DNA of 64,000 nt from Cupriavidus phytohabitans. Its GTDB lineage: Bacteria; Pseudomonadota; Gammaproteobacteria; Burkholderiales; Burkholderiaceae. The stretch is taken from assembly GCF_000426345.1 (NCBI RefSeq), contig NZ_AUFE01000012.1, forward strand, positions 62,001-126,000. The letters are read 5' to 3'. Under the pieces are notes generated by a model. That model was not told the DNA's origin. It worked only from the letters and a program-made list of their open reading frames with translations, and did no database searches. Below, piece after piece: positions 1 through 64,000 of this stretch (position 1 is its first letter; every line of letters starts with the position of its first letter). The translations under genes and the position numbers were made by a program.

Positions 1-570
1 TATCCCGAGCACAAGCAGCAGGCTCTAAACGAGTTCACAACGGAACGCCTCTGCTCTTACTACCTATCCAATCCGATGGTCATGCAACCCGCGGTGGAAT
101 CGCTTCAGGAAGCGCTAAAGCTTCGGGGAAACGGACACGCCGCTGCGGCCGTGGTGTACTGCGCAACTACGATCGAACTATTCCTGAAGGCAACAGTTTT
201 ACAGCCCGTCGTGCATGGGCTCATACATAGTCCCGCCTTGGCAGACGTCATAGTTAAGTACGCCGTCGGGCAGACTGGTTTTGACCGATATCGCGCACTA
301 TTGTCCCGGCTGTTTGAAGAACTGGCCGGCATAGAACTTGCGCAAGTGGCACGCGAAGGGGTGAAGGACGCTCTTATCAACGAGAGTCGCAAGGTTCAGG
401 AACTTAGAAACGAAATTATTCATAAAGGCATCCGGTGCGAAGCTGCTGCCACAGATCACGCCATTGACGTCGCGGCTGCGGTTTATCACCAGATCGTTAT
501 GCCGATGCTTTGTTCGCTGGGTCTCACAGTGGGGGAGAAGGGGCGCATCGGACGAAGGCCGTCGCAGTAA
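1..570 (+). CDS. HEPN-like hypothetical protein, 5' end outside the window
   Basis: The frame is open from the first base of the window, so the true start is probably to the left; the first in-window ATG is at 76 (164 residues from there). The protein is mostly helical in character. Near its C-terminal third it has the string LRNEIIHKG, which matches the R-x4-H signature of HEPN domains, the helical nucleotide- or RNA-binding/RNase folds common in toxin and defence loci. No MNT-type nucleotidyltransferase partner is visible. Base composition is clearly less GC-rich than the genes after 2.8 kb, in keeping with an island. The HEPN assignment rests on the motif alone; the protein could also be an unrelated helical protein. 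Confidence 0.6.
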   Translation, partial: YPEHKQQALNEFTTERLCSYYLSNPMVMQPAVESLQEALKLRGNGHAAAAVVYCATTIELFLKATVLQPVVHGLIHSPALADVIVKYAVGQTGFDRYRALLSRLFEELAGIELAQVAREGVKDALINESRKVQELRNEIIHKGIRCEAAATDHAIDVAAAVYHQIVMPMLCSLGLTVGEKGRIGRRPSQ

Positions 571-585
571 AAGGAAAGGGAAAGG

Positions 586-608
586 AAAAAAAAGGGCCCT
601 AAGGGCCC
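586..608 (-). terminator. Rho-independent terminator of the HipA-like/DUF3037 operon
   Basis: Read on the minus strand, a perfect 6-bp stem GGGCCC with a three-base loop (594-608) is followed by a run of eight T (586-593). It lies 20 bases after the stop of the DUF3037 gene. On the plus strand it also sits just after the HEPN-like gene but has no T tract there, so it mainly serves the minus-strand operon. Confidence 0.85.
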
Positions 609-627
609 GCAGATCTTGTCTCAATTC

Positions 628-1503
628 CTAATGGGGTCTCGCTCCATCCGAATGGGGCGAATGCGCTTCAATTTGCTCGCCAAGCGAATCTATCAGTTTC
701 CCCTCGTCTTCCTCAAGAAAGATCTCCATCGGAACGCTTTGGACATTCTTAAGAATACCAACCGCGCGATGGAAGGCATCATTTAAATCTGGTGAGCTTG
801 GCTTTGCTAATAGTAGGTAGATTTTGAACTTCTCAGAAGCATCGCTCACTCCGACAATCTCGCCGGCGCATTTCTGTGCCTTTTCACGAATCGAATCGGC
901 CGCCACCAGATCAAAGGAGACTGGCTCTACACAATGCCATAGACCGTTTTTCCAGGCGAGATCGAATTTCACGTCATCGTTTTTCCCGTGAATAGTCTTC
1001 TCTTCGAAGTAGGAAAGGAGATGGCGCTTTTCTAATTGCTTCTTGAACGAGCGCCAAACATCATCGTCGGTTCGTCCAAGCTTGCCTTTGACTCTGTCGT
1101 ATTTGCCGGCATAACGCTCATAGAGACGCGCGAATGTAGCCTCCGTGTCCGCACTCAGGCCGGAAGAAATCGTACTCCATTGCAGGCCGCTGTCGTCTTT
1201 CGGCACTACGGACATGAGTATTTCTTGGAGTCCGCTTTCGCGCGAGTCAAGCTCTAAAGGAGCTTCGTAAGCTTTTCTCACGGATTCAAACCTCTGGGTA
1301 ACGCCACGAATCACCGTCCTAAACGAGCTGTGGGACACGTCCGGAAGGATTTCGCTGATTCGGCCGAGAGATTTCCGAAATTTGAAATGTACGCGCTTTT
1401 CCCGAGGTGAAAGTAAAACCACCCCGACGTTAACAAATTCGCCGGTGGCAATATCGTGGATATAGCGAAGAACAGAATAAAAATAAGGAGTGCGTGCTTT
1501 CAT
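628..1503 (-). CDS. DUF3037 family protein
   Basis: 291 residues. The N-terminus (YFYSVLRYIHD...GEFVNVGVVLLSP) is the hallmark of DUF3037, a family of unknown function commonly found next to a HipA-like kinase. The start ATG overlaps the stop of the upstream kinase gene in an ATGA arrangement (1500-1503), so the two are translationally coupled and probably made in fixed ratio. No membrane segment or signal peptide is seen. Base composition is below that of the core genome. The function is unknown; co-occurrence suggests the kinase and this protein act together, possibly as a regulator or target of the kinase. That part is inference. Confidence 0.8.
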   Translation of the reverse strand: MKARTPYFYSVLRYIHDIATGEFVNVGVVLLSPREKRVHFKFRKSLGRISEILPDVSHSSFRTVIRGVTQRFESVRKAYEAPLELDSRESGLQEILMSVVPKDDSGLQWSTISSGLSADTEATFARLYERYAGKYDRVKGKLGRTDDDVWRSFKKQLEKRHLLSYFEEKTIHGKNDDVKFDLAWKNGLWHCVEPVSFDLVAADSIREKAQKCAGEIVGVSDASEKFKIYLLLAKPSSPDLNDAFHRAVGILKNVQSVPMEIFLEEDEGKLIDSLGEQIEAHSPHSDGARPH

Positions 1504-2300
1504 CTCAGGACTCCTAATGCTTCATCCACCAAGATACGAATGTTCTGCTTGACGTCAGCAAGGTAAGGGATAACCCGTGCAGCAACATCATTGCTTGGCA
1601 GCCAGTCAGGCGGCAGCGCGCTGAAGTAGGCTTCAAAGCGCTCGTCCGGGAGATCTTCCCATGCTTGGACGAATCTGTCCAAATTCTCCGGGCAGGTAGC
1701 AAGGTTCGGTTTGGCGAAGATGTGGCGCTCAGGCGACGCATAGTTATCAAAACCGCCGTCTTCCCACGGCGCCCGCCAAAAGAGAACCTGGTGGGAGTTG
1801 AACGTCAACTCATGATCGAAGATGGCCAGGTTGCTCCCTGAGAACAGGCAGTTTGGGTTTTCGGGGCGTCGGTCAGCGTTCACAATGATGCCATCGAAGG
1901 CGAAGATCTCCGCGGCCTCCGTACATAGATTTGCAGGAACCGTCTGGCCCTTTACCCACACCACAAAGCCATTGGGCAATCGGCGGGAACCGAATGCCAG
2001 CGCATGGCTTCGACGCATGAATTCAGCACGTTCAGCATCCTGCTGCGCCATCAAGTCTATGAATTCTGGCGTGAGCGAGACAATGAACGGCTCAGGAACC
2101 GGTAGAGCCAGATCGGCCGCTAGCATACTTGCTACAGCTTCGATCGCCAAATTTTGGACGCCCTCCATTGTCCCTGCGGAACACTTTGTAACGATTTCGA
2201 TCGGCCGTTCGTCGTCGCCTTCACACTCGAGAAGTAGGGGAGCGGTACGGCCGCTTTCCATCGGTTTGATGAAGCGGGTGGCTGTCACCAGTTCGAGCAT
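1500..2300 (-). CDS. HipA-like kinase domain protein (HipA_2 type)
   Basis: About 266 residues from the ATG at 2300; a longer frame starts at 2357 but its extra 19 residues look non-homologous and its Shine-Dalgarno is too close. The sequence starts with MLELVTATRFIKP and has the kinase-like signature FDGIIVNADRRPENPN followed by IFDHE, which correspond to the catalytic-loop Asp/Asn and the metal-binding Asp of HipA-type Ser/Thr kinases. Unlike classical HipA there is no HipB antitoxin beside it; the partner is the coupled DUF3037 gene. In related islands the two genes travel together. It may be a toxin-like or regulatory kinase; its substrate cannot be told from sequence. Confidence 0.75.
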   Translation of the reverse strand: MLELVTATRFIKPMESGRTAPLLLECEGDDERPIEIVTKCSAGTMEGVQNLAIEAVASMLAADLALPVPEPFIVSLTPEFIDLMAQQDAERAEFMRRSHALAFGSRRLPNGFVVWVKGQTVPANLCTEAAEIFAFDGIIVNADRRPENPNCLFSGSNLAIFDHELTFNSHQVLFWRAPWEDGGFDNYASPERHIFAKPNLATCPENLDRFVQAWEDLPDERFEAYFSALPPDWLPSNDVAARVIPYLADVKQNIRILVDEALGVLR

Positions 2301-2365
2301 CTGCCAAGCCCCGTAAGGCAAAACTTCAATTTTACATTTCTGAGTCGCCCGGCACATACCCCTGA

Positions 2366-2560
2366 AGTGTCAGTAGTGCGTCCCGCGGCCCGTCGGACGG
2401 GCTGCTTCAAGTCGATAGCGTGGATGACGGCGCGTGGCTGTTCGGGCACGTCCTGGCCCTTGGAATGGAGGTGTGGTCGGCAAGCGCGCCGGGTCAGCCT
2501 ATCGATCGGGCGAGCGGTCGCGGGGACAACCTGGAGATCAAGCGGCCGGGCGCGCGGTGA
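2366..2560 (+). pseudogene. Possible coding remnant at the island edge
   Basis: A 64-codon open stretch that follows an in-frame TGA at 2363-2365 and ends in TGA at 2558-2560. It has no credible start codon. The translated end (GDNLEIKRPGAR) looks protein-like, so this may be the 3' remnant of a mobile-element gene. I do not recognise the family. It lies in the 476-base stretch between the kinase gene and the diguanylate cyclase gene, which otherwise holds only the tRNA scar. The stretch could be open by chance. Confidence 0.25.
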
Positions 2561-2723
2561 TGCCGGGAAGCTCTGCGCTATCACACCGCCCTAATTGGAC
2601 TGCACCTAAATTGCACCTAGGCTGGGCTGGATTGGCCCTTGCTGACCTTGATTGGCCTTGATTTTGCAATTTGCGAGTTGCGCAAGGCATTGATTTATAA
2701 CGCGTTCTGGTTCGTCACCAAAA

Positions 2724-2768
2724 CTCCGAAGGCAGGGGTTGCTGGTTCGATCCCAGCCGGGCGCGCCA
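2724..2768 (+). other. tRNA-Arg(CCG) 3' fragment, probable att site of a genomic island
   Basis: The 45 bases fit the 3' part of a tRNA: anticodon loop with CCG (2726-2728), 3' anticodon stem GGCAG, a five-base variable loop, a perfect T arm (GCTGG / TTCGATC / CCAGC, 2741-2757), the 3' acceptor strand CGGGCGC, discriminator G and encoded CCA (2766-2768). The matching 5' half is absent: no CTGCC anticodon strand, D arm or GCGCCCG acceptor strand precedes it. The geometry points to tRNA-Arg(CCG). Such a 3' fragment is what integrases leave at the distal end of an island inserted in a tRNA gene. Confidence 0.8.
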
Positions 2769-2833
2769 ATCCCATCCGGGTTCCCGCATTTCCAGAACGA
2801 CGAACAACAACAACCAGGTGGTTCCCGCTGCGC

Positions 2834-4585
2834 TCAGGCTGTCGGCGCAGGGGCGGGCACGCTGTCGCCCACCGGTTCCGGCACCCGGTCGTCGCTGACT
2901 ACCCGGTCGCGGCCCGCGTTCTTGGCGGCGTAGAGACGTCGGTCCGCCACCATCAGCATGGTGTCGAGGTTGTCGGTGCCGTCGGCGCCGAGATCCGATA
3001 CGCCGATGGAAACCGTAAATCGAATCTCGCCCTTGTGGGCCGCATCGGGGGCCGGCTCGCATACTGCCTGGCCAAGGATGCCGCGCAGCCGCTCGGCGGC
3101 CTGGGCCGCTTCCTCGATGCCGGTGTGCGGCAGCAGCACGGCGAATTCCTCGCCGCCAATGCGCGCCGGCACGTCGATGGCCCGCACGGTCGCGCGCGCC
3201 ACATCGGCAAGCTTCCTCAGCACGCGGTCGCCGCTGGCGTGGCCCCAGTTGTCGTTGATGCGCTTGAAGCGGTCGATATCTATCATCAGCATCGACATCG
3301 GCGTCTTCTCGCGCAGGCTGCGGTTGTGCTCGACGGCAAATCGCGCCTCGAACACGCGGCGGTTGGCCAGCCCCGTCAGCGCGTCGGTCTCGGCCAGTTC
3401 GCGCAGCGCTTCGCCGCGGGCGAGGTAGTGCGAGAACAGCTTGCGAAAGCCCTGCAGCGTGACCCACAGCAGCACCGCCAGCGACAGCGCGCTGGCCGCC
3501 AGCACCGCGCTCAGGCGCGAGGCGGCGCGCAGCAGCAGGTCCGTGGCGGAGAAGTAGTCCACCAGCATCAGGTTGCTGTTGCCGATGCGCTGGAACATCA
3601 GGCGGCTGCCGTCGGCCAGGTGTATCGTGCCGGCGCCGCGACTGAACATCTCCTCGGGCGTGGCGGCGCGCGACGAGGGTGGCACGACCGAGGCAATCTT
3701 TTCGACACCATTGACGTTGCGCGTGCTGGCGCCGATCAGGTGGCCGTCGATATCGATCAGGAAGCTGCGCACGCCCTTGCGCGTGGTGTTGGTCAGGTAG
3801 GCGTCCAGGCTGCGTTGCGAAATGCCGGAAATTGCCACGCCGCGGAACTGCGCGTGCAGGTAGACCGGCAGGCTCAGCGTCAGGTACATGTCGCCGCTGC
3901 CATCGTCAGCCGGCACTATCTGCCAGCGCAGGGTGCGGTCGGGATTGTTGTGTGGCTGGTGCTCGCGCATGAAGCCTGCGTTGCTGACGCGTCGCAATAC
4001 GGCGGCGGCGCGCGCGGGCGGCACCGGCGGATAGGTAACAAAGAAGCCGTTGGTGGACACGTACATGAGCTTGCGCGTGACCAGTGGGTTGACCGGCTCC
4101 GCGCTCAACAGCTGGCTGAGGCCGCGTGCCACGTACAGGCCGGGCAGCAGGTCTTCGTCGCGGCGGTAAAAGCCGTCCATGCCTTCCAGCAGGCGCGGGC
4201 CGACGCCCAGCAGCGCCGCATCGCCTTCAGGTGCCGGCAGTTGCCACAGGTCATCGTTGCGGTGCGCGTAGGCAGCTTGCAGCGGCGGGTCGACTTCAAC
4301 CGCGTGCGGGCCCATCTGCAGGCGGATCAGGTGCTGGGCGAAATTGCGCACGCTGCGCAGCCGCTCGGATTCCACGTTCAGCACCGAGCTGATGCCAGCC
4401 ACTTGCAGTTGCTGGGTTTGCTGCAGGGTCTGCACTTCGTGGTCGCGCAGCACTACCAGGCCGTGTACGGAAATGACCAGCAGTAGCACGGAAGCGGCAG
4501 CAAAGGACAGCACCACGAAGCGTTGCGGCGTACGCACTGCCTGCTCCCATAGGCGGTCGAGCAGTGCGGAAAGGCGGGGGCGCAT
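2834..4585 (-). CDS. Membrane-bound diguanylate cyclase (GGDEF)
   Basis: 583 residues. The start at 4585 is chosen because GGAG sits about six bases upstream; a frame opening at 4618 lacks this. A transmembrane helix lies at about 23-46, then a roughly 300-residue periplasmic sensor of dCache-like size, a second helix at about 357-380, and a C-terminal GGDEF domain. The active-site loop reads GGEEF (about 477-481), a functional variant. An inhibitory I-site RAID (RxxD) stands exactly five residues before it, so product inhibition by c-di-GMP is expected. No EAL domain is present. The enzyme should make c-di-GMP from two GTP in response to a periplasmic signal. The ligand is unknown. Confidence 0.92.
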   Translation of the reverse strand: MRPRLSALLDRLWEQAVRTPQRFVVLSFAAASVLLLVISVHGLVVLRDHEVQTLQQTQQLQVAGISSVLNVESERLRSVRNFAQHLIRLQMGPHAVEVDPPLQAAYAHRNDDLWQLPAPEGDAALLGVGPRLLEGMDGFYRRDEDLLPGLYVARGLSQLLSAEPVNPLVTRKLMYVSTNGFFVTYPPVPPARAAAVLRRVSNAGFMREHQPHNNPDRTLRWQIVPADDGSGDMYLTLSLPVYLHAQFRGVAISGISQRSLDAYLTNTTRKGVRSFLIDIDGHLIGASTRNVNGVEKIASVVPPSSRAATPEEMFSRGAGTIHLADGSRLMFQRIGNSNLMLVDYFSATDLLLRAASRLSAVLAASALSLAVLLWVTLQGFRKLFSHYLARGEALRELAETDALTGLANRRVFEARFAVEHNRSLREKTPMSMLMIDIDRFKRINDNWGHASGDRVLRKLADVARATVRAIDVPARIGGEEFAVLLPHTGIEEAAQAAERLRGILGQAVCEPAPDAAHKGEIRFTVSIGVSDLGADGTDNLDTMLMVADRRLYAAKNAGRDRVVSDDRVPEPVGDSVPAPAPTA

Positions 4586-4879
4586 GAGTGACTCCAGGGG
4601 TTTCCTGAATCCGTGCACGCAGCCTGTAGCATTCGCGATCGGGTTCGTGGGCGCGGAGTTCAGCGAAAGCTGAACTTATCATGTGTCATCTGGAATAAAA
4701 GGCAAAGGACATTGATATGTCATTGCCAAATAAGAAATGATCGAGACTATCCGGAAATGGATATCGTCACTACAGGCACGGAAATCGCGACGCGCACTTT
4801 ATCCCGACGCGAAAAGCTTCATGACCCAAGGAGCTTGCCGCGTCAACTGCGCGCGGGGCCGGCTTGCTATGATGCAGCC

Positions 4880-5284
4880 ATGGTCGACGAACTAGTCATT
4901 CCCCACCACGAATTCCAGATCACTGCGATCCGCGCGCAAGGCGCAGGCGGCCAGAACATCAACAAGGTGTCCAACGCCGTGCATCTGCGTTATGACGTGC
5001 GGACTTCCTCGCTGCCACCTGACCATAAGGAACGTCTTCTGGCCTTGCACGATCACCGCATCACCCGCGATGGCGTGGTGGTGATCAAGGCGCAGCAATT
5101 CCGCAGCCTCGAGCAGAACCGCGACGAAGCGGTGCGGCGCCTGCATGAGCTGGTGCGCAGCGCGGCCACGCCGCCGCGCGTGCGGCGTGCCACGCGTCCG
5201 ACGCTGGCATCGCGCCAGCGCAGGCTGGAAGGCAAGAGCCAGCGCAGCCAGGTCAAGGCGCTGCGCGGCAGGGTGTTCGACTAG
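4880..5284 (+). CDS. arfB: Alternative ribosome-rescue factor ArfB (peptidyl-tRNA hydrolase)
   Basis: 134 residues. It carries the release-factor GGQ motif at residues 23-25 within QGAGGQNINKVSNAVHLR, the catalytic loop that hydrolyses peptidyl-tRNA. The C-terminal tail is rich in Arg and Lys (ASRQRRLEGKSQRSQVKALRGR), which in ArfB inserts into the empty mRNA channel of stalled ribosomes. It has no codon-recognition domain, as expected for this family and unlike RF1/RF2. The start at 4880 gives the family length; a longer frame from 4613 has no homology. Its stop lies 26 bases from the convergent htpX stop. Confidence 0.92.
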   Translation: MVDELVIPHHEFQITAIRAQGAGGQNINKVSNAVHLRYDVRTSSLPPDHKERLLALHDHRITRDGVVVIKAQQFRSLEQNRDEAVRRLHELVRSAATPPRVRRATRPTLASRQRRLEGKSQRSQVKALRGRVFD

Positions 5285-5309
5285 CCCCGCTTATGGGGCA
5301 AGCCTCAGG

Positions 5310-6188
5310 TCAGCGCGCGGACTGCAGCGCGGCAATGCGTTCCTCGATCGGCGGATGGCTGGAGAACAGCGCCATCCACGATTTGCCGCCGGCAATGCCC
5401 ATGGCCTGCATGTTCTGCGGCAATCCGTCCGGCTCCAGGCCGCCCAGCCGGCGCAACGCCGAGACCATCGGCGTGGGCGATCCCATCAGGCCCGCGGCGC
5501 CGGCATCGGCGCGGAATTCGCGGTGTCGCGAGAACCACGCCACGATGATGCTGGCCAGGATGCCGAACACGATCTCGCAGACGATCACCGTCACCATGTA
5601 GCCGATGCCGGGGCCGCTCGATTCCTCGTCGTTCTTGCGCAGCATCGAATCGACGAAGTAGCCGACCACGCGCGCCAGGAAGATGACGAAGGTGTTGACC
5701 ACGCCCTGGATCAGCGTCAGCGTGACCATGTCGCCGTTGGCCACGTGCGCGACCTCGTGTGCCAGCACCGCCTCCACTTCCTCGTGCGACATCGATTGCA
5801 GCAGGCCGGTGGACACCGCCACCAGCGAGCTGTTCTTGGTCGCGCCGGTGGCGAAGGCGTTGGGCTCGCCGTCGTAGATCGCCACCTCTGGCATGGGCAG
5901 GCCGGCGCGCTGCGCCAGCTTTTCCACCGTCTGCACCAGCCACAGCTCGGTGCTGGTGCTCGGGTGGGTGATGACCTGCGCGCCGGTGGACCACTTGGCG
6001 ATGGTCTTGGACATCAGCAGCGAGATAAACGCGCCGCCAAAGCCCATCAGTGCCGCAAAGGCCAGCAGCGTACCCAGGTTCAAGCCGTTGGCGGTCAGGA
6101 ACCGGTTCACGCCGAGCACGCTGGCGGTGATGCTGAGGACGATCATGACGGCGATGTTGGTCGCCAGGAAAAGCAGTACGCGTTTCAT
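5310..6188 (-). CDS. htpX: Membrane zinc metalloprotease HtpX
   Basis: 292 residues starting [11 protein letters not shown]. Two N-terminal membrane helices are followed by the zinc motif HEVAH (about 144-148) and further hydrophobic segments, the order of M48B HtpX. It degrades misfolded inner-membrane proteins, working with FtsH in membrane quality control. The start at 6188 matches the family N-terminus; the frame is open further upstream to 6422 but that part overlaps the next gene and does not look homologous. The Shine-Dalgarno is weak. Confidence 0.95.
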
Positions 6189-6331
6189 GTGTGTATGGAA
6201 TGCAGTCGAGTGCAATCGAAGTGGAGCAACAGTAGAGCAACTGCGGCGGGATGCGGCAAGTCGCAAGTGCGCACCGCACTCGCGGCACGGCGCGCGGGAA
6301 ACGGCGGACGCGGACAACCGCGGCCGCACGC

Positions 6332-6703
6332 TCAGGCCCGCGGCGGGCGGGGCAGCAGCGGCAGGTCGGGTTCGGGCAGCGGGGCGCCGGCGTAGCGCGG
6401 CGGGCCGGAGCGGCCCGCCCACGCTGCGAGGCGCAGAGGAGATGCCGGCAGCAACTGCTCGGCAAGGTCGGCGCCGGGCAGCGGTTGCGGTTCGGAGGAT
6501 TCGGGCGCAGGCGCAGCATCTGCCGGTGCGGCTTGTTCGGCATCGCCGGCCATGTCGTCGGCAGCGCTTGCAGCCGGTGCGGCGGCGGACGCCACCAGCC
6601 CGTCGCTCATCGTACCCACGGCGTGCGCGAGCGCACCCGCCCAGCCCGGAAGGGGCAGGAAGGCCAGCATCATGACCAGCAGCAGAAGCCGGAGCGAACG
6701 CAC
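6332..6703 (-). CDS. Small Ala/Pro-rich secreted protein, function unknown
   Basis: 123 residues from a GTG start at 6701-6703. The N-terminus ([24 protein letters not shown]) is a convincing signal peptide; the rest is rich in Ala, Pro and Glu and looks disordered, ending in a Pro-rich tail. No domain is recognised. It lies divergently from the CadR-type regulator gene, so it may be under metal control, as small periplasmic proteins of metal-resistance loci often are. That link is inference from position only. The gene could be spurious given the high GC, but the clean signal peptide argues for a real product. Confidence 0.5.
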
Positions 6704-6817
6704 TTGGGGGACGACTTATCGGTAGGTGTTGAGGGATTCTACAGGATGCGCCAAGACGGCGGCGCCGGTTGCGGCACGCCGCTGCAAGCTTGCTCGGACT
6801 GCCCTACACTAGCCAAA

Positions 6818-6839
6818 ACCCTGGAGTGATTACAGGGAT
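6818..6839. promoter_or_regulatory. Candidate MerR-family operator dyad upstream of cadR
   Basis: ACCCTGgAG and TtACAGGGAT form an imperfect dyad about 28-50 bases before the regulator ATG. CadR/PbrR-type regulators bind dyads of ACCCTRTAG-like half sites. I could not find the matching -35 and -10 elements with the 19-20 base spacer typical of MerR promoters around it, so this may be an autoregulatory site only. Confidence 0.4.
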
Positions 6840-6866
6840 TTGGCCACCCAAGACAGGACTTCTACC

Positions 6867-7328
6867 ATGCGTATCGGCGAACTTTCCCGTACCAGCGGCT
6901 GCGATGTCGAGACCATCCGCTATTACGAGCGCGAGGGGCTGCTCGACGCCCCGCGGCGCGAGGCCAACGGCTACCGGCGCTATGACGACGGCCACCTGGT
7001 GCAGCTGAATTTTGTGCGCCATTGCCGCTCGCTCGGCATGAGCCTGTCGGACGTGCGGCGGCTGCGCGAGTTCGAGCGCAACCCGTCGCAGGACTGTGAC
7101 GACATCAACACGCTGCTTGACCGCCAGATCGCGCAGATCCACGCGCAACGGGTGGCGCTGGAGGCGCTGGAAGGCCAGCTGCGCGCACTGCGCGAAACCT
7201 GCCACCACCATCACCACCAGCCCGCCAGCGAGTGCGGCATCCTGCAGAACCTGCAGCAGGCCGCCGCCGGGGCCGCCTGTGAATGCCATTCGCCCGCGCA
7301 GGATGCCGGGCATGCCGCCAATGGGTGA
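6867..7328 (+). CDS. cadR: MerR-family Cd(II)/Pb(II)-responsive regulator, CadR type
   Basis: 153 residues. The N-terminal winged-helix (MRIGELSRTSGCDVETIRYY) and long dimer helix are typical of the MerR family. Metal-thiolate cysteines fit the Cd/Pb group: C77 in NPSQDCDDI, C112 just before a five-histidine run, and C123 in SECGIL. The His run HHHHH (113-117) matches the C-terminal metal-binding tail of CadR. It should bend promoter DNA on metal binding and activate an efflux gene. No cadA-type ATPase lies beside it, so its target is elsewhere, or is the divergent secreted-protein gene. The start at 6867 matches the family N-terminus. Confidence 0.85.
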   Translation: MRIGELSRTSGCDVETIRYYEREGLLDAPRREANGYRRYDDGHLVQLNFVRHCRSLGMSLSDVRRLREFERNPSQDCDDINTLLDRQIAQIHAQRVALEALEGQLRALRETCHHHHHQPASECGILQNLQQAAAGAACECHSPAQDAGHAANG

Positions 7329-7810
7329 GGTACGCGGGCGCGCCCCTGTGCTACGATGGCTGTCACCGTGACCGCACCACAGCAGTGCACGAACCCGGTC
7401 GGCGCCTTGCATAGTAAGTGATGACTTGCCTCGCAGGCCTTACGGCTGAATGGCCGCCGCACACCAATCCTTTCCGCATGACCGTGAACGATCGCCTGAC
7501 GCCGATGAATGACGTGCCTGTCCGCCTGCAGCGGACCGGCCGTCCGGGCGCGTCCGCGTTCGCCATGTCCCCCCGCCGGATCAGCGCACCGCCTGCATCC
7601 GCCCGGTTCCCAGCCTGACTGTCTCCCACCACGGGGCCCGGGCCGAACCGGGCCCGAGCCAGCCTCTCCATGGTTGCCGGCGACTGATATACCGTCGCCG
7701 GCACCGTTGATATCCGCGCTGCTGCGCAAAGCCAAGACTTGACCGCGCTGCCGCCTGCCACTTGTCATGCGGCCGGGCCGCGCCAACCCATGACTGCCGG
7801 AGGATCCGCC
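7329..7810. other. 482-base gap without a convincing gene
   Basis: Open frames on both strands here have atypical composition, no Shine-Dalgarno and no recognisable homology. The segment presumably carries the promoter and leader of rnk. I see no terminator-like hairpin with a T tract and no small RNA signature I can support. Confidence 0.4.
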
Positions 7811-8239
7811 GTGAAGTCCACCAAGAAGCAATCCGCACAATCCGTGTCGCTGTACCTGACCGAACTCGATGTCACGCGCCTTGAGCGCATCGCCAGCCGC
7901 GCCGGCTCTGCCCAGCTCGAGGACATGCTCGACAGCCTGCTGGCGCGCGCCACCATCGTCGCGCCGGATGAAATCCCGACCGATGTGGTCACCATGAACT
8001 CGCGGCTGGTGTGCACCCTGCCGGGCGATCCGTCGCCGCGCAACTGGACCTTGGTCTATCCGGATGCGGCCGACTTCGACGCCGGCCGGCTGTCGGTGCT
8101 GTCGCCGGTCGGCCAGGCGTTGCTGGGCGCTCGCGCCGGCCAGACCGTCGGCTACCGCCTCCCCGACGGCCGCGAGCAGCAGGTGACGATCAGCGAGATC
8201 GCTTTCCAGCCGGAGGCCAGCGGACAGTACACACTCTGA
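7811..8239 (+). CDS. rnk: Nucleoside diphosphate kinase regulator Rnk (GreA/GreB C-terminal fold)
   Basis: 142 residues from a GTG start at 7811, chosen because GGAGGA lies about six bases upstream. The N-terminal part (SVSLYLTELDVTRLERIASRAG) is the short coiled-coil region, and the C-terminal half (VSPVGQALLGARAGQTVGYRLPDG) is the FKBP-like domain shared with GreA and GreB. Rnk binds RNA polymerase near the secondary channel without the Gre cleavage activity and affects nucleotide pools. An 8-bp GC hairpin without a T tract follows at 8281-8302. Confidence 0.85.
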   Translation: MKSTKKQSAQSVSLYLTELDVTRLERIASRAGSAQLEDMLDSLLARATIVAPDEIPTDVVTMNSRLVCTLPGDPSPRNWTLVYPDAADFDAGRLSVLSPVGQALLGARAGQTVGYRLPDGREQQVTISEIAFQPEASGQYTL

Positions 8240-8337
8240 GCGGCCGCCGCGCCAGCGCCAGCACATGCCGGACAAGCCACACGCACGCCGCGCCGCGTGC
8301 GTGCGACCGGCGCTCCCTGGACACCATTCATCGGCAA

Positions 8338-8358
8338 GCGAGTCGTTTCACGACTCGC
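8338..8358. other. Perfect 9-bp stem-loop between rnk and the repeat-protein gene
   Basis: GCGAGTCGT and ACGACTCGC pair perfectly around a three-base TTC loop. No T tract follows on either strand, so it is not a classical intrinsic terminator. It may be a weak rnk terminator or a regulator-binding dyad for the gene at 8509. Confidence 0.45.
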
Positions 8359-8508
8359 AACGCACCATTCGTCGCAGCGGCATTTCTGCTTGCGCGCACT
8401 GTGACTAATCTTCAGTCCGTGCTCGTATCGCAACGTAGATTGCCGGGCGGTCGGAGCTTCACCCGGCCAGAAAATAAGACAGACGAAATCAGTTGAAGGA
8501 GTCCCGAA

Positions 8509-8922
8509 ATGATCGCCAGACGTATCCTTGGCGGCGCGCTTGTGTTCGCGGCAGTGGCCGCGTCCGCTGCGGCGTTGGCTGCCCCCGCCACCAGCAAGGT
8601 CGGCAAGTTTGATGTGTATGCCGATGCGCTGCGCGCCGGCAAGTATGACGTGTACACGGACGGCGCCAAGCAAGGCAAGTTCGATACATACACCGATGGC
8701 GCCCGCACTGGCCGCTTCGATGTGTACTCGGAAGGCTCGCGCCAGGGTGGCAAGTTCGACACCTTTACCGAAGGCACGCATACCTTCAGCGGCGAGATCT
8801 CCAAGCAAGGCAAGTTCGACACCTTCAGCGAAGGGACGCACACCTTCAGCGGCGATATCGCTGACCGCGCGCTCGACAACTCGCGCACCGGTGACGGCTC
8901 GCTGTACGGCTATCGCGTCTGA
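8509..8922 (+). CDS. Secreted protein with six GKFDxYxDG-type repeats
   Basis: 137 residues with a strong Shine-Dalgarno (GAAGGAG, seven bases before ATG). A signal peptide (about 1-25, ending in LAA) precedes six copies of a short repeat: GKFDVYADA, GKYDVYTDGAK, GKFDTYTDGAR, GRFDVYSEGSR, GKFDTFTEGTH and GKFDTFSEGTH. The last two are separated by a TFSGEIS-type insert that is itself repeated as TFSGDIA. The protein ends with YGYRV. The mature chain has no cysteine. Similar DGA-type repeat proteins of unknown function occur in Cupriavidus relatives as far as I recall. The regular acidic/aromatic pattern suggests a periplasmic binding or beta-repeat structure, which is inference. Confidence 0.8.
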   Translation: MIARRILGGALVFAAVAASAAALAAPATSKVGKFDVYADALRAGKYDVYTDGAKQGKFDTYTDGARTGRFDVYSEGSRQGGKFDTFTEGTHTFSGEISKQGKFDTFSEGTHTFSGDIADRALDNSRTGDGSLYGYRV

Positions 8923-8969
8923 GCGGCGCAGCCGAACGCCTGAACTTTCCGGTCCTCACCCGACCTGAA

Positions 8970-8997
8970 GCGGCCACCCACGGTGGCCGCACGTTTT
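8970..8997 (+). terminator. Intrinsic terminator after the repeat-protein gene
   Basis: A 9-bp perfect stem (GCGGCCACC / GGTGGCCGC) with a CAC loop, followed after three bases by TTTT. It lies 48 bases after the stop codon of the repeat-protein gene. Confidence 0.75.
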
Positions 8998-9114
8998 CTC
9001 TCCCGCCTGCCCGGCCGACCTCCTCCTCCTTCTCTCTTCGCCTGGCAGGCGTTTTTCTCCCCCTTTCCTGTTTGCCGCACGCCTGCGGGGCGGGTGCCGT
9101 GCCGGGCTAAGGCC

Positions 9115-9984
9115 TCATGGTTCGCGCGCGGCGAAGGTGTCGCACTTGCGGACGTCGCCCGATTCGATGCCGCGGCGCAGCCAGCGCACGCGCTGCTCGC
9201 TGGAGCCGTGGGTAAAGGCCTCGGGCACGACATAGCCCTGCGACTGGCGCTGCAGCCGGTCATCGCCGATCGCGGCGGCGGCCTTCAGGCCTTCCTCGAT
9301 ATCGCCCGGTTCCAGCAGTTGCTGGTTGGCGCGCTGTGCGGTGGCGGCCCAGACGCCGGCCAGGCAGTCGGCCTGCAGTTCCATGCGCACCGACAGCTGG
9401 TTGAACTGCGCCTCGCCCATGCGGCGGCGGGCGGCGTCGACCTTTTCGGACACACCCAGCAAGTTCTGCACATGATGGCCGATCTCGTGCGCGATCACGT
9501 AAGCCTGGGCAAAGTCGCCACCGGCGCCGAAGCGCTTGCGCAGTTCGTCATAGAACGCCAGGTCGATATAGACCTTCTGGTCGCCGGGGCAGTAGAACGG
9601 GCCCATCGCAGACTGGCCGGTGCCGCACGCGGTCGGCGTGGCGCCGGAGAACAGTACCAGCGTCGGGGGCGCGTAGCGCCGGTTCAGCTCGGTTTCGAAG
9701 ATGTGTTGCCAGGTGCGCTCGGTATTGCCCAGCACCTTGCGCGTGAAGACCGTCATCTGGTCGGTGGCCGGCGGGCGGCTGGCCTGCTGTTGCTGCTGCT
9801 GCGGCCCCGAGCCTTGCAGCACCGATGCGCCCTGCATGATCAGCATCGGGTCGATGCCGAAGAAATACGACGCGGCCAGTGCGATGATGACCGTGCCGAT
9901 GCCGATCGACTTGCCGCCCAACCCGCCGAATCCGCCGCGGCGGTCTTCTACGTGCTGGCTTTCGGCTTCGTCATCGAGACGCAT
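9115..9984 (-). CDS. YpfJ-type neutral zinc metallopeptidase, membrane-anchored
   Basis: 289 residues. The start at 9984 has AGGAG eight bases upstream. After a short Gly-rich cytoplasmic stretch comes one membrane helix (SIGIGTVIIALAASYFFG), a Gln-rich linker and the protease domain. The zinc motif HEIGHH is at about 166-171, with ELQADCLAG downstream as the third-ligand region, the hallmark of the YpfJ/putative neutral zinc metallopeptidase family. The active site should face the periplasm. The substrate is unknown. The gene stands alone between the repeat-protein gene and the pyk terminators. Confidence 0.88.
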   Translation of the reverse strand: MRLDDEAESQHVEDRRGGFGGLGGKSIGIGTVIIALAASYFFGIDPMLIMQGASVLQGSGPQQQQQQASRPPATDQMTVFTRKVLGNTERTWQHIFETELNRRYAPPTLVLFSGATPTACGTGQSAMGPFYCPGDQKVYIDLAFYDELRKRFGAGGDFAQAYVIAHEIGHHVQNLLGVSEKVDAARRRMGEAQFNQLSVRMELQADCLAGVWAATAQRANQQLLEPGDIEEGLKAAAAIGDDRLQRQSQGYVVPEAFTHGSSEQRVRWLRRGIESGDVRKCDTFAAREP

Positions 9985-10092
9985 GTTGCGGGCTCCTGGG
10001 GCGGAAATGTGATGTGTGAATCCGGCGCTGGGCCGGGTAGGAGTCAGTATAGCAACGGCGCCGCAGGGCACCTTCGGAGCATTGCACGTCCC

Positions 10093-10141
10093 AAAAAAAA
10101 CACCACCCGATCACCCTGGAGACGGGCAACGCGGGCGGTGT
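10093..10141 (-). terminator. Second (distal) terminator of the gcl-pyk operon
   Basis: On the minus strand, ten-base arms ACACCGCCCG / CGGGTGGTGT (one mismatch) enclose a 22-base loop and are followed by eight T. It stands directly downstream of the tighter first terminator, giving a tandem stop for the operon before the YpfJ-type gene. Confidence 0.6.
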
Positions 10142-10149
10142 GCGGCAAA

Positions 10150-10175
10150 CATAAGAAACCGGGCTTGCGCCCGGT
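10150..10175 (-). terminator. First terminator of the gcl-pyk operon
   Basis: On the minus strand, ACCGGGC / GCCCGGT form a perfect 7-bp stem with a GCAA tetraloop, followed by TTCTTAT. It lies 45 bases beyond the pyk stop codon. Confidence 0.75.
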
Positions 10176-10220
10176 CCGGTCACTGCCTGAACGTTCCGGG
10201 ACGGAACGTTGGTGCGGGGG

Positions 10221-11684
10221 CTAGGCCAATGCGGCTTCCCGCGTGGACGAGGTCGTGGCCACCGCGCTGGCGCCGACTTCCGCCACGCGCAGCAGGTTGG
10301 TCGTGCCGCCCTGGCCGAACGGCATGCCAGCCGCGATGGTGATCTGGTCGCCAGGCGCGGCGTAGCCCTCCGCCAGTGCCGCGCGCGTCGCGGCATCGAC
10401 CATCTCGTCGACGCTCTGCACGTCCGGGCTCACGGTGGAGTGGATGCCCCATGCGATCGCCAGCCGGCGCGCGATCTCCAGGTTCGGCGTGATGCTGACG
10501 ATCGGCGCGCACGGCCGCTCGCGCGCGGCGCGCAGCGCGGTGGCGCCCGACGACGTATAGGTCACCGTCGCCGCCGCGCCGATGATCTGCGTGACTTCGC
10601 GCAGCGCGGCGCAGATCGCATCCTGGCGCGTGTTCAGCGGCGTCTCGTGCTGCGCGTCGAGCAGGTTGCGGTACAGCGGGTCGCGCTCGACCTCGGTGAC
10701 GATGCGGTTCATCATCGACACCGCCTGCACCGGGTAGCGGCCGTTGGCCGACTCGGCCGACAGCATCACCGCATCGGCGCCTTCGTAGATCGCGCTGGCC
10801 ACGTCCGACGCTTCGGCGCGCGTCGGCACCGGCGAGTCGATCATCGATTCCAGCATCTGCGTGGCGATGACGACCGGCTTGCCCAGCTGGCGGCACACGC
10901 GCAGGATGCGCTTCTGCACGCCGGGCACGCGCTCGGGCGGCAGTTCCACGCCGAGGTCGCCGCGCGCCACCATCACCGAATCGGACACGCGCACGATCTC
11001 TTCCAGCTGCTGCAGCGCGGCCGGCTTCTCGATCTTGGACAGGATGCCGGCACGGGTGCCGACGATCTCGCGCGCCTCGACGATATCGGACGGACGCTGC
11101 ACGAACGACAGGCCGATCCAGTCAGCACCCAGCGACAGCGCGAAGTCCAGGTCCTTGCGGTCCTTCGCCGTCAGCGCGGGGATGGGGATCACCGCGTCGG
11201 GCACGTTCACGCCCTTGCGATCGGACAGCGTGCCGTTGTTGGCCACGCGCGTGGTGATGGTGCCGGTGGTCACCGACTCGATCGCCAGGCGCACCTTGCC
11301 GTCATCGATCAGCAGCGACTGGCCCGGCTGCGCGGCTTCGAACAGCTCGGGGTGCGGCAGGTAGACGCGGGTGCCGTCGCCCGGCGTGGGATCGCTGTCG
11401 AGCACGAACACGTCGCCGGTGCGCACCGCGACCTTGCCCGCGGCGAAGGTGCCAATGCGCAGCTTGGGGCCTTGCAGGTCGGCCAGCACGGCGATGGGGC
11501 GGCCGGTCTCGGCCTCGACCTGGCGCACCGCGTCGTAGCGCGCGCGGTGGTCCTCGTGCGTGCCGTGGCTGAAGTTCAGGCGGAACACGTCCGCGCCGGC
11601 ATCGAACAGCGCGCGGATCAACGCGATGTCGGTGCTGGCGGGGCCGAGCGTGGCCACGATCTTCGCTTTGCGCTGGCGTCTCAT
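10221..11684 (-). CDS. pyk: Pyruvate kinase
   Basis: 487 residues, full length. It opens with RKAKIVATLGPAS and has FRLNFSHG, the ADLQGPKLRIG substrate/ADP-Mg loop and the catalytic region IEKPAALQQLEEI...MVARGDLGVELP with the metal-binding Glu and Asp. The C-terminal effector domain is present. It converts phosphoenolpyruvate and ADP to pyruvate and ATP. As the last gene of the gcl-hyi-glxR-ttuD run, it takes glycerate-derived carbon to pyruvate, so this copy is probably the glyoxylate-pathway paralogue. Co-transcription is inferred from strand and spacing (74 bases from ttuD). Confidence 0.95.
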   Translation of the reverse strand: MRRQRKAKIVATLGPASTDIALIRALFDAGADVFRLNFSHGTHEDHRARYDAVRQVEAETGRPIAVLADLQGPKLRIGTFAAGKVAVRTGDVFVLDSDPTPGDGTRVYLPHPELFEAAQPGQSLLIDDGKVRLAIESVTTGTITTRVANNGTLSDRKGVNVPDAVIPIPALTAKDRKDLDFALSLGADWIGLSFVQRPSDIVEAREIVGTRAGILSKIEKPAALQQLEEIVRVSDSVMVARGDLGVELPPERVPGVQKRILRVCRQLGKPVVIATQMLESMIDSPVPTRAEASDVASAIYEGADAVMLSAESANGRYPVQAVSMMNRIVTEVERDPLYRNLLDAQHETPLNTRQDAICAALREVTQIIGAAATVTYTSSGATALRAARERPCAPIVSITPNLEIARRLAIAWGIHSTVSPDVQSVDEMVDAATRAALAEGYAAPGDQITIAAGMPFGQGGTTNLLRVAEVGASAVATTSSTREAALA

Positions 11685-11709
11685 GATGTCTCCTCTTCCA
11701 TTCTCGGTA

Positions 11710-11727
11710 GCGGCGCGTCGGCGCCGC
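11710..11727 (-). other. Intercistronic stem-loop, ttuD-pyk gap
   Basis: A 7-bp perfect stem GCGGCGC / GCGCCGC with a four-base loop, without a T tract. It is one of four distinct hairpins, one in each gap of the gcl operon. Confidence 0.5.
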
Positions 11728-11758
11728 GAGTCAGTCGGTACTACGTTGGCGGCGATCG

Positions 11759-13081
11759 TCAGACGATCAGGATCGCGCGGAAGTCGTTCACGTTGGTGCG
11801 GGTCGGGCCGGTGACGATCAGGTAGTCCACGCCGGCGAAGAAGCCGTAGCCGTCGTTGTTCTCAAGGTGAGCGCGCGCGTTCAGTCCACGCGCTGCGGCG
11901 CGGGTCAGCGTGTCGGGCGACAGCAGCGCGCCGGCGTTGTCTTCCGAGCCATCGATGCCATCGGTATCGCCGGCGATCGCATGCACGCCGGGCAGGCCGT
12001 CGAGCGCCACCGCCAGCGCCAGCAGGAACTCGGCATTGCGCCCGCCGCGGCCCTTGCCGCGCACGGTCACGGTGGTTTCGCCGCCGGACAGCAGCACGCA
12101 CGGCTTGCTGAAGGGCTGGCCGCGCTGCGCGACCTGGCGCGCGATGGCGGCGTGGACTTCGGCCACTTCGCGCGCTTCGCCTTCAATGCAGTCGGACAGG
12201 ATATGGGCCTCGAAGCCCAGTTCGCGCGCACGCGCAGCGGCGGCCTCCAGCGATTGCTGCGCGGTGGCCAGCGTCACATTGCGATGGCCTTCGAAACGCG
12301 CATCGCCCGGCTTGGGCGTCTCGCCGGCACCGCTCTCCAGGTGGGCGCGCACGTTGGCGGGCACGTCGATGCCGTACTTGGCGATCACGGCCAGCGCATC
12401 GGCGCAGGTGGTCGCATCCGGCAGCGTCGGGCCGCTGGCGATGAGGGTCGGGTCATCGCCGGGAATATCGGAAATCAGCAGCGTTTCCACGCGCGCCGGC
12501 GCGCAGTGCAGCGCCAGGCGTCCGCCCTTGAGCGCGGACAGGTGCTTGCGCACGCAGTTCATCTCGCCGATGCTCGCGCCGCTCTTGAGCAGCGCCTTGT
12601 TCACGGACTGCTTGTCGGCCAGCGTCAGGCCCGGCGCCGGAGCGGCCAGCAGCGCGGAGCCGCCGCCGGAAATCAGGCACAGCACCAGGTCGTCGGCGCC
12701 CAGGCCCTGCACCAGTTCCACCATGCGCTGCGCGGCGCGCGCACCGGCTTCATCGGGAACGGGGTGGGCGGCTTCGACCACCTCGATCCGCTTGCACTCC
12801 GCGCCGTGGCCATAGCGCGTCACCACCAGGCCCGACAGCTCGCCTTGCCAGTTCGCTTCCACTGCCTGCGCCATCGCTGCGGCGGCCTTGCCGGCGCCGA
12901 TCACCACGGTGCGGCCCCTGGGCGGCGCGGGCAGGTGCGGCGGCAGGCAGTGGCTGGCGCTGACGGAAGCGACCGCGGTATCGAACAGGTCGCGCAGCAG
13001 CGCGCGCGGATGGATCTGTCCGGGATGGGCTGCCGTGCGCTGGGGCGACAGCAGGGCGGCTTGGGGTTCGGTGACGAGCAT
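11759..13081 (-). CDS. ttuD: Glycerate kinase, TtuD/GckA (MOFRL) family
   Basis: 440 residues. Signature stretches include CLISGGGSALLAAP, SGASIGEMNCVRKHLSALKGG and the C-terminal GDTDGIDGSEDNAGA with a final TRTNVNDFRAI. This is the type-2 glycerate kinase/MOFRL family, once called hydroxypyruvate reductase TtuD. It phosphorylates D-glycerate, the product of the neighbouring glxR, to 2-phosphoglycerate. AGGA lies about seven bases before the ATG. It sits 81 bases from glxR with a stem-loop between. Confidence 0.9.
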   Translation of the reverse strand: MLVTEPQAALLSPQRTAAHPGQIHPRALLRDLFDTAVASVSASHCLPPHLPAPPRGRTVVIGAGKAAAAMAQAVEANWQGELSGLVVTRYGHGAECKRIEVVEAAHPVPDEAGARAAQRMVELVQGLGADDLVLCLISGGGSALLAAPAPGLTLADKQSVNKALLKSGASIGEMNCVRKHLSALKGGRLALHCAPARVETLLISDIPGDDPTLIASGPTLPDATTCADALAVIAKYGIDVPANVRAHLESGAGETPKPGDARFEGHRNVTLATAQQSLEAAAARARELGFEAHILSDCIEGEAREVAEVHAAIARQVAQRGQPFSKPCVLLSGGETTVTVRGKGRGGRNAEFLLALAVALDGLPGVHAIAGDTDGIDGSEDNAGALLSPDTLTRAAARGLNARAHLENNDGYGFFAGVDYLIVTGPTRTNVNDFRAILIV

Positions 13082-13125
13082 GAAGAATCCTGGTGCTGAC
13101 GGGGTACTGGCTGACTGCGAAAGCT

Positions 13126-13152
13126 AGTCGTCCCCGCGGGGCGGGGACGACT
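13126..13152 (-). other. Intercistronic stem-loop, glxR-ttuD gap
   Basis: A 12-bp perfect stem AGTCGTCCCCGC / GCGGGGACGACT with a GGG loop. No T tract follows on the minus strand, so it is more likely an mRNA-stability or processing element than a terminator. Confidence 0.6.
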
Positions 13153-13162
13153 GGGGCACTGC

Positions 13163-14077
13163 TTACTTGGCGATCTGGTGGTTAGACATGATCTCGATCG
13201 CGCGGCACAGGGCCGAGTGGTCCTGCTTGCCCAGGCCGTTGGCCGAACAGGTGTTGAACAGCTCCTGCGCGGTGGCGGTGTTGGGCAGTGCCACGCCCAG
13301 CGCCTTGGCACCCTGCAGCGCCAGGTTCAGGTCCTTCTGGTGCAGTTCGATGCGGAAGCCCGGATCGAAGGTGCGCTTGACCATGCGGTCGCCGTGCACT
13401 TCCAGGATGCGCGAGGCAGCGAAGCCGCCCATCAGCGCCTCGCGCACCTTGGCCGGATCGGCGCCGGCCTTGGAGGCAAACAGCAGGGCTTCGGACACCG
13501 CCTGGATGTTCAGCGCGACGATGATCTGGTTGGCCACCTTGGTGGTCTGGCCGTCGCCGTTGCCGCCCACCAGCGTGACGTTCTTGCCCATCAGCTCGAA
13601 CAGCGGCTTGACCTGGTCGAAGGCCTCTTGCGGGCCGCCGACCATGATCGTCAGCGATGCGGCCTTGGCGCCGACTTCACCGCCCGACACCGGTGCATCC
13701 AGGTACGAGGCGCCCAGCTTGTTGATACGCGCGGCGAAGTCCTTGGTGGCGATCGGCGAGATCGAGCTCATGTCGACCACGATCTTGCTGTAGCTGGCTT
13801 CCTTGCCGGCGGCCTTCAGCGCGGCGGCAACGCCCTTGTCGGCAAACAGCACGGCTTCGACGTGCGGCGTGTCCGGCACCATGATGACGATGATGTCGGC
13901 ACGCTTGGCGACTTCCTCGGCGCTGGTGCAGACGGTCACGCCTGCATCGACCAGCGCTTGCGGGGCCGGGTTGACGTCATGCACGAACAGCGTGTGGCCG
14001 GCGGCACGCAGGTGGCCCGCCATCGGTGCGCCCATGATGCCCAGGCCGATGAAGCCGACGTTGCGTTGGTTTGCCAT
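13163..14077 (-). CDS. glxR: 2-hydroxy-3-oxopropionate (tartronate semialdehyde) reductase
   Basis: 304 residues. The N-terminal Rossmann motif GFIGLGIMGAPMAGHL binds NAD(P)H. The substrate motif DAPVSGGEVGAKAASLTIMVGG and the catalytic Lys region GDGQTTKVANQIIVALN are those of beta-hydroxyacid dehydrogenases. It reduces tartronate semialdehyde, made by Gcl from two glyoxylate, to D-glycerate. It lies between hyi and ttuD on the same strand, which fits the glycerate pathway and favours glxR over other family members such as 3-hydroxyisobutyrate dehydrogenase. A Shine-Dalgarno AAGGAGA precedes the ATG. Confidence 0.93.
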   Translation of the reverse strand: MANQRNVGFIGLGIMGAPMAGHLRAAGHTLFVHDVNPAPQALVDAGVTVCTSAEEVAKRADIIVIMVPDTPHVEAVLFADKGVAAALKAAGKEASYSKIVVDMSSISPIATKDFAARINKLGASYLDAPVSGGEVGAKAASLTIMVGGPQEAFDQVKPLFELMGKNVTLVGGNGDGQTTKVANQIIVALNIQAVSEALLFASKAGADPAKVREALMGGFAASRILEVHGDRMVKRTFDPGFRIELHQKDLNLALQGAKALGVALPNTATAQELFNTCSANGLGKQDHSALCRAIEIMSNHQIAK

Positions 14078-14122
14078 ATTGATGTCTCCTTGCTTGAGAG
14101 TAAGTCTGTCTTGGTTCGCGTA

Positions 14123-14142
14123 GGTGGTAACGGGTTACCACC
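14123..14142 (-). other. Intercistronic stem-loop, hyi-glxR gap
   Basis: An 8-bp perfect stem GGTGGTAA / TTACCACC with a CGGG loop, placed between the hyi stop and the glxR start. No T tract. Confidence 0.5.
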
Positions 14143-14158
14143 GGGAATACCGTAGCGG

Positions 14159-14941
14159 TTACTGCACGCCGTGCGCGGCGCGCCAGCCCAGGCCGGCTTC
14201 GGTGGTGGTCTTCGGCTTGTACTCGCACCCGATCCAGCCGGTGTAGCCGATCTCGTCCAGGAACTTGAACAGGTACTGGTAGTTCAGCTCGCCCGTGCCC
14301 GGTTCGTTGCGGCCCGGGTTGTCGGCCAGCTGGATGTGCCTGATCTTCGGCAGGTTGGCCTTGATGGTGTTGGCGATCTCGCCTTCCATCCGCTGCATGT
14401 GGTAGATGTCGTACTGCACGTACAGGTTGGGCGCGTTGACCTGGTTGATCAGGTCCAGCGCCTGCTGAGTGCGCGACAGGAAGAAGCCGGGGATGTCGAA
14501 GGTGTTGATCGGCTCGACCAGCAGGTCGATATGCTCGGCGGCAAGCGCGCCGGCGGCGAAGCGCAGGTTTTCCACCAGCGTCTCCTGCGCCTGCTCGCGC
14601 TTCACGTTCTGCGGCAGGATGCCGACCAGGCAGTTCAGCTGGCGCACGCCCAGCACCTTGGCGTACTTGATGGCCTCGCCCACGCCGTCCTGGAACTCGC
14701 CGACGCGGTCCGGGTGGCAGGCAATGCCGCGCTCGCCCGCGTCCCACTTGCCGGCGGGCAGGTTGTGCAGCACCAGGTCCAGCTGGAAGCGGTTCAGGCG
14801 GTCAGCGATCTGGTCCGCGTGGAATGCATACGGGAAGAGGAACTCCACGCCGCGGAAGCCCGCGCGCGCGGCGGCTTCGAAGCGGTCGAGAAAGCCCACT
14901 TCGTTGAACAGCATGGTGAGGTTGGCCGCAAGTTTGGTCAT
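14159..14941 (-). CDS. hyi: Hydroxypyruvate isomerase
   Basis: 260 residues of the xylose-isomerase-like TIM-barrel family. It begins MTKLAANLTMLFNEVGFLDRF and contains GVEFLFPYAF, the metal-ligand Glu region LLVEPINTFDIPGFFL, QYDIYHMQRMEG and the C-terminal IGCEYKP. It interconverts hydroxypyruvate and tartronate semialdehyde. It is the second gene after gcl and separated from it by 85 bases containing a 12-bp stem-loop. AGGAGATGAC precedes the ATG. Confidence 0.93.
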   Translation of the reverse strand: MTKLAANLTMLFNEVGFLDRFEAAARAGFRGVEFLFPYAFHADQIADRLNRFQLDLVLHNLPAGKWDAGERGIACHPDRVGEFQDGVGEAIKYAKVLGVRQLNCLVGILPQNVKREQAQETLVENLRFAAGALAAEHIDLLVEPINTFDIPGFFLSRTQQALDLINQVNAPNLYVQYDIYHMQRMEGEIANTIKANLPKIRHIQLADNPGRNEPGTGELNYQYLFKFLDEIGYTGWIGCEYKPKTTTEAGLGWRAAHGVQ

Positions 14942-14970
14942 TTGTCATCTCCTGTGACTTGGTTTTTGTG

Positions 14971-14998
14971 CGCCATCCCCGCTGGCGCGGGGATGGCG
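14971..14998 (-). other. Intercistronic stem-loop, gcl-hyi gap
   Basis: A 12-bp perfect stem CGCCATCCCCGC / GCGGGGATGGCG with a TGGC tetraloop. No T tract follows on the minus strand; read on the plus strand it is followed by TTCTGG. It probably protects or sets the ratio of upstream gcl mRNA. Confidence 0.6.
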
Positions 14999-15026
14999 TT
15001 CTGGTCCTGCAGGGGGCGGGAAGGTC

Positions 15027-16811
<1,785 letters not shown>

Positions 16812-17105
16812 GATCTTGTCTCCAATGGTGGTGGGATTCGCATTGGAGTCGATCCTATTCCCCGACCGGCCTGGGATAAACAGAAGGACGATCAGTTGAT
16901 TCGATACTTCCGGTATGCAATATGACCTTGGAAGGCCGATGAGACGGTCGCCGATGGCACGCCAGCGTATGCAATTGGATATGTGGTGTGATGAAACGGC
17001 CACGCAGCGCAGCAGTAGGTACGCTGCCGGCACTGCCCGCCGAGGTGGCTATCCGGCACGTGCCTGAGCGGCGAAAATGGCGCCATCCCGTTGCCCGAGC
17101 CGACC

Positions 17106-17831
17106 ATGTATTCCAGGCTGCCGCCGACCTACGAACTGCTTGACGCGCTCGAAGCCCCCAGCGCGCCCACGCCGCCATCGGCCAGCCCGCCGGCCGGCGG
17201 GCTGGCCCGCTTGCTGTGGATCGGCTTTATCGTCGCGCTGGTGGCGACCCTGCTTGGCGGCGGGGCGCTGGCCGTGTGGCGGCTGTGGCTGAAGCATCCG
17301 GTGCCACCGTGGTCGCTGCGCGCGTTCGAGGCATTCCTGGCTACGGCAGCCGCCTGTTATGTGGGCGCCGGGCTGGCGCGCACGCGCTCGGTGCTGGCCA
17401 GGCTGCGCAACCCGCTGCGCTGGCAAGCCCGGGAAATGGACCGCCAGCGCGCAGCCGAAGACGCGCTGCTGCGGCAGCTGGCGCGCATCCCGCCGGCGCA
17501 GCTGGAAGCGCGCCAGCGGCGCGTGGCCCTGCAGCTGCGGCTTTGGGAAGGGGCGGCACGTACCGTGGGCCTGCTGCTGGCGCTGGCGCCCGCCGCGGTG
17601 GTGCTGGCCAGCGCGTGGCGCGCCTTGCCGCGTCCGGAGCAGATGGTGCCGATGCTGCTGTGGGGCTATGGCGTGATGCTGGTAGCCGGCGGTGCCAGCT
17701 ACCTGTACCTGCATGTGCAGTGCAGCCGGCCGTTGCGGCGGCTGGCCTACGTGCTGGGAGAAGCCGCGCGGATGAATGCCGAACTGGACGCGCGGCGCGC
17801 GCAACGGGCCGCCGTCCGGCAGGAGGCGTGA
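17106..17831 (+). CDS. Membrane protein of unknown function, four predicted helices
   Basis: About 241 residues from the ATG at 17106; an in-frame TTG at 17091 is possible. Hydrophobic segments are LLWIGFIVALVATLLGGGAL, AFEAFLATAAACYVGAGL, TVGLLLALAPAAVVLASAW and MLLWGYGVMLVAGGASYLYL. Between segments two and three is a long Arg/Gln/Ala-rich helix that probably lies in the cytoplasm. I do not recognise a family. Its TGA touches the convergent stop of the amidohydrolase gene with no spacer (17831/17832), so the two transcripts must overlap or end within coding sequence. Confidence 0.7.
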   Translation: MYSRLPPTYELLDALEAPSAPTPPSASPPAGGLARLLWIGFIVALVATLLGGGALAVWRLWLKHPVPPWSLRAFEAFLATAAACYVGAGLARTRSVLARLRNPLRWQAREMDRQRAAEDALLRQLARIPPAQLEARQRRVALQLRLWEGAARTVGLLLALAPAAVVLASAWRALPRPEQMVPMLLWGYGVMLVAGGASYLYLHVQCSRPLRRLAYVLGEAARMNAELDARRAQRAAVRQEA

Positions 17832-19046
17832 TCAGGCCGCGGCCAGATAGGTCTGCACCAGCCGCACCCATGCCGCCGCGCCCAGTGGCAGCACCGCGTC
17901 GTTGAAGTCGTAGCCGGGGTTGTGCACCATGCAGCCGCCGAATTCGCCTTCGCCGTTGCCAAGGATCAGGTAGCACCCCGGCACTGCGTTGAGCATCCAC
18001 GCGAAATCCTCGCTGCCGTTGAGTCCCTTCGGCGCCTGCGTGACCACGTTGTCCGCGCCGACCAGCTCGGTGCAGACACGCTGCGCCAGCAGCGTTTCGG
18101 CTTCGGCGTTGACCATCGGCGGCGTCAGCTGGCGGTAGTCGATTTCCGCTTCAACACCATGCGCCTGTGCTGTCAGCGCGACGATCTCGCGGATGCGCTG
18201 TTCGACCAGCGCGCGCGTCTCTGGCCGCGCGGCGCGCACGTTGAGCCCCAGCGTCACGGCTTCCGGAATCACGTTGTGCGTGGCGCCGCCGCGGATAAAG
18301 CCGACCGACACCACCGCGGTATCGTCCGGCGCGACGTTGCGCGCCACCACCGTCTGCAGCGCGGTGACGATGGCCGCCGCCGCGGCGATCGGGTCGCGTG
18401 CGCGGTGCGGCATCGCGCCGTGGCCGCCCACGCCGCGCACGGTCACGTCGGCCACGTCCGACGACAGGCTCACCGGCCCTGGCAGCACGCGGAACGAACC
18501 CGCCGGCACGCCCGGCATGTTGTGCAGCGCGAAGATTGCATCGCACGGGAAGCGCTTGAACAGCCCGTCCTCGATCATCGCGCGCGCGCCGCACAGGTTC
18601 TCTTCATCGGGCTGGAAGATCAGGTTGAGCGTGCCGTCGAAATCAGGCTGGTCGGCAATTGCCCTGGCCGCCGCCAGCAGGATCGCGGTATGGCCGTCGT
18701 GGCCGCACGCATGCATTTTTCCGGGTACCCGGCTGGCGTAGGGCAAGCCGGTCGCTTCGGTGATCGGCAGCGCGTCCATGTCGGCGCGGATGCCGAGGCG
18801 GCGCGTGCCGCGGCCGCGCTTCAGTTGGCCAACCACGCCGCTCTTGCCGATGCCGGTGTGGACCTCGTAGCCCCAGTCGGCCAGCAGCGTCGCCACCAGC
18901 CTGCTGGTCGCCCCCACCTCGAAGCCCAGCTCGGGCTGCGCGTGGATCTGGCGGCGGATGCCGACGAAGGTCTCGGCGTCGATGCCGATGGCCGGCAGCA
19001 GGTGCGGCAGGTACTGGAATGGCTGGAGCGTCGGTGCGCGGGTCAT
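17832..19046 (-). CDS. M20D-family amidohydrolase (hippurate hydrolase/aminoacylase type)
   Basis: 404 residues. Typical stretches are RRQIHAQPELGFEV, GIRADMDALPI, MHACGHDGHTAILL and ALHNMPGVPAGSF, the metal-binding Cys/His/Glu/His set of hippuricase-like M20D enzymes. The usual PAEE motif reads FQPDEENLCGA, a modest variation that keeps the Glu pair. It should cleave N-acyl or N-aryl amino acids in the cytoplasm. It lies 43 bases downstream of an MHS-type permease on the same strand, which suggests that the permease imports its substrate, and both are divergent from a LysR regulator. Confidence 0.88.
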   Translation of the reverse strand: MTRAPTLQPFQYLPHLLPAIGIDAETFVGIRRQIHAQPELGFEVGATSRLVATLLADWGYEVHTGIGKSGVVGQLKRGRGTRRLGIRADMDALPITEATGLPYASRVPGKMHACGHDGHTAILLAAARAIADQPDFDGTLNLIFQPDEENLCGARAMIEDGLFKRFPCDAIFALHNMPGVPAGSFRVLPGPVSLSSDVADVTVRGVGGHGAMPHRARDPIAAAAAIVTALQTVVARNVAPDDTAVVSVGFIRGGATHNVIPEAVTLGLNVRAARPETRALVEQRIREIVALTAQAHGVEAEIDYRQLTPPMVNAEAETLLAQRVCTELVGADNVVTQAPKGLNGSEDFAWMLNAVPGCYLILGNGEGEFGGCMVHNPGYDFNDAVLPLGAAAWVRLVQTYLAAA

Positions 19047-19089
19047 GGGAGCGGTCTCCGGAAAATGGTCAGGGTTCAGTGGGCGCGGC

Positions 19090-20403
19090 TCAGTGGATGC
19101 GGTTCTCGCGGATGCGCAGCACGGCCAGCAGCGTGATCACGCCGCAGACCAGCATGTAGAGGGCCGGCGACATCGGGTTGCCGGTGCGGGCCAGCATCCA
19201 CGTGACGATGAATTGCGACGAGCCGCCGAACACGGTCACGCCCACGCTGTAGATCACCGACAGGCCGCTGGCGCGCACGCCGGCGGGCAGCATCTCCAGC
19301 ATCATCAGGAACATCGGCGTGGTGCCGAGATTGACCAGCGCGGTCAGCAGCGCCGACACGCACAGCACCAGCGGCACGCTCGGATAGGCATTGATCAGCC
19401 AGAACGCCGGGTACACCGCCAGCATGCTGAGCACCAGCGAGGCCACCACCAGCGGCTTGCGCGCGACCAGGCGGTCAGCGAGGCGGCCGGCGAACAGCGA
19501 CACCACCGTCAGCGTCAGCCCGGTGACACAGCCCGACAGGAACGACAGCGACGCCGGCATATGCAGCACGCGGATCATGTAGGTCGGCATGAAGAACACC
19601 ACCAGGTACATCGTCGCGGTGCCGGCCGTGGTTGCCAAAATGCCTTTGAGCACGGTGGCCCAGTGGTTGCGGAACAGCTCGCCGAGCGGGCTCGGCGCGT
19701 GGGCGTCGGCCTGGTGGGTTTCGTCGAGGTGCGCGCGGATATAGAGTCCCACCGGCGCGATCAGCAGGCCGACCAGGAAGGGCAGGCGCCAGCCCCAGCT
19801 TTCCAGCGACGCGGCCGGCAGCACGGCATACAGCGTGGCGCCGGTCAGCGCGCCCAGCAGCGCCGAAATGCCCTGGCTGCCGAGCTGCCAGCTGACGCGC
19901 CAGCCGCGGCCCTTGACCCCGCCTGCCTCCATCAGCATCGCGGTCGAGGCACCGATCTCGCCGCCGAGCGAAAAGCCCTGCAGCAAGCGGCCCGCGACGA
20001 TCATCAGCGAGCCGGCGATGCCGGCCGACGCATATGGCGGCGCCAGCGCGATGCACAGCGTGCCGAGCACCATCAGGCCGATGGTCAGCGTCATCGCCGC
20101 CTTGCGGCCGCGCCGGTCGGCGTAGCTGCCGATCACCACGCCGCCGAGCGGGCGCATCACGAAGCCGATGCCGAAGGTGGCCACCGCCAGCAGCAGCGAG
20201 CCATAAGGACTGTCGGAGGGGAAGAACAGCTTGCCGATCAGCAGCGAGAAGAAGCTGTAGACGGTGAAATCGAACATCTCCAGCGCATTGCCCAGCGAGC
20301 ACGCCGCGATCAGGCGGAACTGGCTCTGGTTGCGAGGTGTGCTGGCGGTACTGGCGGGGGCGGCCGCGACGCTGGCAGGCGTCGCGAAGGTGGCGTCGTT
20401 CAT
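19090..20403 (-). CDS. MFS metabolite:proton symporter (MHS family)
   Basis: 437 residues, 12 predicted membrane helices. The start at 20403 has GGAG eight bases upstream. GNALEMFDFTVYSFFSLLIGKLFF and GGVVIGSYADRRGRKAAM are the helix 1 and loop 2-3 signatures of the MHS (ShiA/ProP/KgtP-like) group. Substrates of this group are organic acids, betaines and similar. Co-orientation with the M20D amidohydrolase points to an N-acylated amino acid or aromatic acid; that is inference. Confidence 0.88.
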   Translation of the reverse strand: MNDATFATPASVAAAPASTASTPRNQSQFRLIAACSLGNALEMFDFTVYSFFSLLIGKLFFPSDSPYGSLLLAVATFGIGFVMRPLGGVVIGSYADRRGRKAAMTLTIGLMVLGTLCIALAPPYASAGIAGSLMIVAGRLLQGFSLGGEIGASTAMLMEAGGVKGRGWRVSWQLGSQGISALLGALTGATLYAVLPAASLESWGWRLPFLVGLLIAPVGLYIRAHLDETHQADAHAPSPLGELFRNHWATVLKGILATTAGTATMYLVVFFMPTYMIRVLHMPASLSFLSGCVTGLTLTVVSLFAGRLADRLVARKPLVVASLVLSMLAVYPAFWLINAYPSVPLVLCVSALLTALVNLGTTPMFLMMLEMLPAGVRASGLSVIYSVGVTVFGGSSQFIVTWMLARTGNPMSPALYMLVCGVITLLAVLRIRENRIH

Positions 20404-20779
20404 GCAAGGTCTCCACGAACTGGTGGGGGGCTGCACGCACGGCGGACCGGTGTTGTCGGGGCCCGGTGAGCAGGAGCGGCTCGCGCGGCAGTCAGGTTGG
20501 CAACCTGTGGCGCTGAGTATTCAGGCAAACGGACCGGGACAAAAAATCATATATTTTCATCCTGATAACCAGATCGAATCACCGTCATAACCGGTGGCGT
20601 CCCGGTATCGGGAAAACTACTGAAGGATGCCGGCAAAGCCTTGGGCGGAGGGGGTAAGGGCCGGAAGTGCGGCCCGCGACGCGCGTCGGCGTTTGCGCCC
20701 GCGGATGGGGCGTGTGGCCCCGCGCCGGGGCATTGCGCACGGCATCATGGAACAGGAAACAGAAACGGAAACAGAAGCG
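20404..20779. promoter_or_regulatory. Divergent control region between MHS permease and LysR genes
   Basis: A 376-base divergent gap. Most of it is GC-rich and empty, but 20541-20590 is strikingly AT-rich (AAAAAATCATATATTTTCAT), the natural place for the divergent promoters. A T-N11-A LysR box cannot be singled out with certainty. No small open frame with a good ribosome site is seen. Confidence 0.45.
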
Positions 20780-21730
20780 ATGAAACTGCACCAACTGCGG
20801 GTCCTGCTTGCCGTGGCCGAGCACGGCAGCATCCATGAAGCGGCGCGCGCGCTGCATATCTCGCAGCCGGCGCTGTCCAAGGCCATCGCCGAGCTGGAGC
20901 GCGAGCTCGGCGTGACGCTGCTGTCGCGCTCGGTGCGCGGCGTCAGCCTGACTGCCTACGGCCTGGCGCTGGTCAAGCGCGCCAGCGTGGTCGAGCAAGA
21001 GCTGCGGCACGCGCTGGAAGACATCGAGTCGATCCGCGGCCATGCCGAGGCCGAACTGAACATCGGCTTCACCGCGGTGGCCTCCAGCGGCCCGCTGCCG
21101 GCGGCCATCGCGGCGTTCCGGCAGCGCTTCCCGAATGTCGCGCTGCGCGGGTTCGAACTGCGCCCCCAGCAGATCCAGGAAGGCCTGCGCGAAGGGCGCC
21201 TCGACCTGGGGCTGATCTCCACCAACAGCGGCCCCGGCTCGGCCTCGCTGCAATGGGAGCCGCTGTTCTCGGTCGGCATGAAACTGGCCGTGCGCGCCGG
21301 CCACCCGCTGCGCCGCACGCGCCGGCTGCGGCCGCTGCTGGATGCCGACTGGCTGGTGCTCGACCCGGTCGACGATGCCGGCAGCCCGCTCGCCAGCCTG
21401 ATGCGGCTGCACCGGATGGAGATGCCGCGCCGGGTGGTGCAGAGCGCATCGAACCTGCTCGGCCTGCAGCTGGCCACGCGCACCGACCTGATCAGCATGT
21501 GGTCGGACTTTGTCTTCCACGGCACCGGCGGCCCACTGCAGCTGGCCAGCGACCAGCTGGTGCCGCTGCCGATCCAGGACGAGCTGCCGGATTTCCGCGT
21601 ATTCCTGGTCTATCGCTCGGTCGACCTGATGACGCACGCGTGTGCCGAATTCAGCCGCGAAGTGCGGCATTGTGCCCGCGAGCGCCGCGATGCGCCGCCC
21701 GCCATGCGCCGGGCCCGATCCGCTTCATAA
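20780..21730 (+). CDS. LysR-family transcriptional regulator
   Basis: 316 residues from the ATG at 20780; an in-frame ATG at 20747 would add eleven residues made mostly of an ETETE repeat. The helix-turn-helix LLAVAEHGSIHEAARALHISQPALSKAIAELERELG is clear, followed by a periplasmic-binding-like effector domain. The C-terminus is Arg-rich. Divergent from the MHS permease and M20D genes, it most likely controls them in response to their substrate. Confidence 0.9.
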   Translation: MKLHQLRVLLAVAEHGSIHEAARALHISQPALSKAIAELERELGVTLLSRSVRGVSLTAYGLALVKRASVVEQELRHALEDIESIRGHAEAELNIGFTAVASSGPLPAAIAAFRQRFPNVALRGFELRPQQIQEGLREGRLDLGLISTNSGPGSASLQWEPLFSVGMKLAVRAGHPLRRTRRLRPLLDADWLVLDPVDDAGSPLASLMRLHRMEMPRRVVQSASNLLGLQLATRTDLISMWSDFVFHGTGGPLQLASDQLVPLPIQDELPDFRVFLVYRSVDLMTHACAEFSREVRHCARERRDAPPAMRRARSAS

Positions 21731-21793
21731 GCGCCGCCGGGATGCCACGGCGGCGCCGATGCCGCACAATGGCGCCCGGGAGACTGATATCCG

Positions 21794-22714
21794 ATGGACA
21801 AACTCAAGCAAATCGAAGCCTTTATCGCCGTGGTGGAGCACGGCAGCATGGCGGCCGCGGCGTTGACGCAGAACGTCACGCCGGTGATGATCGGCCGCCG
21901 CATCAACGCGCTGGAAGCGCGTATCGGCGTCAAGCTGCTGCACCGCTCCACGCGCCGCATCGCCGTGACCGAGCAGGGCGCGGTGTTCATGGAGCAATGC
22001 AAGAAGGCGCTCGCCGACCTGGACCGCGCCGAGATGCTGATCGCCGAAGGCAAGCACAAGGCCACCGGCCACCTGATCGTGTCGGCGCCGGCCGCGTTCG
22101 GCCGCAAGCACGTGGCGCCGCACGCGCCGGCCTTCCTGGCCGCGAACCCGGAAGTGCAGATCTCGTTCAACCTGACCGACCGCGTGGTCGACCTGGTGCG
22201 CGAGGGCTATGACGTGGGCATCCGCATCGGCGGCGCGATCGACCCCAACTTCGTCGCGATCAAGCTGGCGCAGAACAAGCGCGTGGTGTGCGGCACGCCC
22301 GCGTACTTTGCCAAATACGGCGTGCCGCAGACGCTGGACGACCTCGAGCACCACAACTGCCTGGCGTTCAACCTGCAGGGCGGCCAGCAGCGCGGCTGGT
22401 ACTTCAGCCAGAACGGCAAGGCCGTGACGGTGCGCGTCAACGGCAACCTCGACTGCAACGACGGCGAGCTGCTGCACCGCTGGACCGGCGAGGGACTCGG
22501 GCTGGGCTGGCGCTCGACCTGGGAGATCCTGCCGCAGCTGGAGAGCGGCGAGCTGATTACCGTGCTCGACGAATACGCGCTGCCCGACTACGACATCCTC
22601 GCGGTGTACCCGCAGCAGCGCCCGGTGCCGGCCAAGATCCGCTTCTTTATCGAGCACCTGAAAGCGCAGTTCGCGCGTCCCGGCTACTGGATGGCCGGCG
22701 GTAACGGCGACTGA
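21794..22714 (+). CDS. LysR-family transcriptional regulator, CrgA-like
   Basis: 306 residues. The N-terminus (MDKLKQIEAFIAVVEHGSMAAAALTQNVTPVMIGRRINALEARIG) is the LysR helix-turn-helix. The effector domain has APAAFGRKHVAPHAPAFL and ITVLDEY stretches of the CrgA-like group. It follows the other LysR gene by 63 bases on the same strand, but the two are not close paralogues. Target genes are not evident; the crotonase operon is the nearest candidate. Confidence 0.9.
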   Translation: MDKLKQIEAFIAVVEHGSMAAAALTQNVTPVMIGRRINALEARIGVKLLHRSTRRIAVTEQGAVFMEQCKKALADLDRAEMLIAEGKHKATGHLIVSAPAAFGRKHVAPHAPAFLAANPEVQISFNLTDRVVDLVREGYDVGIRIGGAIDPNFVAIKLAQNKRVVCGTPAYFAKYGVPQTLDDLEHHNCLAFNLQGGQQRGWYFSQNGKAVTVRVNGNLDCNDGELLHRWTGEGLGLGWRSTWEILPQLESGELITVLDEYALPDYDILAVYPQQRPVPAKIRFFIEHLKAQFARPGYWMAGGNGD

Positions 22715-22733
22715 AGGCCTTTGCGCCGATGCC

Positions 22734-23108
22734 ATGGCAGCCTGGCTCGCCGACCTCGTCGTCATCGTGCACGGCCTGTTTATCGTGTTCGTGGTGGCCG
22801 GCGGCCTGCTGGTGCTGCGCTGGCCCCGGCTGGCATGGGTACACCTGCCGGCCGCGGCGTGGGGCGTGATGATCGAGTGGTCCGGCTGGATCTGCCCGCT
22901 GACGCCGCTGGAGAATGCGCTGCGCCGTGCCGCGGGAGAGGCGGGCTACAGCGAGGGCTTTGTCGAGCGCTACCTGTTGCCGCTGATCTATCCGGTGGGA
23001 CTGACGCCTGCCGTGCAGCTTTGGCTTGGCCTGATTGTGCTGGTGGTCAACGTGACGGTCTACGCGGCGGTCTATGCGAGGTGGTGGCGCCGACGGCGCC
23101 ACCGTTGA
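22734..23108 (+). CDS. DUF2784 membrane protein
   Basis: 124 residues with three hydrophobic segments: DLVVIVHGLFIVFVVAGGLL, WVHLPAAAWGVMIEWSGWICPLTPLE and LTPAVQLWLGLIVLVVNVTVY. The central W-x-CPLTPLE stretch is the DUF2784 hallmark. The function of this family is unknown. The gene begins 19 bases after the LysR stop, so it is probably co-transcribed, and it converges with the crotonase gene at its 3' end. Confidence 0.85.
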   Translation: MAAWLADLVVIVHGLFIVFVVAGGLLVLRWPRLAWVHLPAAAWGVMIEWSGWICPLTPLENALRRAAGEAGYSEGFVERYLLPLIYPVGLTPAVQLWLGLIVLVVNVTVYAAVYARWWRRRRHR

Positions 23109-23118
23109 GCGAAAGGCT

Positions 23119-23967
23119 TCAACGCGCCGGGTCAAAACGCGGCGCGCGTTTCTCCATGTTGGCCAGCACCGCCTCGCGCTGGTTGGGCGAGCCGACCAGG
23201 CGGTCCTGCTCGTCCGACTCGGCCTGCAGGATGGCGGCATTGTCGCCGCGCTCGACCACGGCCATCAGCCGCTTGGCCGCGCGGATCGCATCCGGGTTCT
23301 TCTGCGCGACCTGGCGCGCCGCTTCCAGCGCCGCGGCGCGCGGGTCGTCGGCGACGTAGGTGGCGAGCCCCAGCTCGCACGCTTCGGTGCCGCTGAGCAC
23401 GCGCGCGCTGTAGACCAGTTCGCGCAGCACGTCGGGGCGCACCAGCCCGCGCGTCAGCACCATGCCGGCCATGTCGGGCACGAGGCCCCACTTCATCTCC
23501 ATCACCGATAGCTTCGTATCGGGCGCGACGTAGCGCACATCCGCGCCCAGCGCCACCTGCAGGCCGCCGCCGAAGGCCACGCCGTGCACCGCCGCGAACA
23601 CCGGCACCGGCAGCTCGCGCCACACCATGCAGGCGTACTGCGGGCGGTTGGAAATGCCGTTGGTGCGCTTGCCGAGCCGTCCGCCGCCAATGCTGTCGCC
23701 GTCGCTGCCGTTTTCGCTGCTGCCGCCATCGCCGGACAGCATGCCGGCCATGCGGCCCATGTCCAGGCCCGCGCAGAAGGCTCGGCCTTCACCTGACAGC
23801 ACCACGGCGCGCAGGTCCGGCATGCGGGCCAGCTGCTCGCCGGTCTCGATCAGCGCGTCGAACATCGCCTGGTCGAGCGCATTCATCTTGTCAGGACGGT
23901 TCAGGCGCACGTCGGCGACGCCGCCTTCGATGGTGACGATGATCCGTTCATTGCTGCTGGCGCTCAT
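23119..23967 (-). CDS. Enoyl-CoA hydratase/isomerase (crotonase) family protein
   Basis: 282 residues. AAGGAG stands about seven bases before the ATG at 23967. The oxyanion-hole stretches GEGRAFCAGLDMG and AAVHGVAFGGGLQVALGADVR are clear; VMEMKWGLVPDMAGM carries the expected acidic residue. A Gly/Ser-rich insert (DGGSSENGSDGDS, about 80-92) is longer than in typical hydratases. It acts on an acyl-CoA. The gene is third of a minus-strand operon with another crotonase and a dienoyl-CoA-reductase-like enzyme, which suggests breakdown of an unsaturated or cyclic acyl-CoA. Confidence 0.88.
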   Translation of the reverse strand: MSASSNERIIVTIEGGVADVRLNRPDKMNALDQAMFDALIETGEQLARMPDLRAVVLSGEGRAFCAGLDMGRMAGMLSGDGGSSENGSDGDSIGGGRLGKRTNGISNRPQYACMVWRELPVPVFAAVHGVAFGGGLQVALGADVRYVAPDTKLSVMEMKWGLVPDMAGMVLTRGLVRPDVLRELVYSARVLSGTEACELGLATYVADDPRAAALEAARQVAQKNPDAIRAAKRLMAVVERGDNAAILQAESDEQDRLVGSPNQREAVLANMEKRAPRFDPAR

Positions 23968-24022
23968 GCGCGGGCTCCTTGGGTTGGTATGCCGGGTGTG
24001 GTGCAAACGGCGAGGACGCTGC

Positions 24023-24808
24023 TCAGCGGCCCTTGAACTGCGGCTTGCGCTTCTCCACGAAGGCAGCGACGCCTTCCTTGCAATCGTCGCTGCGGCTGGC
24101 GCGCGACTGCAGCGTGGCTTCGACTTCCAGCTGCGCGGCGAGATCGTTGCCGAAGCTCTGGTTCAGCGCTTCCTTGATCATGCCGTAGGCCGCCGTCGGC
24201 ATGGTGGCAAGGTGCTGCGCGAGCTTGCCGGCTTCATCCTGCAACGCGGCATCGTCATGGACCTTCCACACCAGCCCGATGCGGTGCGCTTCCTCGGCAT
24301 CGATCTTCTCGGCCAGGATGGCCAGCGCGCGGGCGCGCATCTCGCCGGCGTAGCGCGGCAGGAAGTAGGTGCTGCCGGCATCGGGAATCAGGCCGATCTT
24401 GGAGAACGCCTGCAGGAAGCTGGCCGAGCGCGCTGCCAGCACCACGTCGCCGGCCAGCGCCAGGCTCATGCCCGCACCGGCGGCCACGCCGTTGACCGCG
24501 GTGATGACCGGCTTGGGCATCTGGCGCAGCGCAAGGATGATCGGGTGATAGCGCTCGCGCAGCATCTGGCCGGAATCCTGCAGGCCATTGCCGCCCGACT
24601 GGCGCGCGGCCAGGTCGGCGCCGGCGCAGAAACCGCGCCCAGCACCGGTAATCAGCACGGCGCGCACCTGGGCATCCGCGGCGGCGCGGTCCACGCCTTC
24701 GCGCAGCTCGCGCATCAGGTCGGCGTTCATTGCGTTGAGCACGTCCGGGCGGTTCAGGGTCAGCGTCGCCACGCCTGCGCTGGTTTGGTAGAGCACGGAT
24801 GCTGTCAT
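24023..24808 (-). CDS. Enoyl-CoA hydratase/isomerase, PaaG-like
   Basis: 261 residues. It contains GAGRGFCAGADLA, AVNGVAAGAGMSLALAGD and FSKIGLIPDAGSTYFLPR. The IPDAGS stretch, with Asp where hydratases have a different residue, matches the PaaG/1,2-epoxyphenylacetyl-CoA isomerase group. No other paa genes are nearby, so the role is more likely a general delta3-delta2 or ring-opening isomerase in the same acyl-CoA route as its neighbours. Confidence 0.87.
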   Translation of the reverse strand: MTASVLYQTSAGVATLTLNRPDVLNAMNADLMRELREGVDRAAADAQVRAVLITGAGRGFCAGADLAARQSGGNGLQDSGQMLRERYHPIILALRQMPKPVITAVNGVAAGAGMSLALAGDVVLAARSASFLQAFSKIGLIPDAGSTYFLPRYAGEMRARALAILAEKIDAEEAHRIGLVWKVHDDAALQDEAGKLAQHLATMPTAAYGMIKEALNQSFGNDLAAQLEVEATLQSRASRSDDCKEGVAAFVEKRKPQFKGR

Positions 24809-24862
24809 CGTTGGTTCTCCATGTATCGTTGTGGTTGCTCTTGAGTTTTTTGGGGACGCACG

Positions 24863-25666
24863 TCAGCGCATGGGTTTGAGCGCGTCGGCCGAAGCGTCAC
24901 CCAGCTTGCTGCCGCCATCGCAGTCAAGGATGGTGCCGGTCACGAAGTGCGCGTTGTCGCTGCTCAGGTACATGGCGGCGTCGGCGATATCTTCCTTGGT
25001 GCCGTAGTCGCGCAGCGCCAGGCGTGCCTTGTAGCGCGCTTCGGCTTCGGGCGTCGGCGCCAGCCGCGCCATGCCTTCTGTATCGGCGATCGGCCCGGGC
25101 GAGATGCCGTTGACGCGCACGCCGGCCGGGCCCCACTCCATTGCCAGGCACTTGATCAGCATGTTGATGCCGGCCTTGGCCGCGCAGGCATGGGCCTGGA
25201 ACATCATGGCGTTGACGCCCTGCGGCGCGGTGATGGCGATCAGCGACGCACCGGGCTTGCTCAGGTAGTCGAAGCTGGCGCGGAATACGTTGAAGGTGCC
25301 GAGCAGGTCGATGTCGACCACGGTCTTGAACGCATTGGCCGACATGCCAACCACCGGCGCGAGGAAGTTGCCGGCGGCGCCGGAGATCACCACGTCGATC
25401 GGACCCAGCTCCTGGCGCGTGCGCGCCAGTGCCGCCTCCACCGCGGCATAGTCGCGCACGTCGGCCGCCATGCCGATCGCGGTGCCGCCCGCGGCGGCGA
25501 TGCCGTCGGCGGCGGCCTGGATACGGTCCTCGGTACGGCTGATCAGCGCCAGCTTCGCGCCGGCGCGGGCGAAGCCGTGCGCGATGCCGAGGTTGATGCC
25601 GGAAGAAGCGCCGGCGATGAATACTGTCTTGCCGGCGAAGGCGTCTGCGCGAAAGGCACTGGGCAT
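24863..25666 (-). CDS. SDR oxidoreductase resembling 2,4-dienoyl-CoA reductase
   Basis: 267 residues. The start at 25666 has GAGG about seven bases upstream. The cofactor loop reads GASSGINLGIA, the widened glycine motif of peroxisomal-type 2,4-dienoyl-CoA reductases. The usual YxxxK catalytic pair is replaced by HACAAK, keeping Lys but lacking Tyr, as in that same group. It likely reduces a dienoyl-CoA with NADPH. It is first in the operon with two crotonases and is preceded by a putative leader peptide and stem-loop. Confidence 0.87.
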   Translation of the reverse strand: MPSAFRADAFAGKTVFIAGASSGINLGIAHGFARAGAKLALISRTEDRIQAAADGIAAAGGTAIGMAADVRDYAAVEAALARTRQELGPIDVVISGAAGNFLAPVVGMSANAFKTVVDIDLLGTFNVFRASFDYLSKPGASLIAITAPQGVNAMMFQAHACAAKAGINMLIKCLAMEWGPAGVRVNGISPGPIADTEGMARLAPTPEAEARYKARLALRDYGTKEDIADAAMYLSSDNAHFVTGTILDCDGGSKLGDASADALKPMR

Positions 25667-25707
25667 GGATAGTCCTCTTGATCGATGGTCAGGCAATGCG
25701 AGGGGCG

Positions 25708-25744
25708 GCCGCATCCGCAGGCAGGAGGAGCCTGCGGATGCGGC
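25708..25744 (-). other. 15-bp perfect stem-loop in the leader of the crotonase/SDR operon
   Basis: GCCGCATCCGCAGGC pairs perfectly with GCCTGCGGATGCGGC around a seven-base loop. It starts two bases after the stop of the putative leader peptide and ends 41 bases before the SDR start. No T tract follows, so it may be a translation-coupled attenuator working with Rho, or a block to exonucleases. Confidence 0.6.
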
Positions 25745-25746
25745 GC

Positions 25747-25818
25747 TCAGGAAATGAAAACCGGGAGAGGGTGCGAACGCAGGCCGGACGGCCGCGCGGG
25801 CGCGGTGCGATCACGCAT
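25747..25818 (-). CDS. Putative 23-residue leader peptide
   Basis: An ATG at 25818 preceded by GGAGA at the right spacing opens a 23-codon frame ending in TGA at 25747. The peptide begins MRDRTAPARPSG, has four Arg and four Pro, and ends HPLPVFIS. It is immediately followed on the same strand by the strongest hairpin of this gap and then by the SDR gene. This is the layout of ribosome-mediated attenuation. The ribosome site and position are direct observations; the role is inference. Confidence 0.5.
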   Translation of the reverse strand: MRDRTAPARPSGLRSHPLPVFIS

Positions 25819-26102
25819 GATGGGTCTCCATGACGGTTGTTCTGGTGCGCGTCCGCGGCGGTGTCGCGGCGCAGGCCTCTGTGTTGGGCCCTCGCGATCC
25901 TAACCCGAAGCACGCATTCGGTTATGGCCGCGTTTCGTCAGCGATGGAAGGGAGGCGGTGCGTCAATGTGCGCAACCCCGCACGGCATTGCAGCCGCACG
26001 CGCTTGCGCAAGTGATTGGCCGGAAAGGGAATTTGCCGCGCTGCGGCATTGTTCGCGAGGACCCGCTGGCCTCCGATGCTCAGCGCTGCAAAAGCCAGCC
26101 CT
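25819..26102. other. Upstream region of the leader peptide, no gene seen
   Basis: About 280 bases between the leader peptide and the GntR terminator. Small open frames on both strands lack ribosome sites and look random. The promoter for the leader and SDR operon should be here, but no clear -35/-10 pair stands out. Confidence 0.35.
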
Positions 26103-26142
26103 CAGAAAAAAGAAAGCCCGCACACCGTTGCAGCGTGCGGGC
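26103..26142 (-). terminator. Intrinsic terminator of the dctA-gntR unit
   Basis: On the minus strand GCCCGCAC / GTGCGGGC form an 8-bp perfect stem with an 11-base loop, followed by TTTCTTTTTT. It lies about 140 bases beyond the gntR stop. Confidence 0.75.
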
Positions 26143-26282
26143 GGCCTTCCGGCGATGATGCGCGAAAGGCGGAGTGCTCATGAAGTGCGCCCCCGCGTCT
26201 TCATGGCGAGGACAAGTGTGCCCGGGCGCGGCCCAGGCCGCTTTGACCAACGTCAAGCGCTGCTCAACGGCCTGCTCGAGTC

Positions 26283-26975
26283 CTACGCCAGCAGCGCCGC
26301 GACCAGGTCCTTGCCTCGCGCCACCGGCGCGGTTTCCTCGAAATGCAGCGCGCTTTCGACATGGCTGAGGTGGTCCACCATCAGCGCGACGGCGCGCTCG
26401 GCATCGCCCGCGCGCGCGGCTTCGATGAATTCGCGGTGCTCGTCCGACGAGCACGCCGCATCGCGCCGGGACTGGTACAGCATGGTGATGACCGCGCTGC
26501 GCGTCGACAGCTCGCGCATCATCTCGGTCAGCACGTTGTTGCCGACCACTTCGGCCAGCACGATATGGAAGTCGCCCAGCAGCCGGGTGCGCACCTGCGC
26601 ATCATTGCCGCCCACCGACTTGCGCTCGGCCGCCAGGTGCTTGTCGATGCGTTTGTAGTCGGCCGCGGTTGCCTTGGCGACGAACTCGCGCGCCAGCGCC
26701 GCTTCCAGGATGCGGCGCACGGCGAAGACCTCGCGCGCTTCTTCCGCGCTGGGCTTGGCGACGAACGCCCCCTTGTCCGGCACGATCTGGATGACCTTGT
26801 CCTTGCTCAGCATCAGCAGCGCCGCGCGCACCTTGGTGCGGCTGACGCGGTAGACGCTGGCCAGCGCCTCCTCGCGCAGCTTGGTGCCGGGCGGCAGGCG
26901 GTGCGAGACGATCGCCGCGACGATGTCGTCGGCGATCGCTTCAGCGGTCATGTCGGGATCGATATGCTCGGGCAT
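26283..26975 (-). CDS. GntR-family regulator, FadR/FCD type
   Basis: 230 residues. The N-terminal winged helix (IVSHRLPPGTKLREEALASVYRVSRTKVRAALLMLSKDKVIQ) is followed by an all-helical FCD ligand domain with the expected metal-binding His residues (GDFHIVLAEVVGN and SSDEHREFIEAARAG). It follows dctA by 47 bases on the same strand and is likely co-transcribed. It is the best candidate for binding the inverted repeat in the dctA-hydrolase divergent region. Confidence 0.9.
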   Translation of the reverse strand: MPEHIDPDMTAEAIADDIVAAIVSHRLPPGTKLREEALASVYRVSRTKVRAALLMLSKDKVIQIVPDKGAFVAKPSAEEAREVFAVRRILEAALAREFVAKATAADYKRIDKHLAAERKSVGGNDAQVRTRLLGDFHIVLAEVVGNNVLTEMMRELSTRSAVITMLYQSRRDAACSSDEHREFIEAARAGDAERAVALMVDHLSHVESALHFEETAPVARGKDLVAALLA

Positions 26976-27022
26976 GGCAGCGCACTTGCGCAGGGGCTGC
27001 GCGTTGGGGAAATGCCGTGATT

Positions 27023-28426
27023 CTAGCGCCCCGCGACAGTCCCCGGCACGGCGGCGGGCGAACCGGCCACGGCAGTGTCATCCGCCATGGCGGCGAGGCC
27101 GGCATCCAGGTCGGTCGCCTCGATCGTGCCGTTGAGCACGCCGCGCGCCCGTTCGCGGTCGATATCCTTCTCCCACGCGGCCACCACCACGGTCGCCACG
27201 CAGTTGCCGATCAGGTTGCCGAGCGCGCGTGCGATGCCGATGAACCAGTCCACCGACAGCACCAGCACCAGGCCGATCGCCGGGATTGCCGGATGCGCCG
27301 ACAGCGTCGCCGCCAGGATCACGATGGCCGAGCCCGGGATGCCGTGCGCGCCCTTGGAGGTGACCAGCGCCACCGCCAGGATGCCGAGCAGGTCGGCCAT
27401 TGCCAGCGGCGTGTTGGTGGCCTGGGCGATAAACACCGCAGCCAGCGTCAGGTAGATCGAGAACGCATCCAGGTTGAACGAATAGCCCGTCGGGATCACC
27501 AGGCCCACCACCGACTTCTTGATGCCCATGAACTCCAGCTTCTTCATTACCTGCGGCAGCACGCTGTCGGACGAAGCGGTGCCAAGCACCACCAGCAGCT
27601 CGGCGCGCAGGTAGCGGATCAGCTTGATCACCGAGAAGCCGCACACGCGCATGATGGTGCCCAGCACCACCAGCACGAACACGATCACCGCGCCGTAGAA
27701 CAGGAACACCAGGAAGCCCAGCTGCTTGAGCGAGCCGATGCCGTACTTGCCGACGGTGAAGGCCACCGCGCCCAGCACGCCCAGCGGCGCCAGCTTGATG
27801 ATGAAGCCCATCATCTTGAACAGCGTGTGCGAGAACGTATCGATCAGCTTGACCAGCGGCCGGCCCGGCTCGCCCACCAGCGACAGCGCGCAGCCGAACA
27901 GGATCGACACCAGCAGCACCTGCAGCACGTCGCCGTTGGCAAAGGCGCCGAACACGGTATTGGGGATCAGCTTGAGCAGGAAGTCGACCGTGCCCTGGTC
28001 CTTGACCTTGGTGGCGTTGTCGATAAAGCCCGCAATGGCCGACGCGTCGAGCGAGCGCGGATCCACGTTCATGCCGACGCCGGGCTGGAACACATAAGCC
28101 AGCAGGATGCCCAGCGCCAGCGCGATGGTGGTGACGATCTCGAAATACACCACCGCCTTGATGCCGACGCGGCCAACCTTCTTCAGCTCGCCGGCGCCGC
28201 AGATGCCGGCCACCACCACGCAGAACACGATCGGGCCGATCAGCATCTTGATCAGCTTGATAAAGGCGTCGCCGAGCGGCTTGAGCTTGGCGGCGAATTC
28301 GGGGAAGGCAAGACCGAGTGCCGTGCCGATCACCAGGGCGATCAGCACCTGGCCGAACAGCGAGCGGGTAAAGCGGGTGTGCAGGCGTGGGGTGCCCGGG
28401 CGGTGCGAGGGAACTGCGTGCTGCAT
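27023..28426 (-). CDS. dctA: Dicarboxylate/amino acid:cation symporter, DctA type
   Basis: 467 residues. The hallmark stretches of the DAACS family are present: GLAFPEFAAKLKPLGDAFIKLIKMLIGPIVF, LVVLGTASSDSVLPQVMKKLE (serine-rich re-entrant loop), VIPTGYSFNLDAFSIYLTLA and SKGAHGIPGSAIVILAATL. It imports C4-dicarboxylates or related acids with sodium or protons. The C-terminal tail is long and Ala-rich. It is divergent from two hydrolase genes, so its physiological substrate may be a product or substrate of those enzymes rather than succinate. A GGAGA ribosome site precedes the ATG. Confidence 0.92.
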   Translation of the reverse strand: MQHAVPSHRPGTPRLHTRFTRSLFGQVLIALVIGTALGLAFPEFAAKLKPLGDAFIKLIKMLIGPIVFCVVVAGICGAGELKKVGRVGIKAVVYFEIVTTIALALGILLAYVFQPGVGMNVDPRSLDASAIAGFIDNATKVKDQGTVDFLLKLIPNTVFGAFANGDVLQVLLVSILFGCALSLVGEPGRPLVKLIDTFSHTLFKMMGFIIKLAPLGVLGAVAFTVGKYGIGSLKQLGFLVFLFYGAVIVFVLVVLGTIMRVCGFSVIKLIRYLRAELLVVLGTASSDSVLPQVMKKLEFMGIKKSVVGLVIPTGYSFNLDAFSIYLTLAAVFIAQATNTPLAMADLLGILAVALVTSKGAHGIPGSAIVILAATLSAHPAIPAIGLVLVLSVDWFIGIARALGNLIGNCVATVVVAAWEKDIDRERARGVLNGTIEATDLDAGLAAMADDTAVAGSPAAVPGTVAGR

Positions 28427-28666
28427 GGTTGTCTCCGTGCCGGGCCGGCCCTGCGCATGTGCGCTGGCTGGCCCATTTCGATCCAGGAATCACCGGCGGC
28501 CCCGTACTGCTCTGACGGCTGGGTGGGCTGCCGGCCTTACGTTCTCGGGCAGGGCTCCGGGTCGGGAGCGCGCCACCGCGTGGACAGCCCCCCTGTTGGG
28601 GCGGAACCCACGCAATCCGTTGTACGGACCGGATTGTCCGCAGCGGATTGTCTGAACGTGGAACCG

Positions 28667-28695
28667 AATATAGTGCATATCATTTTTGTATGCAA
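28667..28695 (-). promoter_or_regulatory. Sigma70 promoter for dctA-gntR
   Basis: On the minus strand TTGCAT and TATATT are spaced by exactly 17 bases, close to the sigma70 consensus. Transcription would start about 230 bases before the dctA ATG. The opposite strand has a TATAGT -10-like hexamer at 28669-28674 that could serve the divergent hydrolase gene, so the two promoters overlap. Confidence 0.65.
28674..28694. promoter_or_regulatory. Operator-like inverted repeat in the divergent promoter
   Basis: TGCATA and TATGCA form a perfect 6-bp inverted repeat with a nine-base spacer, lying inside the -35/-10 spacer of the dctA promoter. A repressor bound here would block both directions. The GntR protein encoded in the same unit is the obvious candidate; the consensus match is not proof. 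Confidence 0.55.
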
Positions 28696-28821
28696 TTTTT
28701 GAATTCACTGTGCTACCATGAATCGCACAGAATAGAGCTTCGGCCATGGGCGCCCCGCCCGCACTGGCACCCTCGCCAGCCACGCCGCCGCGGCTTTCAC
28801 GACTTCCAGCAGGAGACACGC

Positions 28822-30090
28822 ATGGCAGCAAATCCGTCGTCGGCCAGTTTGCCGGCAGCCGCAGAGGTAGGCACGCGCATCATGGCCTGGGCCGATGCCC
28901 TGGCCGTCCACACCGAGCAGCCCGGCATGCTCACCCGCACCTACCTGACCGAGGCCCACCACGGCGCCGCCGCGCAGCTGACCGAATGGATGCAGCAAGC
29001 CGGCATGACGGTGCGGCGCGATGCCGCCGGCAACGTGATCGGCCGCTACGAGGGCACCACGCCCGACGCGCCGGCGCTGCTGACCGGCTCGCACTTCGAC
29101 ACCGTGCGCGACGCCGGCCGCTATGACGGCAATCTGGGCGTGATCCTGCCGATCGCCTGCGTGGCGGAGTGGAACCGCCAGGGCAAGCGCTTCCCGTTCG
29201 CGCTCGAGGTGGTCGGCTTCGCCGAGGAAGAGGGCGTGCGCTTCAAGGCCACGCTGCTGGGCAGCCGCGCCATTGCCGGCACCTTCGACAACAAGGTGCT
29301 GGACAACGTCGACGACAGCGGCAAGACCATGCGCGAAGTGATGCGCGAGGCTGGCTTCGACGCCGCCGACCTGCCTGCCGCCAGGCATGAGCGCAGCAAG
29401 GTCGCCGCCTTCATCGAGGTGCATATCGAGCAAGGTCCGGTGCTGCTGAACGAGGGCCTGCCGGTCGGCGTGGTCACCGCGATCTCCGGCGCCACGCGCT
29501 TTATCGTCGAGCTGGAAGGCCTGGCCGGCCACGCCGGCACGGTGCCGATGGACATGCGCCGCGATGCCGCCATGGCCGGTGCCGAGATCGGCCTGTACAT
29601 CGAGAAGCGCTGCGGCGGCAAGCCGGGCCTGGTCGGCACCGTCGGCCAGTTCAACGTGCCCAATGGCGCCACCAACGTGGTGCCGGGCCACGCGGTGTTC
29701 TCCATCGACATTCGCTCGGGCATCGACGCCGAGCGCGAGGCCGCCGTCAACGACGTGCTTGCCGAGATCGAAAGCGTGTGCGCGCGCCGCAACGTGCGCG
29801 TGCAGGTGCGCAAGACCCACGAGGCGAACAGCGTGCCGTGCGCCCCGTGGCTGCAAGAGCAATGGGCCGCCGCCATCGCCCGCCAGGGCGTGCCGGTGCG
29901 CCATCTGCCGTCCGGTGCCGGCCATGACTCCATGGCCATTGCCGCCATCGCCGATGTCGCCATGCTGTTCGTGCGCTGCGGCAACGGCGGCATCAGCCAC
30001 CATCCCACCGAAACCATGACCGCGGAGGACGCAGCACTGTCCGCGCGCGTGTTCAGCGATTTCGTCGAGCACTTCCGGCTGCAGCAGTAA
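28822..30090 (+). CDS. Allantoate amidohydrolase/N-carbamoyl-L-amino-acid hydrolase family
   Basis: 422 residues; AGGAGA lies before the ATG at 28822. Metal and catalytic residues of this M20 branch are visible: TGSHFDTVRDAGRYDGNLGV, GFAEEEGVRF, IEVHIEQGPVL and the dimer-interface region RFIVELEGLAGHAGTVPM. The family hydrolyses allantoate, ureidoglycolate, beta-ureidopropionate or N-carbamoyl amino acids; sequence alone does not separate these here. With the next M20 peptidase and the divergent dctA-gntR unit it looks like a ureide or N-acyl amino acid catabolic island. Confidence 0.88.
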   Translation: MAANPSSASLPAAAEVGTRIMAWADALAVHTEQPGMLTRTYLTEAHHGAAAQLTEWMQQAGMTVRRDAAGNVIGRYEGTTPDAPALLTGSHFDTVRDAGRYDGNLGVILPIACVAEWNRQGKRFPFALEVVGFAEEEGVRFKATLLGSRAIAGTFDNKVLDNVDDSGKTMREVMREAGFDAADLPAARHERSKVAAFIEVHIEQGPVLLNEGLPVGVVTAISGATRFIVELEGLAGHAGTVPMDMRRDAAMAGAEIGLYIEKRCGGKPGLVGTVGQFNVPNGATNVVPGHAVFSIDIRSGIDAEREAAVNDVLAEIESVCARRNVRVQVRKTHEANSVPCAPWLQEQWAAAIARQGVPVRHLPSGAGHDSMAIAAIADVAMLFVRCGNGGISHHPTETMTAEDAALSARVFSDFVEHFRLQQ

Positions 30091-30143
30091 GCCAGCGCCC
30101 GGAAGCCCACCCGAACCCTCCTGAGAAGTTACGAGAACAAGTC

Positions 30144-31421
30144 ATGACCGCACGAGACAATATGAACCCCATCGAAACCACGCTGACGCAGTTCATCGAC
30201 CAGCACCGCCCGCAGCAGGAAGCCTTCCTGGCCGAGCTGGTCAAGGTGCCTTCGGACAACCCGGCCGGCGATTGCGATGCCCACGGCAAGCGCGCCAAGG
30301 AACTGCTGGAGGGCCTGGGCTTCACGGTGGAGGCGCACAAGGTGCCCGACGCGCAGGTGAAGGCCGCCGGCATGATCAGCGCCACCAACCTGATCGTGCG
30401 CAAGCAGTTCGGCACGGGCGGCCCGACCATCGCCATGAACGCCCACGGCGACGTGGTGCCCCCGGGCCTGGGCTGGACCAAGGACCCGTACGGCGGCGAA
30501 ATTGTCGATAGCGCCGACAGCGAACACGGCCCGGTCATGTACGGCCGCGGCGTGGCGGTGTCCAAGTCTGACTTCGCTACCTATACCTACGCGGTGCTGG
30601 CGCTGATGGAAGCCGAGAAGCAGGGCGCGAAGATCAACGGCGCGGTCGAGCTGCAGTTCACCTATGACGAGGAAACCGGCGGCGATATCGGTCCCAAGTT
30701 CCTGCTCGACAACAACCTGAGCAAGGCCGACTACGCCATCTCGGCGGGCTTCTCGTATGGCATCACCTCGTCGCACAATGGCTGCCTGCACGTCGAAGTG
30801 ACGGTCAAGGGCAAGCAGGGACACGCTGCCATGCCGCACACCGGCGTCGACGCGATCGAGGCCGCCACCCACATCCTGCAGGCCATCTACGGCCTGCGCG
30901 CCGAGCTGGCCACGCGCAAGTCGAAGGTGCCGGGCATCGACACCGCCACGCTGAACGTCGGCCTGATCAAGGGCGGCATCAACACCAACGTGGTGCCGGA
31001 CCTGGTGACCTTCCGCGTCGACCGCCGCATGATCCCCGAGGAAATCGGCTTTGACGCCGAAGGCGAGATCCGCGCCGTGGTCGAGAAGGCGGCCAAGGAC
31101 CGCCCGGGCATCGAAGTGAAGGTCGAGCGCATCATCCTGGCCGAGCCGCTGTCGGAACTGCCGGGCGTGGAGAAGCTGATCGGCGCGCTGAAGAGCCGTG
31201 CCGAGTCGGTGTTCGGCGTGGAAATCCCGGTGCAGGGCGTGCCCCTCTACACCGACGCCCGCCACTACACCAAGCGCGGCATCCCGACCGTGCTGTACGG
31301 AGCCGGCCCGCGCACGCTGATGGAAGCGCGCGGCCATAACTCGGACGAGAACCTGCGCCTGAACGACCTGAACCGCGCGACCAAGGTGGTGGCACTGGCG
31401 TTGTCCGACCTGATGAAGTAA
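30144..31421 (+). CDS. M20-family metallopeptidase/deacylase (ArgE/DapE type)
   Basis: 425 residues. IAMNAHGDVVPPGLGWTKDP and MYGRGVAVSKSDFATYTYAV carry the first metal ligands; TYDEETGGDIGPKFLL has the catalytic Glu pair, and YTDARHYTKRGIPTVLYG the C-terminal part. It follows the allantoate-hydrolase-like gene by 53 bases and the unit closes with a strong terminator. The two hydrolases probably act in sequence. The substrate is unknown. Confidence 0.87.
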   Translation: MTARDNMNPIETTLTQFIDQHRPQQEAFLAELVKVPSDNPAGDCDAHGKRAKELLEGLGFTVEAHKVPDAQVKAAGMISATNLIVRKQFGTGGPTIAMNAHGDVVPPGLGWTKDPYGGEIVDSADSEHGPVMYGRGVAVSKSDFATYTYAVLALMEAEKQGAKINGAVELQFTYDEETGGDIGPKFLLDNNLSKADYAISAGFSYGITSSHNGCLHVEVTVKGKQGHAAMPHTGVDAIEAATHILQAIYGLRAELATRKSKVPGIDTATLNVGLIKGGINTNVVPDLVTFRVDRRMIPEEIGFDAEGEIRAVVEKAAKDRPGIEVKVERIILAEPLSELPGVEKLIGALKSRAESVFGVEIPVQGVPLYTDARHYTKRGIPTVLYGAGPRTLMEARGHNSDENLRLNDLNRATKVVALALSDLMK

Positions 31422-31462
31422 GCGGAGAAGGAATTTGCGCGCCGGTGATGGATCGGCGACAG

Positions 31463-31494
31463 AAACGCCACGGCTTTGGCCGTGGCGTTTTTTT
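31463..31494 (+). terminator. Strong intrinsic terminator of the two-hydrolase operon
   Basis: AAACGCCACGGC / GCCGTGGCGTTT form a 12-bp perfect stem with a TTTG loop followed by seven T. It lies 41 bases after the stop of the M20 gene. Confidence 0.92.
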
Positions 31495-31581
31495 GTATGC
31501 GAAAGGGGCCAGGCAACTGTCCGGCGGAGCGTTCGGGTCCGCGTGAGCTGAGATCGCGGCGGCAGCTTCCGCCGCTTTTGC

Positions 31582-32157
31582 CTATTCCGGCAGCGTATCC
31601 GCTCCCGCCCCCAGCATCCGCTGCATCAACACCGTATCGATCCACTGCCCATGCTTGAAGCCGACCGCTTCCAGCCGGCCCACGGTCCGGAAGCCCAGCC
31701 GCTCATGCACCGCCAGCGAGCCGGCGCCTTCGCCGCCCGCGGTACAAGCGATCACCGCGACCATCTGGCGCCACGGGCCGGTTTCGCACTGCGCCACCAG
31801 CTCGGCGAGCAGCGCCTGTCCCAGACCCTCGCCAACGCAGCGGTGGTCGATATAGATCGAGTCCTCGATGGCGAAGCGATAGGCGCTGCGGGCGCGGTAG
31901 GCCGATGCATAGGCGTAGCCCAGCACCGCGCCATCGCGCTCGGCGACCAGGTAGGGCAGGTTCTTGCGGCGCACCTCGGCGAAGCGCAGCTGCATGTCGT
32001 CGACGGTCGGCGGCACTTCCTCGAAGGAAGCGCCGCCGTGCAGGACATGGTGCGCATAGATGGCGTGGATGGCCGGGACGTCCGAGGCGGTGGCGTCGCG
32101 CAGCGTGAACGGCTTGCGAGCGGCGACGGAGCGGAGGGAGGCGGTGGCGGAGGTCAT
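31582..32157 (-). CDS. GNAT N-acetyltransferase, phosphinothricin-acetyltransferase-like
   Basis: 191 residues from the ATG at 32157; a longer frame from 32280 does not look homologous. FTLRDATASDVPAIHAIYAHHVLHG is the typical N-terminal strand and helix, and GEGLGQALLAELVAQC the acetyl-CoA pyrophosphate loop. HERLGFRTVGRLEAVGFKHGQW is the characteristic C-terminal stretch of the Pat/MddA group, which acetylates phosphinothricin-like compounds or methionine sulfone. Convergent with the M20 operon and divergent from arsC. Confidence 0.85.
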   Translation of the reverse strand: MTSATASLRSVAARKPFTLRDATASDVPAIHAIYAHHVLHGGASFEEVPPTVDDMQLRFAEVRRKNLPYLVAERDGAVLGYAYASAYRARSAYRFAIEDSIYIDHRCVGEGLGQALLAELVAQCETGPWRQMVAVIACTAGGEGAGSLAVHERLGFRTVGRLEAVGFKHGQWIDTVLMQRMLGAGADTLPE

Positions 32158-32335
32158 CGGGAGCGCAGGCCAGTGGCCGGATGCATGGACCTGGGGCAAC
32201 GCAGGATGCGTGCCCGACACTTGCGTCTTTGTGCCTGCGCGCAACCGGATACGTTGTATATAGTGCCGTTGGATTTGCACCGCATTAGTGCCACCGCCCC
32301 AGTTCAGGGCGCATCAACAAGAAAGGACACCTGCC

Positions 32336-32695
32336 ATGATCACGATCTACCACAACCCCCGCTGCTCCAAGTCGCGCGAGACGCTTGCCATGGTCGAGGA
32401 AGCCGCCGGGCGCCTTGGCGAGCCAGTGGAAATCGTCGAGTACCTGAAGAACCCGCCATCGGTGGCGACGCTGCGCCAGCTCAACACAATGCTGGGCGTG
32501 CCGGTGCGCGAGATGATCCGCGACAACGAGGCGGCGTACGCGGAACTGGGCCTGGCCGACCCGGGCCTGACCGATGCCGAGCTGCTGGCTGCCGTGGCCG
32601 ACAACCCGATCCTGCTGCAGCGCCCCGTGGTCGTGCGCAACCGGCGCGCCGTCATCGGCCGGCCGCCCGAGAACGTGGTGCCGCTGCTGGCCTGA
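32336..32695 (+). CDS. arsC: Glutaredoxin-dependent arsenate reductase, ArsC (Spx-like) family
   Basis: 119 residues, complete. The N-terminal NPRCSKSRETL carries the catalytic Cys10. Arg residues that bind arsenate in this family are present in REMIRDNE and in RPVVVRNRRAVIGRPPE. It would reduce arsenate to arsenite with glutathione/glutaredoxin. No arsB or arsR lies beside it, so it may be a housekeeping member such as YfgD-type rather than a resistance gene. AAGGA precedes the ATG. Confidence 0.88.
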   Translation: MITIYHNPRCSKSRETLAMVEEAAGRLGEPVEIVEYLKNPPSVATLRQLNTMLGVPVREMIRDNEAAYAELGLADPGLTDAELLAAVADNPILLQRPVVVRNRRAVIGRPPENVVPLLA

Positions 32696-32713
32696 AGCGG
32701 GCCCGGAATAGAA

Positions 32714-32740
32714 CCGGCCCCCACGAACTGTGGGGGCCGG
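32714..32740. terminator. Probable bidirectional stem-loop between arsC and the convergent small gene
   Basis: CCGGCCCCCAC and GTGGGGGCCGG form an 11-bp perfect, very stable stem with a five-base loop between two convergent genes. There is no T tract on either side, so intrinsic termination is uncertain. Confidence 0.5.
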
Positions 32741-32775
32741 CCGGTCTGCGAGACAAACTGCTTCAGGCGGGTCGT

Positions 32776-33009
32776 TCAATGAACACCCAGCCAGTGCATG
32801 GCCTCCTGACCGAAAGCAATGGCCGCGAGCACGACCAGCAGCACTACCAGCGTCACCGTACTGACGTACAGGGTGGCCTTGGCGACTTCGGCGTCTTCAT
32901 CCGAGGTGTGGTGATGGGTGATGGGCGTGGCGCCCTTCGCGTGCGACCCATGCGGCCAGTGAATCCGGCCGGCCAGGTCTCTCAAGTGCAGGTCGGTAGG
33001 AAAACGCAT
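32776..33009 (-). CDS. Small His-rich single-pass membrane protein, unknown function
   Basis: 77 residues. An ideal ribosome site (AGGAGGTG, six bases before ATG at 33009) supports this start. The N-terminal half is hydrophilic with HGSHAKG and THHHTSDED, possibly metal-binding. One transmembrane helix follows (TLYVSTVTLVVLLVVLAAIAFG) and the protein ends in MHWLGVH. The layout suggests an inner-membrane protein with a His/Asp-rich cytoplasmic part. The family is not recognised. Confidence 0.75.
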   Translation of the reverse strand: MRFPTDLHLRDLAGRIHWPHGSHAKGATPITHHHTSDEDAEVAKATLYVSTVTLVVLLVVLAAIAFGQEAMHWLGVH

Positions 33010-33217
33010 GATCGACACCTCCTCGGCGGGCGCCGCGCGGCTCCGGGCATCATCGGTCAGGCGGATGGTGGCGGGTTGCGCAAGTGCGCCGAATAATCGG
33101 TTGGCTCGTTTCGCCCGGTGCGCCACATCCGCTTCTACTATAGGCGGGTTGGCGGCAGATGCGTGAGCGCGGTCTGCAAGGGGCGTGCCGCGGGACACGC
33201 TGCGCTGCAGCAACGCC

Positions 33218-33874
33218 TCATGGCTTTGGATCAGGTTGTGAGGACTCGCTCGCGCTATCATCCATGGCGGGCGCCAAGCCGGCCAGCGCCGCTTCCCGCG
33301 CGCGTTGCGTTGCCAGCATGTTGCAGAACAGCGCGCCCTGTTCCAGCGCATCGTCCAGCGCCACATGGGTGTGGGGTAGCGGATCCATCCATTCCTTTGG
33401 GAATGCCGCCTTCACGGTCTTGCGGTAAGGCCGGCCCGTCAGCGCAAAGCCCAGCGTCTTGATGTCCAGCGCGGCCCAGCCGAACGGCGAGCGCCCGGCG
33501 AAGCGCATCATGTACCAGAACATCCAGGTGAAATCGAAGCCGGCCGGGAAGGCCACGAAGACCGGCTTGCCGGGCAGGCTCTCGACCCACTCCACGTAGC
33601 GCACCATGGCGTCCTCCGGGCGCTGCAGGTCGCGCCGGCAGGCGCTCCAGGCCTCGGGCTGGGTCTGCCACCACTGCATCTGCACCGGGTGCCCCGCGGC
33701 GCCGGGCAGCGTCTCCAGGTTCGCCGAAAACGTGCCGATCACAGTCTTGTCCGCCAGCATGGCGGCCGAAGCGAACGACAGCATCGAATGCGGGCCCGGA
33801 ATGGGGCCATCGGCCTCGACGTCGGTGCTGACGTAGATTTCCGGCCGGGTGTCGGGCGCCTGTCGCTTGGCCAT
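33218..33874 (-). CDS. DnaQ-like 3'-5' exonuclease family protein
   Basis: 218 residues. ExoI motif STDVEADGP supplies the metal-binding Asp and Glu; the ExoIII motif [11 protein letters not shown] has the His-x-Ala-x-x-Asp pattern of the DEDDh class. No polymerase or UvrB-like domain is attached. It should trim single-stranded DNA or RNA ends in the cytoplasm, but the true substrate of this stand-alone family is not known. It starts four bases from the stop of the MBL hydrolase gene on the same strand, so the two form an operon. Confidence 0.83.
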
Positions 33875-33878
33875 GGCG

Positions 33879-34529
33879 TCAGCCCACGTCGATCAGGTGG
33901 TCCGCCACGAAGGGGTTGTTGCGGCGCTCCTCGCCGAAGGTCGAAACCGGGCCGTGGCCGGGAATGAAGGTCACGTCCTCGCCCAGCGGCCAGAGCCGCG
34001 TGCGGATCGAGCGGACCAGGTCGGCATGGTTGCCGCGCGGGAAGTCGGTGCGGCCGATCGAGCCGGCGAACAGCACGTCGCCCACCACCGCCAGCTTGTT
34101 GGGGCGCGAAAAGAACACCACGTGGCCGGGCGTGTGGCCCGGGCAGTGGTAGACCTCCAGCGTTTCGTTGCCGAACTGCACGGTGTCGCCGTTCTCCAGC
34201 CAGCGGTCAGGCTCGAAGCTTTCCGCATGGCCGAAGCCGAAGCGCCGCGTCTGTTCGGGCAGCTGCTCGATCCAGAAGCGTTCGTCCTGCTGCGGCCCTT
34301 CGATGGGGATGCCGAATTCGCGCGCCAGCGCCGCGGCACCGGCGCAGTGGTCGACGTGGCCGTGCGTCAGGAAGATCTTCTGCAGCGTGACCCCTTGCTC
34401 CCGGAGCGCTTCGCGGATGCGTTCGAGGTCGCCGCCCGGATCGCAGACGGCAGCGGTGCCGGTACTTTCGTCGATCAGCAGCGAACAGTTTTGCTGGAAG
34501 GGGGTGACCGGGATAAGGAGGACTTTCAT
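33879..34529 (-). CDS. MBL-fold hydrolase, glyoxalase II-like (YcbL type)
   Basis: 216 residues. [12 protein letters not shown] is the HxHxDH metal motif, followed by [28 protein letters not shown] and a final [15 protein letters not shown], the order of type II hydroxyacylglutathione hydrolases of the YcbL group, which lack the long C-terminal domain of GloB. It may hydrolyse S-lactoylglutathione or related thioesters. Divergent from rlpA with a 294-base gap. Confidence 0.88.
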
Positions 34530-34807
34530 CGGTGTATTTTTGTGATCGTTGCGGCATTTTCACAGCGCGCCGCACGCGCCTCGGCAGCGGCGAAAAGCTG
34601 CCGGGCATTCATGCTTTGCATTGTAGCGCCGGGCGGAAAATTGTTGCGGCGCATACCGTAATATGCTTTTTAAGGCACTCCGTTACAAAATAGCCCGATC
34701 CCCCGCAATCCCTTGCCACACCGTGGATCGCGGGCAAGATCGTCCCCGTTCGTGCGAGATCGAACAGATTTCGTAACAAAATGAAAGAGATAGTCAGCAG
34801 TAGTCAA

Positions 34808-34816
34808 TGCTAGACT
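34808..34816 (+). promoter_or_regulatory. Extended -10 promoter candidate for rlpA
   Basis: TGC followed by TAGACT is a good extended -10 element. There is no matching -35. The -10 ends seven bases before the rlpA ATG, so transcription would begin at or next to the start codon. Confidence 0.45.
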
Positions 34817-34823
34817 CGCGCCC

Positions 34824-35591
34824 ATGCTGAATTTGACCGCCCTCACCAAGCGCTGGCAACGGCTGGCCAAGCTCGGGACATGCACTGCATGCGCCCTGGT
34901 GCTGGCCGCTTGTGCCACGCCCCCCGGGGGCGACAACGCGGACGTCGCCGATACGTCGAACGCGGTGCCTACGCGCGCCGCGAAGAACGCCGGCAAGGCC
35001 GCCCGCAACGAGGCGGACAAGAGCGCCCGCGCATCGTCCGAAGGCGGCAGCTGGAACCTGTTCGGCTACGACGCGGACGAAGGCCGCAGCGGCAGTTCGC
35101 TTGACGGCCTGCGCGCAGACATCGGCACGTTCGAGCAGCGCGGCGTCGCATCCTGGTACGGCAAGGGCTTCCATGGCCGCAAGACCGCCAATGGCGAGCG
35201 CTTCGACATGCGCGCGATGACCGCCGCCCATCCTTCGCTGCCGCTCGACAGCTGGGTGCTGGTGCGCAACCTGCGCAACAACAAGGTCGCGGTGCTGCGT
35301 ATCAACGACCGCGGTCCGTACCACGGCAACCGCGTGCTGGACGTGTCCTACGGCGCCGCGCGCCGGCTTGGCTTCGTCGAGCGCGGCGCGGTCAACGTCG
35401 AGATCCGCCGGCTGACGCGCACCGAAGTCGCGGCGCTGGGCCCGCAGTTCGATGCCGGCGGCACCGAGGCCGGCGATGGCACCGGTGACGACGATGTGTC
35501 CGTGCCCGAACTCGCCAACTCGCTGGCGCCCGCCAAGGCGCGCAAGGCAACCAAGGCCAGCGGCAAGGCGGTCAAGCGCAAGCGCCGCTGA
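34824..35591 (+). CDS. rlpA: RlpA-family septal ring lytic transglycosylase, lipoprotein
   Basis: 255 residues. A lipoprotein signal ends in LVLAAC with the lipidated Cys30. A disordered Ala/Asp-rich linker leads to the double-psi beta-barrel: GVASWYGKGFHGRKTANGER, TAAHPSLPLDSWVLVRNL and RINDRGPYHGNRVLDVSY, with the catalytic Glu, His and Asp residues. There is no SPOR domain; the C-terminus is a Lys/Ala-rich tail instead. It should cleave denuded peptidoglycan strands at the outer-membrane face. No Shine-Dalgarno is visible before the ATG. Confidence 0.9.
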   Translation: MLNLTALTKRWQRLAKLGTCTACALVLAACATPPGGDNADVADTSNAVPTRAAKNAGKAARNEADKSARASSEGGSWNLFGYDADEGRSGSSLDGLRADIGTFEQRGVASWYGKGFHGRKTANGERFDMRAMTAAHPSLPLDSWVLVRNLRNNKVAVLRINDRGPYHGNRVLDVSYGAARRLGFVERGAVNVEIRRLTRTEVAALGPQFDAGGTEAGDGTGDDDVSVPELANSLAPAKARKATKASGKAVKRKRR

Positions 35592-35679
35592 GACCGGCAG
35601 CGCCCGATGCATGCCACCGCGCGCTGACACCTCTCCGTTACTTTCCCCGCATCACCCCGGCGTCGTCGCCCGGGCGGCT

Positions 35680-36588
35680 TCAGTCTCCGCTATCGCCGGA
35701 TCGTTGCGCCAGCGCCAGCTGGTAGAGCGCGCCGGTGTTCGCACCGGTGATCGCGGCCGCCAGCTTGGCGGCGCGCTTGGCCGGCAGTTCCGCCAGCAGC
35801 AGCCCCAGCACGCGCTGCGCCTCGGCATCGGGCGCACCGTCCGCGGCCGCATCGCCGCCGGCGCCTTCCACCACCAGCACGAATTCCCCCTTGGCCCGGT
35901 TCGGGTCGGCCGCCAGCCATGCCGGTGCCTGCGCCGCGGTCACCACCGCGATGTCCTCGAACAGCTTGGTCAATTCGCGCCCGATCAGCAGCCGGCGCTC
36001 GGCCGGCAGCCCGGCGGCGAGCGCGGCCAGCGTGTCGGCAATGCGGTGCGGCGCCTCATAGCAGACCCAGGCATGGTCCAGCGCGGCGAGCCGCGCGATA
36101 GCCTCGCCACGCACCTTGGGTTTGCTCGGCAGGAAGCCGACGAAGGTGAAACGGCCTTCGCCGGTATCGAGCATGTCGCCCGCCACCGACAACGCGGCCA
36201 CCGCGGCGCTGGGGCCGGGCAGGGGCACCACCGGGTGGCCGGCAGCGCGCACCGCCTCGACCAGCCGCGCGCCCGGATCCGATATGCCCGGCGTGCCGGC
36301 GTCCGAGACATAGGCGATACGCTCCCCCGCGGCCAGCCGCGCGGCGATACGGCCGGCAGCCTCGCGCTCGTTGTGCTCGTGCACGGCCACCAGCGGCCGC
36401 TGCAGGCCCACGCGCGACAGCAGCTGGGCCGTATTGCGGGTGTCTTCGCAGGCCACCGCGTCGGCCAGGCCGAGCACATGCAGCGCCCGCAGCGACAGGT
36501 CCGCGACATTGCCGATGGGCGTGGCCACGACATACAGCGTGCCGCCCGGGTACGACTGGCTGGCCGCCAGCGAGATCCAGTCACTCAT
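35680..36588 (-). CDS. rsmI: 16S rRNA (cytidine1402-2'-O)-methyltransferase
   Basis: 302 residues. GTLYVVATPIGNVADLSLRAL, CEDTRNTAQLL, VSDAGTPGISDPGARLV and PLPGPSAAVAALSVAG are the signatures of the RsmI branch of the tetrapyrrole-methylase fold. It methylates C1402 of 16S rRNA using SAM and tunes P-site decoding. It is divergent from yraN, with 15 bases between starts, as in many proteobacteria. Confidence 0.95.
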   Translation of the reverse strand: MSDWISLAASQSYPGGTLYVVATPIGNVADLSLRALHVLGLADAVACEDTRNTAQLLSRVGLQRPLVAVHEHNEREAAGRIAARLAAGERIAYVSDAGTPGISDPGARLVEAVRAAGHPVVPLPGPSAAVAALSVAGDMLDTGEGRFTFVGFLPSKPKVRGEAIARLAALDHAWVCYEAPHRIADTLAALAAGLPAERRLLIGRELTKLFEDIAVVTAAQAPAWLAADPNRAKGEFVLVVEGAGGDAAADGAPDAEAQRVLGLLLAELPAKRAAKLAAAITGANTGALYQLALAQRSGDSGD

Positions 36589-36603
36589 TGAGAACTTCCG
36601 TCG

Positions 36604-36999
36604 ATGCCATCATTCAAATCCACCACGCAGCCGAGCGACGCGCAGGCGCGCGGGATGCGGGCGGAGGACCGGGCGCTGGCGCACCTGCGGCGCCAGGGCC
36701 TGCAGCCCGTGGTCCGCAATTATCGCTGCAAAGGCGGCGAGATCGACCTGGTGATGCGCGCGCCGGACGGCACGCTGGTGTTCGTGGAGGTGCGCCAGCG
36801 CAGCGGACGCGGTTTCGGCGGCGCTGCCGCCAGCGTCACGCCGGCCAAGCAGCGCCGCGTGCTGCTGGCCGCGGCCCACTACCTCGCCACGCTGGCGCAG
36901 CTGCCGCCATGCCGCTTCGACGTGGTGGCGCTGGAGCCGGGGCGTCTGGAGTGGTTGCAGCACGCGTTCGACCTGGATGCCGCAGCGGCTGGTTCATAA
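36604..36999 (+). CDS. yraN: YraN family (UPF0102) nuclease-fold protein
   Basis: 131 residues. NYRCKGGEIDLVMRAPDGTLVFVEVRQRSG carries the GEIDLV and E-x-R/K residues of the Holliday-junction-resolvase-like fold. The usual VEVK is VEVR here. Biochemical function is unproven in the family. It starts the yraN-diaA-dolP run. Confidence 0.9.
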   Translation: MPSFKSTTQPSDAQARGMRAEDRALAHLRRQGLQPVVRNYRCKGGEIDLVMRAPDGTLVFVEVRQRSGRGFGGAAASVTPAKQRRVLLAAAHYLATLAQLPPCRFDVVALEPGRLEWLQHAFDLDAAAAGS

Positions 37000-37028
37000 T
37001 GCGCGCTGGCGCGCAAGGTGGCGCGTAA

Positions 37029-37640
<612 letters not shown>

Positions 37641-37695
37641 GCCCGCAATCGTCCCGCACTCCCCATTCCCAACATCCAGCCACAGCAAGGACCGC

Positions 37696-38535
37696 ATGAC
37701 GAACCTGCCCACTACGCCTGAAACCCGGACCGGCGCCGCCGGCACCGGCCGCATCCTTCGCGCCACGCTGACCGCCGCGGCGGTGCTGGTTTCCGCCACC
37801 CAGCTGGCCGGCTGCTTTCCCGTGATCGCCGGCGCCGTGGGCACCGGCGTGACCATGGCTACCGACCGCCGTCCGGCCGCCACCCAGACCGTCGACCGCG
37901 GCCTGCAGATGGAAGCGGAGAGCACCATCAACTCGCGCTACAGCGGCCAGGCCCGCGTCAACGTGACCGTGTTCAACCGCAAGGTGCTGCTCACGGGCGA
38001 GGCCAGCAATGACAGCGTCAAGCAGCAGGTCGAGCAATATGTGCGCGGCCTGCAGAATGCGCGCGTGGTGATCAACGAGCTTGAGGTGGTCAATTCGCCC
38101 GGCTTCATGACGCAGAGCCAGGACGCGTACCTGACCAGCAAGGTCAAGACTCTGCTGATGACAGCCGACGGCGTGCCGTCGAACTCGATCAAGATCACCA
38201 CCGAGAAAAGCGTGGTCTACATGCTCGGCGTGGTCACCCAGCAGGAAGGCGACCGCGCCACCGACGTGGCGCGCAATGCCTCCGGCGTGACCAAGGTGGT
38301 CAAGGCGTTCGACTACGTCAACGACACCGAGCGCGCGCGCCTGGATGCGGCCTCGACGGCGCAGAACCCGTCGATCGACGGCAACATCGGCACGCCGGCG
38401 CCGGTGCAGTCGGTGCCGGGCGTGGGCGGTCCGGTCGATGCGCCGGCCAGCACGCCAAGCCAGGCGACTACCAGCCCGGTGAGCTCGCCGGCTGCCTCGC
38501 CGGTTGCCCTGCCGCCGGGCCGGAACCTGCCCTGA
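37696..38535 (+). CDS. dolP: BON-domain outer-membrane lipoprotein, DolP (YraP) type
   Basis: 279 residues. The lipobox is LAGC with Cys40 after an unusually long N-terminal region. Two BON domains follow: about 68-135 (STINSRYSGQARVNVTVFNRKVLLTGEA) and 145-215 (SKVKTLLMTADGVPSNSIKITTEKSVVYMLG). The C-terminal 60 residues are a Pro/Ser/Ala-rich tail absent from E. coli DolP. It keeps outer-membrane integrity. A terminator follows 25 bases after the stop, closing the yraN-diaA-dolP unit. Confidence 0.9.
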   Translation: MTNLPTTPETRTGAAGTGRILRATLTAAAVLVSATQLAGCFPVIAGAVGTGVTMATDRRPAATQTVDRGLQMEAESTINSRYSGQARVNVTVFNRKVLLTGEASNDSVKQQVEQYVRGLQNARVVINELEVVNSPGFMTQSQDAYLTSKVKTLLMTADGVPSNSIKITTEKSVVYMLGVVTQQEGDRATDVARNASGVTKVVKAFDYVNDTERARLDAASTAQNPSIDGNIGTPAPVQSVPGVGGPVDAPASTPSQATTSPVSSPAASPVALPPGRNLP

Positions 38536-38559
38536 GCGGGCTCGCTCGCCGACGCGCCA

Positions 38560-38588
38560 CGGCGCCCGCGCATGCGGGCGCCGTTTTT
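38560..38588 (+). terminator. Intrinsic terminator after dolP
   Basis: CGGCGCCCGC / GCGGGCGCCG, a 10-bp perfect stem with a GCAT loop, followed by TTTTT. Confidence 0.9.
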
Positions 38589-38696
38589 CCATCTGCGGTT
38601 TTCACTGCACACCGTCCGCACACGACGTGATACGGTTGCCACGCCCGCAGGCATCTTGCCGATGCCGGCGCCCGGCACCCCACACGGAGCGAGACC

Positions 38697-39044
38697 ATGA
38701 CAACCATCCCCCGGCCCGCTGTGTTCGTGCGGCTGGCACTGCTGGCCTCGGCGCTTTGCGGCGCCCAGCCCGCGCTGTCGGCCGAGCCCGCGGCCTCCGC
38801 CCCGGCGGCCCAGCATGTGCGCGCCCATGCCTCTGCCTGCACCAGCTGTCACGGCCCATCCGGCCGAGCGCCCGAAGGCAGCACCATTGCGTCGCTGGCA
38901 GGGCGCCAGCAGGCCGAACTGCTGGCGCAGTTGCAGGCGTTCCGTTCCGGAACGCGCCCGGCCACGGTGATGCACCAGATCGCCAGGGGCTACACCGACG
39001 AACAGCTCGCCGCGATCGCGGCATGGTTCGCCAACGTGCGTTGA
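38697..39044 (+). CDS. fccA: Cytochrome c subunit of flavocytochrome c sulfide dehydrogenase
   Basis: 115 residues. A cleavable signal peptide (ending about ALSA) precedes one heme site CTSCH at residues 48-52. The rest resembles class I cytochromes of the c553/FccA kind (GRQQAELLAQLQAFRSGTRP). It accepts electrons from the neighbouring FccB flavoprotein in the periplasm. Only 14 bases separate it from fccB. The gene is also called soxE in some Sox clusters. Confidence 0.85.
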   Translation: MTTIPRPAVFVRLALLASALCGAQPALSAEPAASAPAAQHVRAHASACTSCHGPSGRAPEGSTIASLAGRQQAELLAQLQAFRSGTRPATVMHQIARGYTDEQLAAIAAWFANVR

Positions 39045-39058
39045 GGGGGGAAAACGCC

Positions 39059-40324
39059 ATGCAACGACGACATTTCCTGGGCGCCGCCGGCGCCACGGTG
39101 CTGGGCTCGATGGGCGTGCGCGCGGCGAGGGCCGCGGCGCCGGCCAGGGTGGTGGTGATCGGCGGCGGTTACGGCGGCGCCACCGCCGCGCGCTACCTGC
39201 GCGAGTGGAGCGGCAACGCCATCGAAGTCACGCTGGTCGAACCCAATCCTGCGTTCATTTCCTGCCCGTTGTCCAACCTGGTGATCGGCGGCAGCCGGCA
39301 GATGGCCGAGATCACGCTGCCGTACGACCAGCTGGTGCGCCGCCACGGCGTCAAGCTGGTGCGCGACACCGCCGCCGCCATCGATCCCGGCAAGCGCACG
39401 GTGCGGCTGGCCGGCGGCGGCACGCTGCGCTACGACCGGCTGCTGCTGTCGCCTGGCATCGACCTGATGAGCGACGCGCTGCCCGGCCTGAAGCGGCCCG
39501 GCGGCGACCAGGTGCTGCACGCCTGGAAGGCCGGCCCGCAGACCGTGGCGCTGCGCCGCCAGCTGGAGGCGATGCCCGACGGCGGCACCTACGCCATCAC
39601 CATCCCCACGGCGCCGTACCGCTGCCCGCCCGGCCCGTACGAGCGTGTTTGCCAGGTTGCGCACTATTTCAAGCAGCACAAGCCGCGCAGCAAGGTGCTG
39701 GTCCTGGACGCCAACCCGGACATCACCTCCAAGGCCGGACTGTTCCGCAAGGTATGGGCGGGGCATTACGCCGGCATGGTCGAGTACCGGCCACAGTACA
39801 ACACGGTCGATGTCGACCCGGCCACGCGCACGCTCAAGTTCGAGGTGCAGGAGGATGTGCGCGCGGACGTGATCAACGTGCTGCCGCCGCAGCGCGCGGG
39901 CGCGATCGCGGTGGCGACCGGACTGGCCACGGCCAACGCCAAGTGGTGCGAGATCGATTTCGTCACCTTCGAGTCGCGCGCGGCGCCCGATATCCATGTG
40001 ATCGGCGACGCCATCCAGATCGCGCCGCTGATGCCCAAGTCCGGCCATATGGCCAACCAGCATGGCAAGGTGGCGGCAGCGGCGATCGTCGCGCTGCTAT
40101 CGGGCCGCGCGCCGGACCCGCAGCCGCTCTATAACAACACCTGCTACAGCTTCACCTCGGACCGCGAGGCGGTGCATGTGGCGAGCGTGCACCGCTACGA
40201 TGCCGCCCAGAAGACCATGCTGACCGTGCCGGGCTCGGGTGGGTTGTCGGACGCGCCCACTACGCTGGAGGGGGTGTACGCGCTGTCGTGGGCCAAGGGC
40301 ATCTGGTCGGAGATGCTGGGATAG
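39059..40324 (+). CDS. fccB: Flavocytochrome c sulfide dehydrogenase, flavoprotein subunit
   Basis: 421 residues from the ATG at 39059. It has a Tat signal (QRRHFLGAAGATVLG), the FAD-binding stretch VVVIGGGYGGATAARYL, and FISCPLSNLVIGG with the Cys that in Allochromatium FccB binds FAD covalently. A second FAD stretch is PDIHVIGDAIQ, and the C-terminal FCSD domain (YNNTCYSFTSDREAVHVA) is present with a Cys for the redox disulfide. It oxidises sulfide to polysulfide or sulfur in the periplasm. Also named soxF in sox clusters. Confidence 0.92.
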   Translation: MQRRHFLGAAGATVLGSMGVRAARAAAPARVVVIGGGYGGATAARYLREWSGNAIEVTLVEPNPAFISCPLSNLVIGGSRQMAEITLPYDQLVRRHGVKLVRDTAAAIDPGKRTVRLAGGGTLRYDRLLLSPGIDLMSDALPGLKRPGGDQVLHAWKAGPQTVALRRQLEAMPDGGTYAITIPTAPYRCPPGPYERVCQVAHYFKQHKPRSKVLVLDANPDITSKAGLFRKVWAGHYAGMVEYRPQYNTVDVDPATRTLKFEVQEDVRADVINVLPPQRAGAIAVATGLATANAKWCEIDFVTFESRAAPDIHVIGDAIQIAPLMPKSGHMANQHGKVAAAAIVALLSGRAPDPQPLYNNTCYSFTSDREAVHVASVHRYDAAQKTMLTVPGSGGLSDAPTTLEGVYALSWAKGIWSEMLG

Positions 40325-40467
40325 GGCATCGGCGGCACAGGCAGTTCGGGGCACTGCCAGGAGCGCCCCATGACAAAACCGCAAGAACGTGCAATGCCGG
40401 GAGCGGGGCGGCTGGTAGGCTGGGGGTTTGATCGCAACTCCCCATCGCCATTACGCCTGCCCCCGCC

Positions 40468-41397
40468 ATGCAAGCCAGAGACCGTCTCCTCGCCCTCGCC
40501 ATCGTCTGCGTCTGGGGTGTCAACTTCGTCGTCATCAAGGTAGGGCTGGCGGGCGTGCCGCCGATGCTGCTCGGCGCGCTCCGTTTCCTGCTGGTGGTCT
40601 TCCCCGCCATCTTCTTCGTGCCGCGCCCGCGCGTGCCGTGGCGCCTGCTGCTGGCGTACGGCGTGACCATCAGCCTGGGCCAGTTCGCCTTCCTGTTCTA
40701 CGCGATGGCGGTCGGCATGCCGGCCGGGCTGGCTTCGCTGGTGCTCCAGTCGCAGGCGTTCTTCACGCTGGCGATCGCCGCGCTGTGGCTGGGCGAGCCG
40801 GTGCGCTGGCACAACATCGCCGGCATGGCGGTGGCCGCGGCCGGGCTGGCGCTGATCGGCTCGGGTGCCGCCGCCAGCGCCGGCGGCATGAGCGTGGCCG
40901 GCTTCGTGCTGACGCTGTGCGCGGCGTTCTGCTGGGCCAGCGGCAATATCGTCAGCAAGAAGATCGGGCCGGTCGACCTGCTGGGCCTGGTGATCTGGGG
41001 CGCGCTGGTGCCGATCGTGCCGTTCGCGCTGCTGTCGCTGTGGGTGGAGGGGCCGGCCCGCATCGTGCAGAGCGTCACGCATGTGTCGGCCATGGGCATG
41101 TTCGCCGTGGCGTATCTGGCCTTTGCCGCCACCGTGTTCGGCTACACCATGTGGGGCCGGCTGCTGACGCGCTATCCCGCCAGCCAGGTGGCGCCGCTGA
41201 CGCTGCTGGTGCCGGTGGTAGGGCTGGTGTCGGCGCATGTGCTGCTGGGCGAGCACCTGTCGCCGGCACAATGGGCGGGCGCGGCGGTGGTGATGGCCGG
41301 CCTGCTGCTCAATGTGTTCGGCCAGCGCTTGTGGGTGGGCAGGGCGCTGATGCGCAGACAGGCAACCAGCAGGGGCGCCGCCGCTGGCAAACCATGA
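40468..41397 (+). CDS. EamA/DMT-family transporter, cysteine/O-acetylserine exporter-like
   Basis: 309 residues with ten predicted membrane helices in two EamA repeats. Features such as CVWGVNFVVIKVGLAGVPPMLLGALRF, AALWLGEPVRWHNIAGM and AAFCWASGNIVSKKIG resemble the O-acetylserine/cysteine exporter EamA. Placed between fccB and the ArsR regulator inside the sulfur-oxidation region, it may export cysteine or another sulfur metabolite; that role is inference. Confidence 0.85.
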   Translation: MQARDRLLALAIVCVWGVNFVVIKVGLAGVPPMLLGALRFLLVVFPAIFFVPRPRVPWRLLLAYGVTISLGQFAFLFYAMAVGMPAGLASLVLQSQAFFTLAIAALWLGEPVRWHNIAGMAVAAAGLALIGSGAAASAGGMSVAGFVLTLCAAFCWASGNIVSKKIGPVDLLGLVIWGALVPIVPFALLSLWVEGPARIVQSVTHVSAMGMFAVAYLAFAATVFGYTMWGRLLTRYPASQVAPLTLLVPVVGLVSAHVLLGEHLSPAQWAGAAVVMAGLLLNVFGQRLWVGRALMRRQATSRGAAAGKP

Positions 41398-41457
41398 TTG
41401 GTGCCGGGCAGCCATGCCGGGCACAATCATGCTGTTCTGCATCATTGGGTAAACACT

Positions 41458-41477
41458 ATATGCGCACTCACGCATAT
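41458..41477. promoter_or_regulatory. Palindromic operator candidate at the start of the SoxR-like gene
   Basis: ATATGCG and CGCATAT form a perfect 7-bp inverted repeat with a six-base spacer. It overlaps the first possible ATG (41460) but lies in the leader if translation starts at the ATG at 41496. ArsR-family regulators bind such AT-flanked dyads, so this is probably the autoregulatory site. Confidence 0.55.
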
Positions 41478-41876
41478 ACGAATATATTGGACGGCATGGA
41501 AGAGCTGGATCGCGTATTCGAGAAGGTGTCGGGCTACTTCAGCCTGCTGGCGGAGCCAACGCGGCTGAAGATCCTGCACGCCTTGTGCGATGGCGAGAAG
41601 CCGGTCAGCACGGTGGTCGAGACGGTGGGTTCGTCGCAGACCAACGTGTCGCGGCATCTCAACGCGATGTACCGCTCGGGCGTGCTGTCGCGCCGCAAGG
41701 AAGCCAACCTGGTCTTCTACGCGATTGCGGACGAAAGCGTGATCGAGCTGTGCCGCACCGTGTGCGTGCAGGTGGCCAGCCGGCTGGAGGACAACGCTCT
41801 GGCCTCCGGGGCGGTCGACCGCTTCATGGCGCAGCCCGAGGCAACGCCCGCGCGCAGGCGCCGGGCAGCAGGCTGA
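41460..41876 (+). CDS. soxR: ArsR-family transcriptional regulator of sulfur oxidation, SoxR-like
   Basis: 138 residues from the ATG at 41460, or 126 from the ATG at 41496 which gives a more usual family N-terminus (MEELDRVFEKVSGYF). The winged helix reads LLAEPTRLKILHALCDGEKPVSTVVETVGSSQTNVSRHLNAM. Cys43 (ALCDG) together with Cys98/Cys102 (ELCRTVC) stands where SqrR/BigR-type persulfide sensors have their cysteine pair, so it probably senses reactive sulfur species and derepresses the sox genes. It is 108 bases upstream of soxC. Confidence 0.85.
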   Translation: MRTHAYTNILDGMEELDRVFEKVSGYFSLLAEPTRLKILHALCDGEKPVSTVVETVGSSQTNVSRHLNAMYRSGVLSRRKEANLVFYAIADESVIELCRTVCVQVASRLEDNALASGAVDRFMAQPEATPARRRRAAG

Positions 41877-41984
41877 ACGCGATCCGGCTCTTCCGGCCCA
41901 TCGATCGCTGTCGCGCGAGGCGCGCGGCGGCACGAATAAAAGGCGGCGCGGCCCCACGGACGCAAGCTGCCGGAGGAGACGGCA

Positions 41985-43334
41985 TTGCAGGAACGGAACC
42001 GGCCCGGGCGCATCGTGCCCGCGCCCGAGCACTTCGTCAGCGCATCGCTGCAGCAGGACATCGGCCGGCACGGCCTGGACGCGCCGCGGCGGGATTTCCT
42101 GCGCAAGAGCTTCCTCGGCGCCGCGGCAGGCATCACCGCCGCCACGGCCGGCCGGCACGCGCTGGCGGCGGACGGCGATCCCGCCATCCTGGAGCCCCAG
42201 CCCTGGGCCACTTCGCTCGGCCAGTCGGTCGCGGCCCGGCCCTATGGCCAGCCCTCGGTCCATGAGAAAAACCTGACCCGGCGCGAGTCGCCGGGCCTGA
42301 CGCGCGTAGCGGCGGCGTCGGTCGCGTTCGCGCCGCTGCAGGGTTTCTTCGGCATCATCACCCCCAACGGCCTGCATTTCGAGCGCCACCACCAGGGCTG
42401 GCACGATATCGACCCGGCCCGCCACCGCCTGATGATCAACGGCCTGGTGCGCGCGCCGCGCGTCTACACCATGGACGACCTGATGCGCCTGCCGGCGGTA
42501 TCGCGCATGCATTTCATCGAGTGCGGCGCCAATACGGGCATGGAGTGGGGCAACGTCGCCGTGCCGACGGTGCAGTACTCGCACGGCATGCTGTCGTGCT
42601 GCGAGTTCACCGGCGTGCCGCTCAGGGTACTGCTGGATGATGCCGGCGCCGACCTGCGCCGCGGCCGCTACCTGCTGGCAGAGGGCGGCGACGGCTCGTC
42701 GATGACCCGCACCATCCCGATGGAGCTGGCCGACGAGATCATCGTCGCCTGGGGCATGAACGGCGAGATGCTGCGCCCCGAGAACGGCTACCCGCTTCGG
42801 CTGGTCGTGCCGGGCGTGCAGGGCGTGTCGTGGGTCAAGTGGCTGCGCCGGCTTGAACTCGGCGACCGGCCGTGGAACGCCAAGGACGAGACCATCCATT
42901 ACGTGGACATGATGCCGGACGGCAAGCTGCGCCAGTACACCTCGATCCAGGAGTGCAAGTCAGTGATCACCACGCCGTCGGGCGGCCAGCAGCTGGTGGG
43001 CAAGGGGTTCTACAACATCAGCGGGCTGGCATGGTCGGGGCGCGGGCGCATTACGCGGGTCGATGTCTCGGCCGACGGCGGCCGCAACTGGCGCACCGCG
43101 CGGCTGGAATCGCCGGTGCTGTCGAAGTGCCTGACGCGCTTCAACCTGGACTGGGTCTGGGACGGCGGTCCCGCGATCCTGCAGAGCCGCGCCATCGACG
43201 AGACCGGCTACGTGCAGCCGAAGATGGCCCAGTTGCGCGCCGTGCGCGGCACGCGCTCGATCTATCACAACAACGCGATCCAGAGCTGGCAGGTGGCAGC
43301 GGGCGGGGAGGTGTCCAATGTCCACGTGGGCTGA
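41985..43334 (+). CDS. soxC: Sulfane dehydrogenase molybdenum subunit SoxC
   Basis: 449 residues from a TTG start, chosen because GGAGGAG stands six bases upstream and no ATG fits. A Tat signal (RRDFLRKSFLGAAAG, near 36-50) directs export of the folded protein. The molybdenum domain has FIECGANTGMEW with the ligand Cys180, and the Mo-cofactor dimerisation domain follows. SoxCD oxidises the SoxY-bound sulfane sulfur by six electrons. It overlaps soxD by 17 bases. Confidence 0.93.
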   Translation: MQERNRPGRIVPAPEHFVSASLQQDIGRHGLDAPRRDFLRKSFLGAAAGITAATAGRHALAADGDPAILEPQPWATSLGQSVAARPYGQPSVHEKNLTRRESPGLTRVAAASVAFAPLQGFFGIITPNGLHFERHHQGWHDIDPARHRLMINGLVRAPRVYTMDDLMRLPAVSRMHFIECGANTGMEWGNVAVPTVQYSHGMLSCCEFTGVPLRVLLDDAGADLRRGRYLLAEGGDGSSMTRTIPMELADEIIVAWGMNGEMLRPENGYPLRLVVPGVQGVSWVKWLRRLELGDRPWNAKDETIHYVDMMPDGKLRQYTSIQECKSVITTPSGGQQLVGKGFYNISGLAWSGRGRITRVDVSADGGRNWRTARLESPVLSKCLTRFNLDWVWDGGPAILQSRAIDETGYVQPKMAQLRAVRGTRSIYHNNAIQSWQVAAGGEVSNVHVG

Positions 43335-44361
43335 ACGCTGCGCCGCCATGCTGGCGCTGGCTGCCGCCTGCGTGGCGCCATGCTGGGCCGCCGCCACGGC
43401 CGACGCTCGTGCGGCAATTGGCCGCACCGCCACCCCGGCCGAAGTGGCCGCCTGGGATATCGACGTGCGCCCGGATTTCAAGGGCCTGCCCAAGGGCAGC
43501 GGCACCGTGGCGCAAGGGCAGAAGGTCTGGGACGGCAAGTGCGCGTCCTGCCACGGCGATTTCGGCGAGTCCAACGAGGTCTTCACGCCACTCGTAGGCG
43601 GCACTACGGCCGAGGACATCCGGCGCGGCCGCGTCGCCGCCATGACTGGCAACCAGCCGTATCGCACCACGCTGATGAAGGTCAGCACGGTCAGTACGCT
43701 GTGGGACTACATCCACCGCGCCATGCCGTGGAATGCGCCCAAGAGCCTGTCCGTCGACGAGGTCTATGCCGTCACCGCCTACATGCTGCACCTGGGCGAA
43801 ATCGTGCCGGCCGACTTCACGCTGTCGGACGCCAACATCGCCAGGGTGCAGGCGCACATGCCCAACCGCGACGGCATGACCACAAACCACGGCCTGTGGC
43901 CCGGCCGCGGCCGCCCGGACACGCGCAATACCGCCTGCATGAAGGACTGCTCGGGGCAGGTTTCGATCGCCTCGGCGATGCCTGACCATGCCCGCGGCGC
44001 GCACGGCGACCTGGCGCAGCAGCAGCGCGCCTTTGGCCCGGTACGCGGCGTTGGCGTGGCAGCAAGCTCGACGGCGCCTGCGAGTGCGGCATCAGACGCT
44101 TCATTGCCCGCGCCGGCCGGCGCCAGGCTGGCCAGCCAGTACCAGTGCGTGGCCTGCCACGCGATGGACAGGAAGCTGGTCGGCCCTTCGTTCGCGGACA
44201 TCGCCGGCAAGTACAAGGGCCAGGACGCGCACGCCGCGCTGGCCAGGAAGGTCAAGGCAGGCGGGCAGGGCGCCTGGGGCAGCGTGCCGATGCCGCCGCA
44301 GCCGCAGATTCCCGATTCGGACGTCCATGCCATGGTGGGGTGGATTCTTGAGGCAAAATAG
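43318..44361 (+). CDS. soxD: Diheme cytochrome c subunit SoxD of sulfane dehydrogenase
   Basis: 347 residues with a signal peptide. Two heme sites: CASCH (75-79) and CVACH (277-281). The N-terminal domain is the SoxD-specific large cytochrome domain; the C-terminal domain (LASQYQCVACHAMDRKLVG) is a class I cytochrome linked by a Ser/Ala-rich hinge. The start overlaps soxC, so translation is coupled and the complex forms in equal amounts. The C-terminal domain is clearly homologous to the separate cytochrome encoded next. Confidence 0.92.
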   Translation: MSTWAERCAAMLALAAACVAPCWAAATADARAAIGRTATPAEVAAWDIDVRPDFKGLPKGSGTVAQGQKVWDGKCASCHGDFGESNEVFTPLVGGTTAEDIRRGRVAAMTGNQPYRTTLMKVSTVSTLWDYIHRAMPWNAPKSLSVDEVYAVTAYMLHLGEIVPADFTLSDANIARVQAHMPNRDGMTTNHGLWPGRGRPDTRNTACMKDCSGQVSIASAMPDHARGAHGDLAQQQRAFGPVRGVGVAASSTAPASAASDASLPAPAGARLASQYQCVACHAMDRKLVGPSFADIAGKYKGQDAHAALARKVKAGGQGAWGSVPMPPQPQIPDSDVHAMVGWILEAK

Positions 44362-44481
44362 CGGGCTGGCCGCCGCAGTGCCCCCGAGGCGGCGGCCGGT
44401 GTATGCCGCGAAGCCGTTTGCAGTACGTGCCGAGCGGCCTTTGCCGTCCCCACGGCTTTACAGAGCTTGGAGAGCTTAACA

Positions 44482-44808
44482 ATGAAGCAGTTTGTCATCG
44501 CAGCGCTGATGCTGGGCGCCGCCGCATCGGCCCACGCGGTCGATGCCGCCAAGGCACAGGAGATCGCCAACAAGAACGCCTGCATGGGTTGCCACCAGGT
44601 CGACAAGAAGCTGGTCGGTCCTTCCTACAAGGAAGTCGCCACCAAGTACAAGGGCGACAAGAACGCCCTGGCGACCCTGAGCAAGAAGGTCAAGAGCGGT
44701 GGTTCGGGCGTCTGGGGCCCGGTGCCGATGCCGGCCAACGCCGCCATCAGCGACGCCGAGCTGAAGACCGTGGTCGAGTGGGTGCTCGCAGGCGCGCCCG
44801 CCAAGTAA
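44482..44808 (+). CDS. Small class I cytochrome c in the sox operon
   Basis: 108 residues from the ATG at 44482 (GGAGA upstream). It has a signal peptide (MKQFVIAALMLGAAASAHA), one heme site CMGCH (34-38) and the Met ligand in PVPMPAN. It matches the C-terminal domain of SoxD closely: KLVGPSY, KYKG and GSGVWGPVPMP align with KLVGPSF, KYKG and GQGAWGSVPMP. Probably a soluble electron carrier between Sox proteins and the oxidase, of the c551/c552 kind. Confidence 0.9.
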   Translation: MKQFVIAALMLGAAASAHAVDAAKAQEIANKNACMGCHQVDKKLVGPSYKEVATKYKGDKNALATLSKKVKSGGSGVWGPVPMPANAAISDAELKTVVEWVLAGAPAK

Positions 44809-44885
44809 AGCCTGACCGCCCGAAGGGGCAGTCCACCGATGCAACGGGCCGGACGGCGCAAGCCGACCCGACCTGGACAGATCCA

Positions 44886-44908
44886 GCGGCCGGCAATGTA
44901 CCGGCCGC
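44886..44908 (+). other. Stem-loop in the cytochrome-soxY gap
   Basis: GCGGCCGG / CCGGCCGC, an 8-bp perfect stem with a seven-base loop in the 211-base gap between the cytochrome and soxY. No T tract follows. It may set the ratio of the soxCD part and the soxYZ part of the message. Confidence 0.5.
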
Positions 44909-45019
44909 GAGCAGGACACACGCAGTACAAGCAGGGCACAAGCTGGACAGACACACCAACGAGTACCGCCAAAGCGGTCACGCAAACCGATTGGGACGGA
45001 GTAGCCGGAGAGCAAAGAC

Positions 45020-45475
45020 ATGAATTCCAAACGACGAGAAGTGCTGCGGGTCACCGCTGTCCTGTCCCTGATGGCCGCAACCGGCCTGATCAGCGAAGCG
45101 CAGGCGGCCGGGTGGAACAAGACCGCCTTTGACGGCAAGAGCGTTGCCGACGTGATCAAGGCGCTCGGCGGCAGCGGCACCGAGAAAAGCACCGCCATCA
45201 CCTTCAACGCCCCCGACATCGCCGAGAACGGCGCCGTGGTGCCGGTGGCCGTGACCAGCACCATCCCGGATACCGAGCAGATCGCGATCCTGGTGGAAAA
45301 GAACCCCAATACCCTGGCCGCCGACTTCATCATCCCGGCCGGCACCGAGCCGTTCGTCTCCACGCGCGTGAAGATGGGCCAGACCTCGGTGGTGCACGCC
45401 GCGGTCAAGGCCGGCGGCAAGTGGTACGTGGCATCGAAGGAAATCAAGGTCACGCTGGGCGGCTGCGGCGGCTGA
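45020..45475 (+). CDS. soxY: Sulfur-carrier protein SoxY
   Basis: 151 residues. A Tat-like signal (KRREVLRVTAVLSL) precedes the immunoglobulin-like carrier domain. The last five residues are GGCGG, the swinging-arm motif whose Cys149 carries thiosulfate-derived sulfur. It works as the SoxYZ heterodimer with the next gene. The stop is 59 bases before soxZ. Confidence 0.97.
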   Translation: MNSKRREVLRVTAVLSLMAATGLISEAQAAGWNKTAFDGKSVADVIKALGGSGTEKSTAITFNAPDIAENGAVVPVAVTSTIPDTEQIAILVEKNPNTLAADFIIPAGTEPFVSTRVKMGQTSVVHAAVKAGGKWYVASKEIKVTLGGCGG

Positions 45476-45534
45476 CGCCGGCACGCCCTCACCCCCATTA
45501 CCGAGATTTCCGCCAACTGCAACCGGAGAAACAC

Positions 45535-45846
45535 ATGGCAGACCCGATGCGCGTACGCGCCACCGAGAACGGCGGCGTGGTTGATGTAAAGATCCTGATG
45601 AAGCACGACATGGAGACCGGCCAGCGCAAGGATGCGTCCGGCAAGGTCATCCCGGCCTGGCATATCCAGACCGTGACCGCCCAGTGCAAGGGCAAGGAAG
45701 TGTTCCGCGCCCAGTTCGGCCCGGCGGTGTCCAAGGACCCGTTCCTGAATTTCAAGTTCAAGGTCGGCGCCAAGGGCGACAAGGTCGCCGTGACCTGGGT
45801 CGACAACAAGGGCGACAAGCGCACCGACGAAGCGACCATCGCCTGA
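45535..45846 (+). CDS. soxZ: Sulfur-carrier complex partner SoxZ
   Basis: 103 residues without its own signal peptide (MADPMRVRATENGGVVDVKILMKHDMETGQ), as is typical, since it is exported bound to the Tat substrate SoxY. The sequence GQRKDASGKVIPAWHIQTV and the C-terminal VTWVDNKGDKRTDEATI are SoxZ hallmarks. CGGAGA precedes the ATG at 45535. Confidence 0.95.
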   Translation: MADPMRVRATENGGVVDVKILMKHDMETGQRKDASGKVIPAWHIQTVTAQCKGKEVFRAQFGPAVSKDPFLNFKFKVGAKGDKVAVTWVDNKGDKRTDEATIA

Positions 45847-45952
45847 GGCCGCGCGATCCCGGCCGTTGCCCGACATGTTGCCGGCACGCCGCGCCGTCCT
45901 CTGCTAAGGTTCGGGGCGAAATGCCGGGACGGACCCGGCCGGAAGGAGCATT

Positions 45953-46417
45953 ATGCGGCGAGCATTTATTCGAGCATCGGCGGCCCTGGCAGCCATCGGC
46001 CTGGCGGCAAAGGCCTCTGCACAATCCGGCCAGTCGACGCCGGCCGGTGCCGGCAAGGGCGGGCGCGTGAAGGTGGTGTACCAGCTGTCGGAAGGCATCG
46101 ACCAGGCGGTGCGCGCGATGGGCAATCTGCGCAACCACCTGAATGGCGCCCCCGGCACCAGGATCGTGGTGGTCGCGTTCGGCTACGGCATCGATTTCCT
46201 GCTCGAAGGCGCAAAGGATGCGCGCGGCAACAGCTTCGAGAGCCCGGTGGGCGCGCTGGCCGCCGAAGGCGTGGAGTTCCGCGTGTGCCGCAATACGCTG
46301 ACCGCACGCAGGATTACTGAATCGCAGCTGTTGATGGAAGCAAAAGTAGTACAGGCCGGTGTGGTCGAGATCGCCCGCCTGCAGGCCGAGGAAGGTTACG
46401 CCTATATCAAGCCCTGA
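45953..46417 (+). CDS. Secreted DsrE-family protein in the sox operon
   Basis: 154 residues with an Ala-rich signal peptide ending ASA. The domain has VVYQLSEGIDQAVRAMGNLRNHL, IVVVAFGYGIDFLLEGA and FRVCRNTLTARR, where the Cys is in the position of the sulfur-binding Cys of DsrE/DsrF-type proteins. Such genes occur within beta-proteobacterial sox clusters between soxZ and soxA. A periplasmic sulfur-transfer role is likely, but not proven. Confidence 0.8.
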   Translation: MRRAFIRASAALAAIGLAAKASAQSGQSTPAGAGKGGRVKVVYQLSEGIDQAVRAMGNLRNHLNGAPGTRIVVVAFGYGIDFLLEGAKDARGNSFESPVGALAAEGVEFRVCRNTLTARRITESQLLMEAKVVQAGVVEIARLQAEEGYAYIKP

Positions 46418-46493
46418 GCCGGGCTGGCGGTGCCTGAAGGCAAGACAAGAGAAGAACGGCCCGTCCCGAGGCGCGGCCGCGAGGAGAAGCCCC

Positions 46494-47321
46494 ATGAAAC
46501 CGATCCGAAGCCTGGCCCGGCGCGCTGCGCTGGCCCTGGCCGCCACCGCGGCGGCCGCAGGCGCTGCCGCCGTGCACGCGCAGGGCAGCACCGCCGACGA
46601 AATCGCCAAGTACCGGCAGATGCTGGCCGAAGGCAATCCCGCCGAGCTGTGGGAAGCCGCCGGTGAAGAGCTGTGGAAAAAGCCGGCCGGCCCGAAAAAC
46701 GCCTCGCTCGAGCAATGCGACCTGGGCAAGGGCCCGGGCGTGACCAAGGGCGCTTACGCCGAGCTGCCGCGCTACTTCAAGGACGCCAACAAGGTGATGG
46801 ACCTGGAGCAGCGGCTGGCCTGGTGCCGCGTGACGCTGCAGGGCCTCACGAAAGAAGAAGCGACCAGGAACCCGTTCTCGGCCTCGGGCAAGCCGTCCGA
46901 TATCGAACGCCTGGTCGCCTACCTGACCGGCGAATCGCGCGGCGTGAAAATGAACGTGCAGCTCAACCACCCGGAAGAGAAGCGCACCTACGCCCTCGGC
47001 CAGAAGATGTTCTTCTACCGCGGCGGCGCCTATGACTTTGCCTGCGCCACCTGCCATGCGGTCGACGGCCAGCGCATCCGCCTGCAGGACCTGCCCAACC
47101 TGCTGACCGACAAGGGCGCGCAGGCTGCCTACACCACCTGGCCGGCCTACCGCGTGTCGCAGGGCGAGGTCCGCTCGATGCAGCATCGCCTGTACGACTG
47201 CCTGCGCCAGCAACGCTTTCCCGAACCCGCCTATGGCTCGGACGTGATCACCGCGCTGACCATGTTCCTGGCCAAGAACGCCAATGGCGGCACCTACGAT
47301 GGCCCGGCGATGAAGCGCTGA
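46494..47321 (+). CDS. soxA: c-type cytochrome SoxA
   Basis: 275 residues; GAGGAGA lies before the ATG at 46494. A signal peptide (ending HAQG) is followed by a monoheme SoxA: Cys pair in EQCDLGKG and AWCRVTL in place of an N-terminal heme, one CATCH heme site (184-188) and the axial ligand Cys236 in YDCLRQQRFPEP, which is modified to a persulfide in known SoxA. With SoxX it couples thiosulfate oxidatively to SoxY. The monoheme form is typical of Starkeya-like and many beta-proteobacterial SoxAX. Confidence 0.94.
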   Translation: MKPIRSLARRAALALAATAAAAGAAAVHAQGSTADEIAKYRQMLAEGNPAELWEAAGEELWKKPAGPKNASLEQCDLGKGPGVTKGAYAELPRYFKDANKVMDLEQRLAWCRVTLQGLTKEEATRNPFSASGKPSDIERLVAYLTGESRGVKMNVQLNHPEEKRTYALGQKMFFYRGGAYDFACATCHAVDGQRIRLQDLPNLLTDKGAQAAYTTWPAYRVSQGEVRSMQHRLYDCLRQQRFPEPAYGSDVITALTMFLAKNANGGTYDGPAMKR

Positions 47322-47340
47322 CCAGTACGGGAGAGACAAC

Positions 47341-48003
47341 ATGCAACGACACACCAAGGCACTGGCCGTCGCGGCCCTGGCCACCCTGCTGGCAACCGGC
47401 GCGTACGCGCAGGACAATGCGAAGGCCCGCCCCGCCAAGGGTAAGCCCGTCACCGTCAGCAACGCCGACATGAAGCACCTGATCGAGGATTCGTTCTCGT
47501 CCAGGGGGCCGGCCACCGTGGAGGGCGTGCTGAACCAGGACGCCATGCAGCAGGCCTGCAGCCAGTACCCGGACCGCAGCAAGGTGCCGGGCAAGGTGGC
47601 GAAGAAGATCGAGGCCGCCGAGCTCAAGCAGGTGAAATATCCCGCCGACAGCAACTGGCTCGGCGACTGGAAGGAAGGCGAGAAGGTCGCCCAGAACGGC
47701 CGCGGCATGCAGTTCACCGACCAGGTCGGCGGCACCAACGGCGGCAACTGCTACGCCTGCCACCAGATGACCAAGGCCGAGATCTCGTTCGGCAATATCG
47801 GCCCGTCGCTGTACCAGTACGGCAAGCTGCGCGGCAACTCGCAGGAAGTGGTCAAGTACACCTGGGGCAAGATCTGGGATTCGAACGCCTATTCCGCCTG
47901 CTCCAACATGCCGCGCTTCGGCCACAAGGGCATCCTGACCGAGGCCCAGATCCGCGACGTGATGGCGCTGCTGCTCGACCCGGCCTCGCCGGTCAACCAG
48001 TAA
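47341..48003 (+). CDS. soxX: c-type cytochrome SoxX
   Basis: 220 residues, the longer SoxX form. Signal peptide to about residue 23; an N-terminal extension with a Cys (QQACSQYPD); heme site CYACH (137-141); axial Met in SNMPRFGHKG. Partner of SoxA. It begins 19 bases after the soxA stop and ends five bases before the soxW start. Confidence 0.94.
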   Translation: MQRHTKALAVAALATLLATGAYAQDNAKARPAKGKPVTVSNADMKHLIEDSFSSRGPATVEGVLNQDAMQQACSQYPDRSKVPGKVAKKIEAAELKQVKYPADSNWLGDWKEGEKVAQNGRGMQFTDQVGGTNGGNCYACHQMTKAEISFGNIGPSLYQYGKLRGNSQEVVKYTWGKIWDSNAYSACSNMPRFGHKGILTEAQIRDVMALLLDPASPVNQ

Positions 48004-48008
48004 GCTCG

Positions 48009-48503
48009 ATGCGCGCGTGTGCCGTCCTGCTGCGCTGGCTGCTGGCCGCTGGCCTGGCCGGCGCCGCCGGCAGCGCTGTCGCCCTCGAAGTGGGTGACAG
48101 CGTGCGCCTGCCCGACATGCAGACACTCGACGGCCGCACGTTGCGCGCCGCCACACTGGCCGGCAAGCCGCTGGTCGTCGAATACTGGGCCTCGTGGTGC
48201 CCGTTCTGCGCGATGCAGAACCCGCGCCTGCAGAAGCTGTACGAGCGCACGCGCGGCACGCCGCTGCAGGTGCTGGCCATCAGCATCGACAAGGAGCCGC
48301 GCGAAGCCGCCGATTACATGAAGAAGCGCGGCTATACCTTCCCGGCGACGATGGATTCGGCCGCGCTGCAGGCGGTGTTCGGCAAGCGCAAGGGCCTGCC
48401 CGAGCTGTACGTGATCGACGCGCGCGGGCGCGTGGTGCAGAAGGAAGTGGGCGAGATGCTCGAAGACGACGTGGCCGCGCTGGAGCGTTACGCGAAGCCA
48501 TAG
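48009..48503 (+). CDS. soxW: Periplasmic TlpA-type thioredoxin SoxW
   Basis: 164 residues. A signal peptide ends near AVA; the redox motif is WCPFC (63-67) followed by AMQNPRLQKLYERTRG. The cis-Pro region is KGLPELYVIDARG. It probably keeps the SoxY Cys reduced, supplied with electrons by CcdA/SoxV; no soxV is in this cluster. Five bases separate it from soxX. Confidence 0.88.
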   Translation: MRACAVLLRWLLAAGLAGAAGSAVALEVGDSVRLPDMQTLDGRTLRAATLAGKPLVVEYWASWCPFCAMQNPRLQKLYERTRGTPLQVLAISIDKEPREAADYMKKRGYTFPATMDSAALQAVFGKRKGLPELYVIDARGRVVQKEVGEMLEDDVAALERYAKP

Positions 48504-48560
48504 CCATGCGATGCCGGACGCCAGGCGCGCACCGGCACACACTTATCCACAGGAAGAGAC

Positions 48561-50282
48561 ATGAACCGACGCGAGTTCCTGCAGGTGCTGGCCATCGCCG
48601 GCGCCGGCGGCATGACTTTCCCCCATCAGGACGCGCACGCGGCGCAGGCCGCCGGGTCGATGTACGACCTGCCGCGCTTCGGCAACGTCCACCTGCTGCA
48701 TTTCACCGACTGCCACGCGCAGCTGCGGCCGGTGTATTTCCGCGAACCCAACGTCAACCTCGGCATCGGCGACTACGCCGGCAAGCCGCCGCACCTGATC
48801 GGCGACGCGTTGCTGCGCCACTATGGCATCCGCCCCGGCACGCCGCAGGCACATGCCTTGACCTATCTCGATTTCAGCGAGGCCGCGCGCCGCTACGGCA
48901 AGGTCGGCGGGTTTGCGCACCTCGCCACGCTGGTCAAGCGGCTCAAGGCGGGCCGGCCGGGCGCGCTGCTGCTCGATGGCGGCGATACCTGGCAGGGCTC
49001 GGCCACGGCACTCTGGACCAAGGGGCAGGACATGGTCGATGCGGCGCTGGCGCTCGGCGTCGACGTGATGACGCCGCACTGGGAAATGACGCTCGGCGCG
49101 GACCGTGTCAGGGAAATCGTCGACAAGGACTTCAAGGGCAAGATCGCCTTCCTGGCGCAGAACATCAAGACCAACGATTTCGGCGACCCGGTGTTCGATC
49201 CGTACGTGATCCGCGAGATCAACGGCGTACCGGTGGCCATCATCGGCCAGGCCTTCCCCTACACGCCGATCGCGAACCCGCGCTACTTCGTGCCGGACTG
49301 GACCTTCGGCATCCAGGAGGAAAACCTGCAGCAGGTCATCGACGCGGCGCGCGGCAAGGGCGCGCAGGCGGTGGTGCTGCTGTCGCACAACGGCATGGAC
49401 GTCGACCTGAAGCTGGCCTCGCGCGTGCGCGGGCTCGACGCCATCCTCGGCGGCCACACCCATGATGGCGTGCCGGCGCCGGTGGCGGTGAAGAACGCCG
49501 GCGGCACCACGCTGGTGACCAATGCCGGCTCCAACGGCAAGTTCCTGGGGGTGCTGGATTTCGATGTGAGGGGCGGCAAGGTGGCAGATTTCCGCTACCG
49601 GCTGCTGCCGGTCTTCGCCAATTACCTGCCGGCCGATCCGGCCATGGACTCGCTCATCAGGAAGGTACGGGCACCGTACGAACAGAAGCTCGGCGAAGTC
49701 CTCGCCGTCAACCGCGGCCTGCTGTACCGCCGCGGCAACTTCAACGGCACCTTCGACCAGCTGATCCTGGACGGCCTGATGCAGGTGCAGGGCGCGCAGA
49801 TCGCCTTCTCGCCCGGCTTCCGCTGGGGCACCACGCTGCTGCCTGGCCAGGCCATCACCATGGAACACCTGATGGACCAGACCGCCATCACCTACCCGTA
49901 CACGACCGTGACGGCAATGAGCGGCGAGACCATCAAGACCATCCTCGAAGACGTGGCCGACAACCTGTTCAACCCCGACCCGTACTACCAGCAGGGCGGC
50001 GACATGGTGCGCGTCGGCGGCCTGCAGTACACCATCGATCCCACCGCCGGCATGGGCAAGCGCATCACCGACATGCGCCTCGCGGGCAAGCCGCTGGAGG
50101 CAGGCAAGACCTACAAGGTGGCGGGCTGGGCGCCGGTGGCGGAAGAAGCGCGGGAGGCCGGCGGGGCGCCGGTCTGGGACGTGATGGCGCAGTGGCTGCG
50201 CAGCACGAAGGAGGTTACGGCGCGGCCGCTGAACCAGCCCAAAGTGCGTGGGATGGACGGCAACCCTGGCATCGCTGCCTGA
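48561..50282 (+). CDS. soxB: Thiosulfohydrolase SoxB
   Basis: 573 residues. A Tat signal (NRREFLQVLAIAGAGG) is followed by a calcineurin-like metallophosphatase domain: LLHFTDCHAQLRPVYFREP, LLLDGGDTWQGSATALWTKGQD, VLLSHNGMDVD and LGGHTHDG bind two manganese ions. The 5'-nucleotidase C-terminal domain is complete. It hydrolyses S-sulfosulfanyl-SoxY, releasing sulfate. It is the last gene of the sox run; a tRNA unit with its own promoter follows. Confidence 0.97.
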   Translation: MNRREFLQVLAIAGAGGMTFPHQDAHAAQAAGSMYDLPRFGNVHLLHFTDCHAQLRPVYFREPNVNLGIGDYAGKPPHLIGDALLRHYGIRPGTPQAHALTYLDFSEAARRYGKVGGFAHLATLVKRLKAGRPGALLLDGGDTWQGSATALWTKGQDMVDAALALGVDVMTPHWEMTLGADRVREIVDKDFKGKIAFLAQNIKTNDFGDPVFDPYVIREINGVPVAIIGQAFPYTPIANPRYFVPDWTFGIQEENLQQVIDAARGKGAQAVVLLSHNGMDVDLKLASRVRGLDAILGGHTHDGVPAPVAVKNAGGTTLVTNAGSNGKFLGVLDFDVRGGKVADFRYRLLPVFANYLPADPAMDSLIRKVRAPYEQKLGEVLAVNRGLLYRRGNFNGTFDQLILDGLMQVQGAQIAFSPGFRWGTTLLPGQAITMEHLMDQTAITYPYTTVTAMSGETIKTILEDVADNLFNPDPYYQQGGDMVRVGGLQYTIDPTAGMGKRITDMRLAGKPLEAGKTYKVAGWAPVAEEAREAGGAPVWDVMAQWLRSTKEVTARPLNQPKVRGMDGNPGIAA

Positions 50283-50316
50283 TGTTGTGCAGCATCCTCA
50301 TGCCAGCCGGGGAGGA

Positions 50317-50346
50317 TTGAAGGCCGCTGCCGAAGTAGGCTACAAT
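50317..50346 (+). promoter_or_regulatory. Promoter of the tRNA-Ala gene
   Basis: TTGAAG (50317-50322) and TACAAT (50341-50346) are separated by 18 bases. The segment that follows is GC-rich, a stringent-type discriminator common for tRNA genes. The tRNA begins ten bases after the -10. Confidence 0.7.
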
Positions 50347-50356
50347 CCTCCGCGAC

Positions 50357-50432
50357 GGGCCGATAGCTCAGCTGGGAGAGCGCTGCGTTCGCAATGCAGA
50401 GGTCGGGAGTTCGATCCTCCTTCGGTCCACCA
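50357..50432 (+). tRNA. tRNA-Ala(CGC)
   Basis: 76 bases with all four arms. Acceptor strands GGGCCGA and TCGGTCC pair with one G-T; D arm GCTCAGCTGGGAGAGC; anticodon stem CTGCG/TGCAG around loop TTCGCAA gives anticodon CGC (50390-50392), which reads GCG alanine codons; T arm GGAG TTCGATC CTCC; CCA is encoded at 50430-50432. It has its own promoter and a strong terminator, so it is a single-gene unit. Confidence 0.95.
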
Positions 50433-50467
50433 GATCTGGCGTTTCAAACGCTGTTTCAAGCGCTTCA

Positions 50468-50502
50468 CAAAGCCCCGGAAAGGCAAACTTTCCGGGGCTT
50501 TG
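50468..50502 (+). terminator. Strong intrinsic terminator after tRNA-Ala
   Basis: A 15-bp perfect stem (CAAAGCCCCGGAAAG and its complement) with a GCAAA loop. The stem includes the TTT run and is followed by GGTTTTC. It lies 35 bases after the tRNA. Confidence 0.85.
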
Positions 50503-50595
50503 TGGTTTTCAGGGTGCAATGTTGCGGTGTGCGGTAGCGAGGCGCCTTACGGTAGCGCTGTGTCTTGTCCGCACCCCGTGCGTCCGCCGGCCATG

Positions 50596-50847
50596 TCAGG
50601 CCACCCGCGTCGGCCGCCGCGCCTTCATGGCGGACGGGCGTACCTGTTGCAGCGCTCGCAGCGACTGCAGCGCGTCTTCCACGGCCTCGATGCCGTCGCG
50701 CAGGCGCGCCGTGGCATAGCCGAGCCGGGTTTGCGCATCGGCATCCGGCGTTGCCAGTTGCTCCAGTGCGTCGACTTCTGCCTGCATCTGGCCGATCAGG
50801 CGGCGCAGTTGCGAGGTGCTGTGCGAGGCAAGTGACCGAATCGCCAT
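50596..50847 (-). CDS. Small coiled-coil protein of unknown function
   Basis: 83 residues from the ATG at 50847, preceded by AAGGAGG nine bases upstream. Almost the whole sequence is amphipathic helix (QLRRLIGQMQAEVDALEQLA...RLRDGIEAVEDALQSLRALQQV), a likely coiled-coil pair. No signal peptide. The C-terminus is basic (MKARRPTRVA). I recognise no family. Confidence 0.65.
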   Translation of the reverse strand: MAIRSLASHSTSQLRRLIGQMQAEVDALEQLATPDADAQTRLGYATARLRDGIEAVEDALQSLRALQQVRPSAMKARRPTRVA

Positions 50848-51084
50848 CGTGTGGGTCCTCCTTGCAGTGACCGGCAAGCCAGTCATCCTTTACGGTAAGG
50901 GCGTCGGATGAACTTCGCCAGCGCTGTTACGAAATCGGCACGATGGCGGCCGTGCGCCGCGCCTCTATTACTGCCAGCGGCGGCGGGTGGTGCCGCCGTC
51001 TCATCCTGGGCTATAGTCGCGCGATGGAACCGGAATCCGAAGAACGCGTTGACGCCCCGTGCGCCGGAGTGGGAGGCTGACGGC

Positions 51085-52047
51085 ATGCGACCCGACCCCA
51101 TGCAAGACGAGGCCGCAGGCTTTTCGGACGGACCCGGTGATACCGCCGCCGAAGCCGACGCCCGCCACCAGGCTGGCCGGCGCAGCACGCTGGTCAGCGT
51201 GGCGGTCAACATCGTCCTGACCGCAGCGCAGGCCGTGGCGGGCGTGATGGCCGGCTCGCAGGCGTTGCTGGCCGACGCGGCGCATTCACTGTCCGACCTG
51301 CTCTCCGACTTCGTGGTGCTGCTGGCTGCCTGGCAGAGCCGCAAGGATGCCGACACCGATCACCAGTACGGCCACCAGCGCTTTGAGACTGCGGCCTCGC
51401 TGGCGCTTGGCGGGCTGCTGCTGGCGGTGGGCGCGGGCATGCTGTGGGCGGCGGTGGGCAAGCTGCAGCATCCGTCCGGCGCCCAGCCGGTGCAGCCGGT
51501 GGCCCTGTGGGTAGCGCTGTCAACGCTGTTGTTCAAGGAACTGCTGTTCCGCTACCTGCTTGCGGTGGCGCGGCGCGTGCGCTCCGGCATGCTCGCGGCC
51601 AACGCCTGGCATGCGCGCTCGGATGCGGCGTCCTCGCTGGTGGTCGCGCTGGGCATCGGCGGCAACTTGATGGGCTACCACATGCTGGATCCGGTGGCGG
51701 CCATCGTGGTGGGGCTGATGGTCGCGCGCATGGGCCTGCGCTTCGGCTGGGACGCGCTCAGCGACCTGGTGGACCGCGCCGCCGACGAGGAAACCGTCGC
51801 CGCGATCCGCGCGACCTTGCTGGCTACGCCCGGCGTGCGCGGCCTGCATGACCTGCGCACGCGCAAGATGGGCGACCAGGTGCTGGTGGATGTGCACCTG
51901 GAGATCGACGGCACGCTCACGGTGAGGCAAGGCCATGCGATCGCCGTCGAGGCACGGCGCCGCGCGCTCGAACACCATCACGTGCTTAACGTGATGACAC
52001 ACGTCGACCCCGTATACGTCAGCGCTGTGCCGGCAGCAGCCCGGTGA
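51085..52047 (+). CDS. Cation diffusion facilitator (CDF) family transporter
   Basis: 320 residues. The start at 51085 has GGGAGG upstream and gives the family length; the open frame upstream to 50908 does not look homologous. LLADAAHSLSDLLSDFVVLLA and NAWHARSDAASSLVVALGIGG carry the transport-site Asp and His residues of helices II and V. A cytoplasmic C-terminal ferredoxin-like domain follows (VRGLHDLRTRKMGDQVLVDVHLEI) with HVDP near the end. It exports divalent cations such as zinc, iron or manganese in exchange for protons. Confidence 0.9.
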   Translation: MRPDPMQDEAAGFSDGPGDTAAEADARHQAGRRSTLVSVAVNIVLTAAQAVAGVMAGSQALLADAAHSLSDLLSDFVVLLAAWQSRKDADTDHQYGHQRFETAASLALGGLLLAVGAGMLWAAVGKLQHPSGAQPVQPVALWVALSTLLFKELLFRYLLAVARRVRSGMLAANAWHARSDAASSLVVALGIGGNLMGYHMLDPVAAIVVGLMVARMGLRFGWDALSDLVDRAADEETVAAIRATLLATPGVRGLHDLRTRKMGDQVLVDVHLEIDGTLTVRQGHAIAVEARRRALEHHHVLNVMTHVDPVYVSAVPAAAR

Positions 52048-52268
52048 GCGGCGGGTGTGGACATCTTGGCCTGCGACTGGGGATAACCTGCAGGACAAGC
52101 TGTGCCCTGCCTGGGGGTGTGCTGTGGGATGTATACGGAAAACACCGGGACAACTCTGGCTTCATTGCCGGCCACGTATACGTCGGCCTTCAGCTATCCC
52201 GGGAAAGCGGGGATGTCCTGCGCCGGTTATCTTTGCTGCAAGTCCCTGAGCCAGAAGCGAAAAGGTGA

Positions 52269-52277
52269 CTTATCCAC
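52269..52277 (+). promoter_or_regulatory. DnaA-box-like nonamer
   Basis: TTATCCACC differs in one position from the DnaA box consensus TTATCCACA. It stands in the unusual CDF-tag gap beside the AT-rich patch. A single box has little weight by itself. Confidence 0.3.
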
Positions 52278-52308
52278 CGTGCCGCGGGCGGTTTACCTAC
52301 TACTACTA

Positions 52309-52326
52309 TGTTTACATACGTAAACA
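52309..52326. promoter_or_regulatory. TGTTTAC palindrome in an AT-rich patch
   Basis: TGTTTAC-ATAC-GTAAACA is an 18-base dyad with 7-bp perfect arms. A third GTTTAC half site stands 19 bases to the left (52291). The surrounding 60 bases (52290-52350) are AT-rich against a very GC-rich background. The overall 375-base gap (52048-52422) contains no gene I can support. Confidence 0.6.
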
Positions 52327-52422
52327 ATACAAAAGACATAGAGACTGTAGTTGCTCAGAACGTATACCGGCCACGAACTGCATTGGCCGCGTATACGTCC
52401 TGCCCGTCCTGCCGTCCCCGCG

Positions 52423-53049
52423 TTAACACGGCACCTTGAACGCCTTGCGGGCGCGCATCACCTCCGCGCGCGTCGCACAGCCTTCCTGATGGTCGTTGAC
52501 CAGCCCCATCGCCTGCATCAGCGCGTACATGGTGGTCGGGCCGACAAAGCGCCAGCCGCGCTTCTTCAGATCCTTGGACAAAGCAGTCGATTCCGGCGAG
52601 GTCGCCATGGTGCGCAGCACTTCCGGCGTCAGCACCTTGGGCCGGCTGTCGGGATCTGGCTCGAAGCGCCAGAAATAGGCGGCCAGCGACGACTCGGTCT
52701 CCAGCAGTTCGCGCGCCCGCCGCGCATTGTTGATGGCGGCTTCGATCTTGCCGCGGTGGCGCACGATACCGGCGTCGCCCAGCAGGCGCTGGATGTCGCG
52801 CTCACCGAAGCGCGCCACCTTGTCGATATCGAAATTGGCAAAGGCCTTGCGGAAGGCCTCGCGCTTGCGCAGGATGGTGAGCCAGCTCAGCCCTGACTGG
52901 AAGCCTTCCAGGCACAGCTTCTCGAACAGGCGCCGGTCATCCGCGACCGGAAACCCCCATTCATTGTCGTGGTAGTGGCAGTAATCTTCGAGCGTGCCGC
53001 ACCAGCCGCAGCGCACCGGCGCATCCGGTGCGTCCTTCCTGCTTGTCAT
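52423..53049 (-). CDS. tag: DNA-3-methyladenine glycosylase I
   Basis: 208 residues from the ATG at 53049. RCGWCGTLEDYCHYHDNEWG provides the N-terminal zinc Cys and His and the catalytic-pocket residues; NDHQEGCATR provides the C-terminal His and Cys of the zinc site. LFEKLCLEGFQSGLSWLTIL is the HhH-like core of Tag. It removes 3-methyladenine from alkylated DNA. Divergent from the 118-residue protein at 53152. Confidence 0.95.
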   Translation of the reverse strand: MTSRKDAPDAPVRCGWCGTLEDYCHYHDNEWGFPVADDRRLFEKLCLEGFQSGLSWLTILRKREAFRKAFANFDIDKVARFGERDIQRLLGDAGIVRHRGKIEAAINNARRARELLETESSLAAYFWRFEPDPDSRPKVLTPEVLRTMATSPESTALSKDLKKRGWRFVGPTTMYALMQAMGLVNDHQEGCATRAEVMRARKAFKVPC

Positions 53050-53151
53050 AGTCAAGATTCCCGTTGAGAGTCCCGGCGCCGGCCAGCCTGTCGCCATCCG
53101 GGCCATTTGCTGCGATCATGCCCGCACCCGATCAATTGCGGAAGGCTGGAA

Positions 53152-53508
53152 ATGGACATGCAACTGGCAACAATCGACGAAGACGGATGGGAGCTGGACG
53201 ACGCCGAGCCCATCGCGGCCGCCCACCCCGACACCTTCTGGATGCCGCCGCGCGACGAACGCGAGGCCTTGCTTCCCGGCCAGCAAGCCAAGCTGATCTT
53301 CCGCATCCGGGTCGGGGACGAAACCGGCCGCGAGGAGATCCATGTCGAGCGGATGTGGGTCAGCGTGACCGGGCGCCAAGGCAGCCTCTACACCGGCGAA
53401 CTCGATAACCAGCCCTACTGCACCGACGAGATGAACCCCGGCATGCCAATGTGCTTCGAGGCAAGGCATGTGATCAATATCTTCCGGGAAGGACAGGACG
53501 AGTCGTAG
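53152..53508 (+). CDS. Hypothetical cytoplasmic protein, perhaps DUF2314-like
   Basis: 118 residues from the ATG at 53152 (GGAAGG upstream). It is acidic, with no signal peptide. LLPGQQAKLIFRIRVGDETGREEIHVERMWVSVTGR followed by YTGELDNQPY resembles the small beta-barrel proteins of the DUF2314 type (vocabulary of VERMWV and GxLxNxP), but I am not certain. Its stop is nine bases from the convergent barrel gene. Confidence 0.65.
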   Translation: MDMQLATIDEDGWELDDAEPIAAAHPDTFWMPPRDEREALLPGQQAKLIFRIRVGDETGREEIHVERMWVSVTGRQGSLYTGELDNQPYCTDEMNPGMPMCFEARHVINIFREGQDES

Positions 53509-53517
53509 GCGCGATTC

Positions 53518-54519
53518 CTAAAAGCTGGCGGCCAGCCCGAGCGACACCCCGGACACGTTGTTGCCGAATACATAGCGCACCACGGCCCTGATGCGCGTCA
53601 CGAACACTTCATGCGCGCTGGTATCGAGTTCCAGCCCGGTGCCGAGCGTGGTCAGATGGTTGAAGCCAAGGATGCCCGCCTGGCTGCCGAGGTACTGCGA
53701 GTGTGACAGCTCGAGCACGTAGCGCACCGGCCGGTCGAGCGCGCGCAGTCCGGTCGGCGCCCGCCAGCGGGCCCACAGGTTGGCGGTCTGCGCCGTCGCC
53801 GTGCCGGTGACCGAGCTGGCCGTGCCGCCGAAGCTCTGCAGGTGGATGTTGGTGTAGCGCAACTCGACGTCGACCTCATAGGTTTCGCGGTAGTGCTCCC
53901 AGTCCAGCATCACCGCGCCGCCCAGGCCATAGGCGTTCAGGCTGCCGCCGTCCAGGAAGTCGATGTTGCGGTCGGTAACCTGCTCGAGCGCAAACTTGCC
54001 GATCGACAGGTCACTGGACACATTGCCAAGCGAGGCATTGAAGATCGGCCTGAATACCAGTTCCTTGTTGGCGGTGATCGGGAAATCCCAGCCGATGCCG
54101 ATGGTGCCGGAGAACGTGTTCCAGCGGGTCGGGATGGAGCGCGATTCGGTGCCGTTGCTGGCAATGAAGGTGGGATCGTAGCGGCTGTAGGCGATCGCGC
54201 CTTCCAGGTAGAGCGGGAACGACTTGCTGATGGTGAAGCCCCCGCCCAGCTGCGACATGACGATGCCGGGGTCGTCGGTGCTGGCGTTGTTGATCGACAG
54301 CGAGCTGGAAGTCAGGTCGGGCACCACCGAATACGCCATCAGCGACAGGACGGCATTGGCGTGCCGCTGCACGTTGGCCCCGACCAGCTGCAGCCCGTTG
54401 CCGGCCTGCCCGTGCGCGGTTCCCGCGGCCAGCAAGCCAAGCGCCGCTACAGCGGCGCGCCAGCGGACAGCGCGGCGCAGGCTGGCGCGAAGCCGGGCAG
54501 TCGGCAGGCGTACGGACAT
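53518..54519 (-). CDS. Outer-membrane beta-barrel protein of unknown function
   Basis: 333 residues from the ATG at 54519. A signal peptide ends at AHG. The mature part has alternating amphipathic strands (FPLYLEGAIAYSRYDPTF, KELVFRPIFNASLGNV, VDVELRYTNIHLQS, VRYVLELSHSQYLG) and ends with a C-terminal Phe (GVSLGLAASF), the signature recognised by the BAM machinery. No passenger or porin loop typical of Burkholderiales porins is seen. Autotransporter-barrel-like or solute channel; function unknown. Confidence 0.8.
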   Translation of the reverse strand: MSVRLPTARLRASLRRAVRWRAAVAALGLLAAGTAHGQAGNGLQLVGANVQRHANAVLSLMAYSVVPDLTSSSLSINNASTDDPGIVMSQLGGGFTISKSFPLYLEGAIAYSRYDPTFIASNGTESRSIPTRWNTFSGTIGIGWDFPITANKELVFRPIFNASLGNVSSDLSIGKFALEQVTDRNIDFLDGGSLNAYGLGGAVMLDWEHYRETYEVDVELRYTNIHLQSFGGTASSVTGTATAQTANLWARWRAPTGLRALDRPVRYVLELSHSQYLGSQAGILGFNHLTTLGTGLELDTSAHEVFVTRIRAVVRYVFGNNVSGVSLGLAASF

Positions 54520-54686
54520 GGGTGTTCCCCCTTGCTCACGGCTTACACGGCTCACGTGGCGCGCCGCGAGGCGGCAGCCGTCCGACGCAATTCTATCCAT
54601 GCGGGTGGGCGTGGGAACGATGCGCAAAAGTTTTCAGATCGGTTAGCCGAGGCGTTGAATCGGGCGCGCAGGCGGCAAAGCCTGGA

Positions 54687-55061
54687 TCAGGCTGCCGGAT
54701 GGCGGCGGGGCGTGCGCTGCGCGGCAGTATCGCTCTCGTCGGCCGCTTCAGGGCTGGCAGGCGGTGGGGGCCGGTGGCGGCCCAGCCACAGCATCAGCGC
54801 GCTGCCGGCCCAGCCGGCAACAAACACCGTATCGCCCGCCTGGTTCAGCCACTCACCGGCATCCGGCTGGCCGGCGAGCGACCACAGCCACTGCGCCGGC
54901 AGCCTGGCCGAGATCCACAGCGCGACCGCCGGCACGCTGCCGTAGACGCCCGGCTGCCACCAATGCGCGGGAAGAAGGAAGCGCCGCCCGGGGCGGCGCA
55001 GCGGGTTCGGTACCACGGAGTCTCCGGCCATCCTGCACGCGTGGCGTGCTGGCGGCGTCAT
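54687..55061 (-). CDS. Small putative membrane protein
   Basis: Up to 124 residues; the likely start may be the internal ATG at 55031. Two hydrophobic segments (SVPAVALWISARLPAQWLWSL and TVFVAGWAGSALMLWLG) suggest an inner-membrane protein; the C-terminal tail is Pro/Ala/Glu-rich. There is no clear ribosome site at either start. Trp-rich membrane composition argues that it is real, but this remains uncertain. Confidence 0.4.
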   Translation of the reverse strand: MTPPARHACRMAGDSVVPNPLRRPGRRFLLPAHWWQPGVYGSVPAVALWISARLPAQWLWSLAGQPDAGEWLNQAGDTVFVAGWAGSALMLWLGRHRPPPPASPEAADESDTAAQRTPRRHPAA

Positions 55062-55283
55062 GCGTTGGCCGCGGGGCTTGCCCGACGCGGCACTTGCCCC
55101 TCGGCTGCATCATAGGGTGCGGTGCCCGGCTGCGTCCCGGCACGCCCGCGGCGGAGTGTGGCCCAGCCCACGCCGCGCACGCCAGTTCAGTTTTTTTGCA
55201 TGAAAGATGCGCAAAAGCGGGGCGTGCCGGGAGCCGATCTTTGCCAAACTCAATGGCAAGCCCACAGGACACTGAGCAGATCA

Positions 55284-56195
55284 ATGAGACCCGACGCCAT
55301 GCTCCCCGCATTGTTTATCTCGCACGGTTCGCCCATGCTGGCCATCGACCCCGGCCCCACCGGCGCGGCTTTCGACGCACTTGGCGAGCGCCTGCGCGCG
55401 CAACCGCCGCGCGCGGTGCTGGTGGTGTCGGCGCACTGGATCTACAGCACGCTGGCGGTCGGCAGCCGCGAGCGGCAGGAAGCCTGGCACGACTTCGGCG
55501 GCTTTCCGCGCGAGCTGTACGCACTGCGCTACGATGCTCCGGGTTCGCCGGAACTGGCCGCGCGCGTCAAGGCGCGGGTCGAGGCCGCCGCCATTCCCGG
55601 CGCCGGGTTTGTCGGCGAGGACGACGAGCGCCCGCTCGACCACGGCGCCTGGATGCCGATGCGGCACTTCTTCCCCGACGCCGATGTGCCGGTGGTGCAG
55701 CTGGCGCTGAATCCCTACCTGTCACCCGCCGTCCAGATCGAGATCGGCCGCGCCCTGGCGCCGCTGCGCGCGGAAGGCGTGCTGGTGCTGGCTTCGGGCA
55801 GCTTCACGCACAACCTGCAGGAGGTGTTCGGCAGCGATGGCCGCCGCGACCAGCATGGGCCGCAGGCCGAGCCCTATGTCGAGGCCTTCCGCGGCTGGAT
55901 GCACGACGCGCTGGACGAGGCGCTGGCCACCGGCGACACCCGCCGCCTTGCCGACTACCGCGCCCAGGCCCCGTACGCGCGCCGCGCGCACCCGACCGAC
56001 GAGCATCTGCTGCCGTTCTACGTGGCACTGGGCGCGGCGCTGGGGCCGCTCACCGCAGGCGCGGGTATGCCGGCGGGCAGTGCGGCCCGGGTGGCCAGGG
56101 TGGCAGATGAAGTCACCTATGGCGTGCTGGCGATGGACAGCTTCGTGTTCGAGGGGATAGGCGCCGGCACGCCGCCGCTGCGCGCGGCCGCCTGA
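55284..56195 (+). CDS. ygiD: DODA-type extradiol ring-cleavage dioxygenase (YgiD-like)
   Basis: 303 residues from the ATG at 55284; the ATG at 55299 is an alternative. LPALFISHGSPMLAID, LVVSAHWIYS, DHGAWMPMRHFFPDADVPV and LASGSFTHNLQEVF contain the zinc-binding His residues of the DODA/LigB-fold family to which E. coli YgiD, a 4,5-DOPA dioxygenase, belongs. The physiological substrate here is unknown. Convergent with an MFS gene. Confidence 0.88.
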   Translation: MRPDAMLPALFISHGSPMLAIDPGPTGAAFDALGERLRAQPPRAVLVVSAHWIYSTLAVGSRERQEAWHDFGGFPRELYALRYDAPGSPELAARVKARVEAAAIPGAGFVGEDDERPLDHGAWMPMRHFFPDADVPVVQLALNPYLSPAVQIEIGRALAPLRAEGVLVLASGSFTHNLQEVFGSDGRRDQHGPQAEPYVEAFRGWMHDALDEALATGDTRRLADYRAQAPYARRAHPTDEHLLPFYVALGAALGPLTAGAGMPAGSAARVARVADEVTYGVLAMDSFVFEGIGAGTPPLRAAA

Positions 56196-56214
56196 GTGTT
56201 GCTCCCGCCGCGGC

Positions 56215-57432
56215 TCAGCGGCCATCCTTGCGCGGCGGCAGGTAGCGCCGCGCCGAGCGCGCGCCGGCCAGCGCGATCCAGCCCATCGTGAGCGCCACCA
56301 CGGCCAGCCCCACGCGCAGGTCGGCCAGGTGTGCCACGCCGCCGATCAGCACCGGCCCCAGCAGCAGCCCCAGGTAGGCGAAACGGGCCACGCGCGCAAT
56401 CGCCTCGGCCGGTGCCACCCCAGGCAGCCGCGACGCGGCCACAAAGAAGATCGGCACCATGTTGGCCGCGCCCAGTCCCATCAGCGTGAAGCCCGCCAGC
56501 GCCGCCAGCGGCAGCGGTACCACCAGCGCCAGCACGATGCCGGCAAAGCCCAGCCAGGCGCTGCCGGCAAGCGTGGCGCCATCGCCCAGGCGCGCGCGCA
56601 GGCGGTCGCCGCCGAAGCGCCCGCACGCCATGCCGCCGGAGAAAGCCGCATACCCCAGGCTGATCCAGCCGGCCGGCGCGGCGGTCACATCGCGCATGTA
56701 GACGCTGGTCCAGTCATACATTGCGCCTTCGCCGATCAGTCCCAGGAACGCCAGCACGCCCAGCAGCCACAGCGCGCGCACCGCGTGGTCGCGATGGTGC
56801 CCGGCGCCAGGCATCACCGGGTGGTCGGGCAGCAGCCCGGGCATGGCCGCGAGCGCGGCCAGCGCGGTCACCCCCGCCATCATCGCCGCGTGCGCCAGCG
56901 GCGCCACCTCCAGCGCCAGCATCAGGCCGCCGAAGGCCGCGCCTGCCATGCCGCCGAGGCTGAACATGCCATGCAGCGCCGACATCACCGGACGCGGGCG
57001 GCTGGCCTCCACCGTGGCGGCCTGCGCGTTCATGGCCACGTCGAAGCCGGCATTGGCCATGCCGAACGTCAACAGCGCGGGAAGCAGCCACCAGAACGAC
57101 GGCATGGCGAGGATCGCCATCGTGGCCAGCGCGAACACCAGGCCGCTGGCCGTCGCCGCGCGTGCGCTGCCGACGCGCGTGATCCAGCGCCCGACCGGCC
57201 CCATTGCCAGCAGGGCGCCGCCGGCGACCGCGAGCATCGCCAGCGACAGCATCGCGTCGGACAGGCCGAAACGCGCCTTGATGGTGGGGATATGCACGCC
57301 CCAGGTGGCAAAGGTGGCGCCGTTGACGAAGAACAGCGCCATGGTGCCGCGCGTGGCGCGCGCGATCGCGCCCGGCGTGGAAGGGGCAATGGCGAGCGGG
57401 GCGGTGCCGGGTGGCGAGCTGGGATCGGACAT
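56215..57432 (-). CDS. MFS transporter, YbjJ-like
   Basis: 405 residues with 12 predicted helices. NGATFATWGVHIPTIKARFGLSDAMLSLAMLAVAGGALLAM is the N-terminal signature of the YbjJ/fucose-permease-like MFS group; GFDVAMNAQAATVE and MSALHGMFSLGGMAGAAFGG are also typical. Substrate unknown. It follows the next MFS gene on the same strand with 86 bases between, so the two may be co-transcribed. Confidence 0.87.
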   Translation of the reverse strand: MSDPSSPPGTAPLAIAPSTPGAIARATRGTMALFFVNGATFATWGVHIPTIKARFGLSDAMLSLAMLAVAGGALLAMGPVGRWITRVGSARAATASGLVFALATMAILAMPSFWWLLPALLTFGMANAGFDVAMNAQAATVEASRPRPVMSALHGMFSLGGMAGAAFGGLMLALEVAPLAHAAMMAGVTALAALAAMPGLLPDHPVMPGAGHHRDHAVRALWLLGVLAFLGLIGEGAMYDWTSVYMRDVTAAPAGWISLGYAAFSGGMACGRFGGDRLRARLGDGATLAGSAWLGFAGIVLALVVPLPLAALAGFTLMGLGAANMVPIFFVAASRLPGVAPAEAIARVARFAYLGLLLGPVLIGGVAHLADLRVGLAVVALTMGWIALAGARSARRYLPPRKDGR

Positions 57433-57518
57433 GGTGATGCAGGGGCGCGGCCGGCGCCGTCGTGCCGGCCGCAGAAGCCCTTATTGTCGTGCATCCGCGC
57501 GACCGGGGCCTGGCAGCG

Positions 57519-58817
57519 CTACGGCGCGGCACCCGCCAGGCGCAGCAGCCCGCGCCGGTGCAGCGCGTAGCCGAACGCCAGCAGCGCGGCCAGTGCCAGC
57601 GCCAGCATGACCCACAGCATCAGCCAGTAGCCGCCCGCGGCCCGCCACAGCAGCGCGCCCAGCCACGGCGCGGCGGCCTGCATCAGCAGCACCGGCGTCA
57701 TCATCAGGCCGTTCAGCGTGGCGTAGTGGTGGCGCGAGATCAGTTCGGGCATGGCCATTGCTCGCAGCATCGTATTGACGCCGTTGGCGCAGCCATACAG
57801 CACCGCGGCCACCATCAGCCAGGCGCCGTGGCCCAGCGCGAAACAAAGCACTCCCGTGCTCATCAGCAGGTAGACCGGCAGCGACAGCCGCACCGGGTGG
57901 CGCACCGCCGCGCGCATCATCAGCATGCGGCCCACGACCTGGGCCGGGCCGATCAGCGCTGCCACCACCAGTTGCTGCGACACCGGCAGGCCTTTCTCGG
58001 TCAGCATCGGGATCAGGTGCGCGCCCAGCAGCGAGGCCACCACCGCGGTCGCGGTGAACGCCAGCACCACGGCCCAGAACACCGGCTGGCGCAGCGTGGT
58101 GCGCGCGATGCCGGCGCTGCCCGCGTCGGCGCCGGCCGTTGGCGTGCCGGTGTAGGTGGGATGCATGGCATAGCGCATGCGCGCGTGCAGCGGCGCACAG
58201 ACCAGCAGGTTCAGCAGCGCGAAGCCAACCAGCGTGGGGCGCCAGCCGACATGCAGCACCAGCCATTGCGCCAGCGGCACGAAGATCGTGCTGGCGAAGC
58301 CGGCCATCAGCGTGACCACCATGATCGGCTTCTGGTACTGGTCGCCGTAGGCCTGGCGCAGCACCACGAAGGCGGGCTCGTACAGCGTGGTGGACATGGC
58401 CAGCCCGATCGGCACCCACATCAGCAGGAACATCGCGGGGGAGGGCGACCACGCCCATAGCAGCAGCCCCAGTCCGGCCAGCACCGAACCCGCGCCCATC
58501 ACCCTGCGCGCCGGCGCGCGGTCCAGCAGCCGGCCTACCGCGAAGGAGCACATCGCCCACACCAGCAGGCCCAGCGAATAGCCGCCCGCGAGGAATGGCC
58601 TGGACCAGCCAGTGCCGCGGATCATCGGCTCGATGAAGACGGTGAAGGCGAAAAACAGCGTGCCCCAGGAGATGGTTTCGGTCAGGCCTAGGATCCAGAC
58701 CAGCCGGCGTGGCGGCGTGGCCGGCTGCGCGGGGCCGGCGCGTGCCGGGCTGGCGTCTGCGGAAGAATCAGCGGTACTGGCGGCGTCCGGATCGGAGCTG
58801 GCTTCTAGCGTTGTCAT
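57519..58817 (-). CDS. MFS transporter, monocarboxylate/oxalate-formate-like
   Basis: 432 residues from the ATG at 58817 (GGGA upstream); an ATG at 58844 is also in frame. The N-terminal 45 residues are Ser/Ala/Pro-rich and probably cytoplasmic. WGTLFFAFTVFIEPMIRGTGWSRPFLAGGYSLGLLVWAM and GRLLDRAPARRVMGAGSVLAGLGL resemble the OFA/MCT branch of MFS. Substrate unknown. Confidence 0.85.
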   Translation of the reverse strand: MTTLEASSDPDAASTADSSADASPARAGPAQPATPPRRLVWILGLTETISWGTLFFAFTVFIEPMIRGTGWSRPFLAGGYSLGLLVWAMCSFAVGRLLDRAPARRVMGAGSVLAGLGLLLWAWSPSPAMFLLMWVPIGLAMSTTLYEPAFVVLRQAYGDQYQKPIMVVTLMAGFASTIFVPLAQWLVLHVGWRPTLVGFALLNLLVCAPLHARMRYAMHPTYTGTPTAGADAGSAGIARTTLRQPVFWAVVLAFTATAVVASLLGAHLIPMLTEKGLPVSQQLVVAALIGPAQVVGRMLMMRAAVRHPVRLSLPVYLLMSTGVLCFALGHGAWLMVAAVLYGCANGVNTMLRAMAMPELISRHHYATLNGLMMTPVLLMQAAAPWLGALLWRAAGGYWLMLWVMLALALAALLAFGYALHRRGLLRLAGAAP

Positions 58818-58914
58818 GGCGGGTCCCGGCGGGGGAGTCGCCATGGCTGGCGGCGCGCGGGGCCAGTGGCAAATTGTAGCGATCCTGCGCGCACGCTGCG
58901 CGACGGTACGCGCC

Positions 58915-59349
58915 TTACTGCGCGGTCATCGCATCGCCGATGACTGGTGCAGGCGGACCCTTCAGTTCGACCACGTTACCGTCCGGGTCGCTGACGTAGA
59001 GTGACGGGCCCTTGCCTTCGGCCCCGAAGCGCTGCGCGACCTCGCTGGCCTGTACGCCGTGCCGGGACAGCCAGGCGCGCAGCGCGGACTCGTCGAACGG
59101 TTCGATGCGCAGGCAGAAATGGTCGAGGTTGCGCCCCTCCGCGCCCGGCCCCGCGCCGCCGGCGCGGCCCAGCGGGCCGTCCAGCGAGACCAGGTCGATC
59201 AGCGCGCTGCCCGCGCGCAGCTGCGTGAGTCCGAAGTCGGGCTGTTCGCGCTCGACGCTGCAGCCCAGCACGTCGACATAGAACCGTCGCAGCGCTTCGA
59301 CATCGGCTGTGCGCAGCACCAGGTGGTCGAGATCGAGGATGCGGAACAT
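58915..59349 (-). CDS. VOC-family (glyoxalase/dioxygenase fold) protein
   Basis: 144 residues from the ATG at 59349. Two beta-alpha-beta-beta-beta units are seen: LDHLVLRTADVEALRRFYVDVLGCSVE and LDHFCLRIEPFDESALRAWL, ending with SLYVSDPDGNVVELKG. The first His, the second-unit His and the C-terminal Glu form the metal site. Glyoxalase I-like or fosfomycin-resistance-like activities are possible; the true substrate is not evident. Eight bases separate it from the GFA gene upstream. Confidence 0.87.
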   Translation of the reverse strand: MFRILDLDHLVLRTADVEALRRFYVDVLGCSVEREQPDFGLTQLRAGSALIDLVSLDGPLGRAGGAGPGAEGRNLDHFCLRIEPFDESALRAWLSRHGVQASEVAQRFGAEGKGPSLYVSDPDGNVVELKGPPAPVIGDAMTAQ

Positions 59350-59357
59350 GGCGGGCG

Positions 59358-59708
59358 TCAGTGGTGCAGGCCGTCGTAGTCGACGACCTTCAGGCTGTCC
59401 AGGTCGACATTGTCCAGGCAGCGCACGTTCACCGCCGCCATCGGCTTGCCGTCCTTGTCCTGGCCATCGGCGTACGGGCCGCAGCCGCACACCGGGCAGA
59501 AGCGGTGCGCGATCTTCATGGTGTTGAAGCGGTACGTCGACGCGTTGCTGTCGGGCGTCTCCAGCTTGAAGGTCGCGCGTGGCACGAACCACAGCAGGTG
59601 GCCGCGACGGCGGCAGATCGAGCAATTGCAGCGGATCACGCTCGGGATGCTTTCGGCCTCGACCTCGAAGGCAATGTTGCCGCAGTGGCAGCTTCCGTGG
59701 AACGTCAT
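59358..59708 (-). CDS. GFA (glutathione-dependent formaldehyde-activating) family protein
   Basis: 116 residues. AAGGAGACGAC precedes the ATG at 59708. Zinc-binding cysteines are in SCHCGNIAFEVE, CNCSICRRRG and FCPVCGCGPY, the CENP-V/GFA pattern. The name of the family reflects one member; most members have unknown roles in thiol or aldehyde chemistry. It forms a two-gene unit with the VOC protein. Confidence 0.9.
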   Translation of the reverse strand: MTFHGSCHCGNIAFEVEAESIPSVIRCNCSICRRRGHLLWFVPRATFKLETPDSNASTYRFNTMKIAHRFCPVCGCGPYADGQDKDGKPMAAVNVRCLDNVDLDSLKVVDYDGLHH

Positions 59709-59881
59709 GTCGTCTCCTTGATCGTCAGTCTGTTGCTGCTGTGAACCGGTGGTGCGCCGCAATATGCCGGCACATTGTTAGCTTTTTGACAGTGTAGCGC
59801 CGCTGCGGGTGCCACAATGCCCGCACAACATGACGAGCGGATGCGCGGCCCGCGCGCACCCTCCCACAAAAGGAGACCAGC

Positions 59882-60493
59882 ATGAGCGACACCCACGCGC
59901 CCGCGCGCGCGAGCTTCAGCCATATGGAACACGGCACCCGCGAGGACTGGGCGGCGATTTCCGCCGAGTTCATGCCGTATGCGCGGGCGCTGCCCGACCG
60001 CGTGCTGGCCCACCTGCGGCTGCTCGATGGCGATTGCGGAGGCTTCCCGGTGGACCGGCTGACGCACTCGCTGCAGACCGCGACGCTGGCGCACCGGGAC
60101 GGGCAGGATGAGGAATACGTGGTCTGCGCGCTGCTGCACGATATCGGCGATACGCTCGGCAGCTTCAACCATCCCGATATCGCGGCGGCGATCCTGAAGC
60201 CGTTTGCCAGTGCCGAGAATCTGTGGATGGTGGAAAAGCATGGCGTGTTCCAGGGCTATTACTTCTTCCATCACCTCGGGCTCGATCGCAACCTGCGCGA
60301 GCAGTATCGCAATCAGCCGGAGCTGTTCGAGCGCACTGCCGAGTTCTGCCGCAAGTACGATGCCGCGGCGTTCATGACGGACTACAACACGCTGCCGTTG
60401 TCGTTCTTCGAGCCGATGGTGCGCCGGGTGTTGTCGCAGCCGAAAAACTCGATGTATGTGAAGCCGGGGGAGAAGGAGCTGGCGCAGCCGTAG
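59882..60493 (+). CDS. HD-domain phosphohydrolase-like protein
   Basis: 203 residues; AAGGAGACCAGC precedes the ATG. The HD motif reads LTHSLQTATLAHRDG followed by VVCALLHDIGDTLG with the paired His-Asp, and NHPDIAAAILKPFAS. The short form resembles stand-alone HD proteins linked with phosphonate or inositol oxygenase-type chemistry, but no such partner is nearby. Substrate unknown. Confidence 0.85.
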   Translation: MSDTHAPARASFSHMEHGTREDWAAISAEFMPYARALPDRVLAHLRLLDGDCGGFPVDRLTHSLQTATLAHRDGQDEEYVVCALLHDIGDTLGSFNHPDIAAAILKPFASAENLWMVEKHGVFQGYYFFHHLGLDRNLREQYRNQPELFERTAEFCRKYDAAAFMTDYNTLPLSFFEPMVRRVLSQPKNSMYVKPGEKELAQP

Positions 60494-60535
60494 TGCGATG
60501 CCGCGAGCGGACCGCCTGCGTTCGCTCTCACCCGA

Positions 60536-60561
60536 GCCCTCTCCCGCAAGCGGGAGAGGGC
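60536..60561. other. Stem-loop between the convergent HD and IOR genes
   Basis: GCCCTCTCCCGC and GCGGGAGAGGGC pair perfectly over 12 bp with a two-base AA loop. The motif (CTCTCCCGCAAGCGGGAGAG) is a dispersed repeat in many proteobacterial genomes. It lies 14 bases before the IOR stop and 43 bases beyond the HD stop and may terminate both transcripts. No T tract is present. Confidence 0.6.
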
Positions 60562-60575
60562 AGGAACCGCGCGCC

Positions 60576-63500
60576 TTACGCAGCCCGCTGTGCCGTTTCC
60601 GGATGCCTGAACTGCTCCAGCAGTTTTTGCCAGCGCCCGCGTACCGCCTTCAGGTTGTTCTCCTTCACGTGCCCGAAGCCCCGGATATCGTCCGGCAGGT
60701 TGGCCAGCGCCACGGCGGTGTCGTAGTTGGCGGCACTCAGGCCCGCCACCAGCTCATCCAGCAGGGCACGGTATTCGCCGATCAGCGCGCGCTCGGTGCG
60801 GCGTTCCCTGGTCTTGCCAAAGACATCGAACATGCCGCCGCGCAGGCCCTTCATCTTCGCCAGCACGCGGAACAGCGTCATCGTCGACGGACCGAACCTG
60901 CGCTTGACCAGATGACCCTTGTCGTCGCGCTTGGCCGTCGTCGGCGGCGCCAGCCAGAAATTGAGCTGGTAGTCCTTGCCCGGTTCGCCTTCGAACTGCG
61001 CGCGCAGCTTGTCGAGGAAGACGGGATCGGTATAGAGCCGCGCCACCTCGTACTCGTCCTTGTACGCCATCAGCTTGGCCAGGTTGCGCGCCGCGGCCTC
61101 GGTCAGCGGCAGCGGCTTGCCGCTGCCTGCCAGCGCGCTTTCGGCCGCGCGCACGCGGTCGATGGCTTCGCGGTAGGTGCGCGCGTAGGCGGCATCCTGG
61201 TAGGCCGTCAGGTGTTCCATGCGGCGGGCGACCAGCTTCTCCAGCATCGCGCCGGTCGAGGTGGGCAGCTTGACCACTTCCGCGCCCTCGGCGGTTGACT
61301 GCAGCTTGCCGGTCAGCGACAGCACGTGCTCCGGGTCGTGCGCCATATGGCGGCCCCAGTCGAACGCGGCCTTGTTCTTCTCGACGGCCACGCCGTTGAG
61401 TTCGATGGCGCGTTCCAGTGCCTGCAGTGTCAGCGGGATCCAGCCCTTTTGCCACGCATAGCCGAGTACCAGCGGGTTGGTGTAGATGGCATCGCCCAGC
61501 AGCGCCACGGCGAGGCCGCTGGCGTTGATGAAGTCGCACTTCTCGCCGACGGCGTTGCGCACGTCCTGCTCGGCCGACACGCCGGGGAACTGCCACTTCG
61601 GGTTCTTGATGAACTCGGCGGTTGGCGTCTGCGCGGTGTTGACCACGGCGCGCGTGCGGCCCGCCTGGGTCTTGGAGATGACTTCGTCGGTGGCCGACAC
61701 GATGGCATCGCAGCCGATCACCAGGTCGGCTTCTCCCATCGCGATGCGCGTTGCGTGCAGGTCATCGGGGCGCGCGGCCAGCTGCACGTGCGACAGCACC
61801 GCGCCGCCTTTCTGCGCCAGGCCGGCCATGTCGAGCACGGTCACGCCCTTGTTTTCCAGGTGCGCCGCCATCCCCAGCAGGCCGCCGATGGTCACCACGC
61901 CGGTACCGCCCACGCCGGTCACCAGGATGCCGTAGGCGCGGCGGATCGGCGGCAGCTCCGGCGCAGGCAGCGCGGGCAGGCTGTCCATGGACACGCCGTG
62001 CTGCTCGGGCTTGCGCACCTGTGCGCCTTCGGCCGAGACAAAGCTCGGGCAGAAGCCGTTCAGGCACGAGAAGTCCTTGTTGCACGACGACTGGTTGATC
62101 TGGCGCTTGGTGCCGAAATCCGTCTCCAGCGGCTCCACCGACAAACAGTTCGACTTGACCGAGCAATCGCCGCAGCCTTCGCACACCGCGTCGTTGATGA
62201 AGACGCGACGTGCCGGGTCTTCCATCGTGCCGCGCTTGCGGCGGCGGCGCTTTTCGGTGGCGCAGGTCTGGTCGTAGATCAGGATGGTGCAGCCCGGCAC
62301 TTCGCGCAGCTCGCGCTGCACGCTGTCGAGCTGGTCGCGGTGATGGATGTCGATGCCCTGTGGCAGCTTGATCGCCGCGTTGTACTTCTCGGGCTGGTCG
62401 GTGACGATGACGATCTTCTTCGCGCCCTCGCTGTGCACCTGCCAGGCGATGTCCTGCACCGACAGCTGGCCGTCCACCGGCTGGCCGCCGGTCATGGCCA
62501 CCGCATCGTTGTACAGGATCTTGTAGGTGATGTTGACGCCCGCTGAAATGGAAGCGCGTATCGCCAGCAGCCCGGAGTGGAAGTAGGTGCCGTCGCCCAG
62601 GTTGGCGAACACATGCTTGTCGCCCGCGAACGGTGCCTGGCCGATCCATGCCACGCCTTCGCCGCCCATCTGGCTGAAGGTGCTGGTATTGCGGTCCATC
62701 CACACCGTCATGTAGTGGCAGCCGATGCCCGCCAGCGCACGCGAACCCTCCGGCACGTTGGTCGAGGTGTTGTGCGGGCAGCCCGAGCAGAACCAGGGTT
62801 TGCGTTCGGCGGTCACGCGCGGCGTGGCCAGCGCCTTTTCCTTGGCCTCGATGATGGCCAGGCGCGCGGTGATGCGCGCGCGCACGTCCATCGGCAGCTC
62901 GAACTTGTCCAGCCGCGTGGCGATGGCCTTGGCGATGATCGCCGGCGACAGCTCATAGTGCGCCGGCAGCAGCCAGTTGCTCTGCGGGATCGACCATTCG
63001 CCGCCGGCGTTGTCCTTCTCGTCGAACTTGCCGTAGACCTTGGGACGGACATCGTCGCGCCAGTTGTACAGCTCTTCCTTGAGCGCGTACTCCATGATCT
63101 GGCGCTTCTCTTCGACCACCAGGATTTCCTGTAGCCCTTCGGCAAAGGCGCGCGCGCCATGCGCTTCCAGCGGCCACACGCAGCCGACCTTGTACAGGCG
63201 GATGCCGATCTGTGCGCAGGTGGCATCGTCCAGGCCCAGGTCGGCCAGCGCCTGGCGCGTATCGAGGTAGGCCTTGCCGCCGGTCATGATGCCGAAGCGC
63301 GCGTGCGGCGAATCGATCTCGATGCGGTCCAGCTTGTTGGCGCGCACGTAGGCCAGGCCGGCGTACCACTTGAAGTCGAGCAGGCGCGCTTCCTGTTCCA
63401 GCGGCGGGTCGGGCCAGCGGATATTCAGGCCGCCCGGCGGCATGATGAAATCGTCCGGCAGCGCGATCTGCACGCGGTGCGGGTCCAGCTCGACCGAAGC

Positions 63501-64000
63501 CGACGATTCCACCACGTCGGTCACGCACTTCATCGCCACCCACAGGCCGGAATAGCGGCTCATGGCCCAGCCGTGCAGGCCGTAGTCGAGATACTCCTGC
63601 ACGTTCGACGGATACAGCACCGGCAGGCCGCAGGCCTTGAAGATGTGCTCCGACTGGTGCGCCAGCGTTGACGACTTGGCCGAGTGGTCGTCACCGGCCA
63701 GCACCAGCACGCCGCCGTGCGGCGACGAGCCGGCCGAGTTGGCATGCTTGAACACGTCGCCGGTGCGGTCCACCCCCGGCCCCTTGCCGTACCACATGCC
63801 GAACACGCCATCGAATTTGGCGTCCGGGTACATGTTGACCTGTTGCGAGCCCCATACCGAGGTCGCGGCGAGATCCTCGTTCAGCCCCGCCTGGAACACG
63901 ATGTTGTGCGCGGCCAGGTGCTTCTTGGCCTTCCACAGCGACTGGTCCAGCGCGCCCAGCGGCGACCCCCGGTAGCCGGAGATAAAGCCGGCGGTGTTCA
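60576..64000 (-). CDS. Indolepyruvate ferredoxin oxidoreductase (fused), 5' end outside the window
   Basis: About 1141 codons are present; the frame is open to the right edge with TAGFISGYRGSPLGALDQ, so only a short N-terminal piece of the roughly 1190-residue protein is missing. Order: pyrimidine/PP half, transketolase-like core, ThDP domain with CSGCPHNTSTNVPEG and GDGTYFHSGLLAI, a cysteine cluster (CEGCGDCSVKSNC and CNKDFSCLNGFCP) for Fe-S, and a C-terminal gamma domain with VTGVGGTGVVTIGGLLGMAA. It decarboxylates aryl or branched 2-oxoacids to acyl-CoA with reduction of ferredoxin. Confidence 0.93.
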   Translation of the reverse strand, partial: NTAGFISGYRGSPLGALDQSLWKAKKHLAAHNIVFQAGLNEDLAATSVWGSQQVNMYPDAKFDGVFGMWYGKGPGVDRTGDVFKHANSAGSSPHGGVLVLAGDDHSAKSSTLAHQSEHIFKACGLPVLYPSNVQEYLDYGLHGWAMSRYSGLWVAMKCVTDVVESSASVELDPHRVQIALPDDFIMPPGGLNIRWPDPPLEQEARLLDFKWYAGLAYVRANKLDRIEIDSPHARFGIMTGGKAYLDTRQALADLGLDDATCAQIGIRLYKVGCVWPLEAHGARAFAEGLQEILVVEEKRQIMEYALKEELYNWRDDVRPKVYGKFDEKDNAGGEWSIPQSNWLLPAHYELSPAIIAKAIATRLDKFELPMDVRARITARLAIIEAKEKALATPRVTAERKPWFCSGCPHNTSTNVPEGSRALAGIGCHYMTVWMDRNTSTFSQMGGEGVAWIGQAPFAGDKHVFANLGDGTYFHSGLLAIRASISAGVNITYKILYNDAVAMTGGQPVDGQLSVQDIAWQVHSEGAKKIVIVTDQPEKYNAAIKLPQGIDIHHRDQLDSVQRELREVPGCTILIYDQTCATEKRRRRKRGTMEDPARRVFINDAVCEGCGDCSVKSNCLSVEPLETDFGTKRQINQSSCNKDFSCLNGFCPSFVSAEGAQVRKPEQHGVSMDSLPALPAPELPPIRRAYGILVTGVGGTGVVTIGGLLGMAAHLENKGVTVLDMAGLAQKGGAVLSHVQLAARPDDLHATRIAMGEADLVIGCDAIVSATDEVISKTQAGRTRAVVNTAQTPTAEFIKNPKWQFPGVSAEQDVRNAVGEKCDFINASGLAVALLGDAIYTNPLVLGYAWQKGWIPLTLQALERAIELNGVAVEKNKAAFDWGRHMAHDPEHVLSLTGKLQSTAEGAEVVKLPTSTGAMLEKLVARRMEHLTAYQDAAYARTYREAIDRVRAAESALAGSGKPLPLTEAAARNLAKLMAYKDEYEVARLYTDPVFLDKLRAQFEGEPGKDYQLNFWLAPPTTAKRDDKGHLVKRRFGPSTMTLFRVLAKMKGLRGGMFDVFGKTRERRTERALIGEYRALLDELVAGLSAANYDTAVALANLPDDIRGFGHVKENNLKAVRGRWQKLLEQFRHPETAQRAA

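Follow-up and report, generated by a model that had tools for sequence, protein, structure and literature searches.

What are the kinase gene and the DUF3037-encoding gene that overlap at the beginning of this window (the whole stretch of 64,000 nucleotides analysed, C12:62001-126000 of the 7.58-Mb assembly), given that the first-pass annotation had proposed them as a toxin or defence module of the HipA type with a logic of its own? Our analysis makes it very likely that they are a HipAD (PDC-M66) toxin-antitoxin pair, which a P2-like prophage in tRNA-Arg(CCG) carries as cargo for defence against superinfection. Within this analysis that reading draws on gene content, the coupling of the two genes and its conservation, the kinase residues, the predicted fold, the location in a prophage and the variable stretch that follows the portal gene; from relatives it draws on the need for the kinase in defence and on the toxicity that follows loss of DUF3037. 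By analogy with these relatives we infer both that the window member behaves as they do and what its trigger, its kinase target and the roles of the domains in its DUF3037 protein would be. The features of the locus are collected in Table 1.

Table 1. Features at and around the kinase-DUF3037 pair, in window coordinates.
Feature	Position	Strand	Evidence or remark
Neighbouring cargo gene, outside the pair	1..570 (C12:61887-62570)	+	weak HEPN match; starts left of the window
Intrinsic terminator after the pair	594..608	-	GGGCCCTTAGGGCCC then eight T; T run extends below 594
DUF3037 protein (HipD-like), presumed antitoxin	628..1503	-	291 aa; Pfam, PADLOC, AF2
ATGA overlap, kinase stop / DUF3037 start	1500..1503	-	sequence; same 4-bp overlap in relatives
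HipA_2-family kinase, presumed toxin	1500..2300	-	266 aa; Pfam, PADLOC, start by alignment, AF2 fold
attR	2724..2773	+	50-bp copy of the 3' part of tRNA-Arg(CCG) and the following bases; identical to attL

Both open reading frames lie on the minus strand where the first-pass annotation had placed them, and they overlap as the ATGA that it had described (1503-1500). The span that it gave to the pair, 628-2357, holds for the reading frames as such (at full extent the kinase frame runs from 1500 to 2357 on the minus strand and encodes 285 aa), but its kinase end probably lies too far upstream; because the starts of close relatives align there, we place the start at 2300, which is Met20 of the longer frame. 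Four of six close relatives start exactly at this methionine and the other two have two or three residues more, and the consensus of 54 kinases likewise starts at Met20. The kinase is matched by Pfam HipA_2 (E 2.4e-16, 60.2 bits against a cut-off of 27) and by the PADLOC model PDC-M66A (E 1e-64, model positions 9-264 of 270). Its kinase residues had been called intact, and this was borne out: the NADRRPEN and FDHE motifs are both present, and K39, E54, N141, D143, R144, N150 and D162 (266-aa numbering), which we take to be active-site positions as in HipA and related kinases, are invariant in 104 of 104 aligned kinases, with position 19 of the G-x-[ST]-x-P loop being Ser or Thr in 95 of the 104.

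Structural modelling (AF2; pLDDT 96.3, pTM 0.93) predicts that the kinase adopts a PI4KII/CtkA/HipT/HipA-like fold, as seen in matches of the model to the PI4KII structure (Z 15.4, rmsd 3.9, 232 aligned), CtkA (Z 14.7, rmsd 3.5, 206 aligned), actin-fragmin kinase (Z 14.2, rmsd 3.6, 222 aligned), Legionella HipT (Z 12.4, rmsd 3.9, 198 aligned) and HipA (Z 11.4, rmsd 4.2, 204 aligned). Searches of the PDB returned no relative by sequence and, by profile, only actin-fragmin kinase at E 0.14. As a single query the kinase found no relative among viral contigs or phages, and a search of plasmids returned four records matching the kinase and three matching the DUF3037 protein.

The partner protein is matched by Pfam DUF3037 (E 5.9e-17, 62.4 bits against a cut-off of 22.6) and, over model positions 3-279 of 281, by PADLOC PDC-M66B (E 2.3e-79). 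Its AF2 model (pLDDT 91.5, pTM 0.67) has two parts, the DUF3037 domain at about residues 9-131 and a C-terminal alpha/beta domain at about residues 143-281, the latter with no match in Pfam. Against the PDB, the DUF3037 sequence gave only a weak match to a tautomerase (E 0.91) and the DUF3037 profile only weak matches to de novo proteins, a connectase and the CdiI immunity protein (E 0.03-0.15). DUF1829 was found neither in the window protein nor among the families listed for 55 aligned relatives, and Pfam likewise did not match it in HipD of the temperate phage PhiR5_1, whose record annotates its own pair as HipA toxin and HipD antitoxin. As it is missing from both the window protein and PhiR5_1 HipD, Pfam DUF1829 is no marker of the HipAD family as a whole.

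The C-terminal domain raised the question of a nuclease-like fold. Among the fold-search matches listed for residues 143-281 were BstEII (Z 8.3, rmsd 3.9, 132 aligned), Cdn1 (Z 8.0, rmsd 3.9, 120 aligned) and PspGI (Z 7.2, rmsd 3.1, 121 aligned), but ATP-citrate lyase (7.2) and GTPases (6.5) score there too, and the tool itself cautions that a model lacking a clear match typically reaches a best Z of 7 to 8. Foldseek returned nothing at E 0.001 or better. The active site of PD-(D/E)XK nucleases is a D ... (D/E)-x-K motif, and here the candidate for the third-strand motif is E193-P-V195. In 55 of 55 relatives L, V or I occupies position 195, and an active site of this type was rejected on the grounds that the K of E-x-K is replaced throughout. 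Because the Z scores are middling, Foldseek gave no match and this K is replaced, the resemblance to nucleases in fold is suggestive only. One could go further and picture a two-part antitoxin, in which the kinase is held inactive by the DUF3037 domain, while the C-terminal domain, a restriction-nuclease-like module without catalytic activity, senses phage DNA or a phage anti-restriction factor and triggers release of the kinase; we give this elaboration a small chance of being right. If it were true, DUF3037-only proteins beside related kinases would be a minimal form without the sensor. Five loci (L024, L026, L028, L030 and L031) do encode, beside HipA_2-like kinases, short DUF3037 proteins with nothing beyond the DUF3037 domain, and these are possibly a minimal form of the antitoxin.

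The overlap between the two genes recurs widely, being exactly 4 bp in 170 of 173 measured database pairs, a count in which many viral loci are near copies of each other and for which the script chose, among start codons, the one closest to the expected position, a choice that favours 4 bp and cannot create the frame relation. Because so many of the pairs share this value, the overlap is more than a chance feature. A terminator had also been noted after the pair, and it is indeed present on the pair's strand; five terminator-like sites were found against 2.7 expected in shuffles, only the one at 608-594 has such a T run, and its polarity suits the kinase-DUF3037 pair, not the plus-strand gene ending at 570. 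Rfam searches of window positions 1-3000 found no family, and a weak scan for sigma-70-like promoters found none on the strand of the pair.

That no HipB-like protein is encoded here was also upheld, with the DUF3037 protein having no helix-turn-helix match in Pfam or PADLOC and four flanking small frames (three ahead of the kinase, one past the pair) having no Pfam match at E 0.01 or better. We further compared the 150 bases upstream of 54 kinase starts with 60 Markov-resampled versions of each sequence, which revealed only one sequence with a palindrome matched by 5% or fewer of its resamples. The window's own palindrome, GCCCGTCCGACGGGC, lies about 95 bases upstream of 2300, is listed by a repeat tool as well, and reached 0.12 in the resampling. 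Because no operator-like palindrome is conserved upstream of these kinases, HipB-like autoregulation finds no support in sequence here.

Turning to distribution, a PDC-M66B protein occurs in three of 60 genomes of the same genus and a PDC-M66B match in 21 of 398 genomes drawn across the phylum, and the window DUF3037 protein matches 14 of 399 genomes of the order, all three counts including the genome under study. A kinase relative lies on the same locus in 23 of 23 loci from the same-genus and phylum scans, although the match in L015 is short and about 270 bp away and those in L023 and L033 were found only by profile. The order scan added 11 further loci, 10 of them with a kinase (as short frames in L040 and L047); the remaining one, L044, starts at a contig end.

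The first-pass annotation had suggested looking for co-occurrence of HipA_2 and DUF3037, and this proved strong in database scans that were queried with DUF3037 and not with the kinase. A profile of eight DUF3037 proteins gave the best 80 of 114 confirmed genome loci together with 25 viral loci, and a broader DUF3037 profile gave the best 80 of 159 confirmed viral loci, of which 79 were scanned (L034 being the contig of L128). Among the loci listed, the DUF3037 gene is immediately preceded by a kinase frame of the same orientation in 73 of the 80 genome loci, in 22 of the 25 viral loci and, for the second viral scan, in 77 of 79, and tblastn adds a kinase in L058 and L101, which brings the figure to 174 of 184 loci listed; these counts are not independent, many viral loci being near copies. 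Among the loci without a counted kinase, L080, L128 and L145 are at contig ends, and in L164 (3575-4834) the kinase is interrupted by about 1.3 kb of inserted DNA with the DUF3037 frame open and of full length. Six of the 184 loci listed (L051, L059, L068, L126, L144 and L221) have no detectable kinase beside DUF3037, so the kinase is not the exclusive companion of DUF3037.

Two of these six have neighbours that we labelled by eye. In L051 (1951-2415 and 2545-3405) the DUF3037 protein comes just after a TIR-like gene and near restriction-modification-like genes, and from this arrangement it may be that the partner of DUF3037 is exchangeable. In L068 (4152-5783 and 5836-6852) the DUF3037 protein directly follows an AlbA/Schlafen-type ATP-binding-like gene.

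The coupling of kinase and DUF3037 extends across kinases of several phyla. In a quick tree of 104 kinases, from which the tested DS-6 and Retron-Sda1 sequences were left out, the window kinase falls in a set of nine rows (SH-aLRT 97) within a set of 62 rows (95), its partners in the smaller set being kinases from two Massilia species, a MAG, a same-order genome and four viral contigs. The PhiR5_1 kinase falls in a separate set of 35 rows (SH-aLRT 99), where the program warns that long branches meet, and 44 of the 101 inner branches of the tree are open. A third set of seven rows holds kinases with short DUF3037 partners; L026 was aligned as one with a short partner but is absent from the tree. 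On these sequence comparisons the window pair appears to be a divergent HipAD member, in another tree set than the HipAD of PhiR5_1.

The setting of the pair had been described as a low-GC island, and the base composition agrees with this (GC 0.521 and 0.528 in the first two kb of the window, against 0.678 beyond 2800). The island is, however, the cargo end of a P2-like prophage, with the pair located between the portal gene and attR. The matching attL lies on the same contig at C12:26208-26257, 38.5 kb to the left of attR, and begins inside tRNA-Arg(CCG) (C12:26177-26252). Between the two sites are 38,516 bp, and all 10 of the proteins compared with PHROGs match phage families (integrase, primase, two tail proteins, tape measure, head closure, major head, scaffold, terminase and portal); an Ogr/Delta protein is also encoded there. 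From this gene set we read the element as a P2-like prophage of 38.5 kb integrated in tRNA-Arg(CCG). Over 7% of the query in each case, its left half (18.9 kb) is 73-80% identical to the Burkholderia phages AP3, Mana and KS14, and IMG/VR holds a viral contig of 37,197 bp with an identical DUF3037 gene at its very end, where the kinase is thereby cut off. The prophage also carries a DNA N6/N4 methyltransferase gene (MTase_II; L008 8970-9725, minus strand, C12:35070-35825; PADLOC E 3.7e-119).

We then asked what related prophages hold in the same place. A portal protein match occurs in 13 of 60 same-genus genomes (own included), three of them as short fragments only, and ten regions (L249-L258) from nine other genomes with a long portal match were compared, their cargo stretch being defined from the portal gene onward, without att boundaries. 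The portal is common to all ten, no two share the same set of frames after it, and a few single frames are common to two of the ten. Because gene content after the portal differs among related regions in this way, the pair is one of many interchangeable cargoes of related prophages.

PADLOC was run on 10 cargo proteins from eight of the ten regions (none from L249 or L257) and revealed known defence families at E below 1e-29 in three of the eight, namely ShosA with a cytosine methylase in L252 (E 1.6e-105), bSEFIR in L258 (E 2e-116) and PDC-M38A in L255 (E 2.9e-30). L253 and L256 gave weak PADLOC matches only, and the cargo proteins of L250, L251 and L254 gave none. Pfam recognised DUF4062 in L251, PRTase-CE in L253 and ORC-CDC6-like in L256, and the cargo of L250 and L254 includes large proteins without a Pfam or PADLOC match. 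In the prophage studied here, a 580-aa protein with an N-terminal SEC-C motif adjoins the portal gene (L007 2864-4606, minus strand, C12:58864-60606); it has no other Pfam match, and its PADLOC matches are only around the same short stretch. The plus-strand gene at the window's left edge has a sub-threshold HEPN match (E 0.05-0.06) and an RNEIIH motif, which presumably resembles the HEPN ribonuclease signature, and it is possibly a second defence gene.

In the HipAD reading, the HipA_2 kinase would stop growth by phosphorylating a cellular target, and in the uninfected lysogen it would be bound and silenced by the DUF3037 protein, whose translation is coupled to it through the 4-bp overlap. 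Infection by another phage would upset this complex, and the kinase so freed would arrest the cell before new phage is released. The toxin-antitoxin arrangement, its conserved translational coupling and its place right next to the attR of the prophage would also suit a prophage maintenance (addiction) pair, in which the kinase acts against cells that have lost the prophage and phage infection plays little part. We regard this as unlikely, given that two published systems of this family give protection against phage and that other defence families occupy the same stretch in some related regions.

Decay of the cargo is another way to account for the locus, the two frames then being without activity in the present host, and the low-GC stretch among uncharacterised cargo genes and the missing promoter in our weak scan both point in that direction; as both frames are complete in length and the residues of the active site, the 4-bp overlap and the terminator are all intact, it is in our view a very unlikely one. 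Least probable of all, with hardly any weight in our judgement, is that the kinase serves regulation or metabolism with the DUF3037 protein as an accessory, neither of them being toxic or defensive. The predicted fold is common to lipid and protein kinases of other function (PI4KII, CtkA, Fam20) and would allow it, but in relatives deletion of DUF3037 is toxic and defence is lost without an active kinase, and the patchy distribution of PDC-M66B within genus and phylum also speaks against it.

What the HipAD reading adds is a place for such a pair, in the cargo stretch of P2-like prophages of the genus of Cupriavidus phytohabitans, and a divergent subclade in which one can test what triggers the system, what the kinase targets and what the C-terminal domain does; that such pairs are defence toxin-antitoxin systems is not new.

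Compared with known systems, the window pair shares with HipBA and HipBST a HipA-type kinase fold, its kinase model matching both HipT and HipA, but it differs from them in gene order, with the kinase gene leading, and in its partner, a DUF3037 protein in place of HipB or HipS. Alignment of the 266-aa model with HipA begins only at HipA residue 139 or 147, which leaves the N-terminal part of HipA without a counterpart in that alignment. Membership of HipBA was rejected, as the adjacent gene is DUF3037 without a helix-turn-helix match and the flanking small frames have no HipB-type match, and so was membership of HipBST, there being a single partner gene, DUF3037, with neither HipS nor HipB detected beside the kinase. 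The pair of the Retron-Sda1 operon of Sphingobacterium daejeonense has the same two domains (HipA kinase and DUF3037) and adjoins a type III retron RT. The paper describing it reports that deletion of the kinase abolished defence against Bas51, that deletion of DUF3037 was toxic, that the RT and ncRNA were dispensable for Bas51 defence, and that PADLOC identified the two-gene system as PDC-M66 (PMC12548924).

Another close system is HipAD, the name to which DS-6 was changed, with Brenes and Laub 2025 cited for HipAD, according to PMC13092281. As in the window, a HipA_2 kinase is followed by a DUF3037 protein, whereas DS-6B is described there as DUF3037 plus DUF1829 and Pfam matches nothing in the C-terminal domain of the window protein. 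The same paper reports that DS-6 defence was lost on mutation of a key predicted catalytic residue of the kinase, and that AlphaFold3, given two copies of each protein and DNA, predicted strong contact between kinase and DUF3037 and a slightly weaker one with DNA (PMC13092281). With PhiR5_1 HipAD the window pair shares 25-27% identity (27% for the kinase), and both window proteins match the PADLOC PDC-M66 models over nearly their full length with no difference detected, a model that names a candidate system and not a mechanism. The earlier idea of DUF3037 as the restrainer in a HipB-less defence module thus has published precedent in relatives and, by analogy through the strong PDC-M66A and PDC-M66B matches, probably extends to the window pair; its novelty does not stand. 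A HipA_2 kinase gene with intact active-site residues and an adjacent DUF3037 gene on the same strand were found here, as in HipAD/PDC-M66, a type of system already published, named and tested in other bacteria.
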